NCBI RefSeq assembly: GCF_016924755.1
Contig: NZ_JAFFJX010000003.1
Location: 372,001-436,000, forward strand
Source: Longitalea arenae
GTDB taxonomy: Bacteria; Bacteroidota; Bacteroidia; Chitinophagales; Chitinophagaceae
Reading direction: 5' to 3'
Length of the DNA stretch: 64,000 bases
Shown here: in pieces, positions 1 through 64,000 of the stretch
How the letters are laid out: the number at the start of each line of letters is the position of its first letter
Position numbering within the stretch: the stretch's first letter is position 1
The notes under the pieces: model-generated
What the model saw: the letters and a program-made list of their open reading frames with translations, nothing else
The model's database searches: none
What the model was told of the DNA's origin: nothing
Position numbers and translations under genes: made by a program

Positions 1-722
1 GTTTTTTCCTTGCGGTGCAGGTATATGCAATATATAAGGGTAGATACAAAAGCCCCGGTATTTGAGAAAATGTAAACAATATTGATCTTAAAACTACCAC
101 TGCCATATTTGGCAGCCACTGCTGCAATCGGCTCCCCCTGATCAATCGAAAATCCGTACACCGCCGATAATACGCCTGCCAGAAAACACAACGGCAAACC
201 TTTGGCCAGTGAAAATGTTTGGCCTGTATCCTGGTTTATTTTCAGATCATGTTCCTTGAACCGGCCCGCCACGCCACAGCAGGCAATGCCCAACGCACCA
301 ATGATGATGCCGGCCATGATCCAGCTGGCGCCGTTCTGCGTGAACAAAGTGGCCAGTTGCCCATGCACCAGTGGTGGCAATAAAGTACCCAGCACACAGG
401 AAATGCCCACTGCAATCGCATAAGTCAATGAAAAACCCACATACCGGATGGCCATACCAAAAGCAGTTCCACCAATGCCGTATGCAACGCCATACACGAA
501 GGTTTTAACCATGGCATCGGTTGGCGCCTCCTGCAATACCCTGCCGATCTGCGGTATGGTTAACCAGGCAACAACCAGCGGTAATAAGAACCAGCAAACA
601 GCGGCCTGGGCCAGCCAATACGTTTGCCATGACCATTTCGCCACTTTTTTCTGCGGCGTGTAACACATGGCTGCACAGGAGGCCCCTACTGAATGATATA
701 AAACACCGGTTATTACTTCCAT
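1..722 (-). CDS. RhaT-like sugar:H+ symporter, partial (C-terminus beyond left edge)
   Basis: Membrane transporter of the drug/metabolite superfamily that resembles the L-rhamnose:proton symporter RhaT. The visible 240 residues open with a RhaT-like N-terminus (YTPQKKVAKWSWQTYW near residue 21), followed by alternating hydrophobic segments and a GIGGTAFGMAIRYVGFSL stretch that matches the RhaT GIGNxxYGLxxRYLGMS region. The start is the ATG at 722; no stop occurs before base 1. It is the last visible gene of the minus-strand operon that begins with MaoC at 5907, 156 bases after the amidohydrolase. A second, complete RhaT homologue lies at 52089-53180 inside the rhamnose operon, so this copy probably carries a different substrate, perhaps a sugar acid or lactone handled by the neighbouring enzymes. 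That substrate is inference. Confidence 0.8.
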   Translation of the reverse strand, partial: MEVITGVLYHSVGASCAAMCYTPQKKVAKWSWQTYWLAQAAVCWFLLPLVVAWLTIPQIGRVLQEAPTDAMVKTFVYGVAYGIGGTAFGMAIRYVGFSLTYAIAVGISCVLGTLLPPLVHGQLATLFTQNGASWIMAGIIIGALGIACCGVAGRFKEHDLKINQDTGQTFSLAKGLPLCFLAGVLSAVYGFSIDQGEPIAAVAAKYGSGSFKINIVYIFSNTGAFVSTLIYCIYLHRKEK

Positions 723-878
723 TGGTAAAGCACTCGTTATTTAATTGTCAAACACACATTAATGTTACAACACAGTCCGGGATAACTACCCGATCACCGT
801 ATAACGCAAAAAATAAGGATTTATCATAAGCTGTATTAACACTTTTGTATATATTAATACAGGTTTAATTTATTTCAA

Positions 879-1724
879 TCACAGACTATAAAAGGCGACG
901 GCATTGCCATACACCGCTTTTTGCAAGGCAGCGTCGGGCAATACATCAGATAACACTTTCATATACTGCTGCCAGGTTTGTTGATAGGTTCCCGCCAGTA
1001 AACTTACAGGCCAGTCGCCGCCACAGCAAACGCGGTTCTCGCCAAAATGCTCCAGTACAAATTCAATATATGGTTGAATATCGTCGGTGGTCCAACTGCT
1101 GCCTTTTTTGGAGCAGGTACCCAGCCCTGATATTTTAACGTAAAAATTCCGGTGCGAAGCGGCTGCTTTCATCAGTTCCCCCCATTCGCCAAAGCGTTCA
1201 CCGCTGGCAATGGGCGGCTGGTTCAAATGATCGAGCATCAGCCTTAGCTCGGGCACTTTCTGGGCCACTTCCAACGCTGTCAGCAAATGCTGTGGTGTAA
1301 CGCCTACCACATCGTAGGGCACATCGTAGGCTGCCAGCACAGAAAGGCTTTGGGTCACCGCCGGTTGTAGTAACCATCGAGGATCAGGTTCATCATGTAT
1401 CAGGTGGCGCACGCCTTTGAAATAGGGATTGCCCAGGTATTCTTTAAGGGCGGTTGCTGTGAAGGAGGGATCCTGTAAAGGCATCCAGCCCACCACCCCT
1501 TTTATCCATCCGGTTGCATTGGCAACCTCTAACATCCAGTTGGTATCTTCAAAATTATTGGCCGCCTGCACCAGCACGCCGCCGGTAATGGCGGTCTTTT
1601 CCACTTCGGCCTGTAATTCTTCTATGTCATAATTCCGGTTAAGAATAGAGGTATCGTTCTTTAACCACTCGTACTCGGCTTTTGCAAAATTCCATATGTG
1701 AACATGGGTATCGATAATGTCCAT
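879..1724 (-). CDS. Amidohydrolase (COG3618), L-fucono/L-rhamnono-lactonase type
   Basis: TIM-barrel metal-dependent hydrolase of the amidohydrolase-2 family, 281 residues, the usual length. The metal-binding HxH motif is at residues 7-9 (IDTHVHIW), with the family signatures GVLVQA, GWMPLQDP, GVRHLIHDEPDPRWL and CCGGDWPVS in order. Close relatives open sugar 1,4- or 1,5-lactones such as L-fuconolactone, but 2-pyrone-4,6-dicarboxylate lactonases share the fold, so the exact lactone is not fixed by sequence. No signal peptide; cytoplasmic. It lies between a CaiB/BaiF CoA-transferase (123 bases upstream) and a RhaT-like transporter, on the same strand. Confidence 0.85.
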   Translation of the reverse strand: MDIIDTHVHIWNFAKAEYEWLKNDTSILNRNYDIEELQAEVEKTAITGGVLVQAANNFEDTNWMLEVANATGWIKGVVGWMPLQDPSFTATALKEYLGNPYFKGVRHLIHDEPDPRWLLQPAVTQSLSVLAAYDVPYDVVGVTPQHLLTALEVAQKVPELRLMLDHLNQPPIASGERFGEWGELMKAAASHRNFYVKISGLGTCSKKGSSWTTDDIQPYIEFVLEHFGENRVCCGGDWPVSLLAGTYQQTWQQYMKVLSDVLPDAALQKAVYGNAVAFYSL

Positions 1725-1847
1725 AGCAATCCGTTTGATATCGAATATTGATTAATGATCAGGGAAGCCGCAAGATACATGGCAAAATTCTCAAATAAGG
1801 AATTTTCACCAATCACCATTAATCAACAAGTGGCTTCTGCTGGTTAT

Positions 1848-3011
1848 TCATAATTCGATATTGGATGTTTTCAGGCCAAACTGTAATTCTATCTGTTCAT
1901 TATGTTCACCGAGCAGCGGCGCGCCGATGTCGGAAGTATATAACTCACCGTCGATCCGGATCGGACAACGCGTAGTCGTTATAGAAAGCCCGTTACTGGT
2001 CTTAACCTTTAATTCCATATTCAGCATCTGATAGCCGTTCTCCTGCACCAGGGTATCGTAATCGAGCACTTTAGCGCACCAGATATCGGCGGGTTCCAGC
2101 ACGGCGAGCCAGTCTTCGGTTTTGCGGCTGAGTAAATGTTCCGCCAGGATCGTTTTTATTTCATCGCGCTTTACAAACCACTCGGCGGTATTGGTAAACT
2201 GCTGTAACGCGTCGCATTGCAGCAGGGTTGCCAGTTGTACAATATTACCCATGGCCAGCGCCAGGTAACCATCGGCTGTTTTATAAATACCATAGGGGGC
2301 CGACAAATACGCATGTCCATTATTGATCTCGCTGCGCACCGGCAGTTCGCGGCCATCATTATAAAAACAAGTGAGCACTTCAAACTGAAAATCGAGGATC
2401 GATTCCAGCATACTTACCTGTACCAGGCTTCCTTCATTGGTTATGGTCCGCTGGTATAAGGCGGCCAAAATACCCTGGGCAATATGGGTTCCTGCCAGAA
2501 TATCAACAACCGCCACGCCCATGGGGGTAGGATTATCACTGCGGTTGCTGCTTAGCCAGGTCAAACCTGATACGGCCTGCAATAAGAGGTCCTGACCCGG
2601 CAGGTCTTTCCAGGGCCCTTCGTTACCATAGCCACTTACTTCGGCATAAATGATCTGCGGGTTAATTGCTTTCACCGTTTCATAATCCAGGCCCAGCCTT
2701 TCCATTACACCGGGGCGGAAATTATGCAACAGCACGTCTGCCTGGGCAATCAGTCTTTTCACTTTCTCCAGCTCCTCTTCATTCTTCAGGTCAGCCGCAT
2801 AACTTTGCTTATTGCGGTTGATGGCATGAAAAATGGTAGACTCCCCTTCTATCATCACATTCGATACATACAATTGCCGGCAGATATCGCCTACGCCCGT
2901 CCGTTCGACCTTGATCACCTGCGCCCCCATATCGGCCAGTCGCAAACCAGCCGATGGGCCAGATAAGAACTGGCTAAAATCGACAACAATGATATCTTGT
3001 AAGGGTTTCAT
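1848..3011 (-). CDS. CaiB/BaiF family (class III) CoA-transferase, second copy
   Basis: Family III CoA-transferase, 387 residues, cytoplasmic. It would move CoA between carboxylic acids through an aspartyl-CoA thioester. The N-terminal pattern ([19 protein letters not shown], then QVIKVER), the [15 protein letters not shown] block and [18 protein letters not shown] are family hallmarks. The candidate catalytic Asp is residue 170 in [10 protein letters not shown], the position expected from formyl-CoA transferase (Asp169). The protein is clearly paralogous to the preceding gene at 3146-4294; by eye more than half of aligned residues match. Such pairs can arise by duplication and may act as a heteromer. 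The spacer to the upstream copy carries a GGTAACC-type inverted repeat. Confidence 0.88.
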
Positions 3012-3042
3012 TACTAATTTAACAATTTGTGACTTTTGCAGC

Positions 3043-3131
3043 AGTTACCGGTTTCCGGTTGCCAGTTCCCGGGTCCCTGTTCTCAATGTCTTTGTTTTCC
3101 CCGGTAACCGGAAACTGGTAACCGGCAACCG
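3043..3131. repeat. GGTAACC-family inverted repeat between CoA-transferase genes
   Basis: Two blocks of about 30 bases (3043-3073 and 3099-3131) built from GTTACCGG / CCGGTAAC words face each other, so the RNA can fold into a long imperfect hairpin. The same word family recurs at 16019-16067, 47844-47939 and 6467-6540. It lies inside an operon and has no clear T-run, so it looks like a dispersed repeat or mRNA-stability hairpin rather than a terminator. Confidence 0.7.
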
Positions 3132-3145
3132 AATCGATTCAACAC

Positions 3146-4294
3146 TCACTTTCCTTTGATCAGTTCCTTATTTATCGCCTCCGTATGCTCTCCCAACTGC
3201 GGAGCCGGTTTCGATGAATACAAGCGTTCCCCATTGATACGGATGGGACAACGGGTAGTTGTTATACTTTTTCCCTTCGATGTGGTGATCGTTTGCTCCA
3301 TTTGCAAACAGCTATAAGCCTCCTGCTCCGTCAATCTCTTCCAATCGAGCACTTCCATGGCCCAGAGATCCCTGGCATGCATTTTTTGGAGCCATACCGA
3401 AGAAGGCTGGGTTAACAGGTGTTTTGCCAGCACTGATTTTATTTCATCCCGTAAACTGAAAGCAACTTTCTGGTCATAGGCCATCAGTTCGTTACACCCT
3501 ATGGCTTTCGCCAGTTGCTTTATATCTACCATCGCTATGGCAATATGCCCGTCGGCCGTGGCGTAAATGCCGTATGGCGCATGTAATAACGGATGCCCGT
3601 TATTCACTTTGCTGCGTTTGGGCAGTTTGCCACTGCTATGGTAGGTAGTTAATAATTCAAATTGAAAATCGAGCAGGGATTCCAGCAGACTGATCTCTAT
3701 TAATGCCCCCGTGCCGGTCTTATGTCTTCTTATCAATGCACTTAAAATACCCTGTACCAGTTGCGAACCGCATAAGTTGTCGGCAATGGCCAAACCAAAA
3801 GGCATGGGATTGTCTTTGGCATTACCGGTGGTGTAGGCCAAACCGCTCATCGACTGCAACAACAGGTCCTGCCCCGGGCGGTTCTTCCAGGGGCCTTCTT
3901 TTCCATAGCCGCTGATAGCGCCATAGATAATACGAGGATTGATCTTTCTTACTTCGGGATAGCCCAGACCTATCTTCTCCATAATACCAGGCCTGAAGTT
4001 GTGGGTGAGCACATCTGCTTTTTCAATCAGCTTCTTTACCAAAACCAGGTCTTCCGGATTCTTCAGATCGGCTGTATAACTTTCTTTATTGCGGTTGATG
4101 GTATGAAACAGCAGGGAGCTGTCATCGGTCCAAAGGTCTTTGATAGATAAGCGGCGGCAGGCATCTCCACCCTGCGGACGTTCCACTTTTATGACGCGTG
4201 CCCCCAGGTCGGCCAAACGCAACCCGGCCGAAGGCCCGGATAAGTACTGGCTGAATTCCAGTACCAGCAATCCCTGTAAAGGCAATCGACTCAT
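3146..4294 (-). CDS. CaiB/BaiF family (class III) CoA-transferase, first copy
   Basis: Family III CoA-transferase of 382 residues, paralogue of the next gene. It shows [19 protein letters not shown] followed by RVIKVERP, NFRPGIMEKIGLGY and SGYGKEGPWKNRPGQDLL. The expected catalytic Asp is residue 172 in FGLAIADNLCG. The start codon overlaps the stop of the upstream solute-binding-like gene by four bases (ATGA, 4291-4294), so the two are translationally coupled. With MaoC upstream, this points to a route in which a carboxylate is activated by CoA transfer and then hydrated or dehydrated. Its substrate cannot be read from the sequence. Confidence 0.88.
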   Translation of the reverse strand: MSRLPLQGLLVLEFSQYLSGPSAGLRLADLGARVIKVERPQGGDACRRLSIKDLWTDDSSLLFHTINRNKESYTADLKNPEDLVLVKKLIEKADVLTHNFRPGIMEKIGLGYPEVRKINPRIIYGAISGYGKEGPWKNRPGQDLLLQSMSGLAYTTGNAKDNPMPFGLAIADNLCGSQLVQGILSALIRRHKTGTGALIEISLLESLLDFQFELLTTYHSSGKLPKRSKVNNGHPLLHAPYGIYATADGHIAIAMVDIKQLAKAIGCNELMAYDQKVAFSLRDEIKSVLAKHLLTQPSSVWLQKMHARDLWAMEVLDWKRLTEQEAYSCLQMEQTITTSKGKSITTTRCPIRINGERLYSSKPAPQLGEHTEAINKELIKGK

Positions 4295-5457
4295 ATTGAC
4301 AAGCTCATTTTTTCGCCCTTGCGGCTTTGTTGATAAATGCGGTCTATCTCTTTCAGCACAGTTTCAGGGTTTCCGCCCTGTAACAAATATTGTTGAACCG
4401 GGTCGCCGGCATGATCCTGGAAATGAAGGTACCCATTATATCGCGGGCGCATGTAACCATTCTTCATCACCGGCAATACGGTATGGAAAAAGCTGTTGGT
4501 AAGCAGGTTCGCCATATTGTTCGTCCATGCCGCCAGATGCCCCGGTTGCCCGCCATGCTGCACATAAAAAGTTGACTGACACTCTTCACTGCAAACCCAG
4601 GCTGCAAATTCAACGGCTTCTTTTTTATGTTTAGTATAAGACGATACGGCCAATCCGGTGCCGCCAATCGTACTCCGCAACCGTTTTTTGCCAAAATGAA
4701 CCAGGTTGGCATAGGTCAGCAGGTGTTTCGCATATCCCAGCCTGGCATAGTTCGAATAGCAATAAGCGAAAGGACAATACCAGTAATCATTGGTAGTTGT
4801 CATTAACTCTGCCACCTGAATGGGATTACAGGAAAACAGTTTTTTATCGATGAGCGAATACAGCTCGCGCATGGTTTGCAAAACCTGTACGCCGGTCTCT
4901 TTACTGATCACCTGGTCCCTGCTTCGGAAAGGTTCTTCTCCCAGGGCAATACAAAACATATAAAAGTTCATCAGGATATCGATGGGAATCGAAGGTATGG
5001 CCACCCTGCCTGCTTTGGCCAGGGCGATCAGTTCGTCCCAGGTATCGGGCACGGCTACACCGTTCTGTTGAAAGAGGTCGGCCCGGTAACTGGCAGCAGG
5101 CGTAGCGGCATCGATGGCCAGCGCCCACTGATGATTGTCGTAGTAATAGCTTATATGTGATTCCCCTACCGTATTGCTCGACTGGTTATGCAGGTAAGCG
5201 GCCGGTAAGTATTCGTCTAAAGGTAATACACTATTTGTAGCTGCTGCGCAGCCTACCCAGGGGTGATCGATGATCAGCAGGTCATAATCGTTTACCAGTT
5301 TCTCGAGGGGAAAATCGGCAAACTCCTGTAAAGTCCTTTTTTTCCATTGTATGGTCACCTTCGGGTTAAGCTCCGAAAAGCGCTGGGCTGCAGCCAGCAA
5401 GGGGGTTATGCCTCTGCTGTGTCCCCAGGTAATGCCATTCAAAACGATTTCAGACAT
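4291..5457 (-). CDS. Family 1 solute-binding-protein homologue lacking a signal peptide
   Basis: Protein of 388 residues with the fold signatures of ABC-transporter family 1 binding proteins (COG1653): an N-terminal GxTxxHxxG-like strand, VTIQWKKRTLQEF, the YDLLIID strand, DTWDELIALAKAG, and a C-terminal HKKEAVEFAAWVCSEECQ block. Unlike true extracellular binding proteins it begins directly with MSEIVLNGITWGHSRG: no signal peptide, lipobox or N-terminal membrane helix. No ABC permease or ATPase gene is in the operon. Six bases separate it from MaoC, and it overlaps the CoA-transferase gene by four. I infer a cytoplasmic ligand-binding or scaffold role tied to the CoA enzymes. Alternatively it is exported by a non-classical route. 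Confidence 0.75.
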   Translation of the reverse strand: MSEIVLNGITWGHSRGITPLLAAAQRFSELNPKVTIQWKKRTLQEFADFPLEKLVNDYDLLIIDHPWVGCAAATNSVLPLDEYLPAAYLHNQSSNTVGESHISYYYDNHQWALAIDAATPAASYRADLFQQNGVAVPDTWDELIALAKAGRVAIPSIPIDILMNFYMFCIALGEEPFRSRDQVISKETGVQVLQTMRELYSLIDKKLFSCNPIQVAELMTTTNDYWYCPFAYCYSNYARLGYAKHLLTYANLVHFGKKRLRSTIGGTGLAVSSYTKHKKEAVEFAAWVCSEECQSTFYVQHGGQPGHLAAWTNNMANLLTNSFFHTVLPVMKNGYMRPRYNGYLHFQDHAGDPVQQYLLQGGNPETVLKEIDRIYQQSRKGEKMSLSI

Positions 5458-5463
5458 AAATTC

Positions 5464-5907
5464 CTAACTTTCTTTTTTATTTACCAACAGAATGTGTTCA
5501 CAGATCATTACCAGTTCGCCGTGTTGGTTAAATACTTCTACCAATTCGGTCACCAGGCCATACCCTGGTTTCTTATGTTCTTTTTTATCAGATATGGTGA
5601 CAGTGGCTTTGATCGTGTCGCCAATAAAAACAGGCTTAATGAAACGGAGCCTGTCGTACCCATAGGTCATGGACACTTCGTTAATAACATGTGCTGTTAA
5701 TCCAACGGCAATGGTAAAGATGAGGGTACCGTGGGCGATGCGCTTTTTAAAGGGTTGGGTCTTACACCATTCTTCATCCATATGATGGGGGAAGAAATCG
5801 CCGGACTGGCCTGCATGAATAACGATATCTGTTTCGGTGACCGTGCGTCCGCCGGTTGACCGTTTTTCGTTCAGTTCAAATTCTTCAAAATATTTAGTAA
5901 TACCCAT
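5464..5907 (-). CDS. MaoC-family (R)-specific enoyl-CoA hydratase/dehydratase
   Basis: Single hot-dog-fold hydratase of 147 residues, a normal length for one-domain MaoC proteins. The catalytic signature is [12 protein letters not shown] with Asp37 and His42, matching the SGDxNPxHxD hydratase-2 motif, followed by [14 protein letters not shown], the usual AHG...G helix. It would add or remove water on an enoyl- or hydroxyacyl-CoA. It is the first gene of the minus-strand operon; the 5' side is the long non-coding stretch 5908-6787. Acting with two CoA-transferases, it defines the cluster as CoA-thioester chemistry (for example of a mesaconyl- or itaconyl-like acid); the substrate is unknown. 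Confidence 0.87.
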
Positions 5908-6466
5908 ACAGGATGTAGAAAATTATCTTATATCTTTTACCAGGTTTAGAATATCAGGCTAATGGATGGCGTAGTGCCATTATAAATATATAACGCAGGC
6001 TGGTGAAAAGGCTGATGTGGCCACGTGCAGATGTAGAAAATGAATCCATTTTTTTCATAAGCAACTATTTTTCAATCGTAATAGATCTCAGGCGTTAAAC
6101 AACCAGAATACCATTGGATGCCTGTTAAGAACTGATGATTTATCACATTCGGAGTTGATGGAAAGACGTGCCACGTCAGTTTTTGAGACAGTCGCTTTTG
6201 AGAGCTTCAGGTAATTGTTAACTGGCCTTTGTCGTCGTTTGTAGATACAATAACAATGTAGGCACAACGTGGCACGCCTCGTCCTTGCTGCTTTTGCTAA
6301 ATAACCAACACTGAACGCTTTAAAGTGGAAAGCTACACAAATTAGCCAGGGGCGTCAATGTCAGGTTTAACTGAAATGATGGAATATTTTACTAAATAAT
6401 ATCAGCTGACAGGTAACAGCTAAAGCACTTTGAGGCGAAAGCCCTTCATATCTTACTAAAACAGGC

Positions 6467-6540
6467 ACCGGTTACCGGTTACAGGTTTCAGGTTACAGGT
6501 TACAGGGTACAGGGTACAGGGTTACAGGGTCAAGGGTACC
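6467..6540. repeat. GGTTACAG / GGGTACAG short-word repeat
   Basis: About nine near-tandem copies of an 8-base word (GGTTACAG drifting to GGGTACAG) in non-coding DNA. It belongs to the same GGTAACC word family seen elsewhere in the window, but in direct orientation. Confidence 0.75.
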
Positions 6541-6607
6541 GAGGAAGAATAATTGATTAGCGGCCAATGCAGGAAGTTTAATAATGCAAGCCGTGCCGAA
6601 TAAAAAG

Positions 6608-6704
6608 AACCACAAACAACAAACAACAAACCACAAACCCCTTAAAGACGACTCCGATCCCGAATAAAAGAACCATAAACCAAAAACCATAAACCATAAA
6701 CGCA
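6608..6704. repeat. ACCACAAAC / ACCATAAAC short-word repeat
   Basis: Irregular copies of a 7-9 base purine-rich word, split by a short unique stretch near 6640-6670. Similar words occur at 35290-35330 and 49840-49868, always in gene-free DNA. Confidence 0.7.
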
Positions 6705-6752
6705 TAAAAAATGAAACAACCGTTTGCGTGTTCCTTTTCCGAATGAAGGCTG

Positions 6753-6760
6753 TAAGTTTG
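6753..6760 (+). promoter_or_regulatory. -7 promoter element for the sugar kinase operon
   Basis: TAAGTTTG is an exact match to the Bacteroidota -7 consensus TAnnTTTG. It lies 28 bases before the ATG at 6788, which argues that translation starts there and not at the in-frame ATG at 6728, upstream of this element. No clear -33 TTTG at ideal spacing. Confidence 0.5.
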
Positions 6761-6787
6761 AAAAAACCACGATTCAACAGACGATCC

Positions 6788-7846
6788 ATGTTCAATAATA
6801 TTTTAACCCGGTATGGCCTCAACCCTGATCTTTATACGATACAACCATTTGGCAGCGGCCTGATCAACCACACCTGGAAGATCAGCAAACCGGATGGCCG
6901 GCCCTGTTATATTCTGCAAAAGATCAATACTGCCGTATTTAAAGAGCCCGAAGCGATTGCCGCCAATATCGAACGCCTGGGCAGCTATTTACAAGCGCAT
7001 GCACCAGCTTATCTTTTCGCGGGGGCACTGCCAACGGCTGCCGGTGAATACCTGTGCCGGAACGAAAAAAATGAGTATTTCCGGCTTTTCCCATTCATAC
7101 CCCGGTCGCATTCCATAGATATGGTGAATAGCCCTGAGCAGGCTTTTGAAGCAGCCCGCCAGTTCGCCCGCTTTACCAACCTGTTGAGCGGGTTCGATGC
7201 CAGCCTTTTACAGATCACCATACCCCAATTCCATGACCTGTCATTGCGGTACCAGCAGTTTCTTACCGCCCTGGCGCAGGGAAATCCTTTTCGCATCGAG
7301 GACGCTGCCGGACTGATCACCTATTTACAAGACCAGCAACACCTGGTTGAAACCTATGAGCGCATTAAAAAAGATCCGGGCTTTACCCTGCGGGTGATTC
7401 ACCACGACACGAAGATCAGCAATGTGCTGTTTGATGAACATGATAAAGGTTTATGTGTGATAGATCTCGACACGGTAATGCCAGGTTATTTCATCAGCGA
7501 TGTAGGCGACATGATGCGTACCTATTTATCGCCCGCCAATGAAGAAGAAAAGGATTTCCAGCAAATAAGCGTCCGGGATGAATTCTTTAGCGCCATTGCC
7601 AAAGGCTACCTGGGTGAAATGCAGCATGTTTTAAGTGCTGCCGAAAAAAAGCACTTTGTATATGCCGGCCAGTTCATGATCTATATGCAGGCTTTGCGTT
7701 TTTTAACAGATCATCTCAACAATGATGTATATTACGGCGCCCGCTACGATGGACATAACTTTATAAGGGCACAAAACCAGGCAGTGCTGCTGCAACAGTA
7801 CACTGCGAAGGAAGAATTGTTTAACGAAATTATTTCAACCATTTAA
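6788..7846 (+). CDS. APH-fold sugar kinase, N-acetylhexosamine 1-kinase (NahK)-like
   Basis: Aminoglycoside-phosphotransferase-fold kinase of 352 residues. It follows NahK of bifidobacteria along its length: PFGSGLINHTW (glycine-rich loop, residues 20-30), YILQKINTAVF, the catalytic loop HHDTKISN at 205-212 and the metal-binding IDLDTVMPG from 225. NahK phosphorylates N-acetylhexosamines at C1; related Bacteroidota proteins may use other sugars, so the substrate is tentative. An in-frame ATG at 6728 would add 20 basic residues but lies before the likely -7 element, so 6788 is preferred. The sugar transporter gene follows after one base, which indicates an import-and-phosphorylate operon. Confidence 0.82.
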   Translation: MFNNILTRYGLNPDLYTIQPFGSGLINHTWKISKPDGRPCYILQKINTAVFKEPEAIAANIERLGSYLQAHAPAYLFAGALPTAAGEYLCRNEKNEYFRLFPFIPRSHSIDMVNSPEQAFEAARQFARFTNLLSGFDASLLQITIPQFHDLSLRYQQFLTALAQGNPFRIEDAAGLITYLQDQQHLVETYERIKKDPGFTLRVIHHDTKISNVLFDEHDKGLCVIDLDTVMPGYFISDVGDMMRTYLSPANEEEKDFQQISVRDEFFSAIAKGYLGEMQHVLSAAEKKHFVYAGQFMIYMQALRFLTDHLNNDVYYGARYDGHNFIRAQNQAVLLQQYTAKEELFNEIISTI

Positions 7847-7847
7847 C

Positions 7848-9155
7848 ATGACTACTGCTAAAACGCTGGTTGTTCCCATGAATGCCCGGCGCACCAACAC
7901 AACAGCGATTTTCATCATCGGTTTTCTGTTCTTTATCTTTGGCTTCATTACCTGGTTGAACGGCAGCCTCATCCAGTTCTTAACACTGGTTTGCCAGCTG
8001 GAAAGTGATGTACAGGCCTTCTTTGTGACCTTTGCTTTTTATATGGCCTATTTTTTCCTGGCCATACCATCCTCCGTTATTTTAAAACGCACCGGCTTTA
8101 AAAAAGGAATGGCGCTGGGTTTACTGGTCATGGCCATTGGTTCATTGATCTTTATTCCGGCCGCTAAGGAAAGAAGTTTTGGTCTCTTTCTCACCGGCCT
8201 GTTTATTCAGGGAATGGGACTGGCGTTGCTGCAAACGGCTTCCAATCCCTATATCAGTATTATCGGGCCTATCGAAAGCGCCGCCCAACGCATCAGCATC
8301 ATGGGTATTTGTAATAAGATCGCTGGCATCAGCAGCCCCCTGATATTAAGTGCCCTGCTTTTAAAAAATGCCAATAAACTGGAAGAAAATATCAATAAAG
8401 CCACGAGTCTTGCTGAAAAGGAAGAGCTATTGAACGCATTATCAGCCCGGGTGATCAATCCTTATATCGTTCTGGCCGTAGTGCTGGCTGTGCTGGCTTT
8501 CCTGTTACTGAAGTCACCACTGCCGGAGCCACCGGCTGAAGAAGAAGTGACTACTTCGACCAATGCAGCCACCAATAAAAAAAGCATCTGGGAATTTCCG
8601 CATCTGTTATTGGGCGCTTTATGTATCTTTTTATATGTGGGGGTTGAGGTAATGGCCGGTGATGCCATTGGGATATATGGTAAAGCCATGGGCATGCCAT
8701 TAGATGAAACCAAAAAGTTTACTTCCTTTACGCTCGCAGCCATGCTGGTGGGTTATATCATTGGCATATTTACGATCCCAAAGATCATTTCACAGCAAAC
8801 AGCGCTTAAGTTATCTGCCATCCTGGGAATTGTTTTTTCGGTTGCGGTCTTCCTTACAAGCGGTTATACCGCCATCACTTTTATTGCTTTACTGGGACTG
8901 GCGAATGCCCTCATGTGGCCTGCCATCTGGCCCCTGGCCATTGACAAACTGGGCAAATTCACCAAAACAGGTTCTGCCCTGCTTGTTATGGGCATTGCCG
9001 GTGGCGCCATAGTTCCCTTAATATATGCATCGCTTAAAAAAGAAGACGGTTTGAACATGCCTAACCACTGGGCCTTCTTCATTTGTATGCTGCCCTGTTA
9101 TTTGTACATTCTATATTACGCGATCCAGGGGCACAAAGCAGGAAAGAAAATGTGA
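7848..9155 (+). CDS. FHS-family sugar MFS transporter (FucP/GluP/NagP-like)
   Basis: Major-facilitator permease of 435 residues with about twelve hydrophobic segments. It carries the fucose/glucose/galactose:H+ symporter signatures FGFITWLNGSLI near the N-terminus, IQGMGLALLQTASNPYIS with the QTxxNPY motif, and GVEVMAGDAIGIYG in the second half. It starts one base after the kinase stop, so the two are cotranscribed. The NahK-like partner makes an amino sugar a reasonable substrate, as for NagP, but glucose, galactose or fucose fit the same family. The 3' end runs into a GATAAT-word repeat. Confidence 0.87.
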   Translation: MTTAKTLVVPMNARRTNTTAIFIIGFLFFIFGFITWLNGSLIQFLTLVCQLESDVQAFFVTFAFYMAYFFLAIPSSVILKRTGFKKGMALGLLVMAIGSLIFIPAAKERSFGLFLTGLFIQGMGLALLQTASNPYISIIGPIESAAQRISIMGICNKIAGISSPLILSALLLKNANKLEENINKATSLAEKEELLNALSARVINPYIVLAVVLAVLAFLLLKSPLPEPPAEEEVTTSTNAATNKKSIWEFPHLLLGALCIFLYVGVEVMAGDAIGIYGKAMGMPLDETKKFTSFTLAAMLVGYIIGIFTIPKIISQQTALKLSAILGIVFSVAVFLTSGYTAITFIALLGLANALMWPAIWPLAIDKLGKFTKTGSALLVMGIAGGAIVPLIYASLKKEDGLNMPNHWAFFICMLPCYLYILYYAIQGHKAGKKM

Positions 9156-9201
9156 TAATGTGATAATTCGATAATGTGATAATACGATAATGTGATAATG
9201 A
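9151..9201. repeat. GATAATGT short-word repeat
   Basis: Six copies of a 9-base word (TGATAATGT / CGATAATGT) begin inside the last codons of the transporter and extend into the spacer. The same family forms the araD-araA spacer at 16780-16902. Confidence 0.75.
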
Positions 9202-9256
9202 AATACAAGATGCCACGCTGTTTTGCAAGAGGTGGCATCCTGGTTTATGATCGGCT

Positions 9257-9382
9257 TTAATCGAAGGGGTCCCAGCTTTCAGGATCATCGTAAGGATCGT
9301 ACATTGGTAAAAGCTCAAATACCCCGAATCCGTCGATAAGATCGATGAGTATAGAATATAAAAAGTACCGCCACATAGACAT
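9257..9382 (-). CDS. Small ORF, 41 residues, directly after the TonB receptor
   Basis: An unrecognised small ORF that reads like protein: an N-terminal hydrophobic run (MSMWRYFLYSILIDLIDGFG) followed by an acidic aromatic tail rich in Asp, Pro and Tyr (PMYDPYDDPESWDPFD). It starts 37 bases after the stop of the TonB-dependent receptor gene on the same strand, so it could be cotranscribed with it. An alternative ATG lies two codons in, at 9376. No function is assigned. The residue bias and placement support it, but it is short and a chance ORF cannot be excluded. Confidence 0.5.
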   Translation of the reverse strand: MSMWRYFLYSILIDLIDGFGVFELLPMYDPYDDPESWDPFD

Positions 9383-9419
9383 CTTGTGCGTTTTTAGCGT
9401 TTTGTGTTCAGCATTCCTC

Positions 9420-11828
9420 CTACCATTGGATCTTATACATTATATCGGGAAAAAAGCCGATCTGGTTTACGGTACCTACCTGCTTCTGTACGGGGTTGTA
9501 CCGGCGGATAAACACATTATCACGATTGGTCACATTTTGCAGATCGAGATAGAATGTTTGTGATAAGCGCCGTTTGCCGCTGTTCAACCGGAAACCAAAA
9601 CGGGTATCGAGGCGGAAATAAGCATCGAATTGCTCTGTATTGTAACGGGTCTCATCCAGCTTTTCGGTGCCTGCTCGGTCAGAGGCGGCCAGGTCGATCG
9701 GCGTATAATAGCGGCCACCGGAATAGGCCATCTTGATATCAACGGTAAACATATTGCGGCCGCTGTTGCCAAGTTTCCATTCTTTACCGGCCAGCACGTT
9801 CAATACATTATTGTTGTTGAAAGTTGAATTGCGTTCGATACCATCACTGCCTTTGTATTTACTATCGAACAAAGAGGCAGTAGTAAGCAGGTAATAGCCT
9901 TTGCTGAAGAATTTCTCCAGGGTGAGCTCAACGCCTCTATTGAAGCCTGTACCATTATTCACCAAGCCGGCCTTTTCGGGGAAGGTATAATCAGCGCCAC
10001 TGTTCAGAATAGAAAATCCGCTGGCTGTTCTTTCAACAGGAGCATCAAAAATATCCTGGTAATAAACTTCTGCTTTCAGCCGCCAATCCTTCGCAAAAGC
10101 CCAGTCGTATCCCAAAATGTAATGATGCGCTTTGGTAAAACCAAGATCCCGGTTACCCTGATCAAAACTACCGTCTGGCAGTTGTTGCTGGTAGAGGTAA
10201 ACCGGCTGGGGTTGTAACTGGCTGTGCAGGCCATAACTTGCCGTAACTGTCTTTGTATTATCCAGCGCATAACTTAGCGAAGCACGGGGTTCAACAGCCG
10301 AGCTTTCATTAAAAGTATAATACATGCCATGCAGTCCGGCATTGAGCGAAAGCTTTTCTGTAAACCGGTATTTACCCTGCACGTAAGGCTGCAACAGCCA
10401 GGAACTGCCGTCGTAATCGCGAATGACTTCCCAGTCGGGACGGCCGTCACGGGTACGCTGATAAGTATCCAGGCCATTCTGCTCGGCCAAAAATCCGCCC
10501 CGCATGGTGAATCTTGCATTCAGCTTAGCATTCATATAGGTTGAAAAACGCAGGCCGGTATTCGCTGTTTCCTGGTGGGCATGGTATTGCCGCTCCTGCA
10601 GGGAATCGTAATATTTGTATATATCGCCTTCGTTGCTGGTGTATGAATATGACAGCACCGAACGGATATAGGAATTGCGGCCCACATCGATGGTATGTTT
10701 AACACCTATTATGCCTATACGGGATTTAAAATAAGTATCCTCATCTTTATTGGCAAACATATCTGTACTATCGAGGTCGGCGCCAATGAAATCAATATTA
10801 CTGGTGCCGCCCATACCAAAGACGCCAAACTTACCCAGTTTTGAATGCGCAAAGTTCAAATGGAAGATCAGATCCTGGTATTTGGGAACTGCTTCAGTGC
10901 CGAAACTGAGTCCAACCGACTGCGCCAGTTGCGCAAATGAATAGCGGTAACCGATCAGGAAGGAAGAACCGTTCTTATTTTTACTTAACGGCCCTTCGAT
11001 CATGGCTTCCAGTCCACTAAAGGCATTTAATTGCAGGGTCTTTTCTACTTTATCTTTATTCCCGGGCCGCAACGACAGATCGAACACGGCACCGCTGGCA
11101 TTGCCATATTCCGCCGGAAAAGCGCCGGTATAAAAATCGGAGTTCTTCAAAGCATTTGTGTTCAGTGCACTCACCGGGCCACCCGTGGTACCCAGGGTTG
11201 AAAAGTGATTGGGATTGGGAATAGGGATCCCTTCCATTCGCCATAAGACGGCCGCCGGTGAATTGCCGCGCACCACAATGTCATTGCGTGAGTCGTTGGT
11301 GGAAGAGACGCCGGCAAAATTACTGGCCAGGCGGGCAGGGTCGTTACGGCCGCCTGCATAACGGGTCACTTCATCCATACTGAAGGAACGGGCGCTGCTG
11401 CCTGCAAATTCATTCAGGGCCATGCCTTTGCGGGCGCGTGGTGCAGATACCGTTACTTCGTTCAGGGCATGGATGGATTCTTCCAGCGACACATCGAGCA
11501 TTACCTGCTTACCGACCGTCACCAACACTTCTGGAATGGAAACGGGCTTGTAACCAACGGAAGAAAAAGAGATCCGCTGGCGGCCTACCGGCACATTGGC
11601 CAATGTATAATTTCCTGTGGAGTCGGTAGTAACGCCAATGGTCATACCTGCTACCGTTACACTAACACCTGCCAGCGGCTTTTCTGAAGCTTTGTCAACA
11701 ACAGTACCTTTTACGGTCTGCGTATGGTGCTGGGCATGCAGGCGAAGCGTGGCGAAAGAACATATCAACAACCAGGCTGGCATGAACCTGGCTGGCTTGC
11801 GAATGAGCGCGAAAAGATTGAATAGCAT
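9420..11828 (-). CDS. TonB-dependent receptor with carboxypeptidase-like N-terminal domain
   Basis: Outer-membrane receptor of 802 residues. Signal peptide at about 1-33 (ending LRLHAQ), then a CarboxypepD_reg beta-sandwich (GTVVDKASEKPLAGVSVTVAG), a plug domain (ALNEVTVSA, DIVVRGNSPAAVLWRMEGI) and a long beta-barrel. There is no adjacent SusD, so it is not a typical glycan SusCD pair; the substrate is unknown. It lies 173 bases downstream of the LytTR regulator gene on the same strand, and a 7-bp hairpin (11833-11852) sits right in front of its start codon. A 41-residue ORF follows. Confidence 0.85.
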   Translation of the reverse strand: MLFNLFALIRKPARFMPAWLLICSFATLRLHAQHHTQTVKGTVVDKASEKPLAGVSVTVAGMTIGVTTDSTGNYTLANVPVGRQRISFSSVGYKPVSIPEVLVTVGKQVMLDVSLEESIHALNEVTVSAPRARKGMALNEFAGSSARSFSMDEVTRYAGGRNDPARLASNFAGVSSTNDSRNDIVVRGNSPAAVLWRMEGIPIPNPNHFSTLGTTGGPVSALNTNALKNSDFYTGAFPAEYGNASGAVFDLSLRPGNKDKVEKTLQLNAFSGLEAMIEGPLSKNKNGSSFLIGYRYSFAQLAQSVGLSFGTEAVPKYQDLIFHLNFAHSKLGKFGVFGMGGTSNIDFIGADLDSTDMFANKDEDTYFKSRIGIIGVKHTIDVGRNSYIRSVLSYSYTSNEGDIYKYYDSLQERQYHAHQETANTGLRFSTYMNAKLNARFTMRGGFLAEQNGLDTYQRTRDGRPDWEVIRDYDGSSWLLQPYVQGKYRFTEKLSLNAGLHGMYYTFNESSAVEPRASLSYALDNTKTVTASYGLHSQLQPQPVYLYQQQLPDGSFDQGNRDLGFTKAHHYILGYDWAFAKDWRLKAEVYYQDIFDAPVERTASGFSILNSGADYTFPEKAGLVNNGTGFNRGVELTLEKFFSKGYYLLTTASLFDSKYKGSDGIERNSTFNNNNVLNVLAGKEWKLGNSGRNMFTVDIKMAYSGGRYYTPIDLAASDRAGTEKLDETRYNTEQFDAYFRLDTRFGFRLNSGKRRLSQTFYLDLQNVTNRDNVFIRRYNPVQKQVGTVNQIGFFPDIMYKIQW

Positions 11829-11832
11829 AAGT

Positions 11833-11852
11833 GGGATATTACTTTATATCCC
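11833..11852 (-). promoter_or_regulatory. Inverted repeat in the leader of the TonB receptor gene
   Basis: GGGATAT, a 6-base loop, then ATATCCC: a perfect 7-bp dyad ending four bases before the receptor ATG at 11828. It could be an operator or an mRNA hairpin that covers the ribosome entry site. Role inferred only. Confidence 0.45.
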
Positions 11853-12001
11853 AAAAATGGTGGATAGCCGAGGCCCGGAAAAGCGAAGTAGGTCTGTTCA
11901 GCAATTATTTCGACATGAGGGCAAAATTTGTAGATGAGAGGATTATTAGTTATTCAGTTATTTAAAGCTCATGACTGTATTTAACTTAATAACTTACGAA
12001 C

Positions 12002-12718
12002 TTAAAGCTTGTGACTTATTGCCTTAACTAACTCCTCCTTATAAAAATCACTGACGGGAATAATATGATGATTGATATATACGCGGTTCTTGCGGATGAA
12101 GGAAATTTTATCAATCGCTACCATAAAGGATTTGTGCACGCGCACGAAGCCGGTGCATGGCAGTTTATCGGCCAGGGATTTCAGGGGCAATTTGGTTAGC
12201 ACCGGTTTATCGTTCTGCTGTAAATGGATCTTGATATAATCCCTTAACGATTCAATATGGGTGATCTCCGCAACGGCGATCTTTACCAGGCTGTATTCTA
12301 CATTTACAAAAAAATAATCATTGGCGGGAGGCGCAACAGGGGCCGGAATACCCTGCTTTTTCAAGGTACAGAAATCAGCCGCTTTATTTACCGCCCGCAA
12401 AAAACGTTCAAAGGTCACAGGTTTTACCAGGTAGTCGAGCACATCGAGCTCAAAGCCTTCCAATGCATATTTCTTGAATGCGGTTATGAAGATGACCACC
12501 GGTTTATAGGTAAGCGATTGCAGGAACTGGGTGCCGGTAACTCCGGGCATCTGAATATCGAGGAAAATAAGATCGATCTGTTCGCGCCGCAATACATCCA
12601 TAGCCTCGTACGCGTTCTTGCAACGCTGTACCAGGTGCAGGAAGGGAATACGTTTGATATTATCTTCCAGCAGATCGAGCGACAGTACTTCATCATCAAC
12701 AGCCAGGCATTTAATCAT
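12002..12718 (-). CDS. LytTR-family response regulator
   Basis: Two-component response regulator of 238 residues. The N-terminal receiver domain (1-120) has the acidic pair VDDE at 8-10 and the phospho-acceptor Asp54 in IFLDIQMPG; the C-terminal LytTR DNA-binding domain (about 135-238) contains THIESLRDYIKIHL and TGFVRVHKSFMVAID. The start overlaps the end of the sensor-kinase gene by eight bases, giving a coupled LytS/LytR-type pair. The next gene on the strand is a TonB receptor, a plausible target. Confidence 0.92.
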   Translation of the reverse strand: MIKCLAVDDEVLSLDLLEDNIKRIPFLHLVQRCKNAYEAMDVLRREQIDLIFLDIQMPGVTGTQFLQSLTYKPVVIFITAFKKYALEGFELDVLDYLVKPVTFERFLRAVNKAADFCTLKKQGIPAPVAPPANDYFFVNVEYSLVKIAVAEITHIESLRDYIKIHLQQNDKPVLTKLPLKSLADKLPCTGFVRVHKSFMVAIDKISFIRKNRVYINHHIIPVSDFYKEELVKAISHKL

Positions 12719-13712
12719 GCGTTAGAATTTTAAGGGAGGCATGGAACCATTGACCATCTTTTTGCGCAGCCAACTGGTGTTTACCCGGATACAGGATCTT
12801 CAACCGCCGTTCAAGATTGGTTAGTCCAATGCCCTTGGTCTTATCGGCCACCTGCGCCGTATAAGGAATGGTTTTGTTGCTGACGGATAAAGTCACTTCT
12901 TTCTCCGTAGCCGCCAGCTTTATATTGATCTCCGGGTCATCGGCTACATTCACCCCATGCTTAAAGGCATTTTCAATAAGCGGTATCAGCAGCATCGGTT
13001 CAATAATATGCGTATAATTTCCGGGCTGCACCATAAAGAAGATCTTCACCGAATCGCCAAAACGCATTGTTTGCAGATCGATATAACTTCGGATATATTC
13101 CACCTCCTTATGCAGGCTCACTTTTTCTTCATCGGAATCATATAGCATATAATGCATGAGGTTCGACATTTTTAACAACGCAGGCTCCAGCAGGTCTGAT
13201 TTTTTCCGCGCCAGTGATACCATGCTGTTCAGTGCATTGAACATAAAATGCGGACTAACCTGCGATCGTAGAAAAGACAGCTCCATGGTGAGGGTCTCCT
13301 GTTGCAAACGTTCATTGCGGATCACATCCACTATGAACCGGTAACTGGTGGCCGTACCCATTACAAACAAGCCTATAAAAACTTTTACCACAATGCCCGC
13401 ATAGATGGCATACATAGGCATTTCTCCAGAAACAACCAGAATACAACCTGGCACCAGGGAAAATAAAAAACTAAGACCCAGGATCGCCAGAATGTAGGTG
13501 GCAACACGTTTCTTTAACAATAAGCGCGGATACAGCCCGTATGCACTAAAATAGAAACCGGCGGTTTGCAGTCCGGTAAAAATGATCGTATGCCATTGCA
13601 GGTAATTGGGTTTGTTAGTGTCCTTCAGGGGCATGATGAAAATGGGCACTACAATGATCAATGCGGTGCACAAAATATGCAGGAGAATATTAACCAGTTT
13701 TCCAGACTTCAT
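12711..13712 (-). CDS. LytS/YehU-type sensor histidine kinase
   Basis: Membrane sensor kinase of 333 residues. Four hydrophobic segments occupy about 1-125 with little extracytoplasmic sequence, followed by the His_kinase domain with His155 in SQVSPHFMFNALNSM, and a HATPase domain marked by PLIENAFKHGVN and KGIGLTNLERRL. This architecture pairs with LytTR regulators, and the regulator gene overlaps its 3' end. The signal is unknown; the short loops suggest an intramembrane or cytoplasmic cue. Confidence 0.92.
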   Translation of the reverse strand: MKSGKLVNILLHILCTALIIVVPIFIMPLKDTNKPNYLQWHTIIFTGLQTAGFYFSAYGLYPRLLLKKRVATYILAILGLSFLFSLVPGCILVVSGEMPMYAIYAGIVVKVFIGLFVMGTATSYRFIVDVIRNERLQQETLTMELSFLRSQVSPHFMFNALNSMVSLARKKSDLLEPALLKMSNLMHYMLYDSDEEKVSLHKEVEYIRSYIDLQTMRFGDSVKIFFMVQPGNYTHIIEPMLLIPLIENAFKHGVNVADDPEINIKLAATEKEVTLSVSNKTIPYTAQVADKTKGIGLTNLERRLKILYPGKHQLAAQKDGQWFHASLKILTHD

Positions 13713-13854
13713 ACGATAATTCAGGCACGAATGTAATTTTTTTACCGGTACCCGCCTTTTGGGAATGACAACCGGGCCTTTTTTGGCGGCAAACGGCCGG
13801 ATTTTGTCGATGCCCCTGCCCCCAAAAGGGAGCTCAAAGGCGCAAGGTTAAAGG

Positions 13855-13905
13855 CCATTGACCATTCACTATTCACCATTGACCATTCACCATTAAGCAT
13901 TCACT
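13855..13905. repeat. CCATTGACCATTCACC short-word repeat
   Basis: Six copies of a 6-9 base word (ACCATTGACC / ACCATTCACT) in direct orientation in non-coding DNA. Confidence 0.65.
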
Positions 13906-14228
13906 GTTGATCCGCACCCGGTTAACCTTTTGACCTTTATCAGGTTTTCAACAGTCAACTCGCCAACCGGCCTCAGTTTCTCAGCCTTATCTACTTTACT
14001 TATAATACGTTAGATACAGCTCTCCCCACCCCCTACCCTTTGTATTCCCGGCACTGATTAGCCCTGTCTTTACTTTATGTAGGCTGCGACGCTAAAGTCG
14101 TTAGCTTCCCATACCTTGCCTACCCGTTTACCCCGATTTATTTGTATTCCTGACATAAGTAATTTTTGAGAATTCATAGTTTAAGTGTTATTTTGACACA
14201 AAACAGGCATGAAGGGCAATTCACACTG

Positions 14229-14236
14229 TATCTTTG
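14229..14236 (+). promoter_or_regulatory. -7 promoter element of the arabinose operon
   Basis: TATCTTTG matches the TAnnTTTG consensus exactly and would place the transcript start near 14243, giving a leader of about 60 bases before araB. The -33 TTTG is not evident at ideal spacing, as is common for activator-dependent promoters. Confidence 0.5.
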
Positions 14237-14304
14237 TAACCGAAACCCGAACTTTGCCCGGATCGGAATCTCAATAAAAACACCTATTTGTTTTAGTTGC
14301 CGAT

Positions 14305-16014
14305 ATGAAAAAAGAAAATTATGTAATAGGGGTTGACTATGGCACTGATTCAGTGCGGTCAATCATCGCCAACGCTGCCAATGGGCAGGAAGTTGCATCA
14401 GCAGTATTCTACTACCCCCGCTGGAAAGATGGTTTGTATTGTGACCCGGCCGTTAACCAGTTCAGGCAGCACCCGCTCGACTACCTGGAAGGACTGGAGC
14501 AAACCATTACCCGGTGTTTACTGCAGGCAGGCCCTTCAGTAACAGCCAACATCAGGGCTATTTCGGTAGATACAACAGGTTCTACCCCTGTAGCCGTTGA
14601 TGAAACCGGCACTCCCCTGGCCCTCTTGCCCAGGTTTGAAAAAAATCCCAATGCCATGTTCGTGCTGTGGAAAGACCACACGTCGGTTCGCGAAGCAGCC
14701 GAGATCAACGCGCATGCAGAAAAGTATGACACCAACTACCTGCAATATGTAGGTGGAATCTACTCGTCGGAGTGGTTCTGGGCAAAACTCTTGCATGTTT
14801 TGCGGGAAGACAAGGAAGTGCGCGCTGCCTGCCACTCCTGGGTAGAACATTGCGACTGGATCCCCTTCGTGCTCACCGGTGGCAAACAGGCTTCCGCTAT
14901 GAAACGCGGCGTATGCTCTGCCGGTCATAAAGCACTTTGGGCAGCCGAATTCGGCGGCCTTCCGCCTAATTCATTTTTCGCCGAACTGGATCCCTTATTG
15001 AACGGATTTACCAACAGGCTTTTCACAAACACCTATACCTCTGACCAGGCGGCCGGCACCCTGAGCAAGGAATGGGCCGATAAACTGGGGCTTTCTACCG
15101 ACGTCGTGATCGGCGTTGGCGCATTTGACGCCCATATGGGCGCCGTAGGCGGACAAATTGAACCTTACCACCTGAGTAAGGTAATGGGAACTTCTACCTG
15201 CGATATGCTGGTAGCCCCCCTGCAGGAAGTGGAAGGCAAACTGGTAAAAGGCATTTGCGGACAGGTACCCGGTTCGGTAATACCCGGTATGATGGGACTG
15301 GAAGCCGGGCAAAGCGCCTTCGGTGATGCATATGCCTGGTTCAAACAGGTACTGGCCTGGCCCCTGCAACATGTATTAGGACAATCTACCATCATCAATA
15401 CAGAAACTGCCAAAGCCATCATCGATGAAACAGCCGATAAGCTGATTCCTGAGCTGAGCAAACAGGCGGCCCAGATCCCGGTCGATGAGAACAGCGAACT
15501 GGCGGTTGACTGGTTCAATGGCCGTCGTACCCCCGACGCCAACCAGGAACTGAAGGGCGCCATTACCGGCCTGAACCTCGGCAGTGATGCGCCCCGGATT
15601 TTCCGGGCGATCGTTGAAGCTACCTGCTTTGGCGCCAAAGCCATTGTAGACCGTTTCAACCAGGAAGGGGTACCCGTAAAAGGGTTGATCGGCCTGGGCG
15701 GTGTGGCGAAAAAATCGCCCTTCATTATGCAAATGATGGCCGACGTTATGAATATGCCTATCCGCATTCATAAGTCAGAACAAACCTGTGCCCTGGGCGC
15801 TGCGATGTTTGCCGCAACAGCAGCAGGCATTTATAATAAAGTGGAAGATGCCATGAATGCCATGGGACAGGGTTTCGATGCTACTTATTATCCCGATAAA
15901 ACCAGGGTAGCCCTGTATCAGCAGCGTTATAAGAAATATCATCAGTTGGGTGGAAACATTGAACGCGCCACAAAAGAAAAAGGATCGGTTTCCGATAAAG
16001 TATTATCAAACTAA
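14305..16014 (+). CDS. araB: Ribulokinase
   Basis: FGGY-family kinase of 569 residues that phosphorylates L-ribulose to L-ribulose-5-phosphate, the second step of L-arabinose use. The N-terminus VIGVDYGTDSVRSIIANA is the ribulokinase phosphate-binding strand with the DYGTDSVR signature; SVDTTGSTPVAVDETG, HKALWAAEFGGLP, GVGAFDAHMGAVGG and the C-terminal GLGGVAKKSPFIMQMMADV follow. Its length matches bacterial AraB. It is the first gene of araB-araD-araA-symporter, and the 63-base gap to araD is filled by a strong hairpin. Confidence 0.95.
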   Translation: MKKENYVIGVDYGTDSVRSIIANAANGQEVASAVFYYPRWKDGLYCDPAVNQFRQHPLDYLEGLEQTITRCLLQAGPSVTANIRAISVDTTGSTPVAVDETGTPLALLPRFEKNPNAMFVLWKDHTSVREAAEINAHAEKYDTNYLQYVGGIYSSEWFWAKLLHVLREDKEVRAACHSWVEHCDWIPFVLTGGKQASAMKRGVCSAGHKALWAAEFGGLPPNSFFAELDPLLNGFTNRLFTNTYTSDQAAGTLSKEWADKLGLSTDVVIGVGAFDAHMGAVGGQIEPYHLSKVMGTSTCDMLVAPLQEVEGKLVKGICGQVPGSVIPGMMGLEAGQSAFGDAYAWFKQVLAWPLQHVLGQSTIINTETAKAIIDETADKLIPELSKQAAQIPVDENSELAVDWFNGRRTPDANQELKGAITGLNLGSDAPRIFRAIVEATCFGAKAIVDRFNQEGVPVKGLIGLGGVAKKSPFIMQMMADVMNMPIRIHKSEQTCALGAAMFAATAAGIYNKVEDAMNAMGQGFDATYYPDKTRVALYQQRYKKYHQLGGNIERATKEKGSVSDKVLSN

Positions 16015-16018
16015 AATG

Positions 16019-16067
16019 GGTTACCAGTTGCCAGTTACCGGTAACCGGTAACTGGTGACCAGTAACG
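16019..16067 (+). repeat. GGTAACC-family hairpin in the araB-araD gap
   Basis: The core 16032-16054 is an 11-bp perfect inverted repeat (CAGTTACCGGT, one centre base, ACCGGTAACTG), extended on both sides with a few mismatches. There is no T-run behind it, so it is not a typical terminator; it fits an mRNA-processing or stabilising hairpin. Confidence 0.8.
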
Positions 16068-16077
16068 CTTTACTATC

Positions 16078-16776
16078 ATGAGTAAATATCAACATATTCA
16101 GGAGGCCTGTTACAAAGCGAATATGCAACTACCAGAACTCAATCTGGTATTATTCACATTTGGTAATGTAAGTGTAGCCGACAGAAGTCTCGGCGTTTTC
16201 GCCATTAAACCAAGTGGTGTTCCGTATAAAAACCTCAGCCCCGAAAAAATGGTGATCGTTGATTTCGATGGCAAGATCATCAGCGGCGACCTGCGTCCTT
16301 CGAGCGATACCAAAACACATGCTGTCTTATATAAGGAATGGCAAAAGATCGGCGCCATTGTGCATACCCACAGTACATATGCTACTGCCTGGGCACAGGC
16401 GCAGCGCGATATTCCCATTTTCGGCACTACCCATGCCGATCATAATACCGTAGATATTCCCTGCGCCCCCCCGATGAGCGATGAAATGATCAAAGGCAAT
16501 TATGAGTTTCAGACCGGTTACCAGATCATCAATTGTTTTAATGAAAGGAAATTATCGTACGAGGAGGTTGAAATGATCCTGGTAGGTAACCACGCCCCCT
16601 TTGCCTGGGGAAAGAATGGCGACAAAGCCGTTTATAACGCCGCCGTACTGGAAGAAGTAGCCCGCATGGCCTACCTCACCGAACAGATCAACCCGCAGGC
16701 ACCGCGGCTGAAAGACGCCCTGATCGATAAACACTGGCAGCGCAAACACGGCAAGGATGCGTATTACGGACAGTAA
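16078..16776 (+). CDS. araD: L-ribulose-5-phosphate 4-epimerase
   Basis: Class II aldolase/epimerase-fold zinc enzyme of 232 residues that converts L-ribulose-5-phosphate to D-xylulose-5-phosphate. It shows LVLFTFGNVSVADR at the N-terminus, KPSGVPY, the DGKIISGDLRPSSDTKTH block, and the zinc His pair in VHTHSTYATAWAQ, with later HAPFAWG and a C-terminal tail ending KHGKDAYYGQ, typical of AraD. It is in the arabinose operon between araB and araA. Confidence 0.95.
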   Translation: MSKYQHIQEACYKANMQLPELNLVLFTFGNVSVADRSLGVFAIKPSGVPYKNLSPEKMVIVDFDGKIISGDLRPSSDTKTHAVLYKEWQKIGAIVHTHSTYATAWAQAQRDIPIFGTTHADHNTVDIPCAPPMSDEMIKGNYEFQTGYQIINCFNERKLSYEEVEMILVGNHAPFAWGKNGDKAVYNAAVLEEVARMAYLTEQINPQAPRLKDALIDKHWQRKHGKDAYYGQ

Positions 16777-16779
16777 CAA

Positions 16780-16902
16780 ATGTGATAATGTGATGATTTG
16801 ATAATGTGATAATGAAATACGGTCAATAGCTGTTACATTATCGAATTATTGAACTATCAATTATCGAACTATCAAAATATCGAATTATCAAATTATCAAA
16901 TT
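16780..16902 (+). repeat. GATAAT-word inverted repeat in the araD-araA gap
   Basis: The left part has direct copies of TGATAATG; the right part has copies of the reverse complement (ATTATCGA, ATTATCAA) up to the araA start. The halves can pair into a long AT-rich hairpin. Same word family as 9151-9201. Confidence 0.75.
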
Positions 16903-16907
16903 AACAT

Positions 16908-18407
16908 ATGGAAGATTTGAAAAAACTGGAAGTCTGGTTTGTAACAGGTAGTCAACACCTGTATGGCGAAGAAACCTTGAAACAGGTCGCCGAACACTCA
17001 ACACAGATCGCAAAATTCATAGATAAAGATCCCGTAATACCGGTACGGGTCGTATTCAAACCGGTGGTTAAATCTCCCGAAGAAATTTACCAGGTTTGCG
17101 TGGAAGCCAATACTACGCCGACCTGTATTGGTATCATCGCCTGGATGCACACCTTCTCCCCCGCCAAAATGTGGATCGGAGGCTTAAAAGTGTTGCAGAA
17201 GCCTTTATTACACCTGCATACCCAGTTTAACCGCGATATCCCCTGGAGCAGCATCGATATGGACTTCATGAACCTGAACCAGAGCGCTCATGGCGACCGC
17301 GAGTTTGGCTTCATGGTAAGCCGGATGCGTTTGAACAGAAAAGTAGTGGTAGGGCACTGGCAGGAAAGCCAGGTGATCAAAAGCGTTGAAGTTTGGATGC
17401 GCGCCGCCGCCGGCTGGAACGACTGGCAGAACGCCCGCTTCTGCCGCTTTGGCGACAACATGCGCCAGGTAGCCGTTACTGAGGGCGATAAAGTAGAAGC
17501 TGAACTGAAATTCGGTTATTCTGTAAACGGTTATGGGATTGGCGACCTGGTGAAAATGATCAATGATGTATCTGACAGCGCCGTTGCACAAACAGTTGCT
17601 GAATACGAAGAAATATATACCGTACAGGCGCCGCTGCGCAAAGGCGGCGACCGCCACAGCGCATTGCGTGATGCTGCTAAGATCGAGATCGGCATGCGCA
17701 ACTTCCTGAAAGCCGGCAATTTCAAAGGTTTCACTGACACTTTTGAAGACCTGCACGGCATGGTACAATTACCGGGTATCGCTTCTCAACGCCTGATGGC
17801 GGAAGGATACGGTTTTGGCGGCGAAGGCGACTGGAAAACATCCGCCCTGGTGCGCGCCATGAAAGTCATGGCAACCGGCCTCAAAGGTGGTAACTCATTC
17901 ATGGAAGATTATACCTACCATTTCGACCCCAATAACCAACTGGTGCTGGGTTCGCACATGCTGGAGATCTGTCCTTCTATTGCCAATGACAAACCTGCCG
18001 TGGAAATTCACCCGCTGGGCATTGGCGGTAAAGCCGATCCCGTGCGCCTGGTGTTCAATGCAGGTTCCGGTCCGGCCCTGAACGCTTCCATCGTAGATAT
18101 GGGCAACCGTTTCCGCCTGATCGTAAATGAAGTGGTAGCGGTTGATCCGATCGAGAGCCTGCCAAAACTGCCCGTAGCCCGGGTATTATGGAAGCCCTAC
18201 CCCGACATGAAAACCGGTTGTGCAGCGTGGATCCTGGCCGGTGGTGCTCACCATACCGGTTACAGCCAGAACCTGACTGCCGAACATATGGAAGATTTTG
18301 CAGAAATGGCGGGCGTAGAGTTCGTATTGATCGGCAAAAACAGCAATCTGTACGATCTTAAGAATCAATTGAGATGGAATGATATGTATTATCGTCATTC
18401 TATTTAA
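16908..18407 (+). CDS. araA: L-arabinose isomerase
   Basis: Converts L-arabinose to L-ribulose. 499 residues, the expected length, cytoplasmic, manganese-dependent. Family signatures in order: [17 protein letters not shown], a [18 protein letters not shown] block, [38 protein letters not shown], and a C-terminal [20 protein letters not shown]. Metal ligands are expected at the Glu and His of these blocks (for example the His of [10 protein letters not shown]). It is third in the arabinose operon and followed by a perfect 11-bp hairpin before the symporter gene. Confidence 0.96.
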
Positions 18408-18438
18408 AAAATAATCCACATATTGCAGCCGCTTTTGG

Positions 18439-18465
18439 CCGTGCCACGGGTAAACCGTGGCACGG
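18439..18465 (+). repeat. Perfect 11-bp hairpin between araA and the symporter gene
   Basis: CCGTGCCACGG, loop GTAAA, CCGTGGCACGG. The stem is perfect but is followed by GTTACG rather than a T-run, so read-through into the symporter is expected; a partial terminator or 3'-end stabiliser is plausible. Confidence 0.75.
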
Positions 18466-18520
18466 TTACGTAAATAATAACAACCAACATTCATTCTTTA
18501 AAAAACTTTTGCAGCCCGCT

Positions 18521-20287
18521 ATGAATACGCTTGCGTCAATTGACTATGTCATTTTTGTTCTTTACTTCATCCTGGTGGCCAGTTACGGATACTACGTTTA
18601 TAGAAAAAGAAAGACCCAGGAACATGACTCAAAAGCTTTCTTCCTGGCCGAAGGGTCATTAACCTGGTGGGCCATTGGCGCATCCCTGATCGCTTCCAAT
18701 ATTTCTGCTGAACAGTTCATTGGGATGAGTGGTGAGGGATTTTTTGTAGGCACGGCGGTAGCCGCCTACGAGTGGATCGCTGCCGTTGCGCTTATCATCA
18801 TCGCCGTATGGTTTATGCCGGTGTATCTGAAGAACCACATTTACACCATGCCACAGTTCCTGAAAACACGTTACAATGATACCGTGGCATTGATCATGGC
18901 GATCTTCTGGTTATTCCTTTACATCCTCGTTAACCTCACTTCTATTCTTTATCTGGGCGCTACCGCTATCACCGGCCTGGTAGGCACTGCCACGGCAGGT
19001 ACCCCGGAATTTCAAAATATTTTACATATCATTATGATCGGGCTGGCGGTTTTTGCGCTGGTGATCACATTGGGCGGTATGAAGGTGATCGGTTATACCG
19101 ACGTTATTCAGGTGGCCGTTCTGATCGTAGGTGGCTTGGCCACGACTTACCTGGCCCTGACAGTTGTTAGCGAACAATTCGGCTTGGGTAAAAACGCTAT
19201 CGCTGGTTTTAAAGCGCTGATGCAGGATTCGCCCGAACATTTCAAAATGATCCTACCCAAACCGGCGGCTACAACAGCTACCATCAATGATCCGCATAAC
19301 CTTGACATTCAGAAATATGTGGTGTTACCTGGTATTGCTATGTATTTCGCCGGCCAGTGGATCGTGAACCTCAATTACTGGGGTTGCAACCAGTACATCA
19401 CCCAACGCGCATTAGGCGCCGATCTGAAGACAGCCCGTACCGGCCTTATCTTTGCCGGTCTGCTGAAATTGATGATGCCGGTAATCGTAATGCTGCCTGG
19501 TATCGCGGCTTATGTATTGCACAAACATAATGCCCTGCCTAACTTTAATGGCGTAAAAGACGGCGCTTATTCCGCCGTACTGGGCTTTCTGCCATCTGGT
19601 TTGAAAGGCTTGTCAATCGCTGCGCTTACCGCCGCCATCGTTGCTTCCCTGGCTGGCAAGGCAAACAGTATCTCAACTATTTTCACGCTCGACATCTATC
19701 AAAAATATTTTGGCAAACAAGCGGATGAAAAGAAACTTGTGATCATGGGCCGTTACACTGTAGTGGCAGCAATGATCCTGGCCATCATCTTTACCTGGGA
19801 CGACCTGCTGGGTATTGGCGGTGAAGGTGGATTTACCTTCATTCAGAAATACACCGGTTTCATTAGTCCGGGTGTATTTGCCATGTTCCTCCTGGGTATG
19901 TTCTGGAAACGCACCACCGGTACCGCTGCTATAGTCGGTGTTATCCTTGGTTTTGTACTCGCTATCTTCTTCAATAACTATGCAGTGAGCATTTTCGGCA
20001 AAGAGACCTGGCTATACACAGCCTACGAATACCAAAAATGGGCTAAAGATCCAGTAACCGGTAAAAAGATACTGGAAACCGTTGTAGAGATCCCCTTCCT
20101 TATTAACATGGGTTGGTCATTCGTGATTACGGTGGCTGCCATGGTTGGTATCAGCATGGCCGGACCTAAAGTAAATCCGAAAGCATTTATAACCGATAAA
20201 AGCTTATTGAAACTTGAGCCCCGCACCGTTGCATTGATCGTAGTTACATTAATGTTACTGGCGGCCCTGTATATCAAGTTCTGGTAG
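18521..20287 (+). CDS. Sodium:sugar symporter (SSS family, SGLT-like)
   Basis: Sodium/solute symporter of 588 residues with about 14 membrane segments. The N-terminal IDYVIFVLYFILVASYGYYV, GSLTWWAIGASLIASNISAEQ (the SSS sodium-site helix), GYTDVIQV and GAYSAVLGFLPSGLKGL are typical of bacterial vSGLT-like sugar carriers. An upstream in-frame TTG at 18509 exists, but the ATG at 18521 is the natural start. Its place directly behind araA makes L-arabinose the likely substrate (inference). A strong bidirectional terminator follows at 20304-20340. Confidence 0.9.
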   Translation: MNTLASIDYVIFVLYFILVASYGYYVYRKRKTQEHDSKAFFLAEGSLTWWAIGASLIASNISAEQFIGMSGEGFFVGTAVAAYEWIAAVALIIIAVWFMPVYLKNHIYTMPQFLKTRYNDTVALIMAIFWLFLYILVNLTSILYLGATAITGLVGTATAGTPEFQNILHIIMIGLAVFALVITLGGMKVIGYTDVIQVAVLIVGGLATTYLALTVVSEQFGLGKNAIAGFKALMQDSPEHFKMILPKPAATTATINDPHNLDIQKYVVLPGIAMYFAGQWIVNLNYWGCNQYITQRALGADLKTARTGLIFAGLLKLMMPVIVMLPGIAAYVLHKHNALPNFNGVKDGAYSAVLGFLPSGLKGLSIAALTAAIVASLAGKANSISTIFTLDIYQKYFGKQADEKKLVIMGRYTVVAAMILAIIFTWDDLLGIGGEGGFTFIQKYTGFISPGVFAMFLLGMFWKRTTGTAAIVGVILGFVLAIFFNNYAVSIFGKETWLYTAYEYQKWAKDPVTGKKILETVVEIPFLINMGWSFVITVAAMVGISMAGPKVNPKAFITDKSLLKLEPRTVALIVVTLMLLAALYIKFW

Positions 20288-20303
20288 TTGTTACTTCGGT
20301 AAT

Positions 20304-20340
20304 GAAAAAAAGTCCGTTGGCTAAGCCAACGGACTTTTTT
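20304..20340. terminator. Bidirectional rho-independent terminator
   Basis: AGTCCGTTGGC, loop TAA, GCCAACGGACT, with an A-run before (20305-20310) and a T-run after. The perfect 11-bp stem lies between the convergent symporter and GH105 genes and can stop both. Confidence 0.92.
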
Positions 20341-20415
20341 ATTGCTGATTTTTAGATTTCAGGATTGCGATTTGCTCAAATATGGATATGCTGATAAATC
20401 CCTGATCTTTACTTC

Positions 20416-21543
20416 TTACTTCAACTTATACATCTCACTCCCGGCCAATAAGAAACAACCCAGGCCATAATCTTCAAAATCGGGCACCTTGTCATAGGTT
20501 ACCGGCTGGCCATCCTTGGGCTCTTTACCCGTACCCTGCACATACCCCAGCATACCATCCGGATGAATACAGTCCTTCATCATGGCATCCCAGGCTTTCA
20601 GCATAGCCGGTTGGTAAGTGGCTGCATCAATGAGATTGTTGTTAATGCCCCAGGCCATCCCGTAAACGAAAAGAGCGGTTCCGGTGAGCTCTTTACCGCC
20701 ATAATTGGTAGGATCTGCCAGGCTTACATTCCAGAAACCATCGGTGCGTTGCAGCGGAAGCAGGGCTTTCAGCATGTCTTTATAATCCTGCAGATACTCA
20801 TTGTAGTGGGGGTCTGTGTTAGGCAGCATCTGCAACGTGCGTACCAATGCAGCTACTACCCAGCCATTTCCGCGGCTCCAATAACAATTAGCGCCATTCG
20901 GTTCTTTATACGGGGGATCAAAATCCTTATCCCGCCACCATAATTTTTCCGCGGGATTGTACAAGCCCTTATCACCGTGTTTATATTTGGTGAATGCATA
21001 CATTTCATACATGCGGCTGAAATAGCTGGTATCGTTGTAGATCACGCCCAGGCGCACAAATACCGGCATTGCCATTTGCAGCGCATCTATCCAGTTCCAG
21101 TCATCCACCTTCTCGGTGCCTTTCATCAGGTCGATTGACGCTTTTATGTCTTTGATGCGCTCTTCTTTTTTATCCATCAGGTAGAGGTCAATATAGGTTT
21201 GACCGCAACACTGGTTATCGGCATTACGGGTTTGAATACCGTCGCGCAGTCCCCATTTGTGCTTGTTACCCCAATCGATGGCATAATTGAGGTACTTTTT
21301 CTTTTTATCGATATCATAAAGAGCCATCAATCCTTCATAGTACACGGCACGGGTCCAGATATTACTGGGCCGTTCCCTGTTCGTTACAATAGTTTTCCCC
21401 GGATCCGGCCATTTCTTCATGAAATACTGGTTGGTCAGGCGCATTACCTTCAGGATACTTTTCTTTGAAGGCGCTTTTTGCGCCTGAACGGACGAAGCTA
21501 ATAACAAAACAGCAGCTAACAACAATTTCATTCTGTGTATCAT
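20416..21543 (-). CDS. GH105 unsaturated rhamnogalacturonyl hydrolase, secreted
   Basis: Glycoside hydrolase family 105 (YteR-like), 375 residues with a signal peptide (about 1-21, ending SVQAQ). It hydrates the 4,5-unsaturated galacturonyl end that pectate and rhamnogalacturonan lyases leave. Alpha/alpha-barrel signatures: SNIWTRAVYYEGLMALYD, the substrate loop RNADNQCCGQTYIDLYL with the probable catalytic Asp, and NCYWSRGNGWVVAALVR. It is the last gene of the minus-strand RG-I operon; the PL11 lyase of the same operon makes its substrate. A second, more distant GH105 is at 39700-41055. Confidence 0.9.
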   Translation of the reverse strand: MIHRMKLLLAAVLLLASSVQAQKAPSKKSILKVMRLTNQYFMKKWPDPGKTIVTNRERPSNIWTRAVYYEGLMALYDIDKKKKYLNYAIDWGNKHKWGLRDGIQTRNADNQCCGQTYIDLYLMDKKEERIKDIKASIDLMKGTEKVDDWNWIDALQMAMPVFVRLGVIYNDTSYFSRMYEMYAFTKYKHGDKGLYNPAEKLWWRDKDFDPPYKEPNGANCYWSRGNGWVVAALVRTLQMLPNTDPHYNEYLQDYKDMLKALLPLQRTDGFWNVSLADPTNYGGKELTGTALFVYGMAWGINNNLIDAATYQPAMLKAWDAMMKDCIHPDGMLGYVQGTGKEPKDGQPVTYDKVPDFEDYGLGCFLLAGSEMYKLK

Positions 21544-21699
21544 GATTACTTATTAAGGTATTATTCATTAATGTAGGCAGACAGACGGGTAGGATGCTCT
21601 GCCTTGTTCCTGTCAGGTCGTTTTGAATGACTTTTCAGGCCACGACATCACACTGGTAATGCAAGACCCAATGACGCACCCTTCAGGTCTATCCTTTTC

Positions 21700-24672
21700 T
21701 TAATTCACTTTCGGTTTCAGTTCATCCGGACTGTCCTTCGTATATCCATTCCAGGTTTCCCGGGATGGTTGGGTGAACAGCGCCTGTATCGCTGACAATT
21801 CCACAGCATGGGCCGGATCAAAATCTTTTGACAACAGATAGTTTATCAGACTGCTTAACAGCTGCGCTGCAGCAGGCCGGTTATTCAAATCAGTTTTAAG
21901 GTCAATACTGCATAACAACAGTTTTCCTTTGCCCACTTTTGCTTCCAGCAGCAAAGCCAGTTTACGGCTTATGAACCAGGTATCGATGGGTTGCAAAACC
22001 GGACTGAATGATCCGGGAAAGTCTTCAAGGTGCATGACCTGTGCTTTGTTCACTACGTCCCACCACTGCATATCGCTGTGGTTAGTAGCCGGGAACGCTT
22101 TAAAAGCAGGATGGTTGGGATCGCAAAAAATACCCAGCGTATGAGGCGGACGCATTTTAAACCAGCTGGTATTCCAGAATACGGGCGTAAAGTAATTTAC
22201 AACTTCTTTTCCTTTAACGATCTTTCCGGCAGCCTGTAAGAACACGGTACCGCCATTTTCCAAAAATGAAATGGTTTCCTGATCCAGCGTATCGGTGATA
22301 CGAACCCGGCTTCGATCAATGGCAATATCGGGTTGCGTTGCCGGGAATACCCATAGATCCCAGTCGTTCCCATAGGCGGTTCCTGCAATGGAAAGATCCA
22401 GCTTTAGCCGCATTGGCGTTGGTATACCTGATAATGGAACCTCAATATTCCCCACCGGCAAACAGTTCCCAACGGCATAATCCTTTTTATCAAAACTACC
22501 TTTCGCGATCACTTTATTGGTGCTGTCTTTGAGCACCCAGTTGATCACTGCATTCTTTAATGCTCCGTTGCCATAATTGAACAGCTCTACCCCGGCTTTT
22601 AATTTTTCATTGTTCTTATACACAAATGAAGGCATGCGAACAAGCGGCACCACGGCATTGCAAAAGCGCTTTACCTGCTGCGGCGTTATATAGGGTTTGC
22701 TTTGCCATAATGCATTCAACATACCTACCAACGCCGTACCCTGACCAGGAAAATCCTGCAGGCCCAGCAACTGAAAACCGGCAAGCCCTTTGGTACGCAT
22801 GGCTTTCTCAATTTCATTTTTATAACACAACGCCTGCAATTTGCCACTGGCCATTAAAAATGCCTCCGCCTTATCAGCCATACCATGTTCAGCCAGCTGT
22901 TCACGGAACAATTCAAAATTTTTTTCTTTATATACACCGTTGAAGCGATCGATCTCATTAAAGTCGGGAAATGCGCACCACTGCCCCATTTCATGCACGA
23001 CATAAGGCACATTGAATTTTTGAACAGCCGCATGGTAATCCGAATCACTTTCAGGTTTTGCATTGACCCAGTTCAATCCACGGGCGCCTGCCTTTACCAT
23101 ATATTCATTTTCGGGCACCAGCGGCCAGCTATTGCCTACAGAAGCACCTGTATACGCGCGGCGTTTGTCTTTCGCCTGCCAGTAGTGAATCATATCTGTC
23201 AGGTATTTAACCTGGTTCCGGCCGGCAGGTTCATTACCGCCGGGCGCTTCCATACAGAACGATGCATAATTGCCATACCAGTTGGCCATACGATCGGTTT
23301 CCTCATACATATATTTATCAACCGGACGGCCGTCACCCAGTGAAGTACCATGGTTCACCCAACCCGGCCCTTCCGGTTGCAGGTAGAATCCTGTTTTATC
23401 TGCAGCTTTGAAAGCCGCTTCGGGCGGACACCAGCTGTGAAAACGCATATGGTTCAATCCATGCGCTTTTGCCGTTTTGAATTGTTGTATCCAGCCCGCT
23501 TCATCCATGGGCGGAAAGCCGGTCAATGGAAACTCACAATTATTTACAGTGCCCCGTAAAAAAACCGGGCGGCCGTTGATGGTGAAACCAGTGCCCACAA
23601 TTTTGAATGACCGCATTCCAAATGTTGTTTCTTTTTCCTGCTTGTCGCCATTGGGCGCCTGCAGCAATACTTTCAGTTTATATAACGCGGGGGTAAACTC
23701 ATCCCATAACTGCATATTGGCCGTCATGGGCAGCGTAAATTTTTGTGTGATGATGGTGTCATTCAAGAGCACCGATCTCGTTACCGGCGGCACAACATGG
23801 GGTTTATTCGTATTAAAAGCGGTAGCCGAAAGTGTTAGTTTCGCAGCGCCCGCCTGCGCGCCTTTGATGGCCACCATTACGATCGCCTGCTTGTTGGTCA
23901 CATCAGGATATACCTGGATCTGGTCTATATGGATCTTCGGCGAGGCCTCCAGCGAGATCTTACCAATGATGCCGTTCCAGTTACCCTGGGTATGATCGGT
24001 CAGGCTATGGGAATCGGGGCCTACATTAATGGCTTTAATGCGATTATCGACGCGGATGGTGATCACATGTTTACCCGGTTTCAACAGCGCACTAAGATCA
24101 TATACATGCGGCGCCACCAGGCTGTTCTGCATACCTGTTTGCTGGCCATCGACCCATACCATGGTCTCTGTATGGCATCGCTCCAGGAATAATTCAATAT
24201 GCCTGCCGCCGAAAGTGGCGGGCACTGTTACCTCTTTCTGATACCAGGCAGCACCTACATAATACTTATCCGGCGTAAGCCAGAAAGGGAATTTCAAATT
24301 GCCGGGCTGGCGGTATTTTTCCATCCGGGGATTGAAATACCAGCTGCTGTCGTAAATACTGCCGGTCCATTTCGTTTGCAAGGTCACTTCATCGCCTTTG
24401 CCATTGGTGAGCATGGAACCGGGCAGTTTGATATTATCTTCAAGCTTTTTATTGAACCATTGTTCTTTAATGCCGGCATCCTGGCGATCAACCTGGAAAC
24501 GCCAGTTGCCAGCCAGGGAAACAGATTGAGCATAAGCGGTATTGAGCAGGCAAAAAATAGCTACCAACAATAAGCTGAAGCGCCTTTCGAAAGGCCGCCC
24601 GGTCTGGGTTCGCCGCATAGGCCTGCTGTCAAAACAAAACTCACTCTTATTTAAATTTTCATTTGTCGTCAT
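21700..24672 (-). CDS. GH2-family glycoside hydrolase
   Basis: Large family 2 hydrolase of 990 residues: N-terminal sugar-binding jelly roll (GNWRFQVDRQ, ELFLERCHTETMVWVDG), an Ig-like domain, the catalytic barrel (RPVFLRGTVNNCEFP, NHMRFHSWCPPEAAFKAAD, acid/base Glu in GGNEPAG, nucleophile Glu in VVHEMGQW), then C-terminal beta domains. The signal sequence RRFSLLLVAIFCLLNTAYA ends near residue 49. The ATG at 24672 shares a base with the stop of the CE12 gene (TAATG); other in-frame ATGs are at 24699 and 24618, and 24618 would give a more normal signal peptide. In this locus it could remove beta-galactosyl or other beta-linked RG-I side residues; the exact sugar is open. Confidence 0.85.
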   Translation of the reverse strand: MTTNENLNKSEFCFDSRPMRRTQTGRPFERRFSLLLVAIFCLLNTAYAQSVSLAGNWRFQVDRQDAGIKEQWFNKKLEDNIKLPGSMLTNGKGDEVTLQTKWTGSIYDSSWYFNPRMEKYRQPGNLKFPFWLTPDKYYVGAAWYQKEVTVPATFGGRHIELFLERCHTETMVWVDGQQTGMQNSLVAPHVYDLSALLKPGKHVITIRVDNRIKAINVGPDSHSLTDHTQGNWNGIIGKISLEASPKIHIDQIQVYPDVTNKQAIVMVAIKGAQAGAAKLTLSATAFNTNKPHVVPPVTRSVLLNDTIITQKFTLPMTANMQLWDEFTPALYKLKVLLQAPNGDKQEKETTFGMRSFKIVGTGFTINGRPVFLRGTVNNCEFPLTGFPPMDEAGWIQQFKTAKAHGLNHMRFHSWCPPEAAFKAADKTGFYLQPEGPGWVNHGTSLGDGRPVDKYMYEETDRMANWYGNYASFCMEAPGGNEPAGRNQVKYLTDMIHYWQAKDKRRAYTGASVGNSWPLVPENEYMVKAGARGLNWVNAKPESDSDYHAAVQKFNVPYVVHEMGQWCAFPDFNEIDRFNGVYKEKNFELFREQLAEHGMADKAEAFLMASGKLQALCYKNEIEKAMRTKGLAGFQLLGLQDFPGQGTALVGMLNALWQSKPYITPQQVKRFCNAVVPLVRMPSFVYKNNEKLKAGVELFNYGNGALKNAVINWVLKDSTNKVIAKGSFDKKDYAVGNCLPVGNIEVPLSGIPTPMRLKLDLSIAGTAYGNDWDLWVFPATQPDIAIDRSRVRITDTLDQETISFLENGGTVFLQAAGKIVKGKEVVNYFTPVFWNTSWFKMRPPHTLGIFCDPNHPAFKAFPATNHSDMQWWDVVNKAQVMHLEDFPGSFSPVLQPIDTWFISRKLALLLEAKVGKGKLLLCSIDLKTDLNNRPAAAQLLSSLINYLLSKDFDPAHAVELSAIQALFTQPSRETWNGYTKDSPDELKPKVN

Positions 24673-25469
24673 TACTTCAGGTATTTTTTTAGAGCGCATT
24701 TCTTCAGGTCCTTGATACCCTTTACAACCAGGTCGGCGTTCAGGGTAGAGCCTTGTTTATTCGGATGGGTATGATCAACAGGAAAGAAATGTTTTACAGA
24801 ATCAGCACCCAGTTTATCATACTGATCGGCAATGAGATCATTCAGGGGAATAAAGAACGCTTTGCCCGCTTTGGCTACTTCCGCCGCCCATTTGCCATAA
24901 GTGTCACGGGCCCTTTCGGTTTTTCCGTTTTTGAAATTATTCCTGGGTACCGGCGAACATACAATAGGTACCGCACCTTTCGCTTTTGTATCGTAAATAT
25001 ATCTGCGCATATACCAGCCATAGGTATGCACCACTTCATTCATTTTACGAATAGGGTTGTAAATAGCCACGCTATCGTCACCAATCCCTTTTATGGTTCC
25101 CCGTGCGCGGGCCGTATCATCGAGCGGACTGGCATCGTTATGTCCGAACTGCATGATCACAAAATCTCCGGGTTTCAACTGTTCAAGAATGCGATCCCAG
25201 CGGCCTTCTGTGATAAAGGTGCGGCTGCTTCTGCCGCCAATGGCATGGTTTTGTACACTGATGCGGCTTGTATCAAAACGATCAGCCATAAAGCTGCCCC
25301 AGCCCCACATATCTTTTTCCCCTTTTCCACTGCCATTCTTTACCGTGGAGTCACCGATTATATATAAAACAGGCCTGGGAGCTTGCAGTAAAAAAGAAGA
25401 AATAAGAATGGCCAATCCGGTCAGGACAAAAGAACTGATCAATCTCCCGTGTTTACTTTTCATACCCAT
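24672..25469 (-). CDS. CE12 rhamnogalacturonan acetylesterase (SGNH hydrolase)
   Basis: SGNH-fold esterase of 265 residues that strips acetyl groups from RG-I. Blocks: IIGDSTVKNG (nucleophile Ser near residue 41), AIGGRSSRTF (Gly), QFGHNDASP (Asn), and the Asp-His dyad in VDHTHPNKQG. One N-terminal hydrophobic segment (about residues 10-30) acts as signal or anchor. The ATG at 25469 is chosen because it lies one base after the stop of the PL11 gene; in-frame ATGs at 25493 and 25487 would overlap that gene. The stop is coupled to the GH2 start. Confidence 0.88.
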   Translation of the reverse strand: MGMKSKHGRLISSFVLTGLAILISSFLLQAPRPVLYIIGDSTVKNGSGKGEKDMWGWGSFMADRFDTSRISVQNHAIGGRSSRTFITEGRWDRILEQLKPGDFVIMQFGHNDASPLDDTARARGTIKGIGDDSVAIYNPIRKMNEVVHTYGWYMRRYIYDTKAKGAVPIVCSPVPRNNFKNGKTERARDTYGKWAAEVAKAGKAFFIPLNDLIADQYDKLGADSVKHFFPVDHTHPNKQGSTLNADLVVKGIKDLKKCALKKYLK

Positions 25470-25470
25470 G

Positions 25471-27363
25471 CTATTTGTTTTTTGCATTGTCATTTTTACG
25501 AGGTTCTATAATACTGATCGCTGGCCGGGGTGGTGTATTCATTCCTTCGCCCAGGTAAAAGCCAGGATGCGGAGGTTGATTATACGCTACATTCTGCCAA
25601 ACAATACTCAGCCTGTATTGCGGGTCCTGCATCAGCGTATAGAATTTATGAGTAGTAGGAATAGTGGTTGAAAAAATGCGTAATTCCTGGTTATCTCTTG
25701 TACGGTAAATAAGCTCTTCCCGCCAGTCGCCCAGGAGATCGGCCGATAAACAGGGGTTTGACTTTGTGCCATTGTTATGCTGGCAGTTGTAATCGCGGGC
25801 ATCGAGCAGTTTATTGGTTACACTATTGGTATAGTCCCATTTGCTTACCACGGTGGCATTCAGGATCTCACTCAATACATCGCCATCCCAGTAGATGCCC
25901 ATATTGCAGGGCGGGGTTTTATCGGCGATCCTGTTTCCTTTACAATCGAAAAGACCGGTTATGTTGGCGCCTGCTACCCAGCATTCATACCCTTTATAAC
26001 GGGGATCAATATCCAGAGCCAGCGCACGGCCGGGTCCTTCTCCATCTTCGCCCGCAGCAATGGAAGGTTTTTTCCAAATCACTTCACCGGTCCTTGCATC
26101 CCGGAAATTAGCACCGGCATCGCCAAAGCGCTCCTGCGTACCAAATACTTCTATTCCCGGCCTGTCGGGATCAAGATCAGCTACATGCAACGCATCGGCA
26201 TGACCAATACCGGTGGTGTACAAACCTTTGCCGTCATCATCAACGGTCATTTGTCCGTATACAATTTCATCTTTGCCATCACCGTCCACATCCGCGACGG
26301 TCAGGTTATGATTGCCCTGCCCGGCATAGGTTGGATATCCATTTTCCGTATCAAATACCCAGCGTTGGCTGAGCTTATTGTTCTTCCAGTCCCAGGCCGC
26401 CAACACGCTGCGGCCATAATAACCGCGGCACATGACCAGGCTTGGGTGAACCCCGTCTAAATACGCTACACAAGCCAGGAAGCGGTCAACCCGGTTGCCA
26501 TAGTTATCGGTGCGGCCATTACCGCCAGAACCGCCCCAACCGTCTACCCGCCCCCGTGCGGGCACATAATCGGTGGTATACAATGCGGCACCGGTCTTAC
26601 CATCAAATATGGTGAGGTATTCGGGGCCTTCAATGATCCGGCCCTGACTGTTGCGATAATCTTTTGTTGAATCGCCGATCACTTTGCCCAATCCGTCAAT
26701 GGAACCGTCAGCGGTTTTCATGGCCAGCTCTGCCCTGCCATCGCCATCGAGATCGTATACCATGAACTGCGTATAATGTGCGCCCTCACGAATATTTTTA
26801 CCCAGGTTTATCTGCCACAGGAATTTGCCTTCCAGCGTATAAGCCTGGAAGATGGGGGGATCGGTTAGGCCACTATGTGAATTGTCATGCCCTTTTCCGG
26901 CCTGGTGCAGAATGATCTCATAGCTGCCATCTCCATCCAGGTCGCCGGTACTGGCGTCGTTGGGTGCATAACCTGCCGGTGTCTTTAAAGGAATGGAAAT
27001 ATAAGCTGGCGCGGCCGCTTTTACGGTATAGGTACGCGCATCTTTCATTTCTTTACCATTTACAAGGGCTGCCACCTGGTAGGTATACGACTTTGCTGAA
27101 TCTGTTTTTTCATCGAGCCAGGAAGTAACGGCTGTTATAGGTTTCGGATTCAGCCTGGTGGCTTTGCCATTATTTACTGACCGGTAAAGGTTAAAGGAAA
27201 TATTATCAGCATCTGTTGCCAGCAAGCGCCAGCTGACAAAAATGGCGCCTTTTCCATTGGGCATAGCCACAATGCCCCGGTTGAGGAATTCCATCTGGCG
27301 TTGAGAAAAAGTCGCAAGAGGTAATATTAAACCGAGTGCATAGTATAATATTTTCATTGGCAT
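25471..27363 (-). CDS. PL11 rhamnogalacturonan endolyase, secreted
   Basis: Polysaccharide lyase family 11 (YesW-like), 630 residues, signal peptide about 1-20. It cleaves the Rha-GalA backbone of RG-I by beta-elimination. A first beta domain (FLNRGIVAMPNGKGAIFVSW) leads into an eight-bladed propeller with calcium-binding loops GDLDGDGSYEI, YDLDGDGRAEL and ADVDGDGKDEI. YVPARGRVDGWGG and LLGDWREELIYRT are further family signatures. It lies upstream of CE12 and GH2 in one transcription direction, and its products feed the GH105 enzymes. Confidence 0.92.
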   Translation of the reverse strand: MPMKILYYALGLILPLATFSQRQMEFLNRGIVAMPNGKGAIFVSWRLLATDADNISFNLYRSVNNGKATRLNPKPITAVTSWLDEKTDSAKSYTYQVAALVNGKEMKDARTYTVKAAAPAYISIPLKTPAGYAPNDASTGDLDGDGSYEIILHQAGKGHDNSHSGLTDPPIFQAYTLEGKFLWQINLGKNIREGAHYTQFMVYDLDGDGRAELAMKTADGSIDGLGKVIGDSTKDYRNSQGRIIEGPEYLTIFDGKTGAALYTTDYVPARGRVDGWGGSGGNGRTDNYGNRVDRFLACVAYLDGVHPSLVMCRGYYGRSVLAAWDWKNNKLSQRWVFDTENGYPTYAGQGNHNLTVADVDGDGKDEIVYGQMTVDDDGKGLYTTGIGHADALHVADLDPDRPGIEVFGTQERFGDAGANFRDARTGEVIWKKPSIAAGEDGEGPGRALALDIDPRYKGYECWVAGANITGLFDCKGNRIADKTPPCNMGIYWDGDVLSEILNATVVSKWDYTNSVTNKLLDARDYNCQHNNGTKSNPCLSADLLGDWREELIYRTRDNQELRIFSTTIPTTHKFYTLMQDPQYRLSIVWQNVAYNQPPHPGFYLGEGMNTPPRPAISIIEPRKNDNAKNK

Positions 27364-27513
27364 TGTAGTTATCTGTTTCAGGTTCCTGGTTTCAAGGAAT
27401 AAAATGTCAGGTATTGAAAATCGAAATAAAGCCGTTTAACTTGCAACTTGTAACCTGTAACTGTAATATTTTAACCGCAACGCCATACAATTCATCGTTA
27501 CGCGACCAACGGT

Positions 27514-29199
27514 TTACCAGTCGATCTTGGTAAAGACGATCCCCTGCCGGGGCACTTGCATGTTCATCTTTAATGATCCATTATTTATCGTGGCTTTTGC
27601 GGAGTGCGTTTGTTTCAACTGCCCGGCTTTCTCTAATGCTGTTACCTGCTCGGCTGTTGGCTGTTGCGGCGATCCCATTTTTTTCCATACCTCGTATGAA
27701 TTACTAAATTCCTTATCTATGCGATACTGTTTTATGTTCACCTGTTTAGCTGGAATGCCCTGGCAATTAAGAAGAACAGTGGCCGGCTCGCCGGTAGTGT
27801 CATCGTCATGGTAATTCCAGATCATGGCCGTAGCTGTTCGGCCATCCTTTGCAGCGATGGCGCCAATGTCGCTTGTTTCTTTACGCACCCCCGAATCGCG
27901 AATGCTAAATAAAGGGTACATACGGTCGCTGCTTACCGCCACCCGTTTGCCCGACATCATTCCAAACATCCGGAAAACATTCAGTACCGGTTTATCAACG
28001 CCATTGGTGGCCAGATCACGGAATCCATAGAACCAGGGCTGGTCCTCAAATTCAAATGACCACGACACAGCGCCTAGAAGATTGACCTTAAAATGGTCGG
28101 CCAGTAAATACTTACGCGCAAAGGATGCTGCTGTGTACGAGGAATACATAGTGCCGTTACGATAAGCATTCTCCGGATTGGTAGCCATGCCACAGGCTGC
28201 GCATCCTTCCGGATCAGACTCGCCTATTACGATGGGCAAATGACGCCATTCTTTAAATGAAGCAACGATCTCAAATCCATTGGAGATATCTCGTAACTGG
28301 TTGCTGATCCCCATGCGTACATGATTGTTTACGATCTTCGGCGCGCCCTTCGCATGAAAAGCGATGAAATCGAGCGGGGCGCCAATGGTACCGCTTACGG
28401 CATTGGTATCGCTGATGCAATGCGTTAAAAACTTTTTGAGGAATTCTGCGGCGCCTTTTCCCGATGGCCCGGTCACATGCGGACCACCAATACGCGCTGT
28501 TGGCAAAGCCCGCTTTACAGCATCCGCCGTATAGTCGTATAATTTACAATAATCTTTTACATCCCCTTTCCAGTAACCACCATTCGGTTCATTCCATAAT
28601 TCCCAATACCAGCTTTCCACTTCTTTTTTGCCATACCGGTTTACACAATGTTTTACCCACTCATACACCAGGGCTGCCCATTTTTTGTAATCGGCCGGCG
28701 GGTAAGCCCAACCGGTAAAGATCTTAGTGTAAGGCTGTCCCGGTTGCCAGTCATGTTTGTATGGTTTCGGCTGGGTCGACAATGCTTCCGGCATAAATCC
28801 AATTTGCGCCAATGGCTTCATGCCGCGTTGTATATACGTATCAAATATACTGTCGGTAATGCGCCAGTCGTATACCGGGTTTCCATGGGCATCTTCGGTA
28901 TAAGCATTGGTAGAACCCCATTTCAAAGCAGGTTTTCCATCGCCACTGGTCAATAAATTATGGGCCCGTACATACACCGGTACCGGACTTAATGCGGCGA
29001 GTTCCGACAACAATTTCTTTCCGTCTTTCATGTAAGTATAGTTCGGTTCGTCATAACCGAACCAGGCCCAAATGGGTTTCATGTCACCGGTTTCTTTCCC
29101 AAAATTGATCTGAATATTGGCCCTGTCCTGGGCTACCACAGTTGCGGTAATTACAAGAGAAATGACAAATGCAAATCGTTGTTTAAATGAAGGGCTCAC
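27514..29199 (-). CDS. GH39-family glycoside hydrolase, secreted
   Basis: Family 39 hydrolase of 561 residues with signal peptide FAFVISLVITATVVAQ. The barrel contains acid/base Glu in WELWNEPNGG and the nucleophile Glu in PIVIGESDPEG; a C-terminal beta domain follows (ATAMIWNYHDDD). Family 39 includes beta-xylosidases, iduronidases and arabinosidases; in pectin loci some act on RG-I side chains, so the target here is probably an arabinosyl or galactosyl linkage. The start is GTG: no in-frame ATG lies between the upstream stop and the signal peptide. A 150-base spacer with simple repeats separates it from PL11. Confidence 0.87.
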   Translation of the reverse strand: MSPSFKQRFAFVISLVITATVVAQDRANIQINFGKETGDMKPIWAWFGYDEPNYTYMKDGKKLLSELAALSPVPVYVRAHNLLTSGDGKPALKWGSTNAYTEDAHGNPVYDWRITDSIFDTYIQRGMKPLAQIGFMPEALSTQPKPYKHDWQPGQPYTKIFTGWAYPPADYKKWAALVYEWVKHCVNRYGKKEVESWYWELWNEPNGGYWKGDVKDYCKLYDYTADAVKRALPTARIGGPHVTGPSGKGAAEFLKKFLTHCISDTNAVSGTIGAPLDFIAFHAKGAPKIVNNHVRMGISNQLRDISNGFEIVASFKEWRHLPIVIGESDPEGCAACGMATNPENAYRNGTMYSSYTAASFARKYLLADHFKVNLLGAVSWSFEFEDQPWFYGFRDLATNGVDKPVLNVFRMFGMMSGKRVAVSSDRMYPLFSIRDSGVRKETSDIGAIAAKDGRTATAMIWNYHDDDTTGEPATVLLNCQGIPAKQVNIKQYRIDKEFSNSYEVWKKMGSPQQPTAEQVTALEKAGQLKQTHSAKATINNGSLKMNMQVPRQGIVFTKIDW

Positions 29200-29533
29200 T
29201 TCTTGGTATTTTATGGTTGATGGGAACCGTTAACTTCAGTAAAGTCAACCGCTCCCCATGAGCTTTGCAAGCATTAAAGCTTGTAAAATTAGGGGAAACG
29301 GATTCGGGACTATCCTGCTGTGTCCTGAGGTAAATGCCTCTATAATACTGTTGAAAGAACTGCTTGTAAAGTGATTGTTCCAGGTTACAAGCTTCAGGTT
29401 GCAGGGGTACCGGTTACGGTTTCAGGTTGCCAGCGGCGACCTGAACTCCATGATCACAGCGCCGACCTGGCAATTGAGATCCTGGCATTAAGGCCCTGTA
29501 ACCTGAACCTGCAACTTGCAACGGCTTATTAAA
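29200..29533. other. 334-base spacer between GH43 and GH39
   Basis: No coding frame. It contains GGTTACAG/CAGGTTGC words at about 29376-29430 and again near 29500-29520 in inverted orientation, and may hold the promoter of the GH39-PL11-CE12-GH2-GH105 run; no clear TAnnTTTG seen. Confidence 0.5.
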
Positions 29534-30466
29534 TTATTGCTTCATCAATAACAGCAATTCTTTCTGTTTAATTTGGAAAACCGTTCCATGCCTGATGCCT
29601 TTGGGCATGACCAATTTGTCGGAGATCTCCGTCCAGTTAACGAGGTCGGTGGAACTGATGGCGCCGTACTGGTGCTGGGTGTATTTATCGAAATAAACGA
29701 TCCATTGGTTACCATGTTTCAATACCGTGGGTCCTTCCGCCCAGTACTTGCCGGTGATGGGCGCAGAAGGTGCGCTGTAGCCGCCTGTAAGGCTGACGCT
29801 GGTTGCTATGCGTAGATTCTTTTGAGGCGGATAGCGGGTCTCGTCTTTCAGGAACATTATAAACTTACTTCCGTTTTTCTGAATGGTTGCGTCAATGACA
29901 TTAAAACCCTGGTCGTATAAGATGGCGGCCTTGCTGAAAGACCTGAAGTCTTTGGTGGTTACATAGTACATGCGGTGGTTGTACTTGTTATCGCCGGCGG
30001 AATCGCCTTTGGGAAATCGTCCGGGAATGGTAGTGGCCCAATAGATCATGTATTCTTTTTTAGCGGCGTCGTAAAAGATCTCGGGCGCCCAGCAGTTCAG
30101 GGCGGTTGGCTCATGCTCCATTACCGGAATGGCCTGTTGTTCACTCCAGTGGACCAGGTCTTTGGATGAAGCATAACCAATCGTCTTTTCGTTCCAGCTT
30201 ACCGTCCATACCATATGGAACAGACCATCGCCCCCACGAATAATGCATGGGTCGCGCATCAGTTTGTCTTTTCCCGCAGTGGGCCTTAAAAAGGAGCTAT
30301 CGTTCTTTAATGCCTGCCAGCTAAGGCCATCTTTACTGTAGGCCAGGTGCAGGCCGTCTTCACCATTGCCTTTAAAGTATGAGAAGAGATAAACGGATCT
30401 GTTTTTCTGAGCGCTTACTATCAGGAATTGGGCCAGGAGGAAAAACAGCCAGACGAATGCTTTCAT
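29534..30466 (-). CDS. GH43-family glycoside hydrolase, secreted
   Basis: Five-bladed propeller hydrolase of family 43, 310 residues, signal peptide about 1-20 (ending IVSAQ). Candidate catalytic residues: Asp in MRDPCIIRGG, Asp in NVIDATIQKNG and Glu in WAEGPTVLKHG, the standard Asp-Asp-Glu set. It probably removes arabinofuranosyl or beta-galactosyl units from RG-I side chains; the subfamily was not identified. An in-frame TTG at 30487 is rejected for the ATG at 30466 that starts the signal peptide. It is the first gene of the RG-I run. Confidence 0.85.
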   Translation of the reverse strand: MKAFVWLFFLLAQFLIVSAQKNRSVYLFSYFKGNGEDGLHLAYSKDGLSWQALKNDSSFLRPTAGKDKLMRDPCIIRGGDGLFHMVWTVSWNEKTIGYASSKDLVHWSEQQAIPVMEHEPTALNCWAPEIFYDAAKKEYMIYWATTIPGRFPKGDSAGDNKYNHRMYYVTTKDFRSFSKAAILYDQGFNVIDATIQKNGSKFIMFLKDETRYPPQKNLRIATSVSLTGGYSAPSAPITGKYWAEGPTVLKHGNQWIVYFDKYTQHQYGAISSTDLVNWTEISDKLVMPKGIRHGTVFQIKQKELLLLMKQ

Positions 30467-30646
30467 TATGGGAATCGTTTGGCGCAAGATAGAAAAAAGC
30501 TGTTACATGTTGCAGGTTACAAGTTGCAGGGTTGCTTGATACCAATTGCCGGTTTTCGTAATTTTAGTTCGAGCCTCGCGAATAATGGTTTCAATTACAA
30601 GTTTCAAGGGGCCATTTGCAGCAGAATGTACTCTACATTTTTAAGG

Positions 30647-30946
30647 TCAATTCACGTGTAAGGATATTTCTCTCCCTTTAGGGGGTTGGGGGGCATGCAG
30701 CTTCGTCATGATGCCGGTGATCAGCGATCTTATGCCAATGAGGAGCCCGATCAAGAGCAAGCTCAATACGAAGATGCCGCCGGCAAACTGGAAAGGGCTG
30801 ATATCATACCAGGCAGGAAAGCCAGTGGCGCGCAGGGGTAGTTCGAATACGGCCAAGCCGCGTAATTTAAATTCAATAAAGGCACCGGTGATCAGTAAGG
30901 TGTTGAGGAAAGAAGCTACAATGAAAACAGGCCAGTTCTTTTTCAT
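30647..30946 (-). CDS. Small membrane protein, unknown function
   Basis: Unrecognised 99-residue protein with two clear hydrophobic helices (FIVASFLNTLLITGAF near residue 8 and FAGGIFVLSLLLIGLLIG near residue 54). The last 18 residues (LHAPQPPKGREISLHVN region) are encoded by a GC-rich REP-like element (30671-30693), so the original C-terminus may have been replaced or extended by that repeat. It is 44 bases downstream of a lipoprotein gene on the same strand. Moderate confidence that it is a real gene. Confidence 0.55.
   Translation of the reverse strand: MKKNWPVFIVASFLNTLLITGAFIEFKLRGLAVFELPLRATGFPAWYDISPFQFAGGIFVLSLLLIGLLIGIRSLITGIMTKLHAPQPPKGREISLHVN
30671..30693. repeat. REP-like GC-rich element CTCCCTTTAGGGGGTTGGGGGG
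   Basis: A C-rich/G-rich quasi-palindrome centred on CCCTTTAGGGGG, matching the style of the element at 13811-13832. It overlaps the 3' end of the small membrane ORF. Confidence 0.55.
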
Positions 30947-30990
30947 GGAGGAAAGGTTGTGACAGGTTTACAATTATGGTTAATTAAGGT

Positions 30991-31437
30991 CTACATGTTG
31001 ATGTCGTCGTAATACACCAGGAACCACTTGCCTTCTTTTAATTTAAACCGGCGTTCTACTTTAAAACCACTCTGATCGATCCAGAATTTTTCGGTGACCA
31101 TCGAATCTGTCATTGTAAGGCTATGGCGGCATTCTGTTGTGTCGGGATCCAGGCTAACCGGTGTTTTCAGGAACTCCCAGTTCTTCTTTGACCATTTTGT
31201 ATTCTCGAGGTCATTCACTAATTGTCCATCAATGGGAAAGGGAATTCTGGAAAGCTGAAAGCCCGAGTCGGAATGGAATCTGGTATTGAAACTATCGAAT
31301 GATTCTGCGCCGGGGATCTTGTTGAACGTTGCGATGGCAGGAGGGGCCTGTATAGGCAAAGGCGTTTTTTTCTTATCACTGCTGTTACAGGCAAACAATA
31401 CGCTTACAAACAACGGAAGAAACTGGTAAGGTTTCAT
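30991..31437 (-). CDS. Putative lipoprotein (DUF4348-like)
   Basis: Lipoprotein of 148 residues. The signal peptide ends in a lipobox-like LLF-AC (MKPYQFLPLFVSVLFACNSS, Cys17). The mature part has an ESFDSFNTRFHSDSGFQLSR then IPFPI pattern and a C-terminal KEGKWFLVYYDDINM that recall the DUF4348 family of Bacteroidota; I am not certain of this link. The start is the ATG at 31437; an in-frame start at 31497 would add 20 residues before the signal sequence. The 3' neighbour is a small membrane protein and the 5' neighbour a thioredoxin-fold protein. Confidence 0.65.
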   Translation of the reverse strand: MKPYQFLPLFVSVLFACNSSDKKKTPLPIQAPPAIATFNKIPGAESFDSFNTRFHSDSGFQLSRIPFPIDGQLVNDLENTKWSKKNWEFLKTPVSLDPDTTECRHSLTMTDSMVTEKFWIDQSGFKVERRFKLKEGKWFLVYYDDINM

Positions 31438-31548
31438 AGCGATCAAATTAGGTTTTAAAATAATACCAAACCATCCTGTTGCTTTTTGTAAAACCAAATA
31501 CCGTTCCTTTTCTGTTAATGGGGAAAACTTATTGTTTAACCAGGGAGA

Positions 31549-32022
31549 TCATTTTTGCTGCAGGGCGTTGATCGCGTTCAAAAGCGCTTTCAATTGTTGG
31601 GGGGACAATACACCATTGTACCTGTAGAGCACCTGGTAATCTTTGTTCAGCAGCACCCAGGCCGGAAAGGAAACGCTTTTGTCGCCAGCCAGGGCAAGGG
31701 CCAGTTCATGCAAACCGGTGGATATACCTGTTGCCTTATAGGTATAGGTTTGCCCATGAAAGGCCAGGGGCGCCTTTTCTTCTGCATTGAACTCAGTATA
31801 ATAGAAACTTTGACTGGCAGTTTGAAAATCGCGGTTCTTTTTTAACTGCGCTTTTTGCAGGTGGCAATATTTACACCAATCCGTGGTTAACAACACCAGC
31901 ACGGGCTTTGGCGACAAGCGCATACTGCTGTCCAGTTGTTCGATCGGCAGCATTGCCTCTTGCCCTACACAAAAGGTGGCCGGCAGCAAGAGCATCGATA
32001 TCATCAAAAAGAAGCGCTGCAT
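31549..32022 (-). CDS. Secreted thioredoxin-fold protein with CxxC
   Basis: Thioredoxin-like protein of 157 residues: signal peptide about 1-20 (ending TFCVG), then a thioredoxin core with active site TTDWCKYCHLQK and a cis-Pro strand SFPAWVLLN. It probably acts as a periplasmic disulfide reductase or metal-handling thioredoxin. Its ATG directly abuts the stop of the upstream TonB receptor (TAA then ATG, no gap), so the two are coupled. That receptor has its own CxxC motif in the plug, making a redox or metal-relay partnership plausible (inference). Confidence 0.85.
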   Translation of the reverse strand: MQRFFLMISMLLLPATFCVGQEAMLPIEQLDSSMRLSPKPVLVLLTTDWCKYCHLQKAQLKKNRDFQTASQSFYYTEFNAEEKAPLAFHGQTYTYKATGISTGLHELALALAGDKSVSFPAWVLLNKDYQVLYRYNGVLSPQQLKALLNAINALQQK

Positions 32023-34326
32023 TTATCTGAATAAATTATAACGTGCACCAATAAATCCTCTTATCCCCTGGTTTGGCGCATACACATACGATGGATCGAA
32101 GCTGAGCCCGTAAGGATTTTCAGGAACTGTTGGAATCACCTGTCCATTCGCGTCTCTGATTACCTCTTTATCGAACGGGTCATTTGCCCTGGCAATAATG
32201 AAGGGATTTCCGATATTGGGCGTCCAGTTCAGGAGATTCTTGATGCCGCCATATATTTCAAATCCATTTCCCAGCTTTTTAGTGAGTTGAATGTTCTGGA
32301 TGCTCCACCAGGGAGAATATTCTTTGCGGGGATCGGTTTCGCTTAATAAGGGCAAGCGCATGGGACCATACAGGTTCCCGGTATAATCAATAGTAAGATC
32401 AATGCTCTTAAAAGTATAGCCGATATTCCAGACACCGGTAAACTTTTCAGTAAATAATTGTCTTACTTTTTCACTTCCATCTTTCCGGTAAACATCCATA
32501 ACGGTAGCACCTGCCAGGATCTTCAACCCATTGGCGAACACAATGTCTGCATTTAAAGAAACCCCTTTAGATATAGCATATCCCTGCAGGTTACCATAAA
32601 AGATCGAATCCGGGTTTGAATCGTAATCAGCAATGATCTTATTGGTAAAGTAGGTATAAAAAGCCGTTGCATCGAGTCCTATAAATGTATTACCGGCATA
32701 GATCTTCTTCACAAAATTTATATTCCCGTTCCAGGAAGTTTCGGGTTTCAGGTCCTCTTTAAATACCACGGCTCTTGCCCCGGTAAGGGCTGCATGATCT
32801 TCTGTAAAGACATTGGCCACCCGGTAGCCATTACCGGCGCTCAACCGCAAAATATTATTCTTATTTGCTGAGCTCCATTTGTAATTGATGCGCGGTGTAA
32901 AGATGCTGCCGTGAATGGAGCTGTGATCGTAGCGGATGCCCAGCAACATTTTATTGCTGGCATTCAGCGAGATCTCGTCCTGCACGAAGAGACCCGGCAA
33001 TTTAGTATGGTTAGGTTTGTTTTTGTCGATATCATTCGGATCGGCCGTCGCAGGTGTGTTATCATCATAGTAGGTATAGCGATAGGTCAGGCCTGTTAAA
33101 AGATCATGGCTGCCAATTGTTTTAAACCAGGTGAATTGCCCGAAACCGATATATTGGTCGGCCATAAACGGCGTGTTGCCATATACACTGTTCTGGTTAT
33201 GCCCATTGGCGCTGAACTGGAATAAGATCTTTTCTTTGACCGGCAACTGGTAGGTTCCAAACAGCTCCCACCTGTTCGTATAAATGCTTTCACCATACAC
33301 TTCCTCGCCTCCCCTGTATTTTCTGGACCAGTTCATTTCACCGCCCCAGCGGTCTTCATAAATATACCGGCCGGCGAGTGAGAACAGGCGGTTGTCTTTA
33401 CGGTCGAAACTCCATTTATTGAATACCGATATCCGGTTCTGTAAGGTTACATCGGTAAAGTTATCGTTGTTATTGTCAACAGGATGCTGATAATTATAGT
33501 AATTGACACCCAACAGGGATTGCGTTTTATTACCTGCCTTAAATTTAGCTGCCAGGTCTACATTTGCTTCACCCCAGCTTGTACCAAACAGATCCGCAGC
33601 GATCACCGGTGCACTGGCAGGCTTTTTAGTAATAATGTTGATCAAACCGCCTACAGCTTCACTGCCATATAAGGTAGAAGCCGGTCCCTTTACAATTTCA
33701 ACCCGCTCTACGAGGGACTGCGGAATACCACTTAATCCATATACCGAAGACAAACCACTTACAATGGGCATCCCATCTATAAGCACCATGGTGTATGGCC
33801 CTTCTAAACCATTGATGTGTATATCGCCGGTATTACAGATATTACAATTCAGTTGAGGCCTAACGCCATTCACCGTTTGCAATGCATCAAAAACAGATGG
33901 TACGGGATTGGCTTTAAAGAACCGGGCCGTATATACCTCAACGGGGACCGGACTTTCCAGTTTCGACATTTCCTTCATGGTTCCTGAGACTACTACTTCA
34001 TTCAATGCATTATCCGCTGGCTGCGTTAATACAACATTGTGAAAGATCTCTTTCCTGTCGACCTTAATACTGGTTTTATAAGTTTTGTACCCCAGGAAAC
34101 TCACTTCCATTTGCCAGGTTCCGAATGGCACCTGCTCGAGCCGGAATATACCCATACTATCTGATGCGGCGCCTTTGTTCAATGCAGGAATAACAACCGT
34201 GGCTGCGCCCAACTGCTGCCCCTGGGCGCTCGTGATTTTGCCCGATATGGTGCCCGTTTGCGCTTTCCCCCATAATGCCGATAGTGTAAGTAAGACAACA
34301 AAAAATAATATGTTAAGCTTCATCAT
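32023..34326 (-). CDS. TonB-dependent receptor, probable metal/metallophore uptake
   Basis: Outer-membrane receptor of 767 residues: signal peptide about 1-22, CarboxypepD_reg domain (GTISGKITSAQGQQLGAATV), plug with NEVVVSGTMKEM, MVLIDGMPIVSG and RVEIVKGPASTLYGSEAVGG, then a barrel ending in YNLFR. An unusual pair, Cys161 and Cys164 (LNCNICNTGD), lies in the plug just before the INGLEG loop. The gene is divergent from a DtxR-family repressor, and its promoter contains a palindrome between the -33 and -7 elements, so metal-controlled uptake is likely. Iron, manganese or another divalent metal remain possible. A thioredoxin gene follows with no gap. Confidence 0.88.
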   Translation of the reverse strand: MMKLNILFFVVLLTLSALWGKAQTGTISGKITSAQGQQLGAATVVIPALNKGAASDSMGIFRLEQVPFGTWQMEVSFLGYKTYKTSIKVDRKEIFHNVVLTQPADNALNEVVVSGTMKEMSKLESPVPVEVYTARFFKANPVPSVFDALQTVNGVRPQLNCNICNTGDIHINGLEGPYTMVLIDGMPIVSGLSSVYGLSGIPQSLVERVEIVKGPASTLYGSEAVGGLINIITKKPASAPVIAADLFGTSWGEANVDLAAKFKAGNKTQSLLGVNYYNYQHPVDNNNDNFTDVTLQNRISVFNKWSFDRKDNRLFSLAGRYIYEDRWGGEMNWSRKYRGGEEVYGESIYTNRWELFGTYQLPVKEKILFQFSANGHNQNSVYGNTPFMADQYIGFGQFTWFKTIGSHDLLTGLTYRYTYYDDNTPATADPNDIDKNKPNHTKLPGLFVQDEISLNASNKMLLGIRYDHSSIHGSIFTPRINYKWSSANKNNILRLSAGNGYRVANVFTEDHAALTGARAVVFKEDLKPETSWNGNINFVKKIYAGNTFIGLDATAFYTYFTNKIIADYDSNPDSIFYGNLQGYAISKGVSLNADIVFANGLKILAGATVMDVYRKDGSEKVRQLFTEKFTGVWNIGYTFKSIDLTIDYTGNLYGPMRLPLLSETDPRKEYSPWWSIQNIQLTKKLGNGFEIYGGIKNLLNWTPNIGNPFIIARANDPFDKEVIRDANGQVIPTVPENPYGLSFDPSYVYAPNQGIRGFIGARYNLFR

Positions 34327-34365
34327 GTTGCATCCGTTTATAACAATAGCGCAATTTTCGCACTA

Positions 34366-34397
34366 CAAAAGTAATAAGTTAGATGATTCTAACAAAA
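34366..34397 (-). promoter_or_regulatory. Promoter of the TonB receptor gene
   Basis: On the minus strand, TTTTG (34397-34393) and TACTTTTG (34373-34366) are separated by 19 bases, an excellent match to the Bacteroidota -33 TTTG / -7 TAnnTTTG promoter. Transcription would begin about 33 bases before the receptor ATG. Confidence 0.75.
34378..34393. promoter_or_regulatory. Candidate DtxR-family operator
   Basis: GTTAGA-TGAT-TCTAAC: perfect 6-bp arms with a 4-base centre, lying in the spacer between the -33 and -7 elements of the TonB receptor promoter and 58 bases before the regulator start. A repressor bound here would block the promoter. Confidence 0.65.
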
Positions 34398-34450
34398 TCA
34401 TTTTACTATTCTCATTTTAGAAAGGGCTGATATTTTATTTAATTTGCCAC

Positions 34451-35116
34451 ATGATTTCACAGACGGAGGAAAATTACCTGAAAGCCCTTTGGAATTTGAC
34501 CAGCACTAAGGGAGAAGCCAGCGTTAACGAGTTGAGTAAACAGCTGGATATCAAGATGCCGACTGTAAACAGTATGATGAAACGCCTGGCCGAAAAAGGG
34601 CTGGTTAATTATGAAAGCTACAAACCGCTTAAACTCACCGACAAAGGCAAAAAACTGGCCGCCCTGATCATCAGGAAACACCGGTTAACTGAAATGTACC
34701 TGGTTGAAAAAATGGGTTTTGGCTGGGAAGAGGTACACGACATCGCTGAACAGATAGAACATATCCAGTCCCCTGCTTTTTTTGAAAAAATGGATGAGTT
34801 GCTGGGCTATCCCAAAATAGATCCCCATGGTTCTCCCATACCTGATAAGAACGGTAAAGTAGAAACGGAGCAATATATCAGGTATATCAAACTAAGCGAT
34901 TGTAAAGAAGGCGATACCGTAACTTTTATGGCGGTAAGCCATTCATCTGATGAGCTGCTCAAATTCCTTAACAGCCGCGACCTGGCCCTGGGTTCCAAAA
35001 TAAAAGTGAAGTCGATAGAACCCTTTGATGAAAGTATGACCGTTAGTTATGCCAGCAGGAAAGCAGAGATGCTGAGCAACAAGGTTTGTGATAAATTGCT
35101 GGTAAGGCCTGTCTGA
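34451..35116 (+). CDS. DtxR/MntR-family metal-dependent transcriptional regulator
   Basis: Regulator of 221 residues. Winged helix at about 1-65 (TEENYLKALWNL, VNELSKQLDIKMPTVNSMMK), metal-binding/dimerisation helices at about 66-140 (RKHRLTEMYLVEKMGFGWEE, EVHDIAEQIEH, then a DPHGSPIP block) and a C-terminal SH3/FeoA-like domain (about 150-220). These are DtxR family hallmarks; the metal (Fe or Mn) cannot be told apart by eye. It is divergent from a TonB receptor whose promoter contains a palindrome, which is its most likely target. Confidence 0.92.
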   Translation: MISQTEENYLKALWNLTSTKGEASVNELSKQLDIKMPTVNSMMKRLAEKGLVNYESYKPLKLTDKGKKLAALIIRKHRLTEMYLVEKMGFGWEEVHDIAEQIEHIQSPAFFEKMDELLGYPKIDPHGSPIPDKNGKVETEQYIRYIKLSDCKEGDTVTFMAVSHSSDELLKFLNSRDLALGSKIKVKSIEPFDESMTVSYASRKAEMLSNKVCDKLLVRPV

Positions 35117-35335
35117 CGCAAAACGCGGAACGCGGAACAAAAAACGTAAACGCTGAATCCGCCAAAGGCGGACAGACGCTAAACGCGAAATGCCGGACGC
35201 CGTAAAACGCTGAATCCGCCAAGCGGACAAACGCAAAACGCGGAACGCCGGATGCTGTAAAACGCTCAACGCTTAAAGCTGAATCCGCTGAAACCACAAA
35301 CCACAAACTACAAACCATAAACGATAAACGCTTAA
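35117..35335. repeat. AAACGC / GAATCCGCC short-word repeat block
   Basis: The spacer between two convergent genes is made almost entirely of words such as AAAACGCGGAACGC, CTGAATCCGCC and, near 35290-35330, ACCACAAAC. No terminator T-run is obvious. Confidence 0.65.
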
Positions 35336-36352
35336 CTAAGAACTTAAATCTATTATTTTCTCCCATACCCCCTTAAGAACCGGAATGCCTTTTATTAAAT
35401 TAGTTTGCCGTGTTTGTAATACCCGCTCACCGGGAAAAGAAATGGTCTTGTTGCCATCAGGTGTAGATTGATGATAGTCTGTAATGATCCGTTTCACCAC
35501 CTCTGCTATGGCTGACTGATTACCGAGCTTATTCGTATCAATGGCAATAAACACCTGCGACACGGCCATTTCGCTTTGCTGCTGAGCTATCTCATGCACC
35601 GATAGGCCGCCCGACAAGACCGCCGCCAGTATATCCAGCAACAACGACAAGCCCGCTCCTTTCCAGTAACCGATCGGTAAAGGCCGCCGAGATTCCCTGA
35701 TTGCGCCGGGATCAGTCGTAAGTTGCCCATTAGCGTCAAAACCGCCATATACCGGCAACTGTTCCTTTTTCATGGCGGCCTGCTCCAGAGCCCCAAACGA
35801 ATATTGCGACATGGCCATATCCAGCACGATGGCTTCCTTTTCATAAGGCAATGCCATTACCAGGGGATTATTGCCCAGCCTACTGTCAACAGCGCCCCAG
35901 GCAGGCATCAGGCCTGTGGTGTTGGTCCACCCGATAAATACAAACCCGGCTTTGGCCGCCTGCCAGCCGTAACTACCACCGCGCATCCAGTGGTTGGTAT
36001 TGGCCAATGCCACGCATCCGATGCCATGCTGCCTTGCCAGCTGCATCGCATTATTGGTAGCATGTATGGCATTCAGGGGGCCAGGCCCCAGGCGGCCATC
36101 CCATTGCTGCACCCCACCCATCTGGTGTTTCAGCGCCGGTTCAGCATGAACATTTATATAACCTTTTCGGATATATTCAATAAAACGGGGAAAGCGGTTC
36201 ACGCCATGGGTGTATACACCGTCGATGCTGTTATTGGTAAACAGTTCGGCGCAAACCATCGCTTTGTCGATTGAAAATCCATGTTTGATCAAAATGGCAT
36301 TGAACAGTTGCAACATTTCTGTGGAGGGAATGGTAATGGTTGGGCGCATCAT
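35336..36352 (-). CDS. Ldh2/malate-lactate dehydrogenase family oxidoreductase
   Basis: NAD(P)-dependent dehydrogenase of the MDH2/Ldh2 family (COG2055), 338 residues, not Rossmann-fold; relatives include 2,3-diketo-L-gulonate, ureidoglycolate and L-sulfolactate dehydrogenases. Signatures: DGVYTHGVNRFPRFIEYI, HATNNAMQLARQHGIGCVAL, ANTNHWMRGGSYGWQAA (catalytic His), and GLSLLLDILAAVLSGG. The true start is the ATG at 36352; a GTG at 36400 would place the start in the terminator hairpin. The substrate is unknown; a sugar-derived 2-keto acid would suit this locus. Confidence 0.87.
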   Translation of the reverse strand: MMRPTITIPSTEMLQLFNAILIKHGFSIDKAMVCAELFTNNSIDGVYTHGVNRFPRFIEYIRKGYINVHAEPALKHQMGGVQQWDGRLGPGPLNAIHATNNAMQLARQHGIGCVALANTNHWMRGGSYGWQAAKAGFVFIGWTNTTGLMPAWGAVDSRLGNNPLVMALPYEKEAIVLDMAMSQYSFGALEQAAMKKEQLPVYGGFDANGQLTTDPGAIRESRRPLPIGYWKGAGLSLLLDILAAVLSGGLSVHEIAQQQSEMAVSQVFIAIDTNKLGNQSAIAEVVKRIITDYHQSTPDGNKTISFPGERVLQTRQTNLIKGIPVLKGVWEKIIDLSS

Positions 36353-36383
36353 AGGGGCAAGGTACGAATTGGCTGGCGGTTCT

Positions 36384-36424
36384 AAAAAAAGGTGGGCCAC
36401 CCTGAACAGAGTGACCCACCTTTT
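36384..36424 (-). terminator. Rho-independent terminator behind the GH78 gene
   Basis: On the minus strand: AAAAGGTGGGTCAC, a 10-base loop, GTGGCCCACC, then seven Ts. It lies 55 bases after the GH78 stop and only 32 bases before the Ldh2-type start, so the dehydrogenase needs its own promoter or partial read-through. Confidence 0.85.
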
Positions 36425-36478
36425 AATGTTTATAAGCGTTGCGCAGGCCTTTCGCTTTCAGCGTCCGGCTTTCAGCGT

Positions 36479-39280
36479 TTATCGGATAATAAACTTATAC
36501 TTTCCCGATCCTATTTTAAACACCTGGCGCCCGTTCTGGTAACCCAGCGGTTTAATTTCGCGGTGCATGGCCAGCGGCGTATTGCTTTCCAAAATGGTTT
36601 TATTGGGCGGTGTAGGCAGGTAAATAGTGGCTGTTGTATTCACCGGTACCTGAATAGTGAATACATGGAATGAATACTGGTGATCCCATTCTGAATAAAC
36701 CCGGCCGTACGGTGAATTAAAATAAACATTCCCTTTATCAAGGCCCAGGATGGGTTCGGGTGCAATGATCAGGTTCTTGTAAGCCGTTGAAGTATCTTCC
36801 TGTTTAATGCCGCCCGCGCCATCAAAGAACCATTGCATCAGGTGGCCCAGCATCAGGTGGTTGTTCGATTTTGTGTCCAGCGCCTGCCAGGATTCAGTAA
36901 GGGCAGTAGCGCCTTTTTTCAATTGATATCCATAACCCGGTACTTTATCATCGCTGTTCATATCATACACCATTTGCGCAGCCCCATTTTTAGTTAAAGC
37001 ATCTACCAGGAAATGAAAACCAATATCACCGGCTGTCAATGCACTTTCATTGGTAATGATGTCGGTTTTAAGGGCATCCAGCACGGCTGCTTTATTGGCG
37101 TCTTCTACCAGTCCCACCGCCAAAGGCATGGCCATGGCTGTTTGACTGCCAGTTGAATATTTTTTTGTACCGGCATTATAGAATTTAGCATTGAATGCTT
37201 TTTTCACGTCTGCCGCCCAGGTGGCATATTGTGTTACCTCGGCTGATTTGCCTAAGATCTTCGCCATTTTCGAGATCAGGTCGAGATCATAATAATAGAT
37301 GGCGGTTGCCGTGAGTTCTTTCGGCGTTAACTGGGCAAAACCCGGCGGATTAGGGCCCAGATCGTACCAGTCGCCCAAACCATGTGAAAGAATATGTCCA
37401 TTGGCTTTCGATTTCAGGTAGGCCATATATTTGGTCATCATAGGCCAGGCCTCCTGCATGATGGTTTTGTCGCCATACCATTGATAAATAAGCCAGGGCA
37501 GTACCACGGCAGCGCTCCCCCACTCCGGTGAATCGCGGAAGTCTTTTAAGTCTTTATCAAACACCACATACTCCGGCGCAATAGTGGGCACCAGTCCATC
37601 GGTGATTTGATCGGCCATCATATCGGCTACTATCTTCTTATACAAACTGTAAATGTCGTAGTTGAAGTGAATGCTTTCACCCATGAGGTAAGTCTGCTCG
37701 AGCCAGCCCAGTTTTTCGCGGTGCGGACAGTCGGTCAGTACGCTTTGCATATTGCTGCGAATGGCCCAGTCGATCAGTGCATAAGTTTCGTTCATCAGGT
37801 CTTCCCTGCTGTCGAACTTCCCTATCTGTGGCGCCGAATTGCGTGTATGCAACAGCTTTATATCGCTTATCACGGCCGTCAGTTTCTTTCCTTTGATGGT
37901 ATCCGGCGCAGCGTAAGAAACTTCTGCATAGCGGAAACCATAATAGGAAAAGCGGGGTGTGAACTCTTCATCACCGGTCCCTTTACAGGTGTATGCATAA
38001 AAATAAGGCCGGCCACTGTTCTTTTGATTGATGCGTTTCTCAGCGTCGATCAGTTCAGCAGGATAGATCCTGATCACCTGTCCTTTTTGACCACGAACTT
38101 TTATGCTAACAATACCACTGGCGTTCTGACCAAAATCGAATAACACGGTGGTATCGCTGTTCTTTTCACATTTTTGCGGAGCAATGGTGGCCATCACCTT
38201 CACCGGGGTACCGGTTTCAGCAACCAGTTTGCCGGCAGGGGCTTTTACCACTGCAGCCGCTTTCCATGAACCATCATTGAAGGTGGCTTTATCCCAGCCA
38301 TCCTGTTCCAGCGTGGCGTTGTATTCTTCCCCGGCATAGATACTGGAGAAAGTAATGGGACTGGGCGCTGTTTTCCAACTGTTGTCTGAAATAACTTCCG
38401 ACTTAGTGCCATCTGTATACTCCACCAGCAGCTTCATGATCATTTTTGGATTACCGTATGCCAGCAGCGTTTTGCGGTAACGCTCATTGGGAACGTTAAA
38501 GAAGCCATTTCCCAGCATTACGCCAATGGCGTTATTGCCGTTCGTGACAGCATTGGTTACATCAAGCACGTTGTATAAAACACGTTTATCGTAATTGCTC
38601 CAACCGGGCGCCAGGAACTGATCACCAATTTTCTGGCCATTGATATGCAGTTCATACTGGCCCAGGCCGGTAATGAAGGCAGTTGCTTTTTTTACCGGTT
38701 TGCTAATGCTGAATGATTTGCGTAACAGGGGCAATACGTGATTTCCACTCACGACTGATTTGTATTCCTTGCTGGATCCGGGCGAATGAATACCCGGCAC
38801 ATACCGTTTGGCGGCATCCAGCTCATCGTAGCCGATCCATTGCGCATTGCTCCAGTCGGCCGCCTGTATTAAACCCATTTGAAAGCGTGCTGTATCACTG
38901 CTCCAGTCAGACATACCGCCCTGATTGTCCCAAACCATCACCTTCCAGTAATAGGTTTGACCGGCCACCAGCGGTTTACCGGCATAAGGCACCCACAGCG
39001 ATTGCTCACTGTTCACCTCCTTACTATCCCACATGTTACCAGTATTGGCTGCCAGTTTGGCCCAATCATCTGCCACCAGGATGCGATAGCGGGTTTGCAT
39101 AACTGCTCTTGCGGTGCTGTTTATTTGCCAGCTTAAGCGCGGCTGCAGGATCTCAAGACCTGCCGGATTGGTAAGGTTTTCAACACGGGGATTTACCACT
39201 ACGGGTTTTGCGGTTTGTGCGCAAACGGGTACAGATCCAACCAACAGGAAAAAAGAGGCGATGAGTGTACTTTTTTTCAT
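36479..39280 (-). CDS. GH78 alpha-L-rhamnosidase, secreted
   Basis: Family 78 alpha-L-rhamnosidase of 933 residues, signal peptide about 1-22 (ending VPVCAQ). Order: N-terminal Ig-like domain (LQPRLSWQINS, QTYYWKVMVWDNQGG), the two beta-sandwich domains (FITGLGQYELHINGQKIGD, FNVPNERYRKTLL), the alpha/alpha barrel with LTDCPHREKLGWLEQTYL carrying the catalytic acidic residues, and a C-terminal sandwich ending KIGSGKYKFIIR. It releases L-rhamnose from RG-I oligosaccharides for the rha operon downstream in the window. A 19-bp palindrome lies about 94 bases before the start. Confidence 0.93.
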   Translation of the reverse strand: MKKSTLIASFFLLVGSVPVCAQTAKPVVVNPRVENLTNPAGLEILQPRLSWQINSTARAVMQTRYRILVADDWAKLAANTGNMWDSKEVNSEQSLWVPYAGKPLVAGQTYYWKVMVWDNQGGMSDWSSDTARFQMGLIQAADWSNAQWIGYDELDAAKRYVPGIHSPGSSKEYKSVVSGNHVLPLLRKSFSISKPVKKATAFITGLGQYELHINGQKIGDQFLAPGWSNYDKRVLYNVLDVTNAVTNGNNAIGVMLGNGFFNVPNERYRKTLLAYGNPKMIMKLLVEYTDGTKSEVISDNSWKTAPSPITFSSIYAGEEYNATLEQDGWDKATFNDGSWKAAAVVKAPAGKLVAETGTPVKVMATIAPQKCEKNSDTTVLFDFGQNASGIVSIKVRGQKGQVIRIYPAELIDAEKRINQKNSGRPYFYAYTCKGTGDEEFTPRFSYYGFRYAEVSYAAPDTIKGKKLTAVISDIKLLHTRNSAPQIGKFDSREDLMNETYALIDWAIRSNMQSVLTDCPHREKLGWLEQTYLMGESIHFNYDIYSLYKKIVADMMADQITDGLVPTIAPEYVVFDKDLKDFRDSPEWGSAAVVLPWLIYQWYGDKTIMQEAWPMMTKYMAYLKSKANGHILSHGLGDWYDLGPNPPGFAQLTPKELTATAIYYYDLDLISKMAKILGKSAEVTQYATWAADVKKAFNAKFYNAGTKKYSTGSQTAMAMPLAVGLVEDANKAAVLDALKTDIITNESALTAGDIGFHFLVDALTKNGAAQMVYDMNSDDKVPGYGYQLKKGATALTESWQALDTKSNNHLMLGHLMQWFFDGAGGIKQEDTSTAYKNLIIAPEPILGLDKGNVYFNSPYGRVYSEWDHQYSFHVFTIQVPVNTTATIYLPTPPNKTILESNTPLAMHREIKPLGYQNGRQVFKIGSGKYKFIIR

Positions 39281-39699
39281 ATTGCCTTATAAGATATTGA
39301 ATGTGTTTTCTGATAATGGAAAACGATAATAGTTTACCATTATTATATCCGGTAAAATGAGTAAACGTAAAAATACGAATGCAGCATTCGTAATAACAAC
39401 AAATAAATTAAATAATGTACTGATGTACAGGCGGGCCAAAATAATAACAAAATCGTGAAACGGCAAATCCATACAGGTTCACGGTTTCAATGTTCCCATG
39501 AACCTTTTATTTGCCAACTAAGTGCTACTATCCCCTGCTGTTGTGTCACTCACTTCTACGTTCTTATCGCTATGCGGCCGCTTTCTTGCAGACGACCTTT
39601 GCGCTTGAATGGTGGCATGAACATTTAATAAGTGATCAATTTAAGAAGTCAACAACTTAGGAACTCAATAACTAATAGTTTTAATAACAGACGTACTGT
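39281..39699. other. 419-base gene-free stretch upstream of GH78
   Basis: AT-rich and without coding potential. Its main feature is the palindrome at 39374-39392. Otherwise no repeat block or terminator is evident. Confidence 0.55.
39374..39392. promoter_or_regulatory. 19-bp palindrome, candidate operator of the GH78 gene
   Basis: TACGAATGC, one centre base, GCATTCGTA: a perfect 9-bp dyad in the upstream region of the rhamnosidase gene. Its size and symmetry fit a dimeric transcription factor site; the factor is unknown. Confidence 0.55.
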
Positions 39700-41055
39700 T
39701 CAGGGGGCATAATACTGCAAGGAACTGTCATTTATTTTGAATGGATTGTTCTTAACCAAGCGCAGCATTTCTGCGCCGGCCAGTAATACCGGTCCGTAAC
39801 CATGGGCTGCATATACATTAACCGGACGGTGATAATAAAATGCGGGATCGAACGCCATACCCGTGCCTACACAAACGCCTTCCACCTGCCCGGTGGCATT
39901 TATTTTGGTTGTCACTGCATTCCAGGCCAGCATGGCCATGGGCGCATAAGCCTTCGCGTCTAACCAACCTTTATTAACAGCATGCGCCAGGCAATATGCA
40001 TAAATTGCCGTAGCGGATGTTTCCAGGTAAGAATCGGTGCGGTTCAATAACTGGTGCCAGAAGCCTGAACCGCTTTGATATGCAGCCAGTCCTTTGGCAT
40101 GTGCCTGCAATTGTTGCAACACAAAAGAACGGCCCGGATGATTTTCCGGCAATACGTCCAGCAGTTCTACCATGGCCATAATGGCCCAGCCGTTGGCCCG
40201 GCCCCAGTAAAATGCCGGGTGCGGGTTCATGTCCTGTACCCAGCCATGCATGTATAATCCTTTCTCTTTATCGAACATGCGTTGGGTAAACTGGCGGATC
40301 TGCTTCACCGCATCGTCATAATAAGCTGTTTGCCCCGTGAGCTTGCCCATTTGCGCGAGCGCCGGCACACTCATGTACAGGTCATCCAGCCATATGGTAT
40401 TTTTCTGCGGACGGTTTCGAGCCAGCGTGCCATCTGGCAACCGGAATTCTTTTTTACTGATATAATGGATGAAGTTATCAATTAAGGGACGAAGCTCTTT
40501 ATTCAGGCCACTGCGGGTTGCTTTGATCATCGCAGCGCACACGGCGCCGGCATCATCCAGTGCATGCGGCTCCACCGGTTGGCGGAAAACATAATTTCCT
40601 TTCAGCGAACCCTCGCTTACCTTCTTTTTAATGGCAGGCACCCATTTGGCAATAAATGCAAGGCGTTGTTGCACATAATCGCTGTACCGGGCATCGCCGC
40701 TGGTTTCGGCTGCCAGCAGCATGCCGCTATAGGTAACGCCCCATTCATAAGCGGTAAGCCGGAAATCGCCGGGTTTAATACCATAAGCGGTATCGAATGA
40801 CGTGGCATCTGTCACCTCCTGCCCTGTTTGCTTATTGATCATTTGAGCCGGCGTAACCGCATCCAGATAATTGAACACTTTGTCAAGCACCTTTTTTATG
40901 TTCTCCTGGCTCATGGCCTCATAAGGCACAGGATAGTCAGGTTGTAATGCATGTAAAGGAGCGGTAACATCAGTTCCTGGTTTCGGATTTACCTGCGAAA
41001 ACACGGCTGGAGACAGAAGGAGTGATAGAAACAGCGTATGGGTTATTTTATTCAT
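39700..41055 (-). CDS. GH105/GH88-type unsaturated glucuronyl/rhamnogalacturonyl hydrolase, secreted
   Basis: Second alpha/alpha-barrel unsaturated-uronate hydrolase, 451 residues, signal peptide about 1-20 (ending AVFSQ). Signatures: FRLTAYEWGVTYSGMLLAAE, VEPHALDDAGAVCAAM (Asp pair), TIWLDDLYMSVPALAQMG, and PAFYWGRANGWAIMAMVELL. It is only distantly like the GH105 at 20416-21543, so the two probably work on differently substituted unsaturated oligosaccharides. It is transcribed away from SusC/SusD, sharing the 173-base regulatory spacer. Confidence 0.87.
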   Translation of the reverse strand: MNKITHTLFLSLLLSPAVFSQVNPKPGTDVTAPLHALQPDYPVPYEAMSQENIKKVLDKVFNYLDAVTPAQMINKQTGQEVTDATSFDTAYGIKPGDFRLTAYEWGVTYSGMLLAAETSGDARYSDYVQQRLAFIAKWVPAIKKKVSEGSLKGNYVFRQPVEPHALDDAGAVCAAMIKATRSGLNKELRPLIDNFIHYISKKEFRLPDGTLARNRPQKNTIWLDDLYMSVPALAQMGKLTGQTAYYDDAVKQIRQFTQRMFDKEKGLYMHGWVQDMNPHPAFYWGRANGWAIMAMVELLDVLPENHPGRSFVLQQLQAHAKGLAAYQSGSGFWHQLLNRTDSYLETSATAIYAYCLAHAVNKGWLDAKAYAPMAMLAWNAVTTKINATGQVEGVCVGTGMAFDPAFYYHRPVNVYAAHGYGPVLLAGAEMLRLVKNNPFKINDSSLQYYAP

Positions 41056-41112
41056 ATGGCGTAATAGTCAATTTGCAAGGTAATAAAAATACCATCCCAT
41101 GAACGTCCCACA

Positions 41113-41187
41113 ATCCTGTGCTATCCTGTGAAAACAGCGTATGTCCGCACAGGATAGCTCAGGATGATTTTGGGAACAGGATAGGAT
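41113..41187. promoter_or_regulatory. Cluster of ATCCTGT / ACAGGAT words upstream of susC-like gene
   Basis: ATCCTGT at 41113 and 41123, ACAGGAT at 41149 and 41176, with TCAGGAT at 41159. GCTATCCTGTG (41120-41130) and CACAGGATAGC (41148-41158) form an 11-bp inverted repeat. Either a regulator-binding array for the divergent GH105 and SusC genes or a dispersed repeat. Confidence 0.45.
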
Positions 41188-41228
41188 AAATTACGTAGAC
41201 ATATTAATTAAACATTCTAACGGCTATT

Positions 41229-44200
41229 ATGAAAAAAACGATTGCTTTCAGGCGAAATGTCCTGCTCATTTCGCTATTTAACCTATTTGCCATCTTCTCC
41301 TTTGCACAAAACAGCTTCCCGGTAACCGGCAAAATTACAGACAATACGGGCGCCCCGCTGCAAGGCGTCACTGTTCAGGTTAAAGGGACCGGCATTGCAA
41401 CTGCCACCAACCACGATGGGACCTTCTCCATTAATGCACCATCAGGGAGCGCAGTGCTTATATTCAGCTCTGTGGGATTCATTTCCAGGGAAGTACCAAT
41501 AGAAAATAAGGGACAATTGAATGTAGCCTTGAGCGCTGGGGATAACGCGATGGACCAGGTGGTGGTTATCGGGTATGGCGCTGTGAAAAAGCGTGATGTA
41601 ACAGGCGCCGTTGCAGGCATCAATGAAAAAGACATAAAATCAAGACCGGTAAATGATGCCCTGCAGGCGATGCAGGGAAAGGTAGCCGGTGTTGATATCA
41701 GCTCTACCGAGCGGCCCGGTACGGTGGCCACCGTTAATGTCCGTGGCGTACGGTCGCTGACAGCATCCAATTCACCGCTCTATGTTGTCGATGGAATTCC
41801 CCTGATGACCGGCGGTATTGAATACATAAATCCAAATGATATTGAATCGATCGATGTACTGAAAGACGCCTCCGCAACAGCCATTTACGGTTCCCGTGGT
41901 GCGAACGGCGTGGTGATCGTTACTACGAAACAGGGAAAGGTTGGAAAAACATCGCTGAACCTGAACCTGGCTACCACCGCCGAAAAGATCGTGAACAGAA
42001 TGGAAATGTTCAATGCCGAAGAGTATATCACATTTCGCCGCTGGGCTTATTATTACAAGAACCCGGCCGTGAATCCCCGTGGCGATCAGCCTAATATGGC
42101 GCATGACAGAAATATCTTCCTGGCCACCAGCGATCCTTCAGCCTGGGCAAATATTGCCAGGGGCTGGGCTTCGGGAGCCTGGGACGGATCGCAGGTGCAA
42201 ACAACTGATTGGTTCGGCATGGTAAGTCAAACCGGTATTACAAAGAATCTTACCCTCAGCGCCGGTGGAGGAAGTGAAAAAGCAAAAGCCTACGGTTCAT
42301 TCGGCTACCTCGACAATACAGGCACACAAAGAGGACAAAGTTATAAGCGGTACAATGCCAATGTAAATGTAGACGTAAATGCTACCAAATGGTTTTCGTT
42401 CGGAAGTAATATCACAGTGGCCTACAGTATCCAGGAATACGGGCAGTCAAGAACAGGCGCCACAACAACATCTTCCTCGCACAGCGTTTTTGAATCGGCC
42501 AGGGCCATGTTCCCCTATGCAGTACCGTATGACTCGGCCGGAAACCGGATCATTAATCCGGGCGGGGATATAGCGTTTAAGAACGTGGCTGAAGAGTGGA
42601 CCCTGAACCAGGACCAAAGAACAACACTGCGCGCTTTCGGTAGCTTTTACGGCCAGGTTGACTTTGGAACTATCCATGCGGCGCTGAAAGGCTTGAAATA
42701 CCGGCTGAACTTCGGGCCCGACTTCAGCACCTATCGCGATGGAACCTATATAGATCCGAATTCGGTGATCAGCACCGGTACAAGCTCTGCCTCGCTTACA
42801 AAAGCGCAAACATTCTCCTATACCCTCGATCATCTGATCTATTATAATAAAACCATTGGCAAACATGATATCGGACTTACGCTATTGGGCAGCCAGACCA
42901 AATTTAAATCAGACAGCAGTTATATCGCTGCCAACGGGATCGCTTTTGGAAGTCAGCGCTGGAATGCCTTATCGAAAAGTTATATTCCGGCCAACAACTT
43001 AACGGGGTATACCTCGGGGCTTACAGAGAGTCAGTTACAATCTTTAATGGCTCGCATAAATTATACGTTTAACGACAAGTATGTGCTCACGGTATCTGCC
43101 CGGCGCGATGGCGCCTCCCAGCTCGCAGAAGGTCATAAGTATTCCTGGTTCCCTTCCATGGCTTTTGCGTGGAAAATGAACGAAGAGAATTTCATGGCGC
43201 CTGTAACCTGGGTGAACGATCTCAAATTACGGTTTGGGGTAGGCGTTACCGGCAACTCTGCCATTAGTCCCTACGCTACCCAGGGCCCTCTTACCTCCCT
43301 CTTTTACCCGTATACTTCAACGATAACACCCGGGGCTATTCCTTCCCTCACATTGGCCAACCAGTCATTGGGCTGGGAAAAAACCACGCAATATAATGTG
43401 GGTATCGATTTTTCGCTGCTGAACAGAAGGGTCTTTGGTAGCCTCGATCTGTATCAATCGAAGACCACAGACCTGTTAATGCAAATGAGCATTCCCACTG
43501 TTACTGGTTTCACAACAACCTTTGCAAATGTTGGCCAAACTGCCAATAAAGGGATGGATCTGAGTTTAACAACAGTTAATATCCGAACTAAGGATTTCAG
43601 TTGGACAACAAACACCAGTATTTCATGGCAAAGAGATAAGATCGTCAGCTTGTCGAACGGTAAACAGGACGATATCAATAACAACTGGTTCATCGGTCAG
43701 CCTATTGAAGTGATCTACAATTTTAAGGGCGCAGGCATCTGGCATCTCGAAGATTCAGCCGCCTACAGGCAGTTTAACGCCAATGGAACCAATTTCACGC
43801 CGGGAAGCGCGCGGCCTGTGGATATCAATGACGATAAAAAAATAGATCCCAATAATGACCGGGTGATCATTGGCAATACAAGACCCAGATGGATCGTGGG
43901 AATGACCAATACCATATCATACAAGTCGCTGGAACTTTCCATTTTTTTATACGGCCGGTTAAAATACCTGTACAATACGGGTGGCGAAGCACAAACAGCG
44001 CGTGGTACGCAGCGGAAGATCAATTATTATAACGAGAACAATACGAATGCTGAATATCAAAAACCGATTCATACAGAGGCTACTGGTGATCCCTACTCTG
44101 TTGTGTTAGGTTATGAAGATGCTTCATTTATAAAGATCCGTAATATATCGTTGGGCTATAGTCTCACCGGCAAGGCCTTGAAGAAAACAGGGTTGTCGAA

Positions 44201-44348
44201 CTTAAAAGCCTATGTACAGATCGCTAACCCGGGCATGCTGTTTTCAAAGATCGACTGGCTCGATATGGATGTAGTGACTGTTACGCCTGCCTTTAATGGT
44301 GCTACTTTCAACAGAGGTATCACATTCGGACTGAACGCAACTTTTTAA
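41229..44348 (+). CDS. SusC-family TonB-linked outer-membrane transporter
   Basis: SusC/RagA-type TonB-dependent transporter of 1039 residues: signal peptide about 1-26 (IFSFAQ), CarboxypepD_reg domain (VTGKITDNTGAPLQGVTVQV), TonB-box-like VVVIGYGAVKKRDVTGAV, plug with VNVRGVRSL and IESIDVLKDASATAIYGSRG, and a large barrel. It imports oligosaccharides captured by the SusD partner encoded 31 bases downstream. The setting (GH105, GH78, PL11) points to RG-I fragments. No regulatory STN domain at the N-terminus. Confidence 0.95.
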   Translation: MKKTIAFRRNVLLISLFNLFAIFSFAQNSFPVTGKITDNTGAPLQGVTVQVKGTGIATATNHDGTFSINAPSGSAVLIFSSVGFISREVPIENKGQLNVALSAGDNAMDQVVVIGYGAVKKRDVTGAVAGINEKDIKSRPVNDALQAMQGKVAGVDISSTERPGTVATVNVRGVRSLTASNSPLYVVDGIPLMTGGIEYINPNDIESIDVLKDASATAIYGSRGANGVVIVTTKQGKVGKTSLNLNLATTAEKIVNRMEMFNAEEYITFRRWAYYYKNPAVNPRGDQPNMAHDRNIFLATSDPSAWANIARGWASGAWDGSQVQTTDWFGMVSQTGITKNLTLSAGGGSEKAKAYGSFGYLDNTGTQRGQSYKRYNANVNVDVNATKWFSFGSNITVAYSIQEYGQSRTGATTTSSSHSVFESARAMFPYAVPYDSAGNRIINPGGDIAFKNVAEEWTLNQDQRTTLRAFGSFYGQVDFGTIHAALKGLKYRLNFGPDFSTYRDGTYIDPNSVISTGTSSASLTKAQTFSYTLDHLIYYNKTIGKHDIGLTLLGSQTKFKSDSSYIAANGIAFGSQRWNALSKSYIPANNLTGYTSGLTESQLQSLMARINYTFNDKYVLTVSARRDGASQLAEGHKYSWFPSMAFAWKMNEENFMAPVTWVNDLKLRFGVGVTGNSAISPYATQGPLTSLFYPYTSTITPGAIPSLTLANQSLGWEKTTQYNVGIDFSLLNRRVFGSLDLYQSKTTDLLMQMSIPTVTGFTTTFANVGQTANKGMDLSLTTVNIRTKDFSWTTNTSISWQRDKIVSLSNGKQDDINNNWFIGQPIEVIYNFKGAGIWHLEDSAAYRQFNANGTNFTPGSARPVDINDDKKIDPNNDRVIIGNTRPRWIVGMTNTISYKSLELSIFLYGRLKYLYNTGGEAQTARGTQRKINYYNENNTNAEYQKPIHTEATGDPYSVVLGYEDASFIKIRNISLGYSLTGKALKKTGLSNLKAYVQIANPGMLFSKIDWLDMDVVTVTPAFNGATFNRGITFGLNATF

Positions 44349-44379
44349 CCCAACGTGTAACGTAAAAAAATTTACCAGA

Positions 44380-46335
44380 ATGAAATCATTAAAATCAATT
44401 CTCAATATATCGCTTCTTTCAGGCCTGATCTTTATGTCATCTTGCAAAAAAGATTTCCTGAACGAAGAACTCACCACCGCCAGAGATATGGACTTCCTGA
44501 AAACCGATGCCGGCATTCTGCAACTGGCCACCGGTACTTATTACCAGGTTTTCAATCTGCCCTTTAGCGCTGAATGGGCCTACTGCACCCAGAATTATGG
44601 GGTAGATGAGTTTATGGTGGGTGGCGATGGATCAAATGGTGTATGGAACAATTATGATGTTGGCTTCAGATCAATTGTTACCATAAATAACGCCAATACG
44701 CAATTTGCGAATGCGCAGTGGGACAACCTTTACATTGGAATAGGCGATGCCAATCTGCTGATCCAAAATGCAATCGCCAGTACTTCCACTTCCGATGCCA
44801 TCAAAAAAATAGCATTGGGCGAAGGTTATTTTTTCAGAGCATACTGTTACCTCCGGTTGGTTGCTCAGTATGGTGCAGTACCGCTGAAGACAACACCCAG
44901 CACAACAGTCGAAAAGGAATTTACGCGGGCAACGCCTGAAGAAATTTACAAGCAGATCATAGATGATTTTAAACAGGCATACGAACTTTTACCAAATACG
45001 AATGCGCCTGCAAAGATCACCAAAGATGCCGCAGCCCATTACCTGGCAAAAGCATACCTGTTCCGCGCCAGCGAGATCAATGATTCATGGAACTCTTCCA
45101 CGAAAGCAGCCGATCTGGCAGCCATAATACCGTTGTGTGATGAAGTTATTTCCAGGCATCCATTAACTGGCAACTTTGCAAACCTCTGGAATTATACTGC
45201 TCCTGACGGACCAAACGAAAGGCTGCCCGAACTGATCCTTTCTGCGCAATTCACGGCAGACGTTTCTACCAACGGCACAAACCAACAACACCTCTATTGG
45301 GCATCCCGTTATGACGATATCCCCCAAATGCAACGTGATGTTACAGGCGACAGGCCATTCAGCCGGCTGCGTACCAATTACTATTTGTACCGGGTATTTG
45401 ACCAGGTGAACGACTCCAGGTTCTGGAAAAGCTTCAGAACAAAAAGCAGGTTGAACAAGTCTGCAGGCAATTATTATGTCAACGGCGATCTCGGTATAAT
45501 CTACATTATTAACCAACCCGGTGATAACCGTTTTTCCAGTTTCAAGCTGAACGACGTTGTCGTTTATTCGAAAACAGGAAAAACAATTCCCAACGCCTAT
45601 ATTGCTTTCCCTGCGGGCAGAACAACGAACGGCGCCATGGAGGCCGATGTGCGGTTTCCTTCCTGTAGCAAACATATGGATGGATCAAGGATCGGCTTTA
45701 ACGAAACCAGGGGACTGCGTGATCTGAATCTTGCCCGGTCTGCAGAAACTTATCTGATCGCAGCGGAAGCCAGGATCAGGTTGGCAAAAGCAGGCACCGG
45801 CGCTTACACCGATGCATTACAATATATCAATCCGGTTCGGGTTCGTGCACAGTTTGTAAACGGTGAAGACCGCGCCGCCTATTATGATGGCGGTGGAGCG
45901 CTGGGCGCCTCTACTTCGGGTCAAAATCCTAATATCAACTCTTTCATGCCTGAGAATTCGTATTACGAATCGAATAATATACCTGTAACAACGGCTGCCA
46001 CCAATCTGGCCATTACAGACATTAATACCCTGCCTGCCAGTGATGAATATGTGATTGCTACGCTGGGAATAAGCGGCACCTATGAAAGAATGCTGGCGTT
46101 TATACTGAATGAACGTTCTCGCGAGCTTTGCGGTGAATATAAACGCTGGGAAGATCTATCAAGAACAAAGACATTGGTTCAACGTGTAAAGGCTTTTAAT
46201 TCGCAGGCCGCACCCAATATCAAGGATCACCATTTACTGCGCCCCATTCCACAAACTTACCTCGATGGTATCCAGTTGAACGGAAAGGCCCTGACGCCAG
46301 ATGAAAAGCAGGCGCAGCAAAATGCCGGTTATTGA
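44380..46335 (+). CDS. SusD/RagB-family surface glycan-binding lipoprotein
   Basis: SusD homologue of 651 residues. Lipoprotein signal peptide MKSLKSILNISLLSGLIFMS ending at SCKKDFL (Cys22). TPR-like helices of the SusD fold (YFFRAYCYLRLVAQYGAVPL, TPEEIYKQIIDDFKQAYELL, KDAAAHYLAKAYLFRA) and the C-terminal LAFILNERSRELCGEYKRW then EDLSRT block are diagnostic. It caps the SusC channel at the cell surface and sets substrate choice. At 651 residues it is on the long side for the family. A hairpin follows at 46353-46385. Confidence 0.95.
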   Translation: MKSLKSILNISLLSGLIFMSSCKKDFLNEELTTARDMDFLKTDAGILQLATGTYYQVFNLPFSAEWAYCTQNYGVDEFMVGGDGSNGVWNNYDVGFRSIVTINNANTQFANAQWDNLYIGIGDANLLIQNAIASTSTSDAIKKIALGEGYFFRAYCYLRLVAQYGAVPLKTTPSTTVEKEFTRATPEEIYKQIIDDFKQAYELLPNTNAPAKITKDAAAHYLAKAYLFRASEINDSWNSSTKAADLAAIIPLCDEVISRHPLTGNFANLWNYTAPDGPNERLPELILSAQFTADVSTNGTNQQHLYWASRYDDIPQMQRDVTGDRPFSRLRTNYYLYRVFDQVNDSRFWKSFRTKSRLNKSAGNYYVNGDLGIIYIINQPGDNRFSSFKLNDVVVYSKTGKTIPNAYIAFPAGRTTNGAMEADVRFPSCSKHMDGSRIGFNETRGLRDLNLARSAETYLIAAEARIRLAKAGTGAYTDALQYINPVRVRAQFVNGEDRAAYYDGGGALGASTSGQNPNINSFMPENSYYESNNIPVTTAATNLAITDINTLPASDEYVIATLGISGTYERMLAFILNERSRELCGEYKRWEDLSRTKTLVQRVKAFNSQAAPNIKDHHLLRPIPQTYLDGIQLNGKALTPDEKQAQQNAGY

Positions 46336-46352
46336 TCATTCTGAAAAAGTAA

Positions 46353-46385
46353 AGGTGTGCCATACTTCGAATGTGTGGCACACCT
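46353..46385. terminator. Hairpin terminator between convergent SusD and sugar-kinase genes
   Basis: AGGTGTGCCA, a 13-base loop, TGGCACACCT: a perfect 10-bp stem in a 67-base convergent spacer. The T-tract behind it is interrupted (CTATTACTTTATTT), so strength is uncertain. Confidence 0.7.
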
Positions 46386-46402
46386 CTATTACTTTATTTA
46401 TG

Positions 46403-47797
46403 CTAGCTGTTTAACAGCACCCCGGTATAAGACTTCAATTCAATAAGATCATGGGAAGGGTTATTCTTGTTCCAGGCAGTATGCACCGACAGAGCGGCGC
46501 CCATCGCCGATGCCTGCGCCATAGAAGCGGCATATACTTCATGTTTCGGAAATGCATTCGCCAGTAAGTTCATGTATATCGGATTGCGGCTGAACCCGCC
46601 ATCGACAAAGATCTTTTTAACCGGACTGTTATGCAATACGAGGTTCAACGAGGCCACCTGCTGGGTCATGAGGTCAGCCATGAACTGGTGGTATGCGACT
46701 TCATAGGAAGCAAAACTGTTGAGGTCACGGCTACCAAAAACCGATTCCTGCACCATGGCCGATCTGCCGGCTTTATTATCTGCCGCTGCATCAGCAGCCT
46801 GCGCCAGACCCGGTAAGAGATCTGCGTTAAATGCCACCTGTTTATAACGATCCAGTGCTACATTAAAATGAGCCGCCAAGCGTTTGGTTTGTTGTTCATG
46901 TTCGTAACCGGCAAACAGGCGGGAGGCCTTTACAGGCTTGCCCCGGTATTCCATATAACAGAGGCAGTCCTGTTGCAATTCCTCATACGTGAGCCTGGTT
47001 TGATTGAACGGGTTCAAACTGATACACCAGGTGCCGGTTGATATCAATACAAATGGTTCGGTAAAGTGAAACAGGTAAGGGATAAGGGCAGCAGAGCTGT
47101 CGTGTAATCCTACCCCGGTCAGCAGGGCCTGTCCCTCCCATTGCGAAGGCATCAGCTGGTCCGATGGAAAAATGGCCGCCAGCTTCTCATTGATGGCTTC
47201 GCGGTAGATCCATTCGTGGTAATGGTTCTGCGGAAAATTCCATAAGCCGGTATGGCAGCCAATGCTGGTAATATCGCTATATGCACGGCCGGTGACCGCA
47301 TAGCTCATGTACTGCGGTAAATGAAGGGAGTAATGAATGCGATCGAAGAGCTCGGGTTTCTGGTATTTCAGGCGGTATAATTGCAAACCTGAGTTCAGGT
47401 TGCCCAACACCGGCGAAGCCGTATGTATAGAGAAAGCGATCTCTCCGCCATATTTTTTGTAAAATTCTTCCTGCAGCCTGGCCGGATACGGTTTCAGGTA
47501 ATTGTACAAGGGAGCAGCCGGCGTTCCTTCTTTATCGATATGAACAAAACTGGCGCCATAGGTGCTGAAGTTCAGGGCCCGCACCTGGAAGCGCTTATCC
47601 GCAAACACTTCCCTTAAACACAAATGCACCCAGTTGGTAAGGGCAAAAAGGTCTTCGCAGGTATCCCCATCTTCATCTTTTACTTCCTCGAACTGCTCGC
47701 TTTTCTCAAGCACTATATTGTACTGCTCATCAAAAAGGAATAACTTTTTATTGGTCTTGCCAATATCAAAAATCGCTATGACGGGAGTTCTACTCAT
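46403..47797 (-). CDS. FGGY-family sugar kinase, probable L-rhamnulokinase
   Basis: Actin-fold sugar kinase of 464 residues. Phosphate-1 motif VIAIFDIGKTNKKLFLFD, then FSTYGASFVHID, LISTGTWCISLNPFN (adenosine/phosphate-2 region), GLHDSSAALIPYL and the C-terminal VDGGFSRNPIYMNLLAN. It belongs to the FGGY family; placement behind rhaI makes L-rhamnulose the likely substrate, giving L-rhamnulose-1-phosphate for the aldolase. The ATG at 47797 is used; an in-frame GTG at 47818 would add 7 residues. It is the last gene of the rhamnose operon. Confidence 0.82.
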   Translation of the reverse strand: MSRTPVIAIFDIGKTNKKLFLFDEQYNIVLEKSEQFEEVKDEDGDTCEDLFALTNWVHLCLREVFADKRFQVRALNFSTYGASFVHIDKEGTPAAPLYNYLKPYPARLQEEFYKKYGGEIAFSIHTASPVLGNLNSGLQLYRLKYQKPELFDRIHYSLHLPQYMSYAVTGRAYSDITSIGCHTGLWNFPQNHYHEWIYREAINEKLAAIFPSDQLMPSQWEGQALLTGVGLHDSSAALIPYLFHFTEPFVLISTGTWCISLNPFNQTRLTYEELQQDCLCYMEYRGKPVKASRLFAGYEHEQQTKRLAAHFNVALDRYKQVAFNADLLPGLAQAADAAADNKAGRSAMVQESVFGSRDLNSFASYEVAYHQFMADLMTQQVASLNLVLHNSPVKKIFVDGGFSRNPIYMNLLANAFPKHEVYAASMAQASAMGAALSVHTAWNKNNPSHDLIELKSYTGVLLNS

Positions 47798-47843
47798 TAG
47801 GAAGCTATTATCACTCACTTTTACATTCGAAAGCCTGTTGAGC

Positions 47844-47939
47844 TGTTACCGGGTACCGGTTACCAGTTACCGGGGAGCCCGTTAAGCTAGAAGTTGCCAG
47901 TCAACAGGCCCCGGAAACCGGGAACTGGTAACCGGCAAC
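47844..47939. repeat. GGTAACC-family inverted repeat in the rhaI-kinase gap
   Basis: Words CTGTTACCGGGTACCGG / TTACCAGTTACCGG on the left (47844-47876) face CCGGAAACCGGGAACTGG / TAACCGGCAAC on the right (47910-47939). A long imperfect hairpin can form inside the operon. Same family as 3043-3131 and 16019-16067. Confidence 0.75.
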
Positions 47940-47964
47940 ATTTATTTTTAACAAGAAGCTACAT

Positions 47965-49239
47965 TTATAAACCAGTAGCTACTGTTTTCTGACCTCTTTC
48001 TTTAATAAGATGCTCTCTTACTTTCAATTGACGATACATTTGCAACGGTTGCAAAGCACCACCGGCCCGCATGCGGGCTTCCGCTACCAGGGCTCTTACA
48101 TCCGTACGGTAAGCCTGTTGCAGAATTTCCTGCGCTTTGGCCACATCACTCACTTCCTGGGCAGCCTGCAATGCTTTGGTATCAACCAGCAAGGCTTGCG
48201 CATACGCTATCTTGATAGCTTCTACCGATTGCAGCAGGTCTTCCAGCGGATCTTTTACATTGTGTGATGCATCGATCATCCAGCCCAGGTCGGTAGCATG
48301 TTGCATGCCGCGGGCATCCATACCTTCCACCAGTTCATTGAAGATCAGGAAGAGCTGGTATGGGTTGATGCTGCCGACCGTAAGATCATCATCGCCGTAT
48401 TTGGAGTCGTTAAAGTGAAAACCACCGAGTTTGCCTTCGCTCAGCAAGAGGGCTACGATCTGTTCGATATTGGCATTCGGCAAATGGTGGCCAAGATCAA
48501 CCAGCGTATACGCTTTAGGTCCCAGTTTACTGGCATACAGCAACGATTGCCCCCAATCGCCAACAGTCATTGAGTAGAAGTTCGGTTCGAAAGCTTTGTA
48601 CTCAACAAACATCTTCCAGTGCTCGGGCAGTGCAGCATAGATCTCCTGCAGGCTTTCCAGGGTGCGTTGAAATGCCTTACGGAAATTCAACTGACCGGGA
48701 AAGCAGCTACCATCCGATAACCAAACGGTGATAGAGTCTGAACCCAGTTCTACGCCTTGTTTTATCACTTCAATATTATGCTCGATCGCCTGCTTGCGGG
48801 TTGCTTTATCAACATGCTGCAGGGAACCGAATTTGTAACTTAGCTTTTGATCCGGCTGATCCTGGAAGGTGTTGGAGTTTACAGCATCGAAACGCAGACC
48901 ATGTTGGGCAGCCAGTGCTTTAATGGCTTTCGCATCTTTCGGAATATCCCAGGGAATGTGCAGGGAAATAGCGCCGCCGCTTTTGTTAAGGCTGTGTAAC
49001 AATCCTACATCTTCGATCTTCTCTTCGAGGGTGCGGGGTTCGCCACCACCTGAAAAACGGCCGAAACGGGTCCCGCCGGTGCCTAAAGCCCAGCTGGGAA
49101 TGGCGATCTGGAAATCAACCAGCTTCTTTAGAATTTCATCTAAACCGGTAACCCCTTCTGCAGCAAAATCGAACCGGCGTTTATGTTCTTTCAGGAGACT
49201 ATTATTGTGCTCGTCTATTTTATACTTATCTATTTGCAT
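47965..49239 (-). CDS. rhaI: L-rhamnose isomerase (RhaI type)
   Basis: Xylose-isomerase-like TIM barrel of 424 residues, the Pseudomonas stutzeri RhaI type rather than E. coli RhaA. It interconverts L-rhamnose and L-rhamnulose with a divalent metal. Blocks: QIAIPSWALGTGGTRFGRF, ISLHIPWD, FDAVNSNTFQDQ, VEYKAFEPNFYSMTVGDWG (metal Glu), LVDLGHHLPNANIEQI (Asp/His) and GGFHFNDSKYGDDDLTVG. The ATG at 49239 is chosen; a TTG at 49290 overlaps the -7 element at 49288-49295 and cannot be used by that transcript. Followed by the kinase gene. Confidence 0.93.
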   Translation of the reverse strand: MQIDKYKIDEHNNSLLKEHKRRFDFAAEGVTGLDEILKKLVDFQIAIPSWALGTGGTRFGRFSGGGEPRTLEEKIEDVGLLHSLNKSGGAISLHIPWDIPKDAKAIKALAAQHGLRFDAVNSNTFQDQPDQKLSYKFGSLQHVDKATRKQAIEHNIEVIKQGVELGSDSITVWLSDGSCFPGQLNFRKAFQRTLESLQEIYAALPEHWKMFVEYKAFEPNFYSMTVGDWGQSLLYASKLGPKAYTLVDLGHHLPNANIEQIVALLLSEGKLGGFHFNDSKYGDDDLTVGSINPYQLFLIFNELVEGMDARGMQHATDLGWMIDASHNVKDPLEDLLQSVEAIKIAYAQALLVDTKALQAAQEVSDVAKAQEILQQAYRTDVRALVAEARMRAGGALQPLQMYRQLKVREHLIKERGQKTVATGL

Positions 49240-49287
49240 ACAATCGTATTTAGGAATGATTGTTTGTAACGTGATTCTTATGTACAC

Positions 49288-49295
49288 CAAAGATA
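49288..49295 (-). promoter_or_regulatory. -7 promoter element for rhaI
   Basis: Minus-strand TATCTTTG, an exact TAnnTTTG, gives a transcript start near 49281 and a leader of about 42 bases to the rhaI ATG. It suggests an internal promoter for rhaI and the kinase inside the longer rha gene run. Confidence 0.5.
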
Positions 49296-49415
49296 GCTAC
49301 GCTGGTTATTGGTGATTTTGATATTTGCAGATTTCAAGCTCTCTTTTGAGTTAGCGCTCGCAATAATCTCAACATCCCGAAATCGCAAAATTCCAAAATC
49401 CTTCTTCCACCACGC

Positions 49416-49730
49416 TTAAGGCAAATAAAAAACTTCCTTTAGCGGAATAGAAACCGGGGAGTTATCAGCATTACTCTCCATGATATCTTTCATAAATGCC
49501 CACCATTTCTGCATAACCGGGTGTGCAGGTAAATTGTCCAGCGCAGCCGGGTCGTTTACCTGTAAAACGCCGAAGAGGCTATTAGTGGTTTCATCCAAAA
49601 AGATCGAATATTCACTGATGCCGGTTGCATGCAATAACTCCTTTAGTTCGGGCCATAAAGCGTCATGCCGTTTTTTGTATTCGGCTTCATAACCCGGAAA
49701 TAGTTTCATTTTGAATGCAACTCTTGGCAT
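49416..49730 (-). CDS. rhaM: L-rhamnose mutarotase
   Basis: Small ferredoxin-fold protein of 104 residues that speeds exchange between alpha and beta anomers of L-rhamnose. Signatures: FKMKLFPGYEAEYKKRHDAL (catalytic His), WPEL, GISEYSIFLDETTNSLFG and HPVMQKWWAFMKDIM, with the conserved Trp pair. It has the family's usual length and lies between the aldolase/dehydrogenase and isomerase genes. Confidence 0.94.
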   Translation of the reverse strand: MPRVAFKMKLFPGYEAEYKKRHDALWPELKELLHATGISEYSIFLDETTNSLFGVLQVNDPAALDNLPAHPVMQKWWAFMKDIMESNADNSPVSIPLKEVFYLP

Positions 49731-49874
49731 AGCAATGTTTGTTTATAGTTTATGGTTTAAAGTTTATAGTTACTAAAGTGCAGCTTCACAACTGATCGCT
49801 TAATGACTGATTTATCGGCCATTCCAAAGCGCGAAGCAACAACAAACTACAAACCACAAACCGCAAACGGTTAA

Positions 49875-51998
49875 TTATCGTACAAAGGCCGTAGCTACAC
49901 CACCGTCTACATTGATCACGTTACCGGTTGATTTGTTGAGCAAACCACCAGTTACCGCGAAGCAGGCATTGGCAATGTCTTCAGGCAAAATGATCTCGTT
50001 CAGCAGGGTGCGTTTGGCATAATAAGCAGGTAACTCTTCTACTTTGATACCATAGGCTTTGGCGCGTCCTTCCGCCCATGCACCTTCCCAGATCTTACTG
50101 TCAGAAATAACCGCATCTGGATTCACCACGTTCACACGGATATGATCTTTTCCTAATTCAGCCGCATTCAAACGGCTCAGGTGTAACTGGGCTGCTTTGG
50201 CAGAACCGTAACCGGCATTGTTCGGACCGCTCATCAGGGCATTCTTGCTCACGATGTTGATCACATCGCCGCCGATCGCCTGCTTGCGCATCACTTCAAC
50301 ACCAGCCTGGGTTACAAAGAACTGACCTTTCACCAGTACATCGTACAGGATATCCCAGTCTTTCTCGGTATGCTCTTCAATGGGTTTTGAAATGGATAAA
50401 CCAGCGCAGTTTACTACGATGTCCAACCCACCGAAGGCCAGGGCCGCTGCATCGCAGGCGCCTTTAATATCGCTGGCTTTGGTAACATCAAGAACAACAG
50501 CGGCAAATACGTCTTTGCCGTATGATTTGCTGAAGTCTTCTTTTGCTCCTTCGAGGCGTTGGGCGTCATTGTCGTTAATGATCACACAAGCCCCCTCGTC
50601 GGCAAATTTCTTGGCTATAGCTTTCCCTATTCCACCGGCACTACCGGTTACCAGGGCAATGCGGCCCGATAAAGCTTTGGGCTTGGGCATGCGTTGCAGC
50701 TTGGCTTCTTCCAGTAACCAGTATTCGATATTAAAAGCCTCCTGGCGGGGCAGTGATGTATATTCAGAAATGGCTTCTGCACCACGCATTACGTTAATGG
50801 CGTTGATGTAGAACTCGGCGGCTACGCGGGCTGTTTGTTTGTCTTTCGAGAAAGTGAACATACCTACGCCGGGGTACAGGATCACCACCGGGTTGGGATC
50901 GCGCATAGCCGGGCTGTTAGGATGTTTGCAGGTATTATAATAGTCTGCATACATAGCGCGGTAGGCTTCGAATTGCGGCGTCAGTTTCTCTTTGATCCTG
51001 CTTACATCGCTCAGGTCTTCGTTCGGCGCTAAGTTCAACACCAGCGGACTGATCTTCGTACGTAAGAAGTGGTCGGGACAGCTGGTACCCATAGGCCCCA
51101 GTTTCTCGAGGTCTTTTGAGTTGATGAAGTTCAACACTCTTTCATCATCGGTGAAATGACCAACCATTTTCTGGTAGCTCGAGCAGAAGCCGCGTAATAC
51201 AGGGGCCAGGGCGGCAGCTTGTGATGTACGTTGTGCCGCAGGCAGTGACGCAACTTTAGCACCACCAAAAACAGCTTTCTGCTTACTTACTTTTTCTTCG
51301 ATGTATTCTGCGCAACGCTCGATCACTTCCAGGGTGTTGATATAGCTTTCATACGCTGTATCGCCCCAGGTGAACAAACCATGTGAGCCCAGCATGATGC
51401 CACGGATGCCCGGGTTCTCTTCCAGGCATTTCGCCAGTTTCAACCCAAGATCGAAACCAGGGCGTTGCCATTCAACCCAGCCTATTGTTCCATTGAATAA
51501 TTCCTGTGTTATTTTTTTACCATCCTTGGCTGCAGCTATGGCAATAGCAGCATCAGGATGCAGGTGATCGATGTGTTTGAAAGGAAGGAAACCATGCAGC
51601 GGTGTATCGATGGAAGGCGCTTTTGAAGCGAGGTCAAAAATGCAATGGTTGAACAGTTCTACCATTTCATCTTCGTGTTCGATACCCCGGTAAACGTTTT
51701 TCAGGCTGCGTAAACGTTCAACATATAAGGCAGCAAGACCGCTTTTCTTCATGGTGCCCAGGTCGCCGCCCGAGCCTTTGATCCACATCACTTCGGTTTC
51801 TTTGCCGGTTAAGGGATCTTTTGCAATGGCTTTACAGGAAGTATTGCCACCACCGTAGTTGGTGAGACGCAGATCGGCGCCCAGCAAATTACTCCGGTAA
51901 ATTAACAATGCTACTTCATCGCCTTGCAGGGCAGCCGCTTTGGCATCATCCCACAAATAGCTTACATGTTTGAACTTTACTGCACTTGTTGCTGACAT
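49875..51998 (-). CDS. Bifunctional rhamnulose-1-phosphate aldolase / L-lactaldehyde dehydrogenase
   Basis: Two-domain enzyme of 707 residues (RhaEW/YuxG type). Residues 1 to about 420 form a class II aldolase domain (TNYGGGNTSCKA, VMWIKGSGGDLGTM, GSHGLFTWGDTAYE, zinc His in FKHIDHLHPDAA), which splits L-rhamnulose-1-phosphate to dihydroxyacetone phosphate and L-lactaldehyde. Residues from about 445 form a short-chain dehydrogenase (ALVTGSAGGIGKAIA nucleotide site, NAGYGSAKAAQLH catalytic Tyr-Lys), which oxidises lactaldehyde to lactate. The fusion channels the toxic aldehyde. It follows rhaT and precedes rhaM. Confidence 0.93.
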   Translation of the reverse strand: MSATSAVKFKHVSYLWDDAKAAALQGDEVALLIYRSNLLGADLRLTNYGGGNTSCKAIAKDPLTGKETEVMWIKGSGGDLGTMKKSGLAALYVERLRSLKNVYRGIEHEDEMVELFNHCIFDLASKAPSIDTPLHGFLPFKHIDHLHPDAAIAIAAAKDGKKITQELFNGTIGWVEWQRPGFDLGLKLAKCLEENPGIRGIMLGSHGLFTWGDTAYESYINTLEVIERCAEYIEEKVSKQKAVFGGAKVASLPAAQRTSQAAALAPVLRGFCSSYQKMVGHFTDDERVLNFINSKDLEKLGPMGTSCPDHFLRTKISPLVLNLAPNEDLSDVSRIKEKLTPQFEAYRAMYADYYNTCKHPNSPAMRDPNPVVILYPGVGMFTFSKDKQTARVAAEFYINAINVMRGAEAISEYTSLPRQEAFNIEYWLLEEAKLQRMPKPKALSGRIALVTGSAGGIGKAIAKKFADEGACVIINDNDAQRLEGAKEDFSKSYGKDVFAAVVLDVTKASDIKGACDAAALAFGGLDIVVNCAGLSISKPIEEHTEKDWDILYDVLVKGQFFVTQAGVEVMRKQAIGGDVINIVSKNALMSGPNNAGYGSAKAAQLHLSRLNAAELGKDHIRVNVVNPDAVISDSKIWEGAWAEGRAKAYGIKVEELPAYYAKRTLLNEIILPEDIANACFAVTGGLLNKSTGNVINVDGGVATAFVR

Positions 51999-52088
51999 AG
52001 TCTGATCTTTAATTGTTTCTTTTTATATATTCTTTAAAAGCCGGCTAAGGCTGGCTTAGTTGCTCTGTATTGGCTGCAGCAGCTCAGC

Positions 52089-53180
52089 TTAAGGACGCAA
52101 CGAATTACCATATCCCACTACCAACACAGACACGATGATCGTAATGATGCCTATAATAACCGTTGACTTCGTTTTCCTGCTAACGCCTGCCCATTCCTTC
52201 AAGATCAATCCCCACGCGTTGGCCGTTAAAATGATAAAGGCCATATGCAGGATCCAGCTGCTGGGGCCGTTGCCCAGTTTGCTTTCGCCCATGCCATAGA
52301 AGAAGAATTGCAGGAACCAGGTGGTACCCGCCAGGGCAGCAAAAATGTAATTGCTCAGCAGCGGCGTTTTTTTATTGGTATAATCGCCGAACGTTCTGTT
52401 GCGGGCATTCAGGATCATACACCAGATGAAATTGGTGGTCAAGCCACCCCATAATACTACTACATAGGTCACATTATTCTGGTAAAGGAATTCGCCCTGA
52501 CCGGGATTGGCCGCCTTCCATAAGTTATTGGCCACATCCGCCATCGGTTTACCGGCTTCCAATCCAAAGTTGAAACAGGCGCTCAATACCCCCGAGATGA
52601 TCGACACCGCCAGACCAAGACCAAAGCGGTACTCGGTTTTTACCACTGCGCCATGCGGATCGGTTCCGCCTTTCATCAACTCCTTTTCTTTACGGGTGCC
52701 TGCCTTTCCGCAAATCACGATCCCAAGTATGCAAATGGCCAGCCCCAGTAAAACAGTAAGCCCCCAGGGGGTGCTTATCAGGGTGCTGAAAGTATCTTTT
52801 TTCTCCTGCGGAAAAAGATCATAATAAATGGAAGGGATAAGGGAGCCGAAGACCATGCAAAGGCCCAGGATGATGCTGCTGCCCAGTGAAACGCCCAGGT
52901 ACCGTACACCCAGGCCATAAGTCAGCCCGCCAATACCCCACAGGATACCAAATAAGAACGTATAGCCTATTACGCCACCACCAGCCTGACTGATGATTTC
53001 TGAAAAGTTGGGAATGGTAAGCCAGGCGGCTAACGGTGGTACAATCAACCAGGAAAACAAACCGCCCACGATCCAGTAACTTTCCCAGGCCCAACCTTTG
53101 ACTTTTTTGTACGGTATATAAAAACTTCCGGAAGCGAATCCTCCTAAAAAATGAAATATAACTCCAAGAATAGCATTCAT
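52089..53180 (-). CDS. rhaT: L-rhamnose:H+ symporter
   Basis: Full-length RhaT homologue of 363 residues with about ten membrane segments. N-terminal FHFLGGFASGSFYIPYKKVK then GWAWESYW, GILWGIGGLTYGLGVRYLGV, LGSSIILGLCMVFGSL, and the C-terminal GTTWFLQFFFYGMGESKLG with SSWILHMAFIILTANAWGL match E. coli RhaT regions. The start is the ATG at 53180; the TTG at 53189 is rejected. It is the first gene of the minus-strand rhamnose operon and divergent from the GntR-type regulator. Confidence 0.93.
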   Translation of the reverse strand: MNAILGVIFHFLGGFASGSFYIPYKKVKGWAWESYWIVGGLFSWLIVPPLAAWLTIPNFSEIISQAGGGVIGYTFLFGILWGIGGLTYGLGVRYLGVSLGSSIILGLCMVFGSLIPSIYYDLFPQEKKDTFSTLISTPWGLTVLLGLAICILGIVICGKAGTRKEKELMKGGTDPHGAVVKTEYRFGLGLAVSIISGVLSACFNFGLEAGKPMADVANNLWKAANPGQGEFLYQNNVTYVVVLWGGLTTNFIWCMILNARNRTFGDYTNKKTPLLSNYIFAALAGTTWFLQFFFYGMGESKLGNGPSSWILHMAFIILTANAWGLILKEWAGVSRKTKSTVIIGIITIIVSVLVVGYGNSLRP

Positions 53181-53252
53181 TTGTAGCAATTTTCTATATG
53201 GCCAGCCTATGCCGGATTAAAAAGGTGAAAGTAGAAGTTACCGATTATTAGC

Positions 53253-53272
53253 CCATCATGGTCCATCATGGT
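53253..53272. promoter_or_regulatory. Tandem CCATCATGGT sites, candidate operator of the rha operon
   Basis: Two exact 10-bp copies (53253-53262, 53263-53272), each with a CCAT-C-ATGG dyad, lie 73-92 bases before rhaT and upstream of the divergent regulator promoter. One copy per helical turn suits cooperative repressor binding. Confidence 0.5.
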
Positions 53273-53311
53273 CTTTTTTTACAAAACCCGCTTAATATTT
53301 AATGCTTTAAC

Positions 53312-53319
53312 TAATTTTG
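53312..53319 (+). promoter_or_regulatory. -7 promoter element of the GntR-type regulator gene
   Basis: TAATTTTG, an exact TAnnTTTG. It overlaps the in-frame TTG at 53317 and lies just ahead of the ATG at 53320, supporting the downstream ATG at 53356 as the start. Confidence 0.5.
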
Positions 53320-53355
53320 ATGGGTTTGAGCCATTGTATAACCGGAGCGCCTAAC

Positions 53356-54387
53356 ATGAAAAAAGATTCCATATTTCAGCATTTATTTATCGATTATTAT
53401 TCTGCTACTCCCAAGTATCTGCAGCTTGCCAATTCCATTATTAAAGCCATCGGTGAGGGGAAAATCCAGAAAGATGAACTGCTGCCTTCCATTAACGAAC
53501 TTAGTTTTGAATTTGAAATATCCCGCGATACGGCTGAAAAAGGATACAAGCACCTTAAAAAGATCGGCATTCTGGGTTCAGTGCCGGGCAAAGGATATTT
53601 TGTAAAGAACACGGAGGTTGGGCAGCACCTGAAGATATTCCTGTTGTTCAATAAACTGAGCCCGCATAAGAAAATAATTTACGATGCTTTTGTAGCCTCC
53701 CTCGGCGAAATGGCATCTATCGATTTCTATATATACAATAATGACTTCGCTTTTTTCAAAAGACTTATCCATAATAAAAAGAACGATTACAGCCACTATG
53801 TGATCATTCCCCACTTTCTTGACGGGGGTGAGAACGCCGTAGAGGTCATAAATACCCTGCCAAAAGAAAAATTGATCCTGATGGATAAACTGGTACCCGG
53901 TGTGGAAGGTAAATACGGCGCCGTATATGAGAATTTTGAAAAAGATATTTATGACGCGCTGGAACAATCGCTTGAACCATTGAGCAAATACCATACGATA
54001 AAGATCATTTTTCCGGAATACACCTATCACCCGGTTGAAATATTGAAAGGCTTTTACCGCTTCTGCCAGCAATATGCGTTTAACTATAAGGTGGTGCACG
54101 ATATCGCCAATGAACCCATCAAGGAAGGAGAAGTATTTATAAACCTGATGGAGAACGACCTCGTGATACTGATAGAAAAGATCCTGGCCACCCGGTTAAA
54201 AGTGGGCAAACACGTGGGCGTTATTTCCTATAATGAAACACCCCTGAAAAAGATCATCCTGAATGGCATAACCACCATATCAACCGATTTTCAGATGATG
54301 GGGGAAAAAACTGCCCAACTTATACTGGAACAATCAACCGAACACATTGAAATCCCCTTCTACCTCACCCAACGATCATCACTATAA
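53356..54387 (+). CDS. GntR-family regulator with periplasmic-binding-like sensor domain
   Basis: Transcription regulator of 343 residues. Winged helix of the GntR type at about 10-75 (YLQLANSIIKAIGEGKIQKD, LLPSINELSFEFEISRDTAE, KGYFVKN), then a LacI/RbsB-like sugar-binding domain to the end (FLLFNKLSPHKKIIYDAF, HYVIIPHF, VGVISYNETPLKKIILNGI). The sensor type and its divergence from rhaT suggest it senses L-rhamnose or a rhamnose intermediate and controls the rha operon through sites in the shared spacer. The start is chosen downstream of the -7 element. Confidence 0.88.
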   Translation: MKKDSIFQHLFIDYYSATPKYLQLANSIIKAIGEGKIQKDELLPSINELSFEFEISRDTAEKGYKHLKKIGILGSVPGKGYFVKNTEVGQHLKIFLLFNKLSPHKKIIYDAFVASLGEMASIDFYIYNNDFAFFKRLIHNKKNDYSHYVIIPHFLDGGENAVEVINTLPKEKLILMDKLVPGVEGKYGAVYENFEKDIYDALEQSLEPLSKYHTIKIIFPEYTYHPVEILKGFYRFCQQYAFNYKVVHDIANEPIKEGEVFINLMENDLVILIEKILATRLKVGKHVGVISYNETPLKKIILNGITTISTDFQMMGEKTAQLILEQSTEHIEIPFYLTQRSSL

Positions 54388-54480
54388 CGAACATACTAAC
54401 GATAACGATTAAAGAAATTGCTTTTAATCAAAAAATGTCTGGAAGCGGGAATAGGTGTTCAAAAACGGAAAAAAGTTAGT

Positions 54481-54488
54481 TAGCTTTG
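54481..54488 (+). promoter_or_regulatory. -7 promoter element of the toxin-antitoxin operon
   Basis: TAGCTTTG, an exact TAnnTTTG, 20 bases before the antitoxin ATG at 54508. The upstream in-frame GTG at 54490 is too close to this element to be the start. Confidence 0.45.
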
Positions 54489-54507
54489 AGTGAAAACCAT
54501 TAACCTT

Positions 54508-55044
54508 ATGGCTGGAAATAAAAAACACCACGCTAATACCAATCACTTTACAGGCAATGGGGTCACTCACGCTTATGCAAATGATCATACGCAAACGGTT
54601 ACCCTTTCAGCTCCTGCCCCGGCTATTGCACCTCGTTTACATACGGAAAGCACCGGGCCTTTCAATTTCGAAGCACTTACTTCCCAGTACAAGATCGGCA
54701 TCATCAGAAATGGCATTACCAAAAAGCAACTGGAAGCTATTAAATCTGAAACAGATCTGGATTACCACACTTTAAGTACTTTGCTTTCTGTTTCGCGTAC
54801 TACACTGATCAAAAAGAAAGGCGATGACAGGTTCGATCAGCCTACCAGCGAACGCATAATGCTTTTAGCTGAACTGCTCAGTTATGGTCGCGACGTACTC
54901 GAAAGCAAAGAGCGCTTTAACGCCTGGATTAAAATGCCCAGTTTAACGTTGGGTGGTAAAGCTCCCCTCGAACTACTCGACACACTGTATGGCATTGAAG
55001 AAGTAAAAAAAGAATTGGGCCGTATAGAATACGGCGTATACTAA
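54508..55044 (+). CDS. Xre/MbcA/ParS-type antitoxin (DUF2384)
   Basis: Antitoxin of 178 residues. A poorly conserved N-terminus (about 1-60) precedes a helical Xre-like domain (GIIRNGITKKQLEAIKS, DLDYHTLSTLLSVSRTTLIK) and the C-terminal MbcA/ParS toxin-binding domain (YGRDVLESKERFNAWIKMPS, LGGKAPLELLDTLYGIEEV), the diagnostic NxWxxxPxxxLGGxxPxxLL pattern. Partner of the RES-domain gene 17 bases downstream. It is expected to neutralise the toxin and repress its own operon. Confidence 0.88.
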   Translation: MAGNKKHHANTNHFTGNGVTHAYANDHTQTVTLSAPAPAIAPRLHTESTGPFNFEALTSQYKIGIIRNGITKKQLEAIKSETDLDYHTLSTLLSVSRTTLIKKKGDDRFDQPTSERIMLLAELLSYGRDVLESKERFNAWIKMPSLTLGGKAPLELLDTLYGIEEVKKELGRIEYGVY

Positions 55045-55061
55045 CCTAACGGCATCACCAT

Positions 55062-55502
55062 ATGTTGCTTTACCGGATCGGAAAAACTAAATATGCCCAT
55101 GACCTAACGGGTATGGGAGCCAAAGTCAATGGCGGAAGATGGAATCATGAAGGTATTCCCTGTATTTATCTGGCAGAAAGCAGGGCGCTTTCGCTACTCG
55201 AATATGCAGCCCATACCGGCATCGATAAAATCCCTCCTACCCTTTCCTTTACCACCCTGGAAGTGCCCGATCATTCCATACAACAGCTCTCGCCCGATGA
55301 TCTACCACCCAACTGGCTGCAGCGACCACATAGTTTAGAAAGCCGGGACATGGGTTCTGGGTTATTAACAAAGAACGATACCCTTTTATTGAAGATCCCT
55401 TCAGTGATCATAAAGCAGGAGTATAATTTTGTATTGAACGTTTTACATCCACTGATCAGTGAAGTAAAGATCGCTGAGGTGGAAGGATATAAGGGTCAGT
55501 AA
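55062..55502 (+). CDS. RES-domain toxin
   Basis: RES-domain protein of 146 residues, the usual toxin length. The conserved set is visible: Arg26 in NGGRWNHEG, Tyr36 and Glu47 in CIYLAESRALSLLEYAAH, and a Ser in LLKIPSVIIKQEYNFVLN. RES toxins such as MbcT and ParT consume NAD+ by phosphorolysis or modify a target with ADP-ribose. It follows a DUF2384 antitoxin, the standard gene order of these pairs. Confidence 0.9.
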   Translation: MLLYRIGKTKYAHDLTGMGAKVNGGRWNHEGIPCIYLAESRALSLLEYAAHTGIDKIPPTLSFTTLEVPDHSIQQLSPDDLPPNWLQRPHSLESRDMGSGLLTKNDTLLLKIPSVIIKQEYNFVLNVLHPLISEVKIAEVEGYKGQ

Positions 55503-56292
55503 CGATCAGGAGCTCCTTGCACATCCACTTACAACGCCTTCACATTTTACAGCTTCAGGGCTGCGAAGCAAGCACCCGCAACGGGCTTATTATGCGCTGC
55601 CTATGCAGCAAATTGTATTACAGTTCATTGTAACTGACGCTTGTGTAGTCAGCAATTGCACTGTGATAGTCATTTTATGCACTCATAAATGTCTGGGGCG
55701 GACAATCCCGCGCTTTTCAAGCACTAATAACGCTGATGCAATAATGATTTTGCTTATCAGCCGGTTAACTCTTTGCAGTATCGGTTAAGTCGTTTTGCTT
55801 CTAACTGCTGTTGGATGCAAACCCTGCTTTGTTTACTGATGAAGATCATAAAATTCAGCACCATTCTTCGGCGTTGGGCTAACGGCCTATGGCCTGATAT
55901 TTTATTACATGAAGCGGACGAGCGAAAACAGGTGAATATAACAAGGGTAATCTTTACCGTTAAATGAAAATTACCCCTAAAAAAAGTCACATTAACCCAT
56001 ACTTGATTTTGAGAATTTGTTTTTTACCTGTAATCTTGTGCTTGTAAGAGGAAAGTATTATGTGGCTTTAATCTGCAATAAAACACCAGGATTTACCATG
56101 TTCTCCGGTAACCTGCATCAGCTTCACCTTATCTTACTGTATCAAACTATGCCCGGTATCCCCATGAATTGCAGCCTGATAACCAGAAACAAAAAAGAGC
56201 ATGTCCTACCCGTAATGCGTTTATGATTTACCGTAACTCGTTGTAAATTAGTTAGACATTTTTATCAAGGTTAGCAAAAAACAATCTTCCTG
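55503..56292. other. 790-base gene-free stretch after the RES gene
   Basis: Several open frames of 60-77 codons occur in both directions but none looks like protein or is supported by neighbours. A GGGTAAT / ATTACCC inverted pair lies near 55945-55977. It may be decayed coding DNA; no promoter for the sigma gene stands out. Confidence 0.5.
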
Positions 56293-56916
56293 ATGCGTTC
56301 ACTTTCATTGGAAAATGATATTATTGTCTCTTTCAAAAAAGGATCTCCCGATGCTTTGCAATCCTTGTTAAAGCAGTTCTATAATCCTTTGTGCCTCTTT
56401 GCGGAGCGGTTGCTGGCCGATAAAGCAGCTGCAGAAGACATTGTTGGTGAATCTTTTATAAAATTATGGCATAAACGGTGCGACTTCGAAACCGTACAGA
56501 ATATAAAAGCATTTATGTATATCACCGTACGTAATGCCTGCCTCAACTATTTAAAACAAGCCAAACGCGATTCCCTCAGCAAAAAACAGCTGGCTTATAT
56601 AACAGGAGAAAAGGAAGAGTTCGTTTTAAATGAAATGATCAGGGCTGAGGTATTAAAAGAATTGATGCATGAGATCAACAACCTGCCCGAGCAATGTGGG
56701 AAAGTATTAAAACTGGGCTACCTGGAAGGCTTAAAAAACCAGGAGATTGCCGCACTGCTGAATATCTCAGTGCATACGGTTAAAAATCAAAAAGCGCGGG
56801 CTATACAATTACTTAAGCTACGGCTTCGCGACCGCGACCTCATGAGTTTTCTGCTATTGTGTACGCTCTTACGCATCACTTCCGACAATTGCCAAAACAT
56901 AAATCTTCCAGCCTGA
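56293..56916 (+). CDS. ECF RNA polymerase sigma factor (Bacteroidota FecI-like)
   Basis: Extracytoplasmic-function sigma factor of 207 residues. Region 2 is at about 20-85 (YNPLCLFAERLLADKAAAED, IVGESFIKLWHKR) and region 4 at about 125-185 (LPEQCGKVLKLGYLEGLKNQ, EIAALLNISVHTVKNQKARA). In Bacteroidota such sigma genes usually lie directly beside a FecR anti-sigma gene and a SusC-like receptor. Here the nearest FecR is 2.1 kb downstream and the spacer is non-coding. The 3' end extends with a short unrelated tail. Confidence 0.93.
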   Translation: MRSLSLENDIIVSFKKGSPDALQSLLKQFYNPLCLFAERLLADKAAAEDIVGESFIKLWHKRCDFETVQNIKAFMYITVRNACLNYLKQAKRDSLSKKQLAYITGEKEEFVLNEMIRAEVLKELMHEINNLPEQCGKVLKLGYLEGLKNQEIAALLNISVHTVKNQKARAIQLLKLRLRDRDLMSFLLLCTLLRITSDNCQNINLPA

Positions 56917-57180
56917 CCTTCGACTTTAGGCTAAAAATCAAGCTCCCGGCAGGTGTAAATACCCATTTATCCATTTTTATTAAATTTTTTTTCATTTGGA
57001 ATAGTAATAAATGCGTGGAAAGTTGTTTTAATACTAAACCAGCAATTATTCGGCCGTGCGGGATATAAATAAAAAGTTCTTTACGCTTAAATGTATTTAA
57101 TGAGATTGTTTTAAAAGTATAGCCATTTAAAACGCTTTAACCAATTTATTAAATAATATTTAAGAACATACAGGGATTGT

Positions 57181-57459
57181 TATACAGAGTTCAGTTAAGG
57201 TGTAACAATCCATCGTGGCGACCACAGCAGCAACTGTATGATGTGTTTACTAGTGCGTGGGTTAGTGGTGATTTATATCAACTTAACCCTGACCTATAAA
57301 TGAACGAGTAGGCTTAATCAGGCCTTTTTATCCGCCCGATATATGCTCTGTACTTTTCGTTCTTTCAGCCAGACGAGAAGACGGAATGTCGAGCGGGAAT
57401 CTCATGTGACTGTTTGGTTGGGTCACTACAAGGGAGTGTTTCTACTCTCCCTTTTTTTT
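57181..57459 (+). ncRNA. Candidate structured non-coding RNA
   Basis: A 280-base stretch with several stem-loops and a terminator but no ORF: a hairpin with GGGTTA/TAACCC at its base (57259-57289), a CCTGA...TCAGG stem enclosing CTA...TAG (about 57288-57319), GTGAC/GTCAC near 57406-57425, and the AGGGAG/CTCCCT terminator. The 5' end is a guess; no TAnnTTTG promoter was found. It does not match an RNA family I recognise. Confidence 0.4.
57431..57459 (+). terminator. Rho-independent terminator of candidate RNA 1
   Basis: AGGGAG, a 10-base loop, CTCCCT, followed by eight Ts (57452-57459). Confidence 0.75.
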
Positions 57460-57698
57460 AAAAATTCGAACATCTCTATATAAATTTATTAAGCTATGCT
57501 TATTCCCTGCCTCGCCAGGTATCCATTCAAACCGAATCCATCTATACACATCACACCCGTGTATGTACGAAATTAAAAGCATCTAAAGGCTCCACATTAG
57601 TAGGCAATTTTTCCAAAAGCATTTCTGATTAGTTACAGTACAAAATTTACACCTATACGGGTATTGCGATGCTCTTATATGGTTTATAGATATCATCA

Positions 57699-57725
57699 AC
57701 CTAATCGTAACTAGGTAGTTTTTTT
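57699..57725 (+). terminator. Weak terminator-like hairpin
   Basis: ACCTA, an 8-base loop, TAGGT, then AG and seven Ts. The 5-bp stem is short, so termination would be inefficient. Confidence 0.45.
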
Positions 57726-57726
57726 C

Positions 57727-57826
57727 TCATTCGCATTCCTCATGTGCATCAATTATCCCTCTTCCTGGTACAGAAGAGGCGCAGGAATCCCCCACGGCCG
57801 GGTAGTCTTACCCGGCTTTCTTTTTT
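57727..57826 (+). ncRNA. Candidate small RNA with alternative stems
   Basis: About 100 bases ending in a strong terminator. CCTCTTC (57758-57764) pairs with GAAGAGG (57773-57779), but TTCCTG (57762-57767) can instead pair with CAGGAA (57782-57787); the two stems exclude each other. The 5' end is assumed to follow the previous T-run. No promoter seen. Confidence 0.35.
57797..57826 (+). terminator. Strong rho-independent terminator
   Basis: GCCGGGTA, loop GTCT, TACCCGGC, then CTTTC and six Ts. Perfect 8-bp stem on the plus strand, more than 800 bases after the sigma gene stop, implying a separate upstream transcript. Confidence 0.85.
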
Positions 57827-58164
57827 ACCCCCCCGGCCTTAGGCCCTTAACCCTGATCCCAAATCACCCGTAAAGCGGCTTAATGAGCTTTATCTCCTTT
57901 ATTACTTACATTGACTGGTCAACCACTGAACTCATAAGACTTTTAGCATTCACTCTCCTTTCTGTTTCACACTTGCGAACGGGGTTACCTTAATTTTATC
58001 AACCCTATTAACGCATTAACTGGTCATTTGCCAATCTGTTAACGTGCCCCATCAATTTTATCAAGTCAACCTATTAGTTTCCCCTACACGTTTAAATTAA
58101 AATTTCATGAACAGTGGTACATTTACCAAATCTGTCAAGTTTATCAACATTATCAACTCATCGA

Positions 58165-58528
58165 CTTGCCTCCTTTCCTACCCGTTAATAAAAGCATGCT
58201 TCCTGGCGTTACCGCTATCAACGTTGTGAACTTAATCAACCAGTCAACTGGCCGCCTTGCCTCCTTTCCTACACGTTAATAAAGCATGCTTCCTGGCTGT
58301 TACCGCTACCAACGCTGTGAACTTAATCAACCAGTCAACTCGCCGCCTTGCCTCCTTTCCTGCACGTTAACAACGCAAGCCTCCTGGCTATTACCGCTAC
58401 CAACGCTGTGAACTTTATCAACCAGTCAACTCGCCGCCTTGCCTCCTTTCCTACACGTTAACAACTTAAGCTTCCTGCTGTGTTACCGTGTTAACGCTGT
58501 CAACTTATCAACTTGTCAATTCTTCAAT
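58165..58528. repeat. 91-bp tandem repeat array
   Basis: The marker CCTACACG (or one-base variants) sits at 58177, 58268, 58359 and 58450: exact 91-base spacing three times. Each unit carries CTTGCCTCCTTTCCTACACG near its start and ATCAACCAGTCAACTCG near its end. Unit 4 (58438-58528) is diverged, and a weaker unit precedes the array (marker at 58083). As 91 is not a multiple of three and stops occur in each unit, it is non-coding. Confidence 0.9.
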
Positions 58529-59002
58529 GGTCACATATTAACAATAACTATACTTTGCTTGATTACAATCATAACCTTTCAGGTTTTTGCCATTTTGTTT
58601 GGGTAAATCCAGAACTTCATTTGTTTTATATTAATAGAGGGCAGATTTTTTCAAGTGTCGGATGATTACAATACGCCTGGTTATTGTCACTACATAAGAA
58701 CCGAATCATATTATCCGTATACATAATACCATCCCCGATTGTAAGAAAATTTTTATGTAAAAGCCGGGTAAAACAGCTAAATCATTAGCATTCCTACCCA
58801 ATTCTTAAATATTATTCTGTAAACCTGTCAATTTATTAAAGATTTCGCCATACCCTTTAGTACAAATCAAAAGAACTGTTGTTTTTACAATAATATCAGA
58901 TCGTAGCATAATTCCTGTTGCATGGTTTTGCAGTATTGATAAAAGGTCATGAAGCGATCCCGCGATACCCGCCTTACTAAATAAAGCATTAAACTTATTC
59001 TG

Positions 59003-60232
59003 ATGAATGAGCAAAACATTGACAAAGTATCTCATGTAGCCTCCCTGATCATTGGAAATATGCAGGAAAGGCTATCAGCTGCCGAACAGCAGGAATTAGA
59101 AGCCTGGTTGCAGGAAGATGAGGAAAACACCCTGTTATTCCGGGAACTGATGGATGTGGAAAAACTGAGCTATGACCTGAACGAACTGAACAGCTACGAT
59201 CATAACCAGGCATTTGAAAAGTTAACTCACAAGATCCTGCTTAATGAAGTAACCGGCAAAAGGGTATATTTCAGAATCTGGTGGTATATGGTAGCAGCCG
59301 TACTCGTGCTGGTGGCCGGCGGCATTGCTTACTTCTCTTTTAATAAAGCGGAAAAGCCCGCAGCGCCTGTGTCTGCTGTTATTGCGCAAAAGAAAGCCCC
59401 GGGTTTGCAGCCCGACACAAAGAAAGCCGTGCTGATCCTGGCCGACGGTTCAACCGTTCCATTGAGCGAAATGAACAATGGCAGCATTGCACGGCAGGGT
59501 AATGTGATCATTCAGAAAAATGAAAATGGACAGCTGCAATATAAATTATCCGGCGCCACCGCCAATACGACTGGTTCCAACACCCTTCGTACGCCAAGGG
59601 GTGGAGAATACCAGCTAATCCTCGATGATGGCACCAAAATATGGCTGAACTCCGCTTCCAGCCTGCAATTTCCCGTTCATTTTAATTCAGACGACCGCCG
59701 CGTGGTATTGACCGGCGAAGCTTATTTTGAAGTGGAATCATCGGTAATTCCCCATTCCGGTGGCCGCAAAAGATCGTTTACCGTACATGTGGATAATATG
59801 GTAGTACAGGCACTCGGCACTTCCTTCAATATTTCTGCTTATAAAGAAGATGACCGTTCGCAAACTACCGTTGTCGAAGGGTTGGTAAAAGTAAACCGGA
59901 ATAATAAAAGCAATTTACTTAGCCCTGGCAAAAAACTAATCGCACAAGACAGTACCGTTACTGTTGAAGATGCAGACGTAAAACAGGAAATAGCGTGGAA
60001 GCACGGAGAATTTGTATTCAGGAATACCTCCCTGCGGATGGTCATGAATGAACTGGCCCGTTGGTACGACATGGATGTTACTTATGATAAGGGTGTGCCC
60101 TCCCTGCATTTTAGTGGCGAAGTGCAAAGAGAATCAGATATCAGGTCAGTGCTGCATATGCTTGAATATACCGGCGGCGTTACCTTCACTATCAATAAAA
60201 GACTTATCACGGTTCATCCCGGTAAAAAATGA
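59003..60232 (+). CDS. FecR-family anti-sigma factor
   Basis: Inner-membrane anti-sigma regulator of 409 residues: N-terminal cytoplasmic sigma-binding region (about 1-90), one membrane helix (IWWYMVAAVLVLVAGGIAYF near 93-112), a periplasmic FecR domain (TPRGGEYQLILDDGTKIWLN, VVLTGEAYFEV, VQALGTSFNISAY) and a C-terminal DUF4974/secretin-like domain (NTSLRMVMNELARWYDMDVT). It normally relays a signal from a SusC-like receptor to an ECF sigma factor. No receptor gene follows; the next gene encodes a PLD protein. Its sigma partner is probably the gene at 56293-56916. Confidence 0.93.
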   Translation: MNEQNIDKVSHVASLIIGNMQERLSAAEQQELEAWLQEDEENTLLFRELMDVEKLSYDLNELNSYDHNQAFEKLTHKILLNEVTGKRVYFRIWWYMVAAVLVLVAGGIAYFSFNKAEKPAAPVSAVIAQKKAPGLQPDTKKAVLILADGSTVPLSEMNNGSIARQGNVIIQKNENGQLQYKLSGATANTTGSNTLRTPRGGEYQLILDDGTKIWLNSASSLQFPVHFNSDDRRVVLTGEAYFEVESSVIPHSGGRKRSFTVHVDNMVVQALGTSFNISAYKEDDRSQTTVVEGLVKVNRNNKSNLLSPGKKLIAQDSTVTVEDADVKQEIAWKHGEFVFRNTSLRMVMNELARWYDMDVTYDKGVPSLHFSGEVQRESDIRSVLHMLEYTGGVTFTINKRLITVHPGKK

Positions 60233-60277
60233 TCCTGGCTCCTCAGCTACCCTGCTTTCGATTTACTCCGCGTGAAA

Positions 60278-60285
60278 TATTTTTG
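60278..60285 (+). promoter_or_regulatory. -7 promoter element of the PLD-family gene
   Basis: TATTTTTG, an exact TAnnTTTG, 13 bases before the ATG at 60299. The leader would be only a few bases. It also rules out the in-frame GTG at 60272 as start for this transcript. Confidence 0.45.
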
Positions 60286-60298
60286 TAGCTTGGCGCTT

Positions 60299-61471
60299 AT
60301 GTTACGTGGTACCGGTAGAAAATCATCAGCATATATTCCGAATAATAAGGTTAGATTGGTCAGGGGAGGCAGGGATTATTTCACGACGCTTGCCGAATTG
60401 ATCAAGCAGGCGAAATTTTCCATACACCTGCAGGTTTATATTTATGAAGACGACGAAACCGGCCGGTCAGTAGGCAATGCCCTGATGGATGCGGCCAAAC
60501 GCGGCGTTCATGTTTATCTGCTTACCGATGGCTATGCGTCCAAAGCATTATCAGCTGCGTTTATAAAAGAATTACGCACCGCCGGTGTCCAATTCCGTTT
60601 TTTTGAACCGCTTTTAAAAAGTGAGAATTTTTACTTTGGCCGCCGCATGCACCATAAAGTGCTGGTGGCAGATGGCCGCATCGGCCTGGTAGGCGGCATC
60701 AATATCAGCAACCGTTATAATGACCTGGAAGATCAGCCTGCCTGGCTCGATTGGGCGCTGCTGGTGGAAGGCCCGGCTGCTGTAGCGCTCTATAGATTAT
60801 GTATCGATGTGTGGGCCAAACCTGGTCAAATGGCATTGAAACGAAGCCTGCGCCATGAATTTCCTGCCCCTCCCAATACCGGTAACAGCCCCGTCCGTAT
60901 TCGCAGGAACGATTGGGTGAAACGTAAGAACCAGATCTCCCGCAGTTATATCGATATGCTGAAGAAAGCCACTTCCAACGTCATCATCATGTCGGGTTAT
61001 TTCCTGCCAGGCACCATCATCAGGCACCACCTTTCCAGAGCCGCCAAACGCGGTATTGATATCCGGATCATAGTAGCGGAAAAATCGGATGTAAAACTGG
61101 CCAAACATGCCGAACGGTACATGTATCGCTGGATGTTGAAACGCAACATTAGGCTGTATGAATATACCAGATCGGTACTACATGGCAAAATGGCCACCCG
61201 TGACAGCAAATGGGTGACCATTGGCTCCTACAACGTGAATGATATCAGCGCTTATGCGAGCGTAGAACTGAACATCGATGTGAATGATCCTGAATTCGCG
61301 GCGCATGTGCAGCAAAAACTGGAAGCGGTGCTGGAGAATGATTGTGTGCTGGTGACCGAAGATGAATTCAATAAAAAGTATAATATCTTTCAGCGATTCA
61401 TCCAATATTGCGCCTACTGGCTGGTGAGAATTATTTTCTACTTATTTACATTCTACTTTAAACAACGATGA
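60299..61471 (+). CDS. Phospholipase D-family protein, cardiolipin synthase-like
   Basis: PLD-superfamily enzyme of 390 residues with two HKD motifs: MHHKVLVADGRIGLVGGIN in the first half and VLHGKMATRDSKWVTIGSYN in the second, each HxKxxxxD. This is the arrangement of ClsB-type cardiolipin synthases, which join phosphatidylglycerol with another lipid alcohol. Unlike ClsA it lacks N-terminal membrane helices; a C-terminal hydrophobic stretch (YWLVRIIFYLFTFYF) may touch the membrane. The start at 60299 follows a -7 element. Confidence 0.9.
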   Translation: MLRGTGRKSSAYIPNNKVRLVRGGRDYFTTLAELIKQAKFSIHLQVYIYEDDETGRSVGNALMDAAKRGVHVYLLTDGYASKALSAAFIKELRTAGVQFRFFEPLLKSENFYFGRRMHHKVLVADGRIGLVGGINISNRYNDLEDQPAWLDWALLVEGPAAVALYRLCIDVWAKPGQMALKRSLRHEFPAPPNTGNSPVRIRRNDWVKRKNQISRSYIDMLKKATSNVIIMSGYFLPGTIIRHHLSRAAKRGIDIRIIVAEKSDVKLAKHAERYMYRWMLKRNIRLYEYTRSVLHGKMATRDSKWVTIGSYNVNDISAYASVELNIDVNDPEFAAHVQQKLEAVLENDCVLVTEDEFNKKYNIFQRFIQYCAYWLVRIIFYLFTFYFKQR

Positions 61472-61556
61472 TTTGCAGTTGATCCATTAGGAACTGCCCC
61501 TGACCATGGCCGCCATTTATAACTGTATCAGCACAACCTGTCCCGCTCCGCGGGAT

Positions 61557-61651
61557 CAGCAAATCAGCACATCAGCACATCAGCAAATCAGCACATCAGC
61601 AAATCAGCACATCAGCAAATCAGCACATCAGCAATTAGCACATCAGCAAAT
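61557..61651. repeat. 8-bp tandem repeat CAGCACAT / CAGCAAAT
   Basis: About eleven near-perfect copies of an 8-base unit alternating CAGCACAT and CAGCAAAT, in the 187-base convergent spacer between the PLD gene and the YdjM-like gene. Confidence 0.9.
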
Positions 61652-61658
61652 TGTCATA

Positions 61659-62666
61659 CTACTCCCCTTTGATCCTATGCAGCATCGACATAAAAGCCGC
61701 CTTATCCCAGTTGGCAAAACGCCCCCGCTGCACCACCATATTATTGCCATAAGGCCGCTGCAGGTAATAATGAAAAACGAACCCGGCCCTTGGTTTATAC
61801 CAGCCTACCCGCTGCCCAAAGCGGAGATCGTTGAACACAAGGTAATTGTCCTCCCGCTCAATGGTATAATAGCCCTGCGAAAAAATAAACAGGTCCTTCA
61901 GCTCTTCCAGGTCTCTTACGGGGTTTAATAACGAATCGTTTCGCGGGAAATAGGTAAAGTCGATATGTGGTTTTCGATCGAACACCGACCGGTAACCGAT
62001 ATGATACCCTTTATCATCTTCCAGCACTACATACCACAGCAGGTTATTTAACGGTGTAGGCGTGGTAAAATGCCGCCGGTATTCAATTTTTTCCTGTCTG
62101 GCCACTCTTTGCACTGCGCCCTCAACAATCGACTTATTAAATATATCGATACCCAGGTAAAATACACACCAGCCGATGGCAATGGTCGCCCAGCGTTTCC
62201 GCTTAAAGTCCCGCTTCATAAAAAACAGCAATACCGCAATGATGGCCGGCGCAATGGTGAATAGCGGATCAGCCACGAACATCGCATGCATACAAAAGCG
62301 CCGGTGCGAGAAAGGCTCCAGCAAACCGGTGCCATAGGCATTAAAGCAATCAAGCAGCAGATGCGTGCCCAATTCTGCTGCAAAAAACCAAAGCCAGATC
62401 GAAAACCGGATATTGTGCGGACGCCGCCATCGGTCGGCCAGCCAGGCCAGCAAAGGCGTTACTATTAAAACGAACAATAATGAATGGGTGATTCCCCGGT
62501 GCGCAATCAGATCCTGGGTAGGCGTCATCCAGAAAGAAGCAACAAAATCAATATCCGGCAGGCTTTGCGCAGCAGCCCCCATAACCAGGGAGCGTTTGCC
62601 CGCTTTCTTTCCAATAAACAATTCACCAATACAGGCACCCAATACAATATGCGTAAGAGAATCCAT
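61659..62666 (-). CDS. YdjM/DUF457-family membrane-bound metal-dependent hydrolase
   Basis: Integral membrane protein of 335 residues in the LexA-binding/YdjM family (COG1988). N-terminal MDSLTHIVLGACIGELFIGK, SLPDIDFVASF, AHRGITHSLLFV and LLLDCFNAYGTGLLEPFSHR contain the conserved His and Asp residues thought to bind metal. Four or five membrane segments occupy the first 190 residues; the C-terminal part (about 195-335) is soluble, mostly beta, and longer than in E. coli YdjM. The physiological substrate is unknown for the family. Confidence 0.85.
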   Translation of the reverse strand: MDSLTHIVLGACIGELFIGKKAGKRSLVMGAAAQSLPDIDFVASFWMTPTQDLIAHRGITHSLLFVLIVTPLLAWLADRWRRPHNIRFSIWLWFFAAELGTHLLLDCFNAYGTGLLEPFSHRRFCMHAMFVADPLFTIAPAIIAVLLFFMKRDFKRKRWATIAIGWCVFYLGIDIFNKSIVEGAVQRVARQEKIEYRRHFTTPTPLNNLLWYVVLEDDKGYHIGYRSVFDRKPHIDFTYFPRNDSLLNPVRDLEELKDLFIFSQGYYTIEREDNYLVFNDLRFGQRVGWYKPRAGFVFHYYLQRPYGNNMVVQRGRFANWDKAAFMSMLHRIKGE

Positions 62667-62918
62667 GGCGGCAAGTTAATAAAAGGCGTTGAGGCAACAA
62701 GGCAAAAAGGAAACCAGGGAATCAGTTAGGTATCATCCTACTATTGGCCCAAAGAACCTGAACATCATCTGCAGCGGGAATGAATGTGCAATACTCTACA
62801 ACGGCTGATTTTACCATTATTTCACAAAAAAGATCGTTACATTAGTAGCAAGTGGAAATATTGCCACCCTGTGGGCAATTTCGTTTAACCGGTACCATTA
62901 CTGCCATATCCATTCATC

Positions 62919-64000
62919 ATGACCACATTATTCATCGTATTGCTTTGCATTATCGCCCTGGTGCTGCTTATCTCCTGGGTGAAGCTGAATCCGTTCTTAG
63001 CTTTTCTGCTTGTATCCATTGGCGCCGGCCTCTCACTGGGCATCCCCCTTGACAAGATCACTACTTCCGTTCAAAAAGGCATTGGCGATACCCTGGGTTC
63101 CCTGGTTATCATCATTGGACTGGGGGCCATGCTGGGTAAACTGGTAGCAGAAAGCGGCGCAGCCCAAAAGATCACCCAGGTGCTCATGCGCACATTCGGG
63201 GAGAAACACCTGCAATGGGCTTTGATGGTCACCGGCTTTGTTGTGGGCATTCCACTCTATTATAATGTTGGATTTGTTTTGATGGTGCCGCTGATCTTCT
63301 CAGTCGTATACCAATATAAACTACCGGCCGTTTACATTGGCCTGCCCATGCTGGCCGCATTGTCGGTAACCCATGGTTTTTTACCGCCGCACCCCTCCCC
63401 CACGGCTCTGGTAACGCAGCTTAAAGCCGATATGGGACTTACCCTGGTATATGGCATTGTCCTGGCCATTCCGGCTATTATCATAGCGGGACCTTTGTTC
63501 TCAAAAACGCTCAGGCATATTCGCAGCACGCCTTTGCAGATATTTCAAACCAAAGTAATACCCGATGAACAAATGCCTAACGCGGCAAACAGCTTTTTAA
63601 CCGCCCTGCTGCCCGTATTGCTGATCGCCATCACCACTAGCATTCCGCTTATTATTATATTGCTGAACAAGATCCCTTCCGTACATCTCGTCTTACGCGG
63701 CCCTGCACTCCAATTCATCAGTTTTTTAAGCGATCCCGTGATCGTCATGCTGCTCTCATTGCTGGCCGCCACCTTTACGCTGGGCATTCATACCGGCCGT
63801 TCCATGAAAGCGATCATGGATATTTATGGCGAGGCCATCAAAGATGTGGCCGTGATCCTCCTGATCGTCGCCGGCGCAGGCGTTCTGAAACAGGTATTCA
63901 CCGACAGCGGCGTAAGTAAAGCCATTGCAGAAAACATCAAAGGATGGCAGATCCATCCCCTGATACTCGGTTGGATAATAGCCGGCATCATTCGTATCTG
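62919..64000 (+). CDS. GntP-family gluconate:H+ symporter, partial (C-terminus beyond right edge)
   Basis: Permease of the GntP family; 360 residues are visible, about 80% of the usual 440-450. Signatures: LVSIGAGLSLGIPLDKITTS, IIIGLGAMLGKLVAESGAAQ, VGIPLYYNVGFVLMVPLIFS and SVTHGFLPPHPSPTALV (the GxxPPxPGP-like loop). At least eight membrane segments are seen. It takes up gluconate or a related sugar acid with protons; the precise substrate depends on genes outside the window. No stop codon occurs before 64000. Confidence 0.9.
   Translation, partial: MTTLFIVLLCIIALVLLISWVKLNPFLAFLLVSIGAGLSLGIPLDKITTSVQKGIGDTLGSLVIIIGLGAMLGKLVAESGAAQKITQVLMRTFGEKHLQWALMVTGFVVGIPLYYNVGFVLMVPLIFSVVYQYKLPAVYIGLPMLAALSVTHGFLPPHPSPTALVTQLKADMGLTLVYGIVLAIPAIIIAGPLFSKTLRHIRSTPLQIFQTKVIPDEQMPNAANSFLTALLPVLLIAITTSIPLIIILLNKIPSVHLVLRGPALQFISFLSDPVIVMLLSLLAATFTLGIHTGRSMKAIMDIYGEAIKDVAVILLIVAGAGVLKQVFTDSGVSKAIAENIKGWQIHPLILGWIIAGIIRI

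Follow-up and report, generated by a model that had tools for sequence, protein, structure and literature searches.

This locus raises the question of why a protein with the fold of a solute-binding protein (SBP), here called SBP_A, is encoded among CoA-dependent enzymes at one end of the window, namely the whole 64,000-nucleotide stretch of the Longitalea arenae genome analysed here. A sequence-only reading had described six ORFs on one strand, with gaps or overlaps of 6 bases or less for the first three, and this held up in full: all six lie on the minus strand where it placed them (Table 1), Pfam profiles agree with the family calls, and the ORF coordinates give a 6-base gap between MaoC and SBP_A and a 4-base overlap between SBP_A and CoAT1, followed downstream of CoAT1 by intergenic gaps of 134, 123 and 156 bases in operon order. 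The RhaT-like ORF comprises 345 aa on the genome contig (L002 15685-16722), 240 of them inside the window, and left of the window edge the operon runs on with a Gfo/Idh dehydrogenase, a GH138 enzyme and SusC/SusD. Based on the findings below, we propose, with a probability of roughly 0.6, that the operon is one copy of a catabolic module, conserved across genomes, whose MalE-type SBP now acts in the cytosol together with an enoyl-CoA hydratase and a type III CoA-transferase.

Table 1. Genes of the operon within the window, in operon order
Feature	Position	Strand	Length	Pfam match
MaoC/PaaZ-type hydratase-dehydratase (MaoC), first operon gene	5464..5907	-	147 aa	PF01575, 87.1 bits
Leaderless SBP-fold protein (SBP_A)	4291..5457	-	388 aa	PF01547, 47.7 bits; PF13416, 43.6 bits
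Type III CoA-transferase 1 (CoAT1)	3146..4294	-	382 aa	PF02515, 327.7 bits
Type III CoA-transferase 2 (CoAT2)	1848..3011	-	387 aa	PF02515, 324.8 bits
Amidohydrolase 2, probable sugar lactonase	879..1724	-	281 aa	PF04909, 159.3 bits
RhaT-like sugar/H+ symporter	3..722	-	ORF cut by window edge	PF06379, 135.3 bits (part inside the window)

The open frame of SBP_A spans 390 codons, and in the base sequence the TAG stop of MaoC lies in that frame, two codons ahead of the SBP_A ATG; therefore, no longer start is possible for the window protein, and the signal peptide that the sequence-only reading had found missing is indeed absent. For the family as a whole, we counted the open residues ahead of the first-strand motif, a leader test that is independent of the start chosen. 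By this count, 49 of the 69 SBP_A copies have 20 residues or fewer under any start, and in the other 20 the absence of a leader depends on the start chosen; short starts were also picked by the record annotators in the 10 annotated plasmid loci. A second leaderless SBP (SBP_B) is found together with SBP_A in 12 loci and occurs with such enzymes also in a haloarchaeon; eight of the 12 SBP_B have at most 14 open residues ahead of the motif, and the remainder depend on the start chosen. The N-termini were judged by eye, and leader-like ones were seen on the transport SBPs of four module loci and on three distant control SBPs. SBP_A would thus be a protein of the cytosol, and the missing leader contradicts the annotated records, which label this protein as extracellular solute-binding protein or ABC transporter substrate-binding protein.

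The AlphaFold2 model of SBP_A (pLDDT 93.3, pTM 0.90) has the two-lobed, MalE-like SBP fold, and the protein also has its Pfam match to SBP_bac_1; its top ten Foldseek matches are sugar-transporter SBPs (TM 0.82 to 6dtq), and it shares its predicted fold, at TM ~0.82, with the ABC sugar SBPs of the SBP_bac_1, MalE/TMBP type (6dtq, 1eu8, 6j9w), from which it differs in lacking an export signal and, in Bacteroidota, any ABC partner that was found. This likeness to exported SBPs in Pfam family and predicted fold is what an ordinary ABC importer component would show, one whose leader was missed or that is exported by another route, with its transporter genes elsewhere; however, the frame closed two codons upstream of the start makes this very improbable, and so does the permease survey. 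Relatives of MalF/MalG or RbsA/RbsC were found in none of the 56 Bacteroidota module loci (BLAST, one query of each), and a search of the surroundings of SBP_A and of the host genome revealed no MalFG-type pair, in agreement with the earlier claim that the protein has no ABC partners. The five BPD_transp_1 permeases of the host genome lie on five contigs, none of them the operon contig (C33); two are Opp/Dpp-like, one is of the nitrate type and two match no model at 1e-15. The reading as an orphan ABC-importer SBP, which the closed frame by itself largely refutes, was rejected. Some rhizobial module loci carry an ABC importer, with a separate exported SBP of its own.

The gene set is widespread in other genomes, as the neighbourhood search suggested by the sequence-only reading revealed. 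The SBP_A family is sharply bounded and occurs in 68 loci of Bacteroidota, Alphaproteobacteria and Streptomyces (69 sequences, with the identical SBPs of L049 and L074 both counted). A type III CoA-transferase adjoins SBP_A in 58 of the 68 loci, and MaoC or a crotonase is present in 59 of the 62 loci that have the CoA-transferase. Either gene may come first in the pairing of SBP and CoA-transferase, the CoA-transferases belong to two distant lineages, and the fold of the hydratase varies between MaoC and crotonase. Counting against the module reading, a Halobellus locus has a CoA-transferase, an IclR gene and a relative of this MaoC but lacks the SBP. Neighbouring genes were assigned by BLAST (1e-8) with a selected set of queries; one locus (L032) is cut before MaoC, and two (L059, L060) have no MaoC in the locus, with sister strains carrying it ~19 kb from the SBP. 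The plasmid search at 1e-5 matched 254 records, ordinary exported SBPs among them; the loci of 15 records were examined first, then five more for the module or MaoC and three controls.

CoA-transferase content points the same way at the genome level. No CoA_transf_3 genes besides CoAT1 and CoAT2 were found in the host genome, and among 296 surveyed Bacteroidota genomes exactly two such genes occur in all 16 SBP-positive ones, compared with 5 of the 280 SBP-negative ones (any CoA_transf_3 in 48/280); the 16 genomes represent four families (f1, f3, f5, f23), and Fisher tests overstate their independence. Every family of the module is common by itself, so that a chance or decaying cluster without a common function might be considered, but the strong conservation, the recurrence in three bacterial phyla and the exact pair of CoA-transferases in 16/16 SBP-positive genomes leave this explanation with hardly any probability. 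No description of the module was found in the open-licence literature searched.

In all 69 SBP_A sequences, which diverge to ~30% identity, the invariant polar residues include H13, R15, D64, H65, D116, R125, Y232, Q304, R337 and R339; for this alignment each start was set at the one closest to the motif, up to 16 residues away, and its short N-termini are therefore partly by construction. An alpha-glycoside-binding protein, presumably from Thermus, provides the comparison, since the structure titles of its 6j9w series name the mutants D118A, W287A and R356A (R49, also mutated in that series, is outside the printed alignment). In a low-identity alignment, Asp118 corresponds to an invariant Ala (A118) and Trp287 to an invariant Thr (T267) in 69/69 SBP_A, and R356 is kept as R337, so that the set is not kept whole. 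As judged from these aligned columns, two known sugar contacts are replaced in SBP_A and other His, Arg and Asp residues have become invariant, which the same low-identity alignment would place in the cleft. These invariant polar residues are the sole argument for an SBP-derived enzyme, which we regard as the most likely role of the protein, at somewhat less than an even chance. A precedent for an SBP-fold enzyme is cyclohexadienyl dehydratase, which evolved from an arginine SBP (PMC7683729); catalysis by SBP_A would be a parallel case.

The next likeliest role, a serious though tentative one, is that of a non-catalytic, substrate-presenting partner, namely a carrier or specificity subunit that would bind the sugar acid and pass it on to the CoA-transferase, the two perhaps forming a complex. 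Such a partnership would fit the adjacency of the two genes in both orders, often with overlap, and the fact that Rufibacter, two Persicobacter plasmids, Croceibacterium and nine Bacteroidota genome loci have two of each. However, a single SBP accompanies two CoA-transferases in the host genome and in other loci of Chitinophagaceae, and no SBP-CoA-transferase fusion was seen in the compared loci; two seeming fusions (742-745 aa; L058, L063) proved to be overlapping open frames in GC-rich DNA, where the annotated genes are separate. Moreover, the CoA-transferase is present in 33 of the 38 SBP-bearing genome loci and absent from five similar ones (L036, L040, L041, L044, L045), and in four of these five genomes, whose completeness is not given, CoA_transf_3 was not found anywhere. 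The SBP kept in such genomes can therefore probably work without CoA transfer; in L036 its neighbours are enolase-superfamily, UxuA-like and RraA-like genes.

Less likely than either is a sensing or buffering role, in which the protein would bind the ligand inside the cell and control the pathway or its regulator. IclR or LacI genes are often near, IclR-type genes lie close to several SBP copies, and the SBP fold lends itself to switching on ligand binding; however, the conserved pairing of the SBP is with enzymes, and IclR and LacI proteins bind their effectors themselves.

Both window CoA-transferases have the CoA_transf_3 domain with its conserved Asp; Asp172 of CoAT1, which we take to be the nucleophile of type III CoA-transferases, is present in 115/115 CoA-transferase rows, and both 4hl6 and 4ed9 have an Asp aligned with it. 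The nearest curated models are type III dicarboxylate CoA-transferases, namely the succinate-glutarate, oxalate and mesaconate enzymes, but the scores fall far under the equivalog cutoffs: CoAT1 reaches 227.8 bits (cutoff 750) and 216.6 bits (cutoff 522) against the succinate-glutarate and oxalate NCBIfam models and 165.7 bits (cutoff 700) against the mesaconate one, and CoAT2 is likewise under all these cutoffs. A function as CoA racemases is a further conceivable reading of the two proteins. The best solved relative of MaoC is 4ffu (184 bits), labelled only 'oxidase'. Of the presumed Asp/His catalytic pair of MaoC hydratases, D37 is present in 55/55 MaoC rows, and H42 is present in the window protein, outside the columns conserved in 95% of the 55 rows. 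The amidohydrolase, presumably COG3618-like and with 4dlf as a PDB relative, scores 145.7 bits against the L-fucono-1,5-lactonase model (cutoff 400), and the symporter 193.9 bits against the L-rhamnose/H+ symporter RhaT model (cutoff 468), with only 240/345 aa scored.

The surroundings of the module bear on its substrate. The 915-aa gene just outside the window belongs to GH138: it matches BPa0997 over its full length with 51% identity (Foldseek row), and Glu361 of BPa0997 is conserved as E378. Weak Pfam hits had first suggested a glucuronidase of the GH67/GH115 kind, which was rejected; the sequence match carries the GH138 claim, since the AlphaFold model is mediocre (pLDDT 69.8). A rhamnogalacturonan-II (RG-II) marker like BT_1020, a gene that we take to belong to the loci with which gut Bacteroides use this highly complex plant pectin, was detected in 12 of the 16 SBP-positive Bacteroidota genomes and in 5 of the 280 SBP-negative ones; in all 12 it shares a contig with the module, 33-65 kb apart, and four SBP-positive genomes are without it. 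Among the 38 genomes with SBP loci, the search for the marker covered 29; it also covered ten module-bearing plasmid records, of which only that of Rufibacter has it. By these gene positions and co-occurrences, the module is linked to RG-II gene loci in Bacteroidota. It is surrounded by the same hydrolase families as the RG-II loci of gut Bacteroides (GH138, BT_1020, apiosidase), and in the one Bacteroides control genome (B. ihuae) the BT_1020-like family was detected and CoA_transf_3 was not found. The Gfo/Idh, GH138 and SusCD genes left of the window, together with the RG-II region, favour a sugar of plant pectin over the C5 dicarboxylates that the sequence-only reading had listed for growth tests.

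In our best reading, the module would process an acidic or deoxy sugar of the RG-II type through a CoA-dependent branch. First, the pectin-derived sugar would be imported, by the RhaT-like symporter here and by ABC importers in rhizobia, and could be oxidised to a lactone by the Gfo/Idh enzyme. The amidohydrolase would then open the lactone to the sugar acid, the CoA-transferase or CoA-transferases would convert the acid to a CoA thioester, and MaoC or crotonase would dehydrate or hydrate the thioester, with the SBP-like protein acting on, or presenting, the same sugar-acid ligand. The core of the earlier inference, namely lactone opening, CoA transfer, a hydratase step and an intracellular SBP, is retained in this scheme, and none of the three refuting conditions that came with it was borne out. 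The boldest candidate for the substrate is L-aceric acid, a branched sugar: its oxidised form is a branched dicarboxylate, as are the kinds of substrate of MaoC hydratases and of the CoA-transferases closest to these. That the module is a CoA-thioester pathway, as yet undescribed, for such an RG-II-specific acidic sugar, and the cytosolic SBP a new enzyme descended from a sugar-binding protein, is in our estimate an unlikely combination.

If a cytosolic SBP is kept beside CoA enzymes in Bacteroidota, Alphaproteobacteria and Streptomyces, and SBP_B in a haloarchaeon as well, then an unfamiliar enzyme has evolved from an SBP or CoA-transferases can be fed in a way not seen before. Through the RG-II linkage, the substrate question can be tested directly with about a dozen known sugars. 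The non-phosphorylative L-rhamnose/L-fucose pathway proceeds through a dehydrogenase, a lactonase, an MR/MLE dehydratase, an SDR and an FAH hydrolase; to our knowledge, it has no CoA step and no intracellular SBP. Members of several of these families lie near the module in Sinorhizobium meliloti (FAH 427.5 bits, cutoff 500), where the neighbourhood holds the ordinary MR/MLE, SDR and FAH set, and the CoA step is therefore not an obvious gap filler. A CoA-transferase plus crotonase as a replacement of the aldonate dehydratase was rejected in this light: it fits Sinorhizobium pSymA and Streptomyces, but S. meliloti pSymB also has an MR/MLE gene. The module reading is also weakened by one genome (G286), in which the SBP lies by a rhamnose operon, with the CoA-transferase pair ~60 kb away.

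The window covers 372001-436000 of its contig, C33. Its six-gene operon lies on the minus strand where the sequence-only reading had placed it, with family names that agree with Pfam and with tight spacing at its head, the gap between MaoC and the solute-binding-protein-fold protein (SBP) being 6 bases and the SBP overlapping CoAT1, the first of two type III CoA-transferases (CoATs), by 4; further along, the gaps are 134, 123 and 156 bases (table below). It also extends past the window, where the full RhaT-like gene is joined by genes for a Gfo/Idh dehydrogenase, for a hydrolase of 915 aa whose N-terminus resembles a leader, and for SusC and SusD. The hydrolase is a GH138 enzyme that matches BPa0997 over its full length (6hze, 6hzf, 6hzg; 51% identity in the Foldseek row), the PDB title of which names a GH138 enzyme targeting pectin rhamnogalacturonan II (RG-II), and its E378 aligns with E361 of BPa0997, the residue mutated in 6hzg.

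The proposal of a CoA-dependent operon had been made to depend on the gene set occurring elsewhere, and it does: the SBP, which shares 96% identity with its Longitalea luteola counterpart, was found at 1e-10 in 16 of the 296 Bacteroidota genomes sampled, and named genome contigs contributed 38 loci. On plasmids, 254 records match at 1e-5. Of 60 rows spread down this ranking, 34 are family members (at least 29% identity, E-values no worse than 3e-47), the remaining 26 are ordinary SBPs (21-25% identity, E-values no better than 5e-8), and no row falls in between. One constant set of queries served to compare the neighbourhoods of 68 loci (38 genome-contig, 15 sampled-genome and 15 plasmid). A CoAT lies within 60 bp of the SBP or overlaps it in 58 of the 68, overlaps in GC-rich loci being inflated by the longest-frame rule; it is farther away on the same strand in four (L051, L052, L061, L083) and absent from the locus in six. 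Among the 62 CoAT-bearing loci, 59 also carry, at any place in the locus, a MaoC or crotonase-type hydratase. The module of SBP, CoAT and hydratase is thus real and conserved, and no description of it was found in the literature searched.

The link between SBP and CoAT is one of function more than of inherited gene order. The SBP precedes the CoAT in Croceibacterium and in the Bacteroidota loci where the two adjoin, and follows it in rhizobial, Azospirillum and Streptomyces loci; two distant CoAT lineages (FastTree) and two unrelated hydratase folds are paired with it, and in Rhizobium sp. Q54 (L061) the SBP groups with those of the MaoC-type rhizobial loci, yet its neighbours are a crotonase and a CoAT of the other lineage. 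CoA_transf_3 genes (E 1e-40 or better) number exactly two in all 16 SBP-positive genomes, while of the 280 SBP-negative genomes 48 have any and 5 have two (Fisher test, which ignores kinship, the 16 positives representing four families); the operon's pair are the only ones found in the L. arenae genome. A Halobellus locus, fetched via MaoC, counts against the functional link, as the SBP is absent there although genes for a CoA-transferase and an IclR protein are present. A second leaderless kind, SBP_B, of marginal similarity to the first (SBP_A; E 0.009), adjoins the second CoAT in 12 loci. Both kinds occur on one Croceibacterium plasmid, and in the haloarchaeon Halostagnicola larsenii SBP_B lies amid CoA-transferase, MaoC, Gfo/Idh, rhamnose mutarotase and amidohydrolase genes.

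That the SBP lacks a signal peptide was borne out, with only two open codons before the called ATG; a longer true start, the check that had been named, is impossible because the TAG stop of MaoC itself stands in the SBP frame two codons upstream in the base sequence. Whatever the start, no more than 14 open residues precede the first-strand motif in 32 of 69 SBP_A copies, the window's included, and 15-20 do so in 17, while in the other 20 a longer N-terminus is possible on paper and leader absence depends on the chosen start, our script having taken the nearest. Annotators too picked short starts in the 10 annotated plasmid loci among those compared. SBP_B has at most 14 open residues in 8 of 12 copies. 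As controls, the transport SBPs of four loci (L058, L063, L064, L102) and three exported SBPs picked as distant matches have leader-like N-termini, with a shorter one at the annotated start in L100. The SBP is labelled extracellular in the annotated records examined. No ABC partner was found for it either, since the five BPD_transp_1 genes of the genome (two Opp/Dpp-type, one nitrate-type, two without a model at 1e-15) lie on five contigs, none of them the operon's, and MalF, MalG, RbsA and RbsC relatives occur in 0 of 56 Bacteroidota loci (BLAST 1e-8, one query each).

The AlphaFold2 model of the SBP (39 sequences; pLDDT 93.3, pTM 0.90) recovers, among the 50 Foldseek matches listed, SBPs only, except for one row titled a toxin fragment, which we read as a fusion with maltose-binding protein. 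Residues conserved without exception across the 69 SBP_A copies include W11, H13, R15, D64, H65, D116, R125, Y232, Y234, Y237, G265-G268 including T267, Q304, R337 and R339. Of the residues named as mutants in the structure titles of an alpha-glycoside-binding protein (6j9w series), D118 aligns with A118, W287 with T267 and R356 with R337, the fourth, R49, falling outside the printed alignment. The ligand site has thus been remodelled and afterwards fixed, a pattern that would suit a new ligand or catalysis.

Some results do not fit a simple scheme. Five similar loci (L036, L040, L041, L044, L045), from small assemblies of about 1.9-2.6 Mb, retain an SBP with all invariant residues and have no CoAT in the locus; CoA_transf_3 was not found in four of these five genomes. 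L036 carries a hexuronate-like cluster of MR/MLE enzyme, UxuA-like dehydratases, RraA-like aldolase and sodium symporter. In one sampled genome (G286), the SBP adjoins rhamnose genes (a rhaD-type gene); about 60 kb separate it from CoAT1, CoAT2, SBP_B and MaoC, and an RG-II marker, the BT_1020-like family, is located in between. The Sinorhizobium meliloti pSymB module comes with MR/MLE, SDR and FAH genes, the FAH scoring 427.5 of 500 bits against the 2,4-didehydro-3-deoxy-L-rhamnonate hydrolase model. We favour the reading that the SBP may be a binding protein turned enzyme, because precedent exists, the SBP outlives the loss of the CoAT, and its ionisable residues are invariant; the precedent is cyclohexadienyl dehydratase (PMC7683729). 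Nearly as likely, the SBP could be a presenting partner of the CoAT, next to which it usually lies.

Sugar oxidation is a known activity of the Gfo/Idh and SDR families, and the opening of sugar lactones one of COG3618 amidohydrolases. Type III CoA-transferases exchange CoA between carboxylates via an Asp, and members of the MaoC and crotonase families hydrate or dehydrate acyl-CoAs at C2-C3. From these family functions we propose that a sugar would be oxidised to a lactone by the Gfo/Idh or SDR enzyme, opened to the sugar acid by the amidohydrolase, converted to a sugar-acyl-CoA by the CoAT and dehydrated by MaoC or crotonase, with the SBP handling a ligand common to all module versions. The scheme of the sequence-only reading is sound in outline, but it includes neither the Gfo/Idh dehydrogenase nor GH138 nor the RG-II context, all of which lie outside the window.

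The marker, named after BT_1020, which we take to be a member of the gut Bacteroides RG-II set, is found in 12 of the 16 genomes with the SBP and in 5 of the 280 without it; for GH138 the corresponding counts are 11 and 3. In all 12 marker-bearing SBP genomes the marker lies 33 to 65 kb from the SBP on the same contig; three of these are single-contig genomes of 3.3 to 5.1 Mb, where such nearness has a chance of about 1.4 to 2.4% each. Among 29 of the 38 genomes reached via named loci, 26 have the marker, and the three without it (L036, L041, L045) also lack a CoAT in the locus; 1 of 10 plasmid records (Rufibacter) has it, chromosomes lying outside that count. In Bacteroidota, the substrate could be an RG-II-derived sugar acid or deoxy sugar, L-aceric acid being the boldest and a purely conjectural candidate.

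Features of the window and of its contig (C33), and SBP_B loci
Feature	Position	Strand	Remark
MaoC	5464-5907	-	closest solved relative 4ffu, labelled oxidase
SBP	4291-5457	-	388 aa
CoAT1	3146-4294	-	
CoAT2	1848-3011	-	
Amidohydrolase	879-1724	-	
RhaT-like	3-722	-	345 aa in full
APH-family kinase and glucose/galactose-type (NagP-like) MFS transporter	6728-9155	+	separate sugar-use pair
GGTAACC-kind repeats, 7-base units	3042-3131, 6469-6540, 16018-16061, 47843-47934		
Tandem array(s)	58153-58519, 61555-61651		91-base unit x4; 8/16/24-base units, up to 12 copies
Large RG-II-type degradation region (L107-L109)	C33:296001-356000		left of window; also DUF6298, four-carbon acid sugar kinase-like, PdxA-like and DHDPS-family genes
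BT_1020-like protein, GH95, three GH2-type proteins	C33:317-351 kb		
SusC/SusD-like ORFs	C33:317-351 kb		by reading only
Apiosidase-family gene	C33:325111		PF13204, 388.7 bits
SBP_B beside second CoA-transferase or near MaoC	L055, L057, L062, L071, L076-L083, L097, L098, L099		

Relatives of 4ffu also occur in the module as it stands in S. meliloti. The GGTAACC-kind repeats, sought as a 15-base pattern with at most 2 mismatches, gave 18 matches against 0.14 expected, and one of the arrays falls in the interval that separates CoAT1 from CoAT2.
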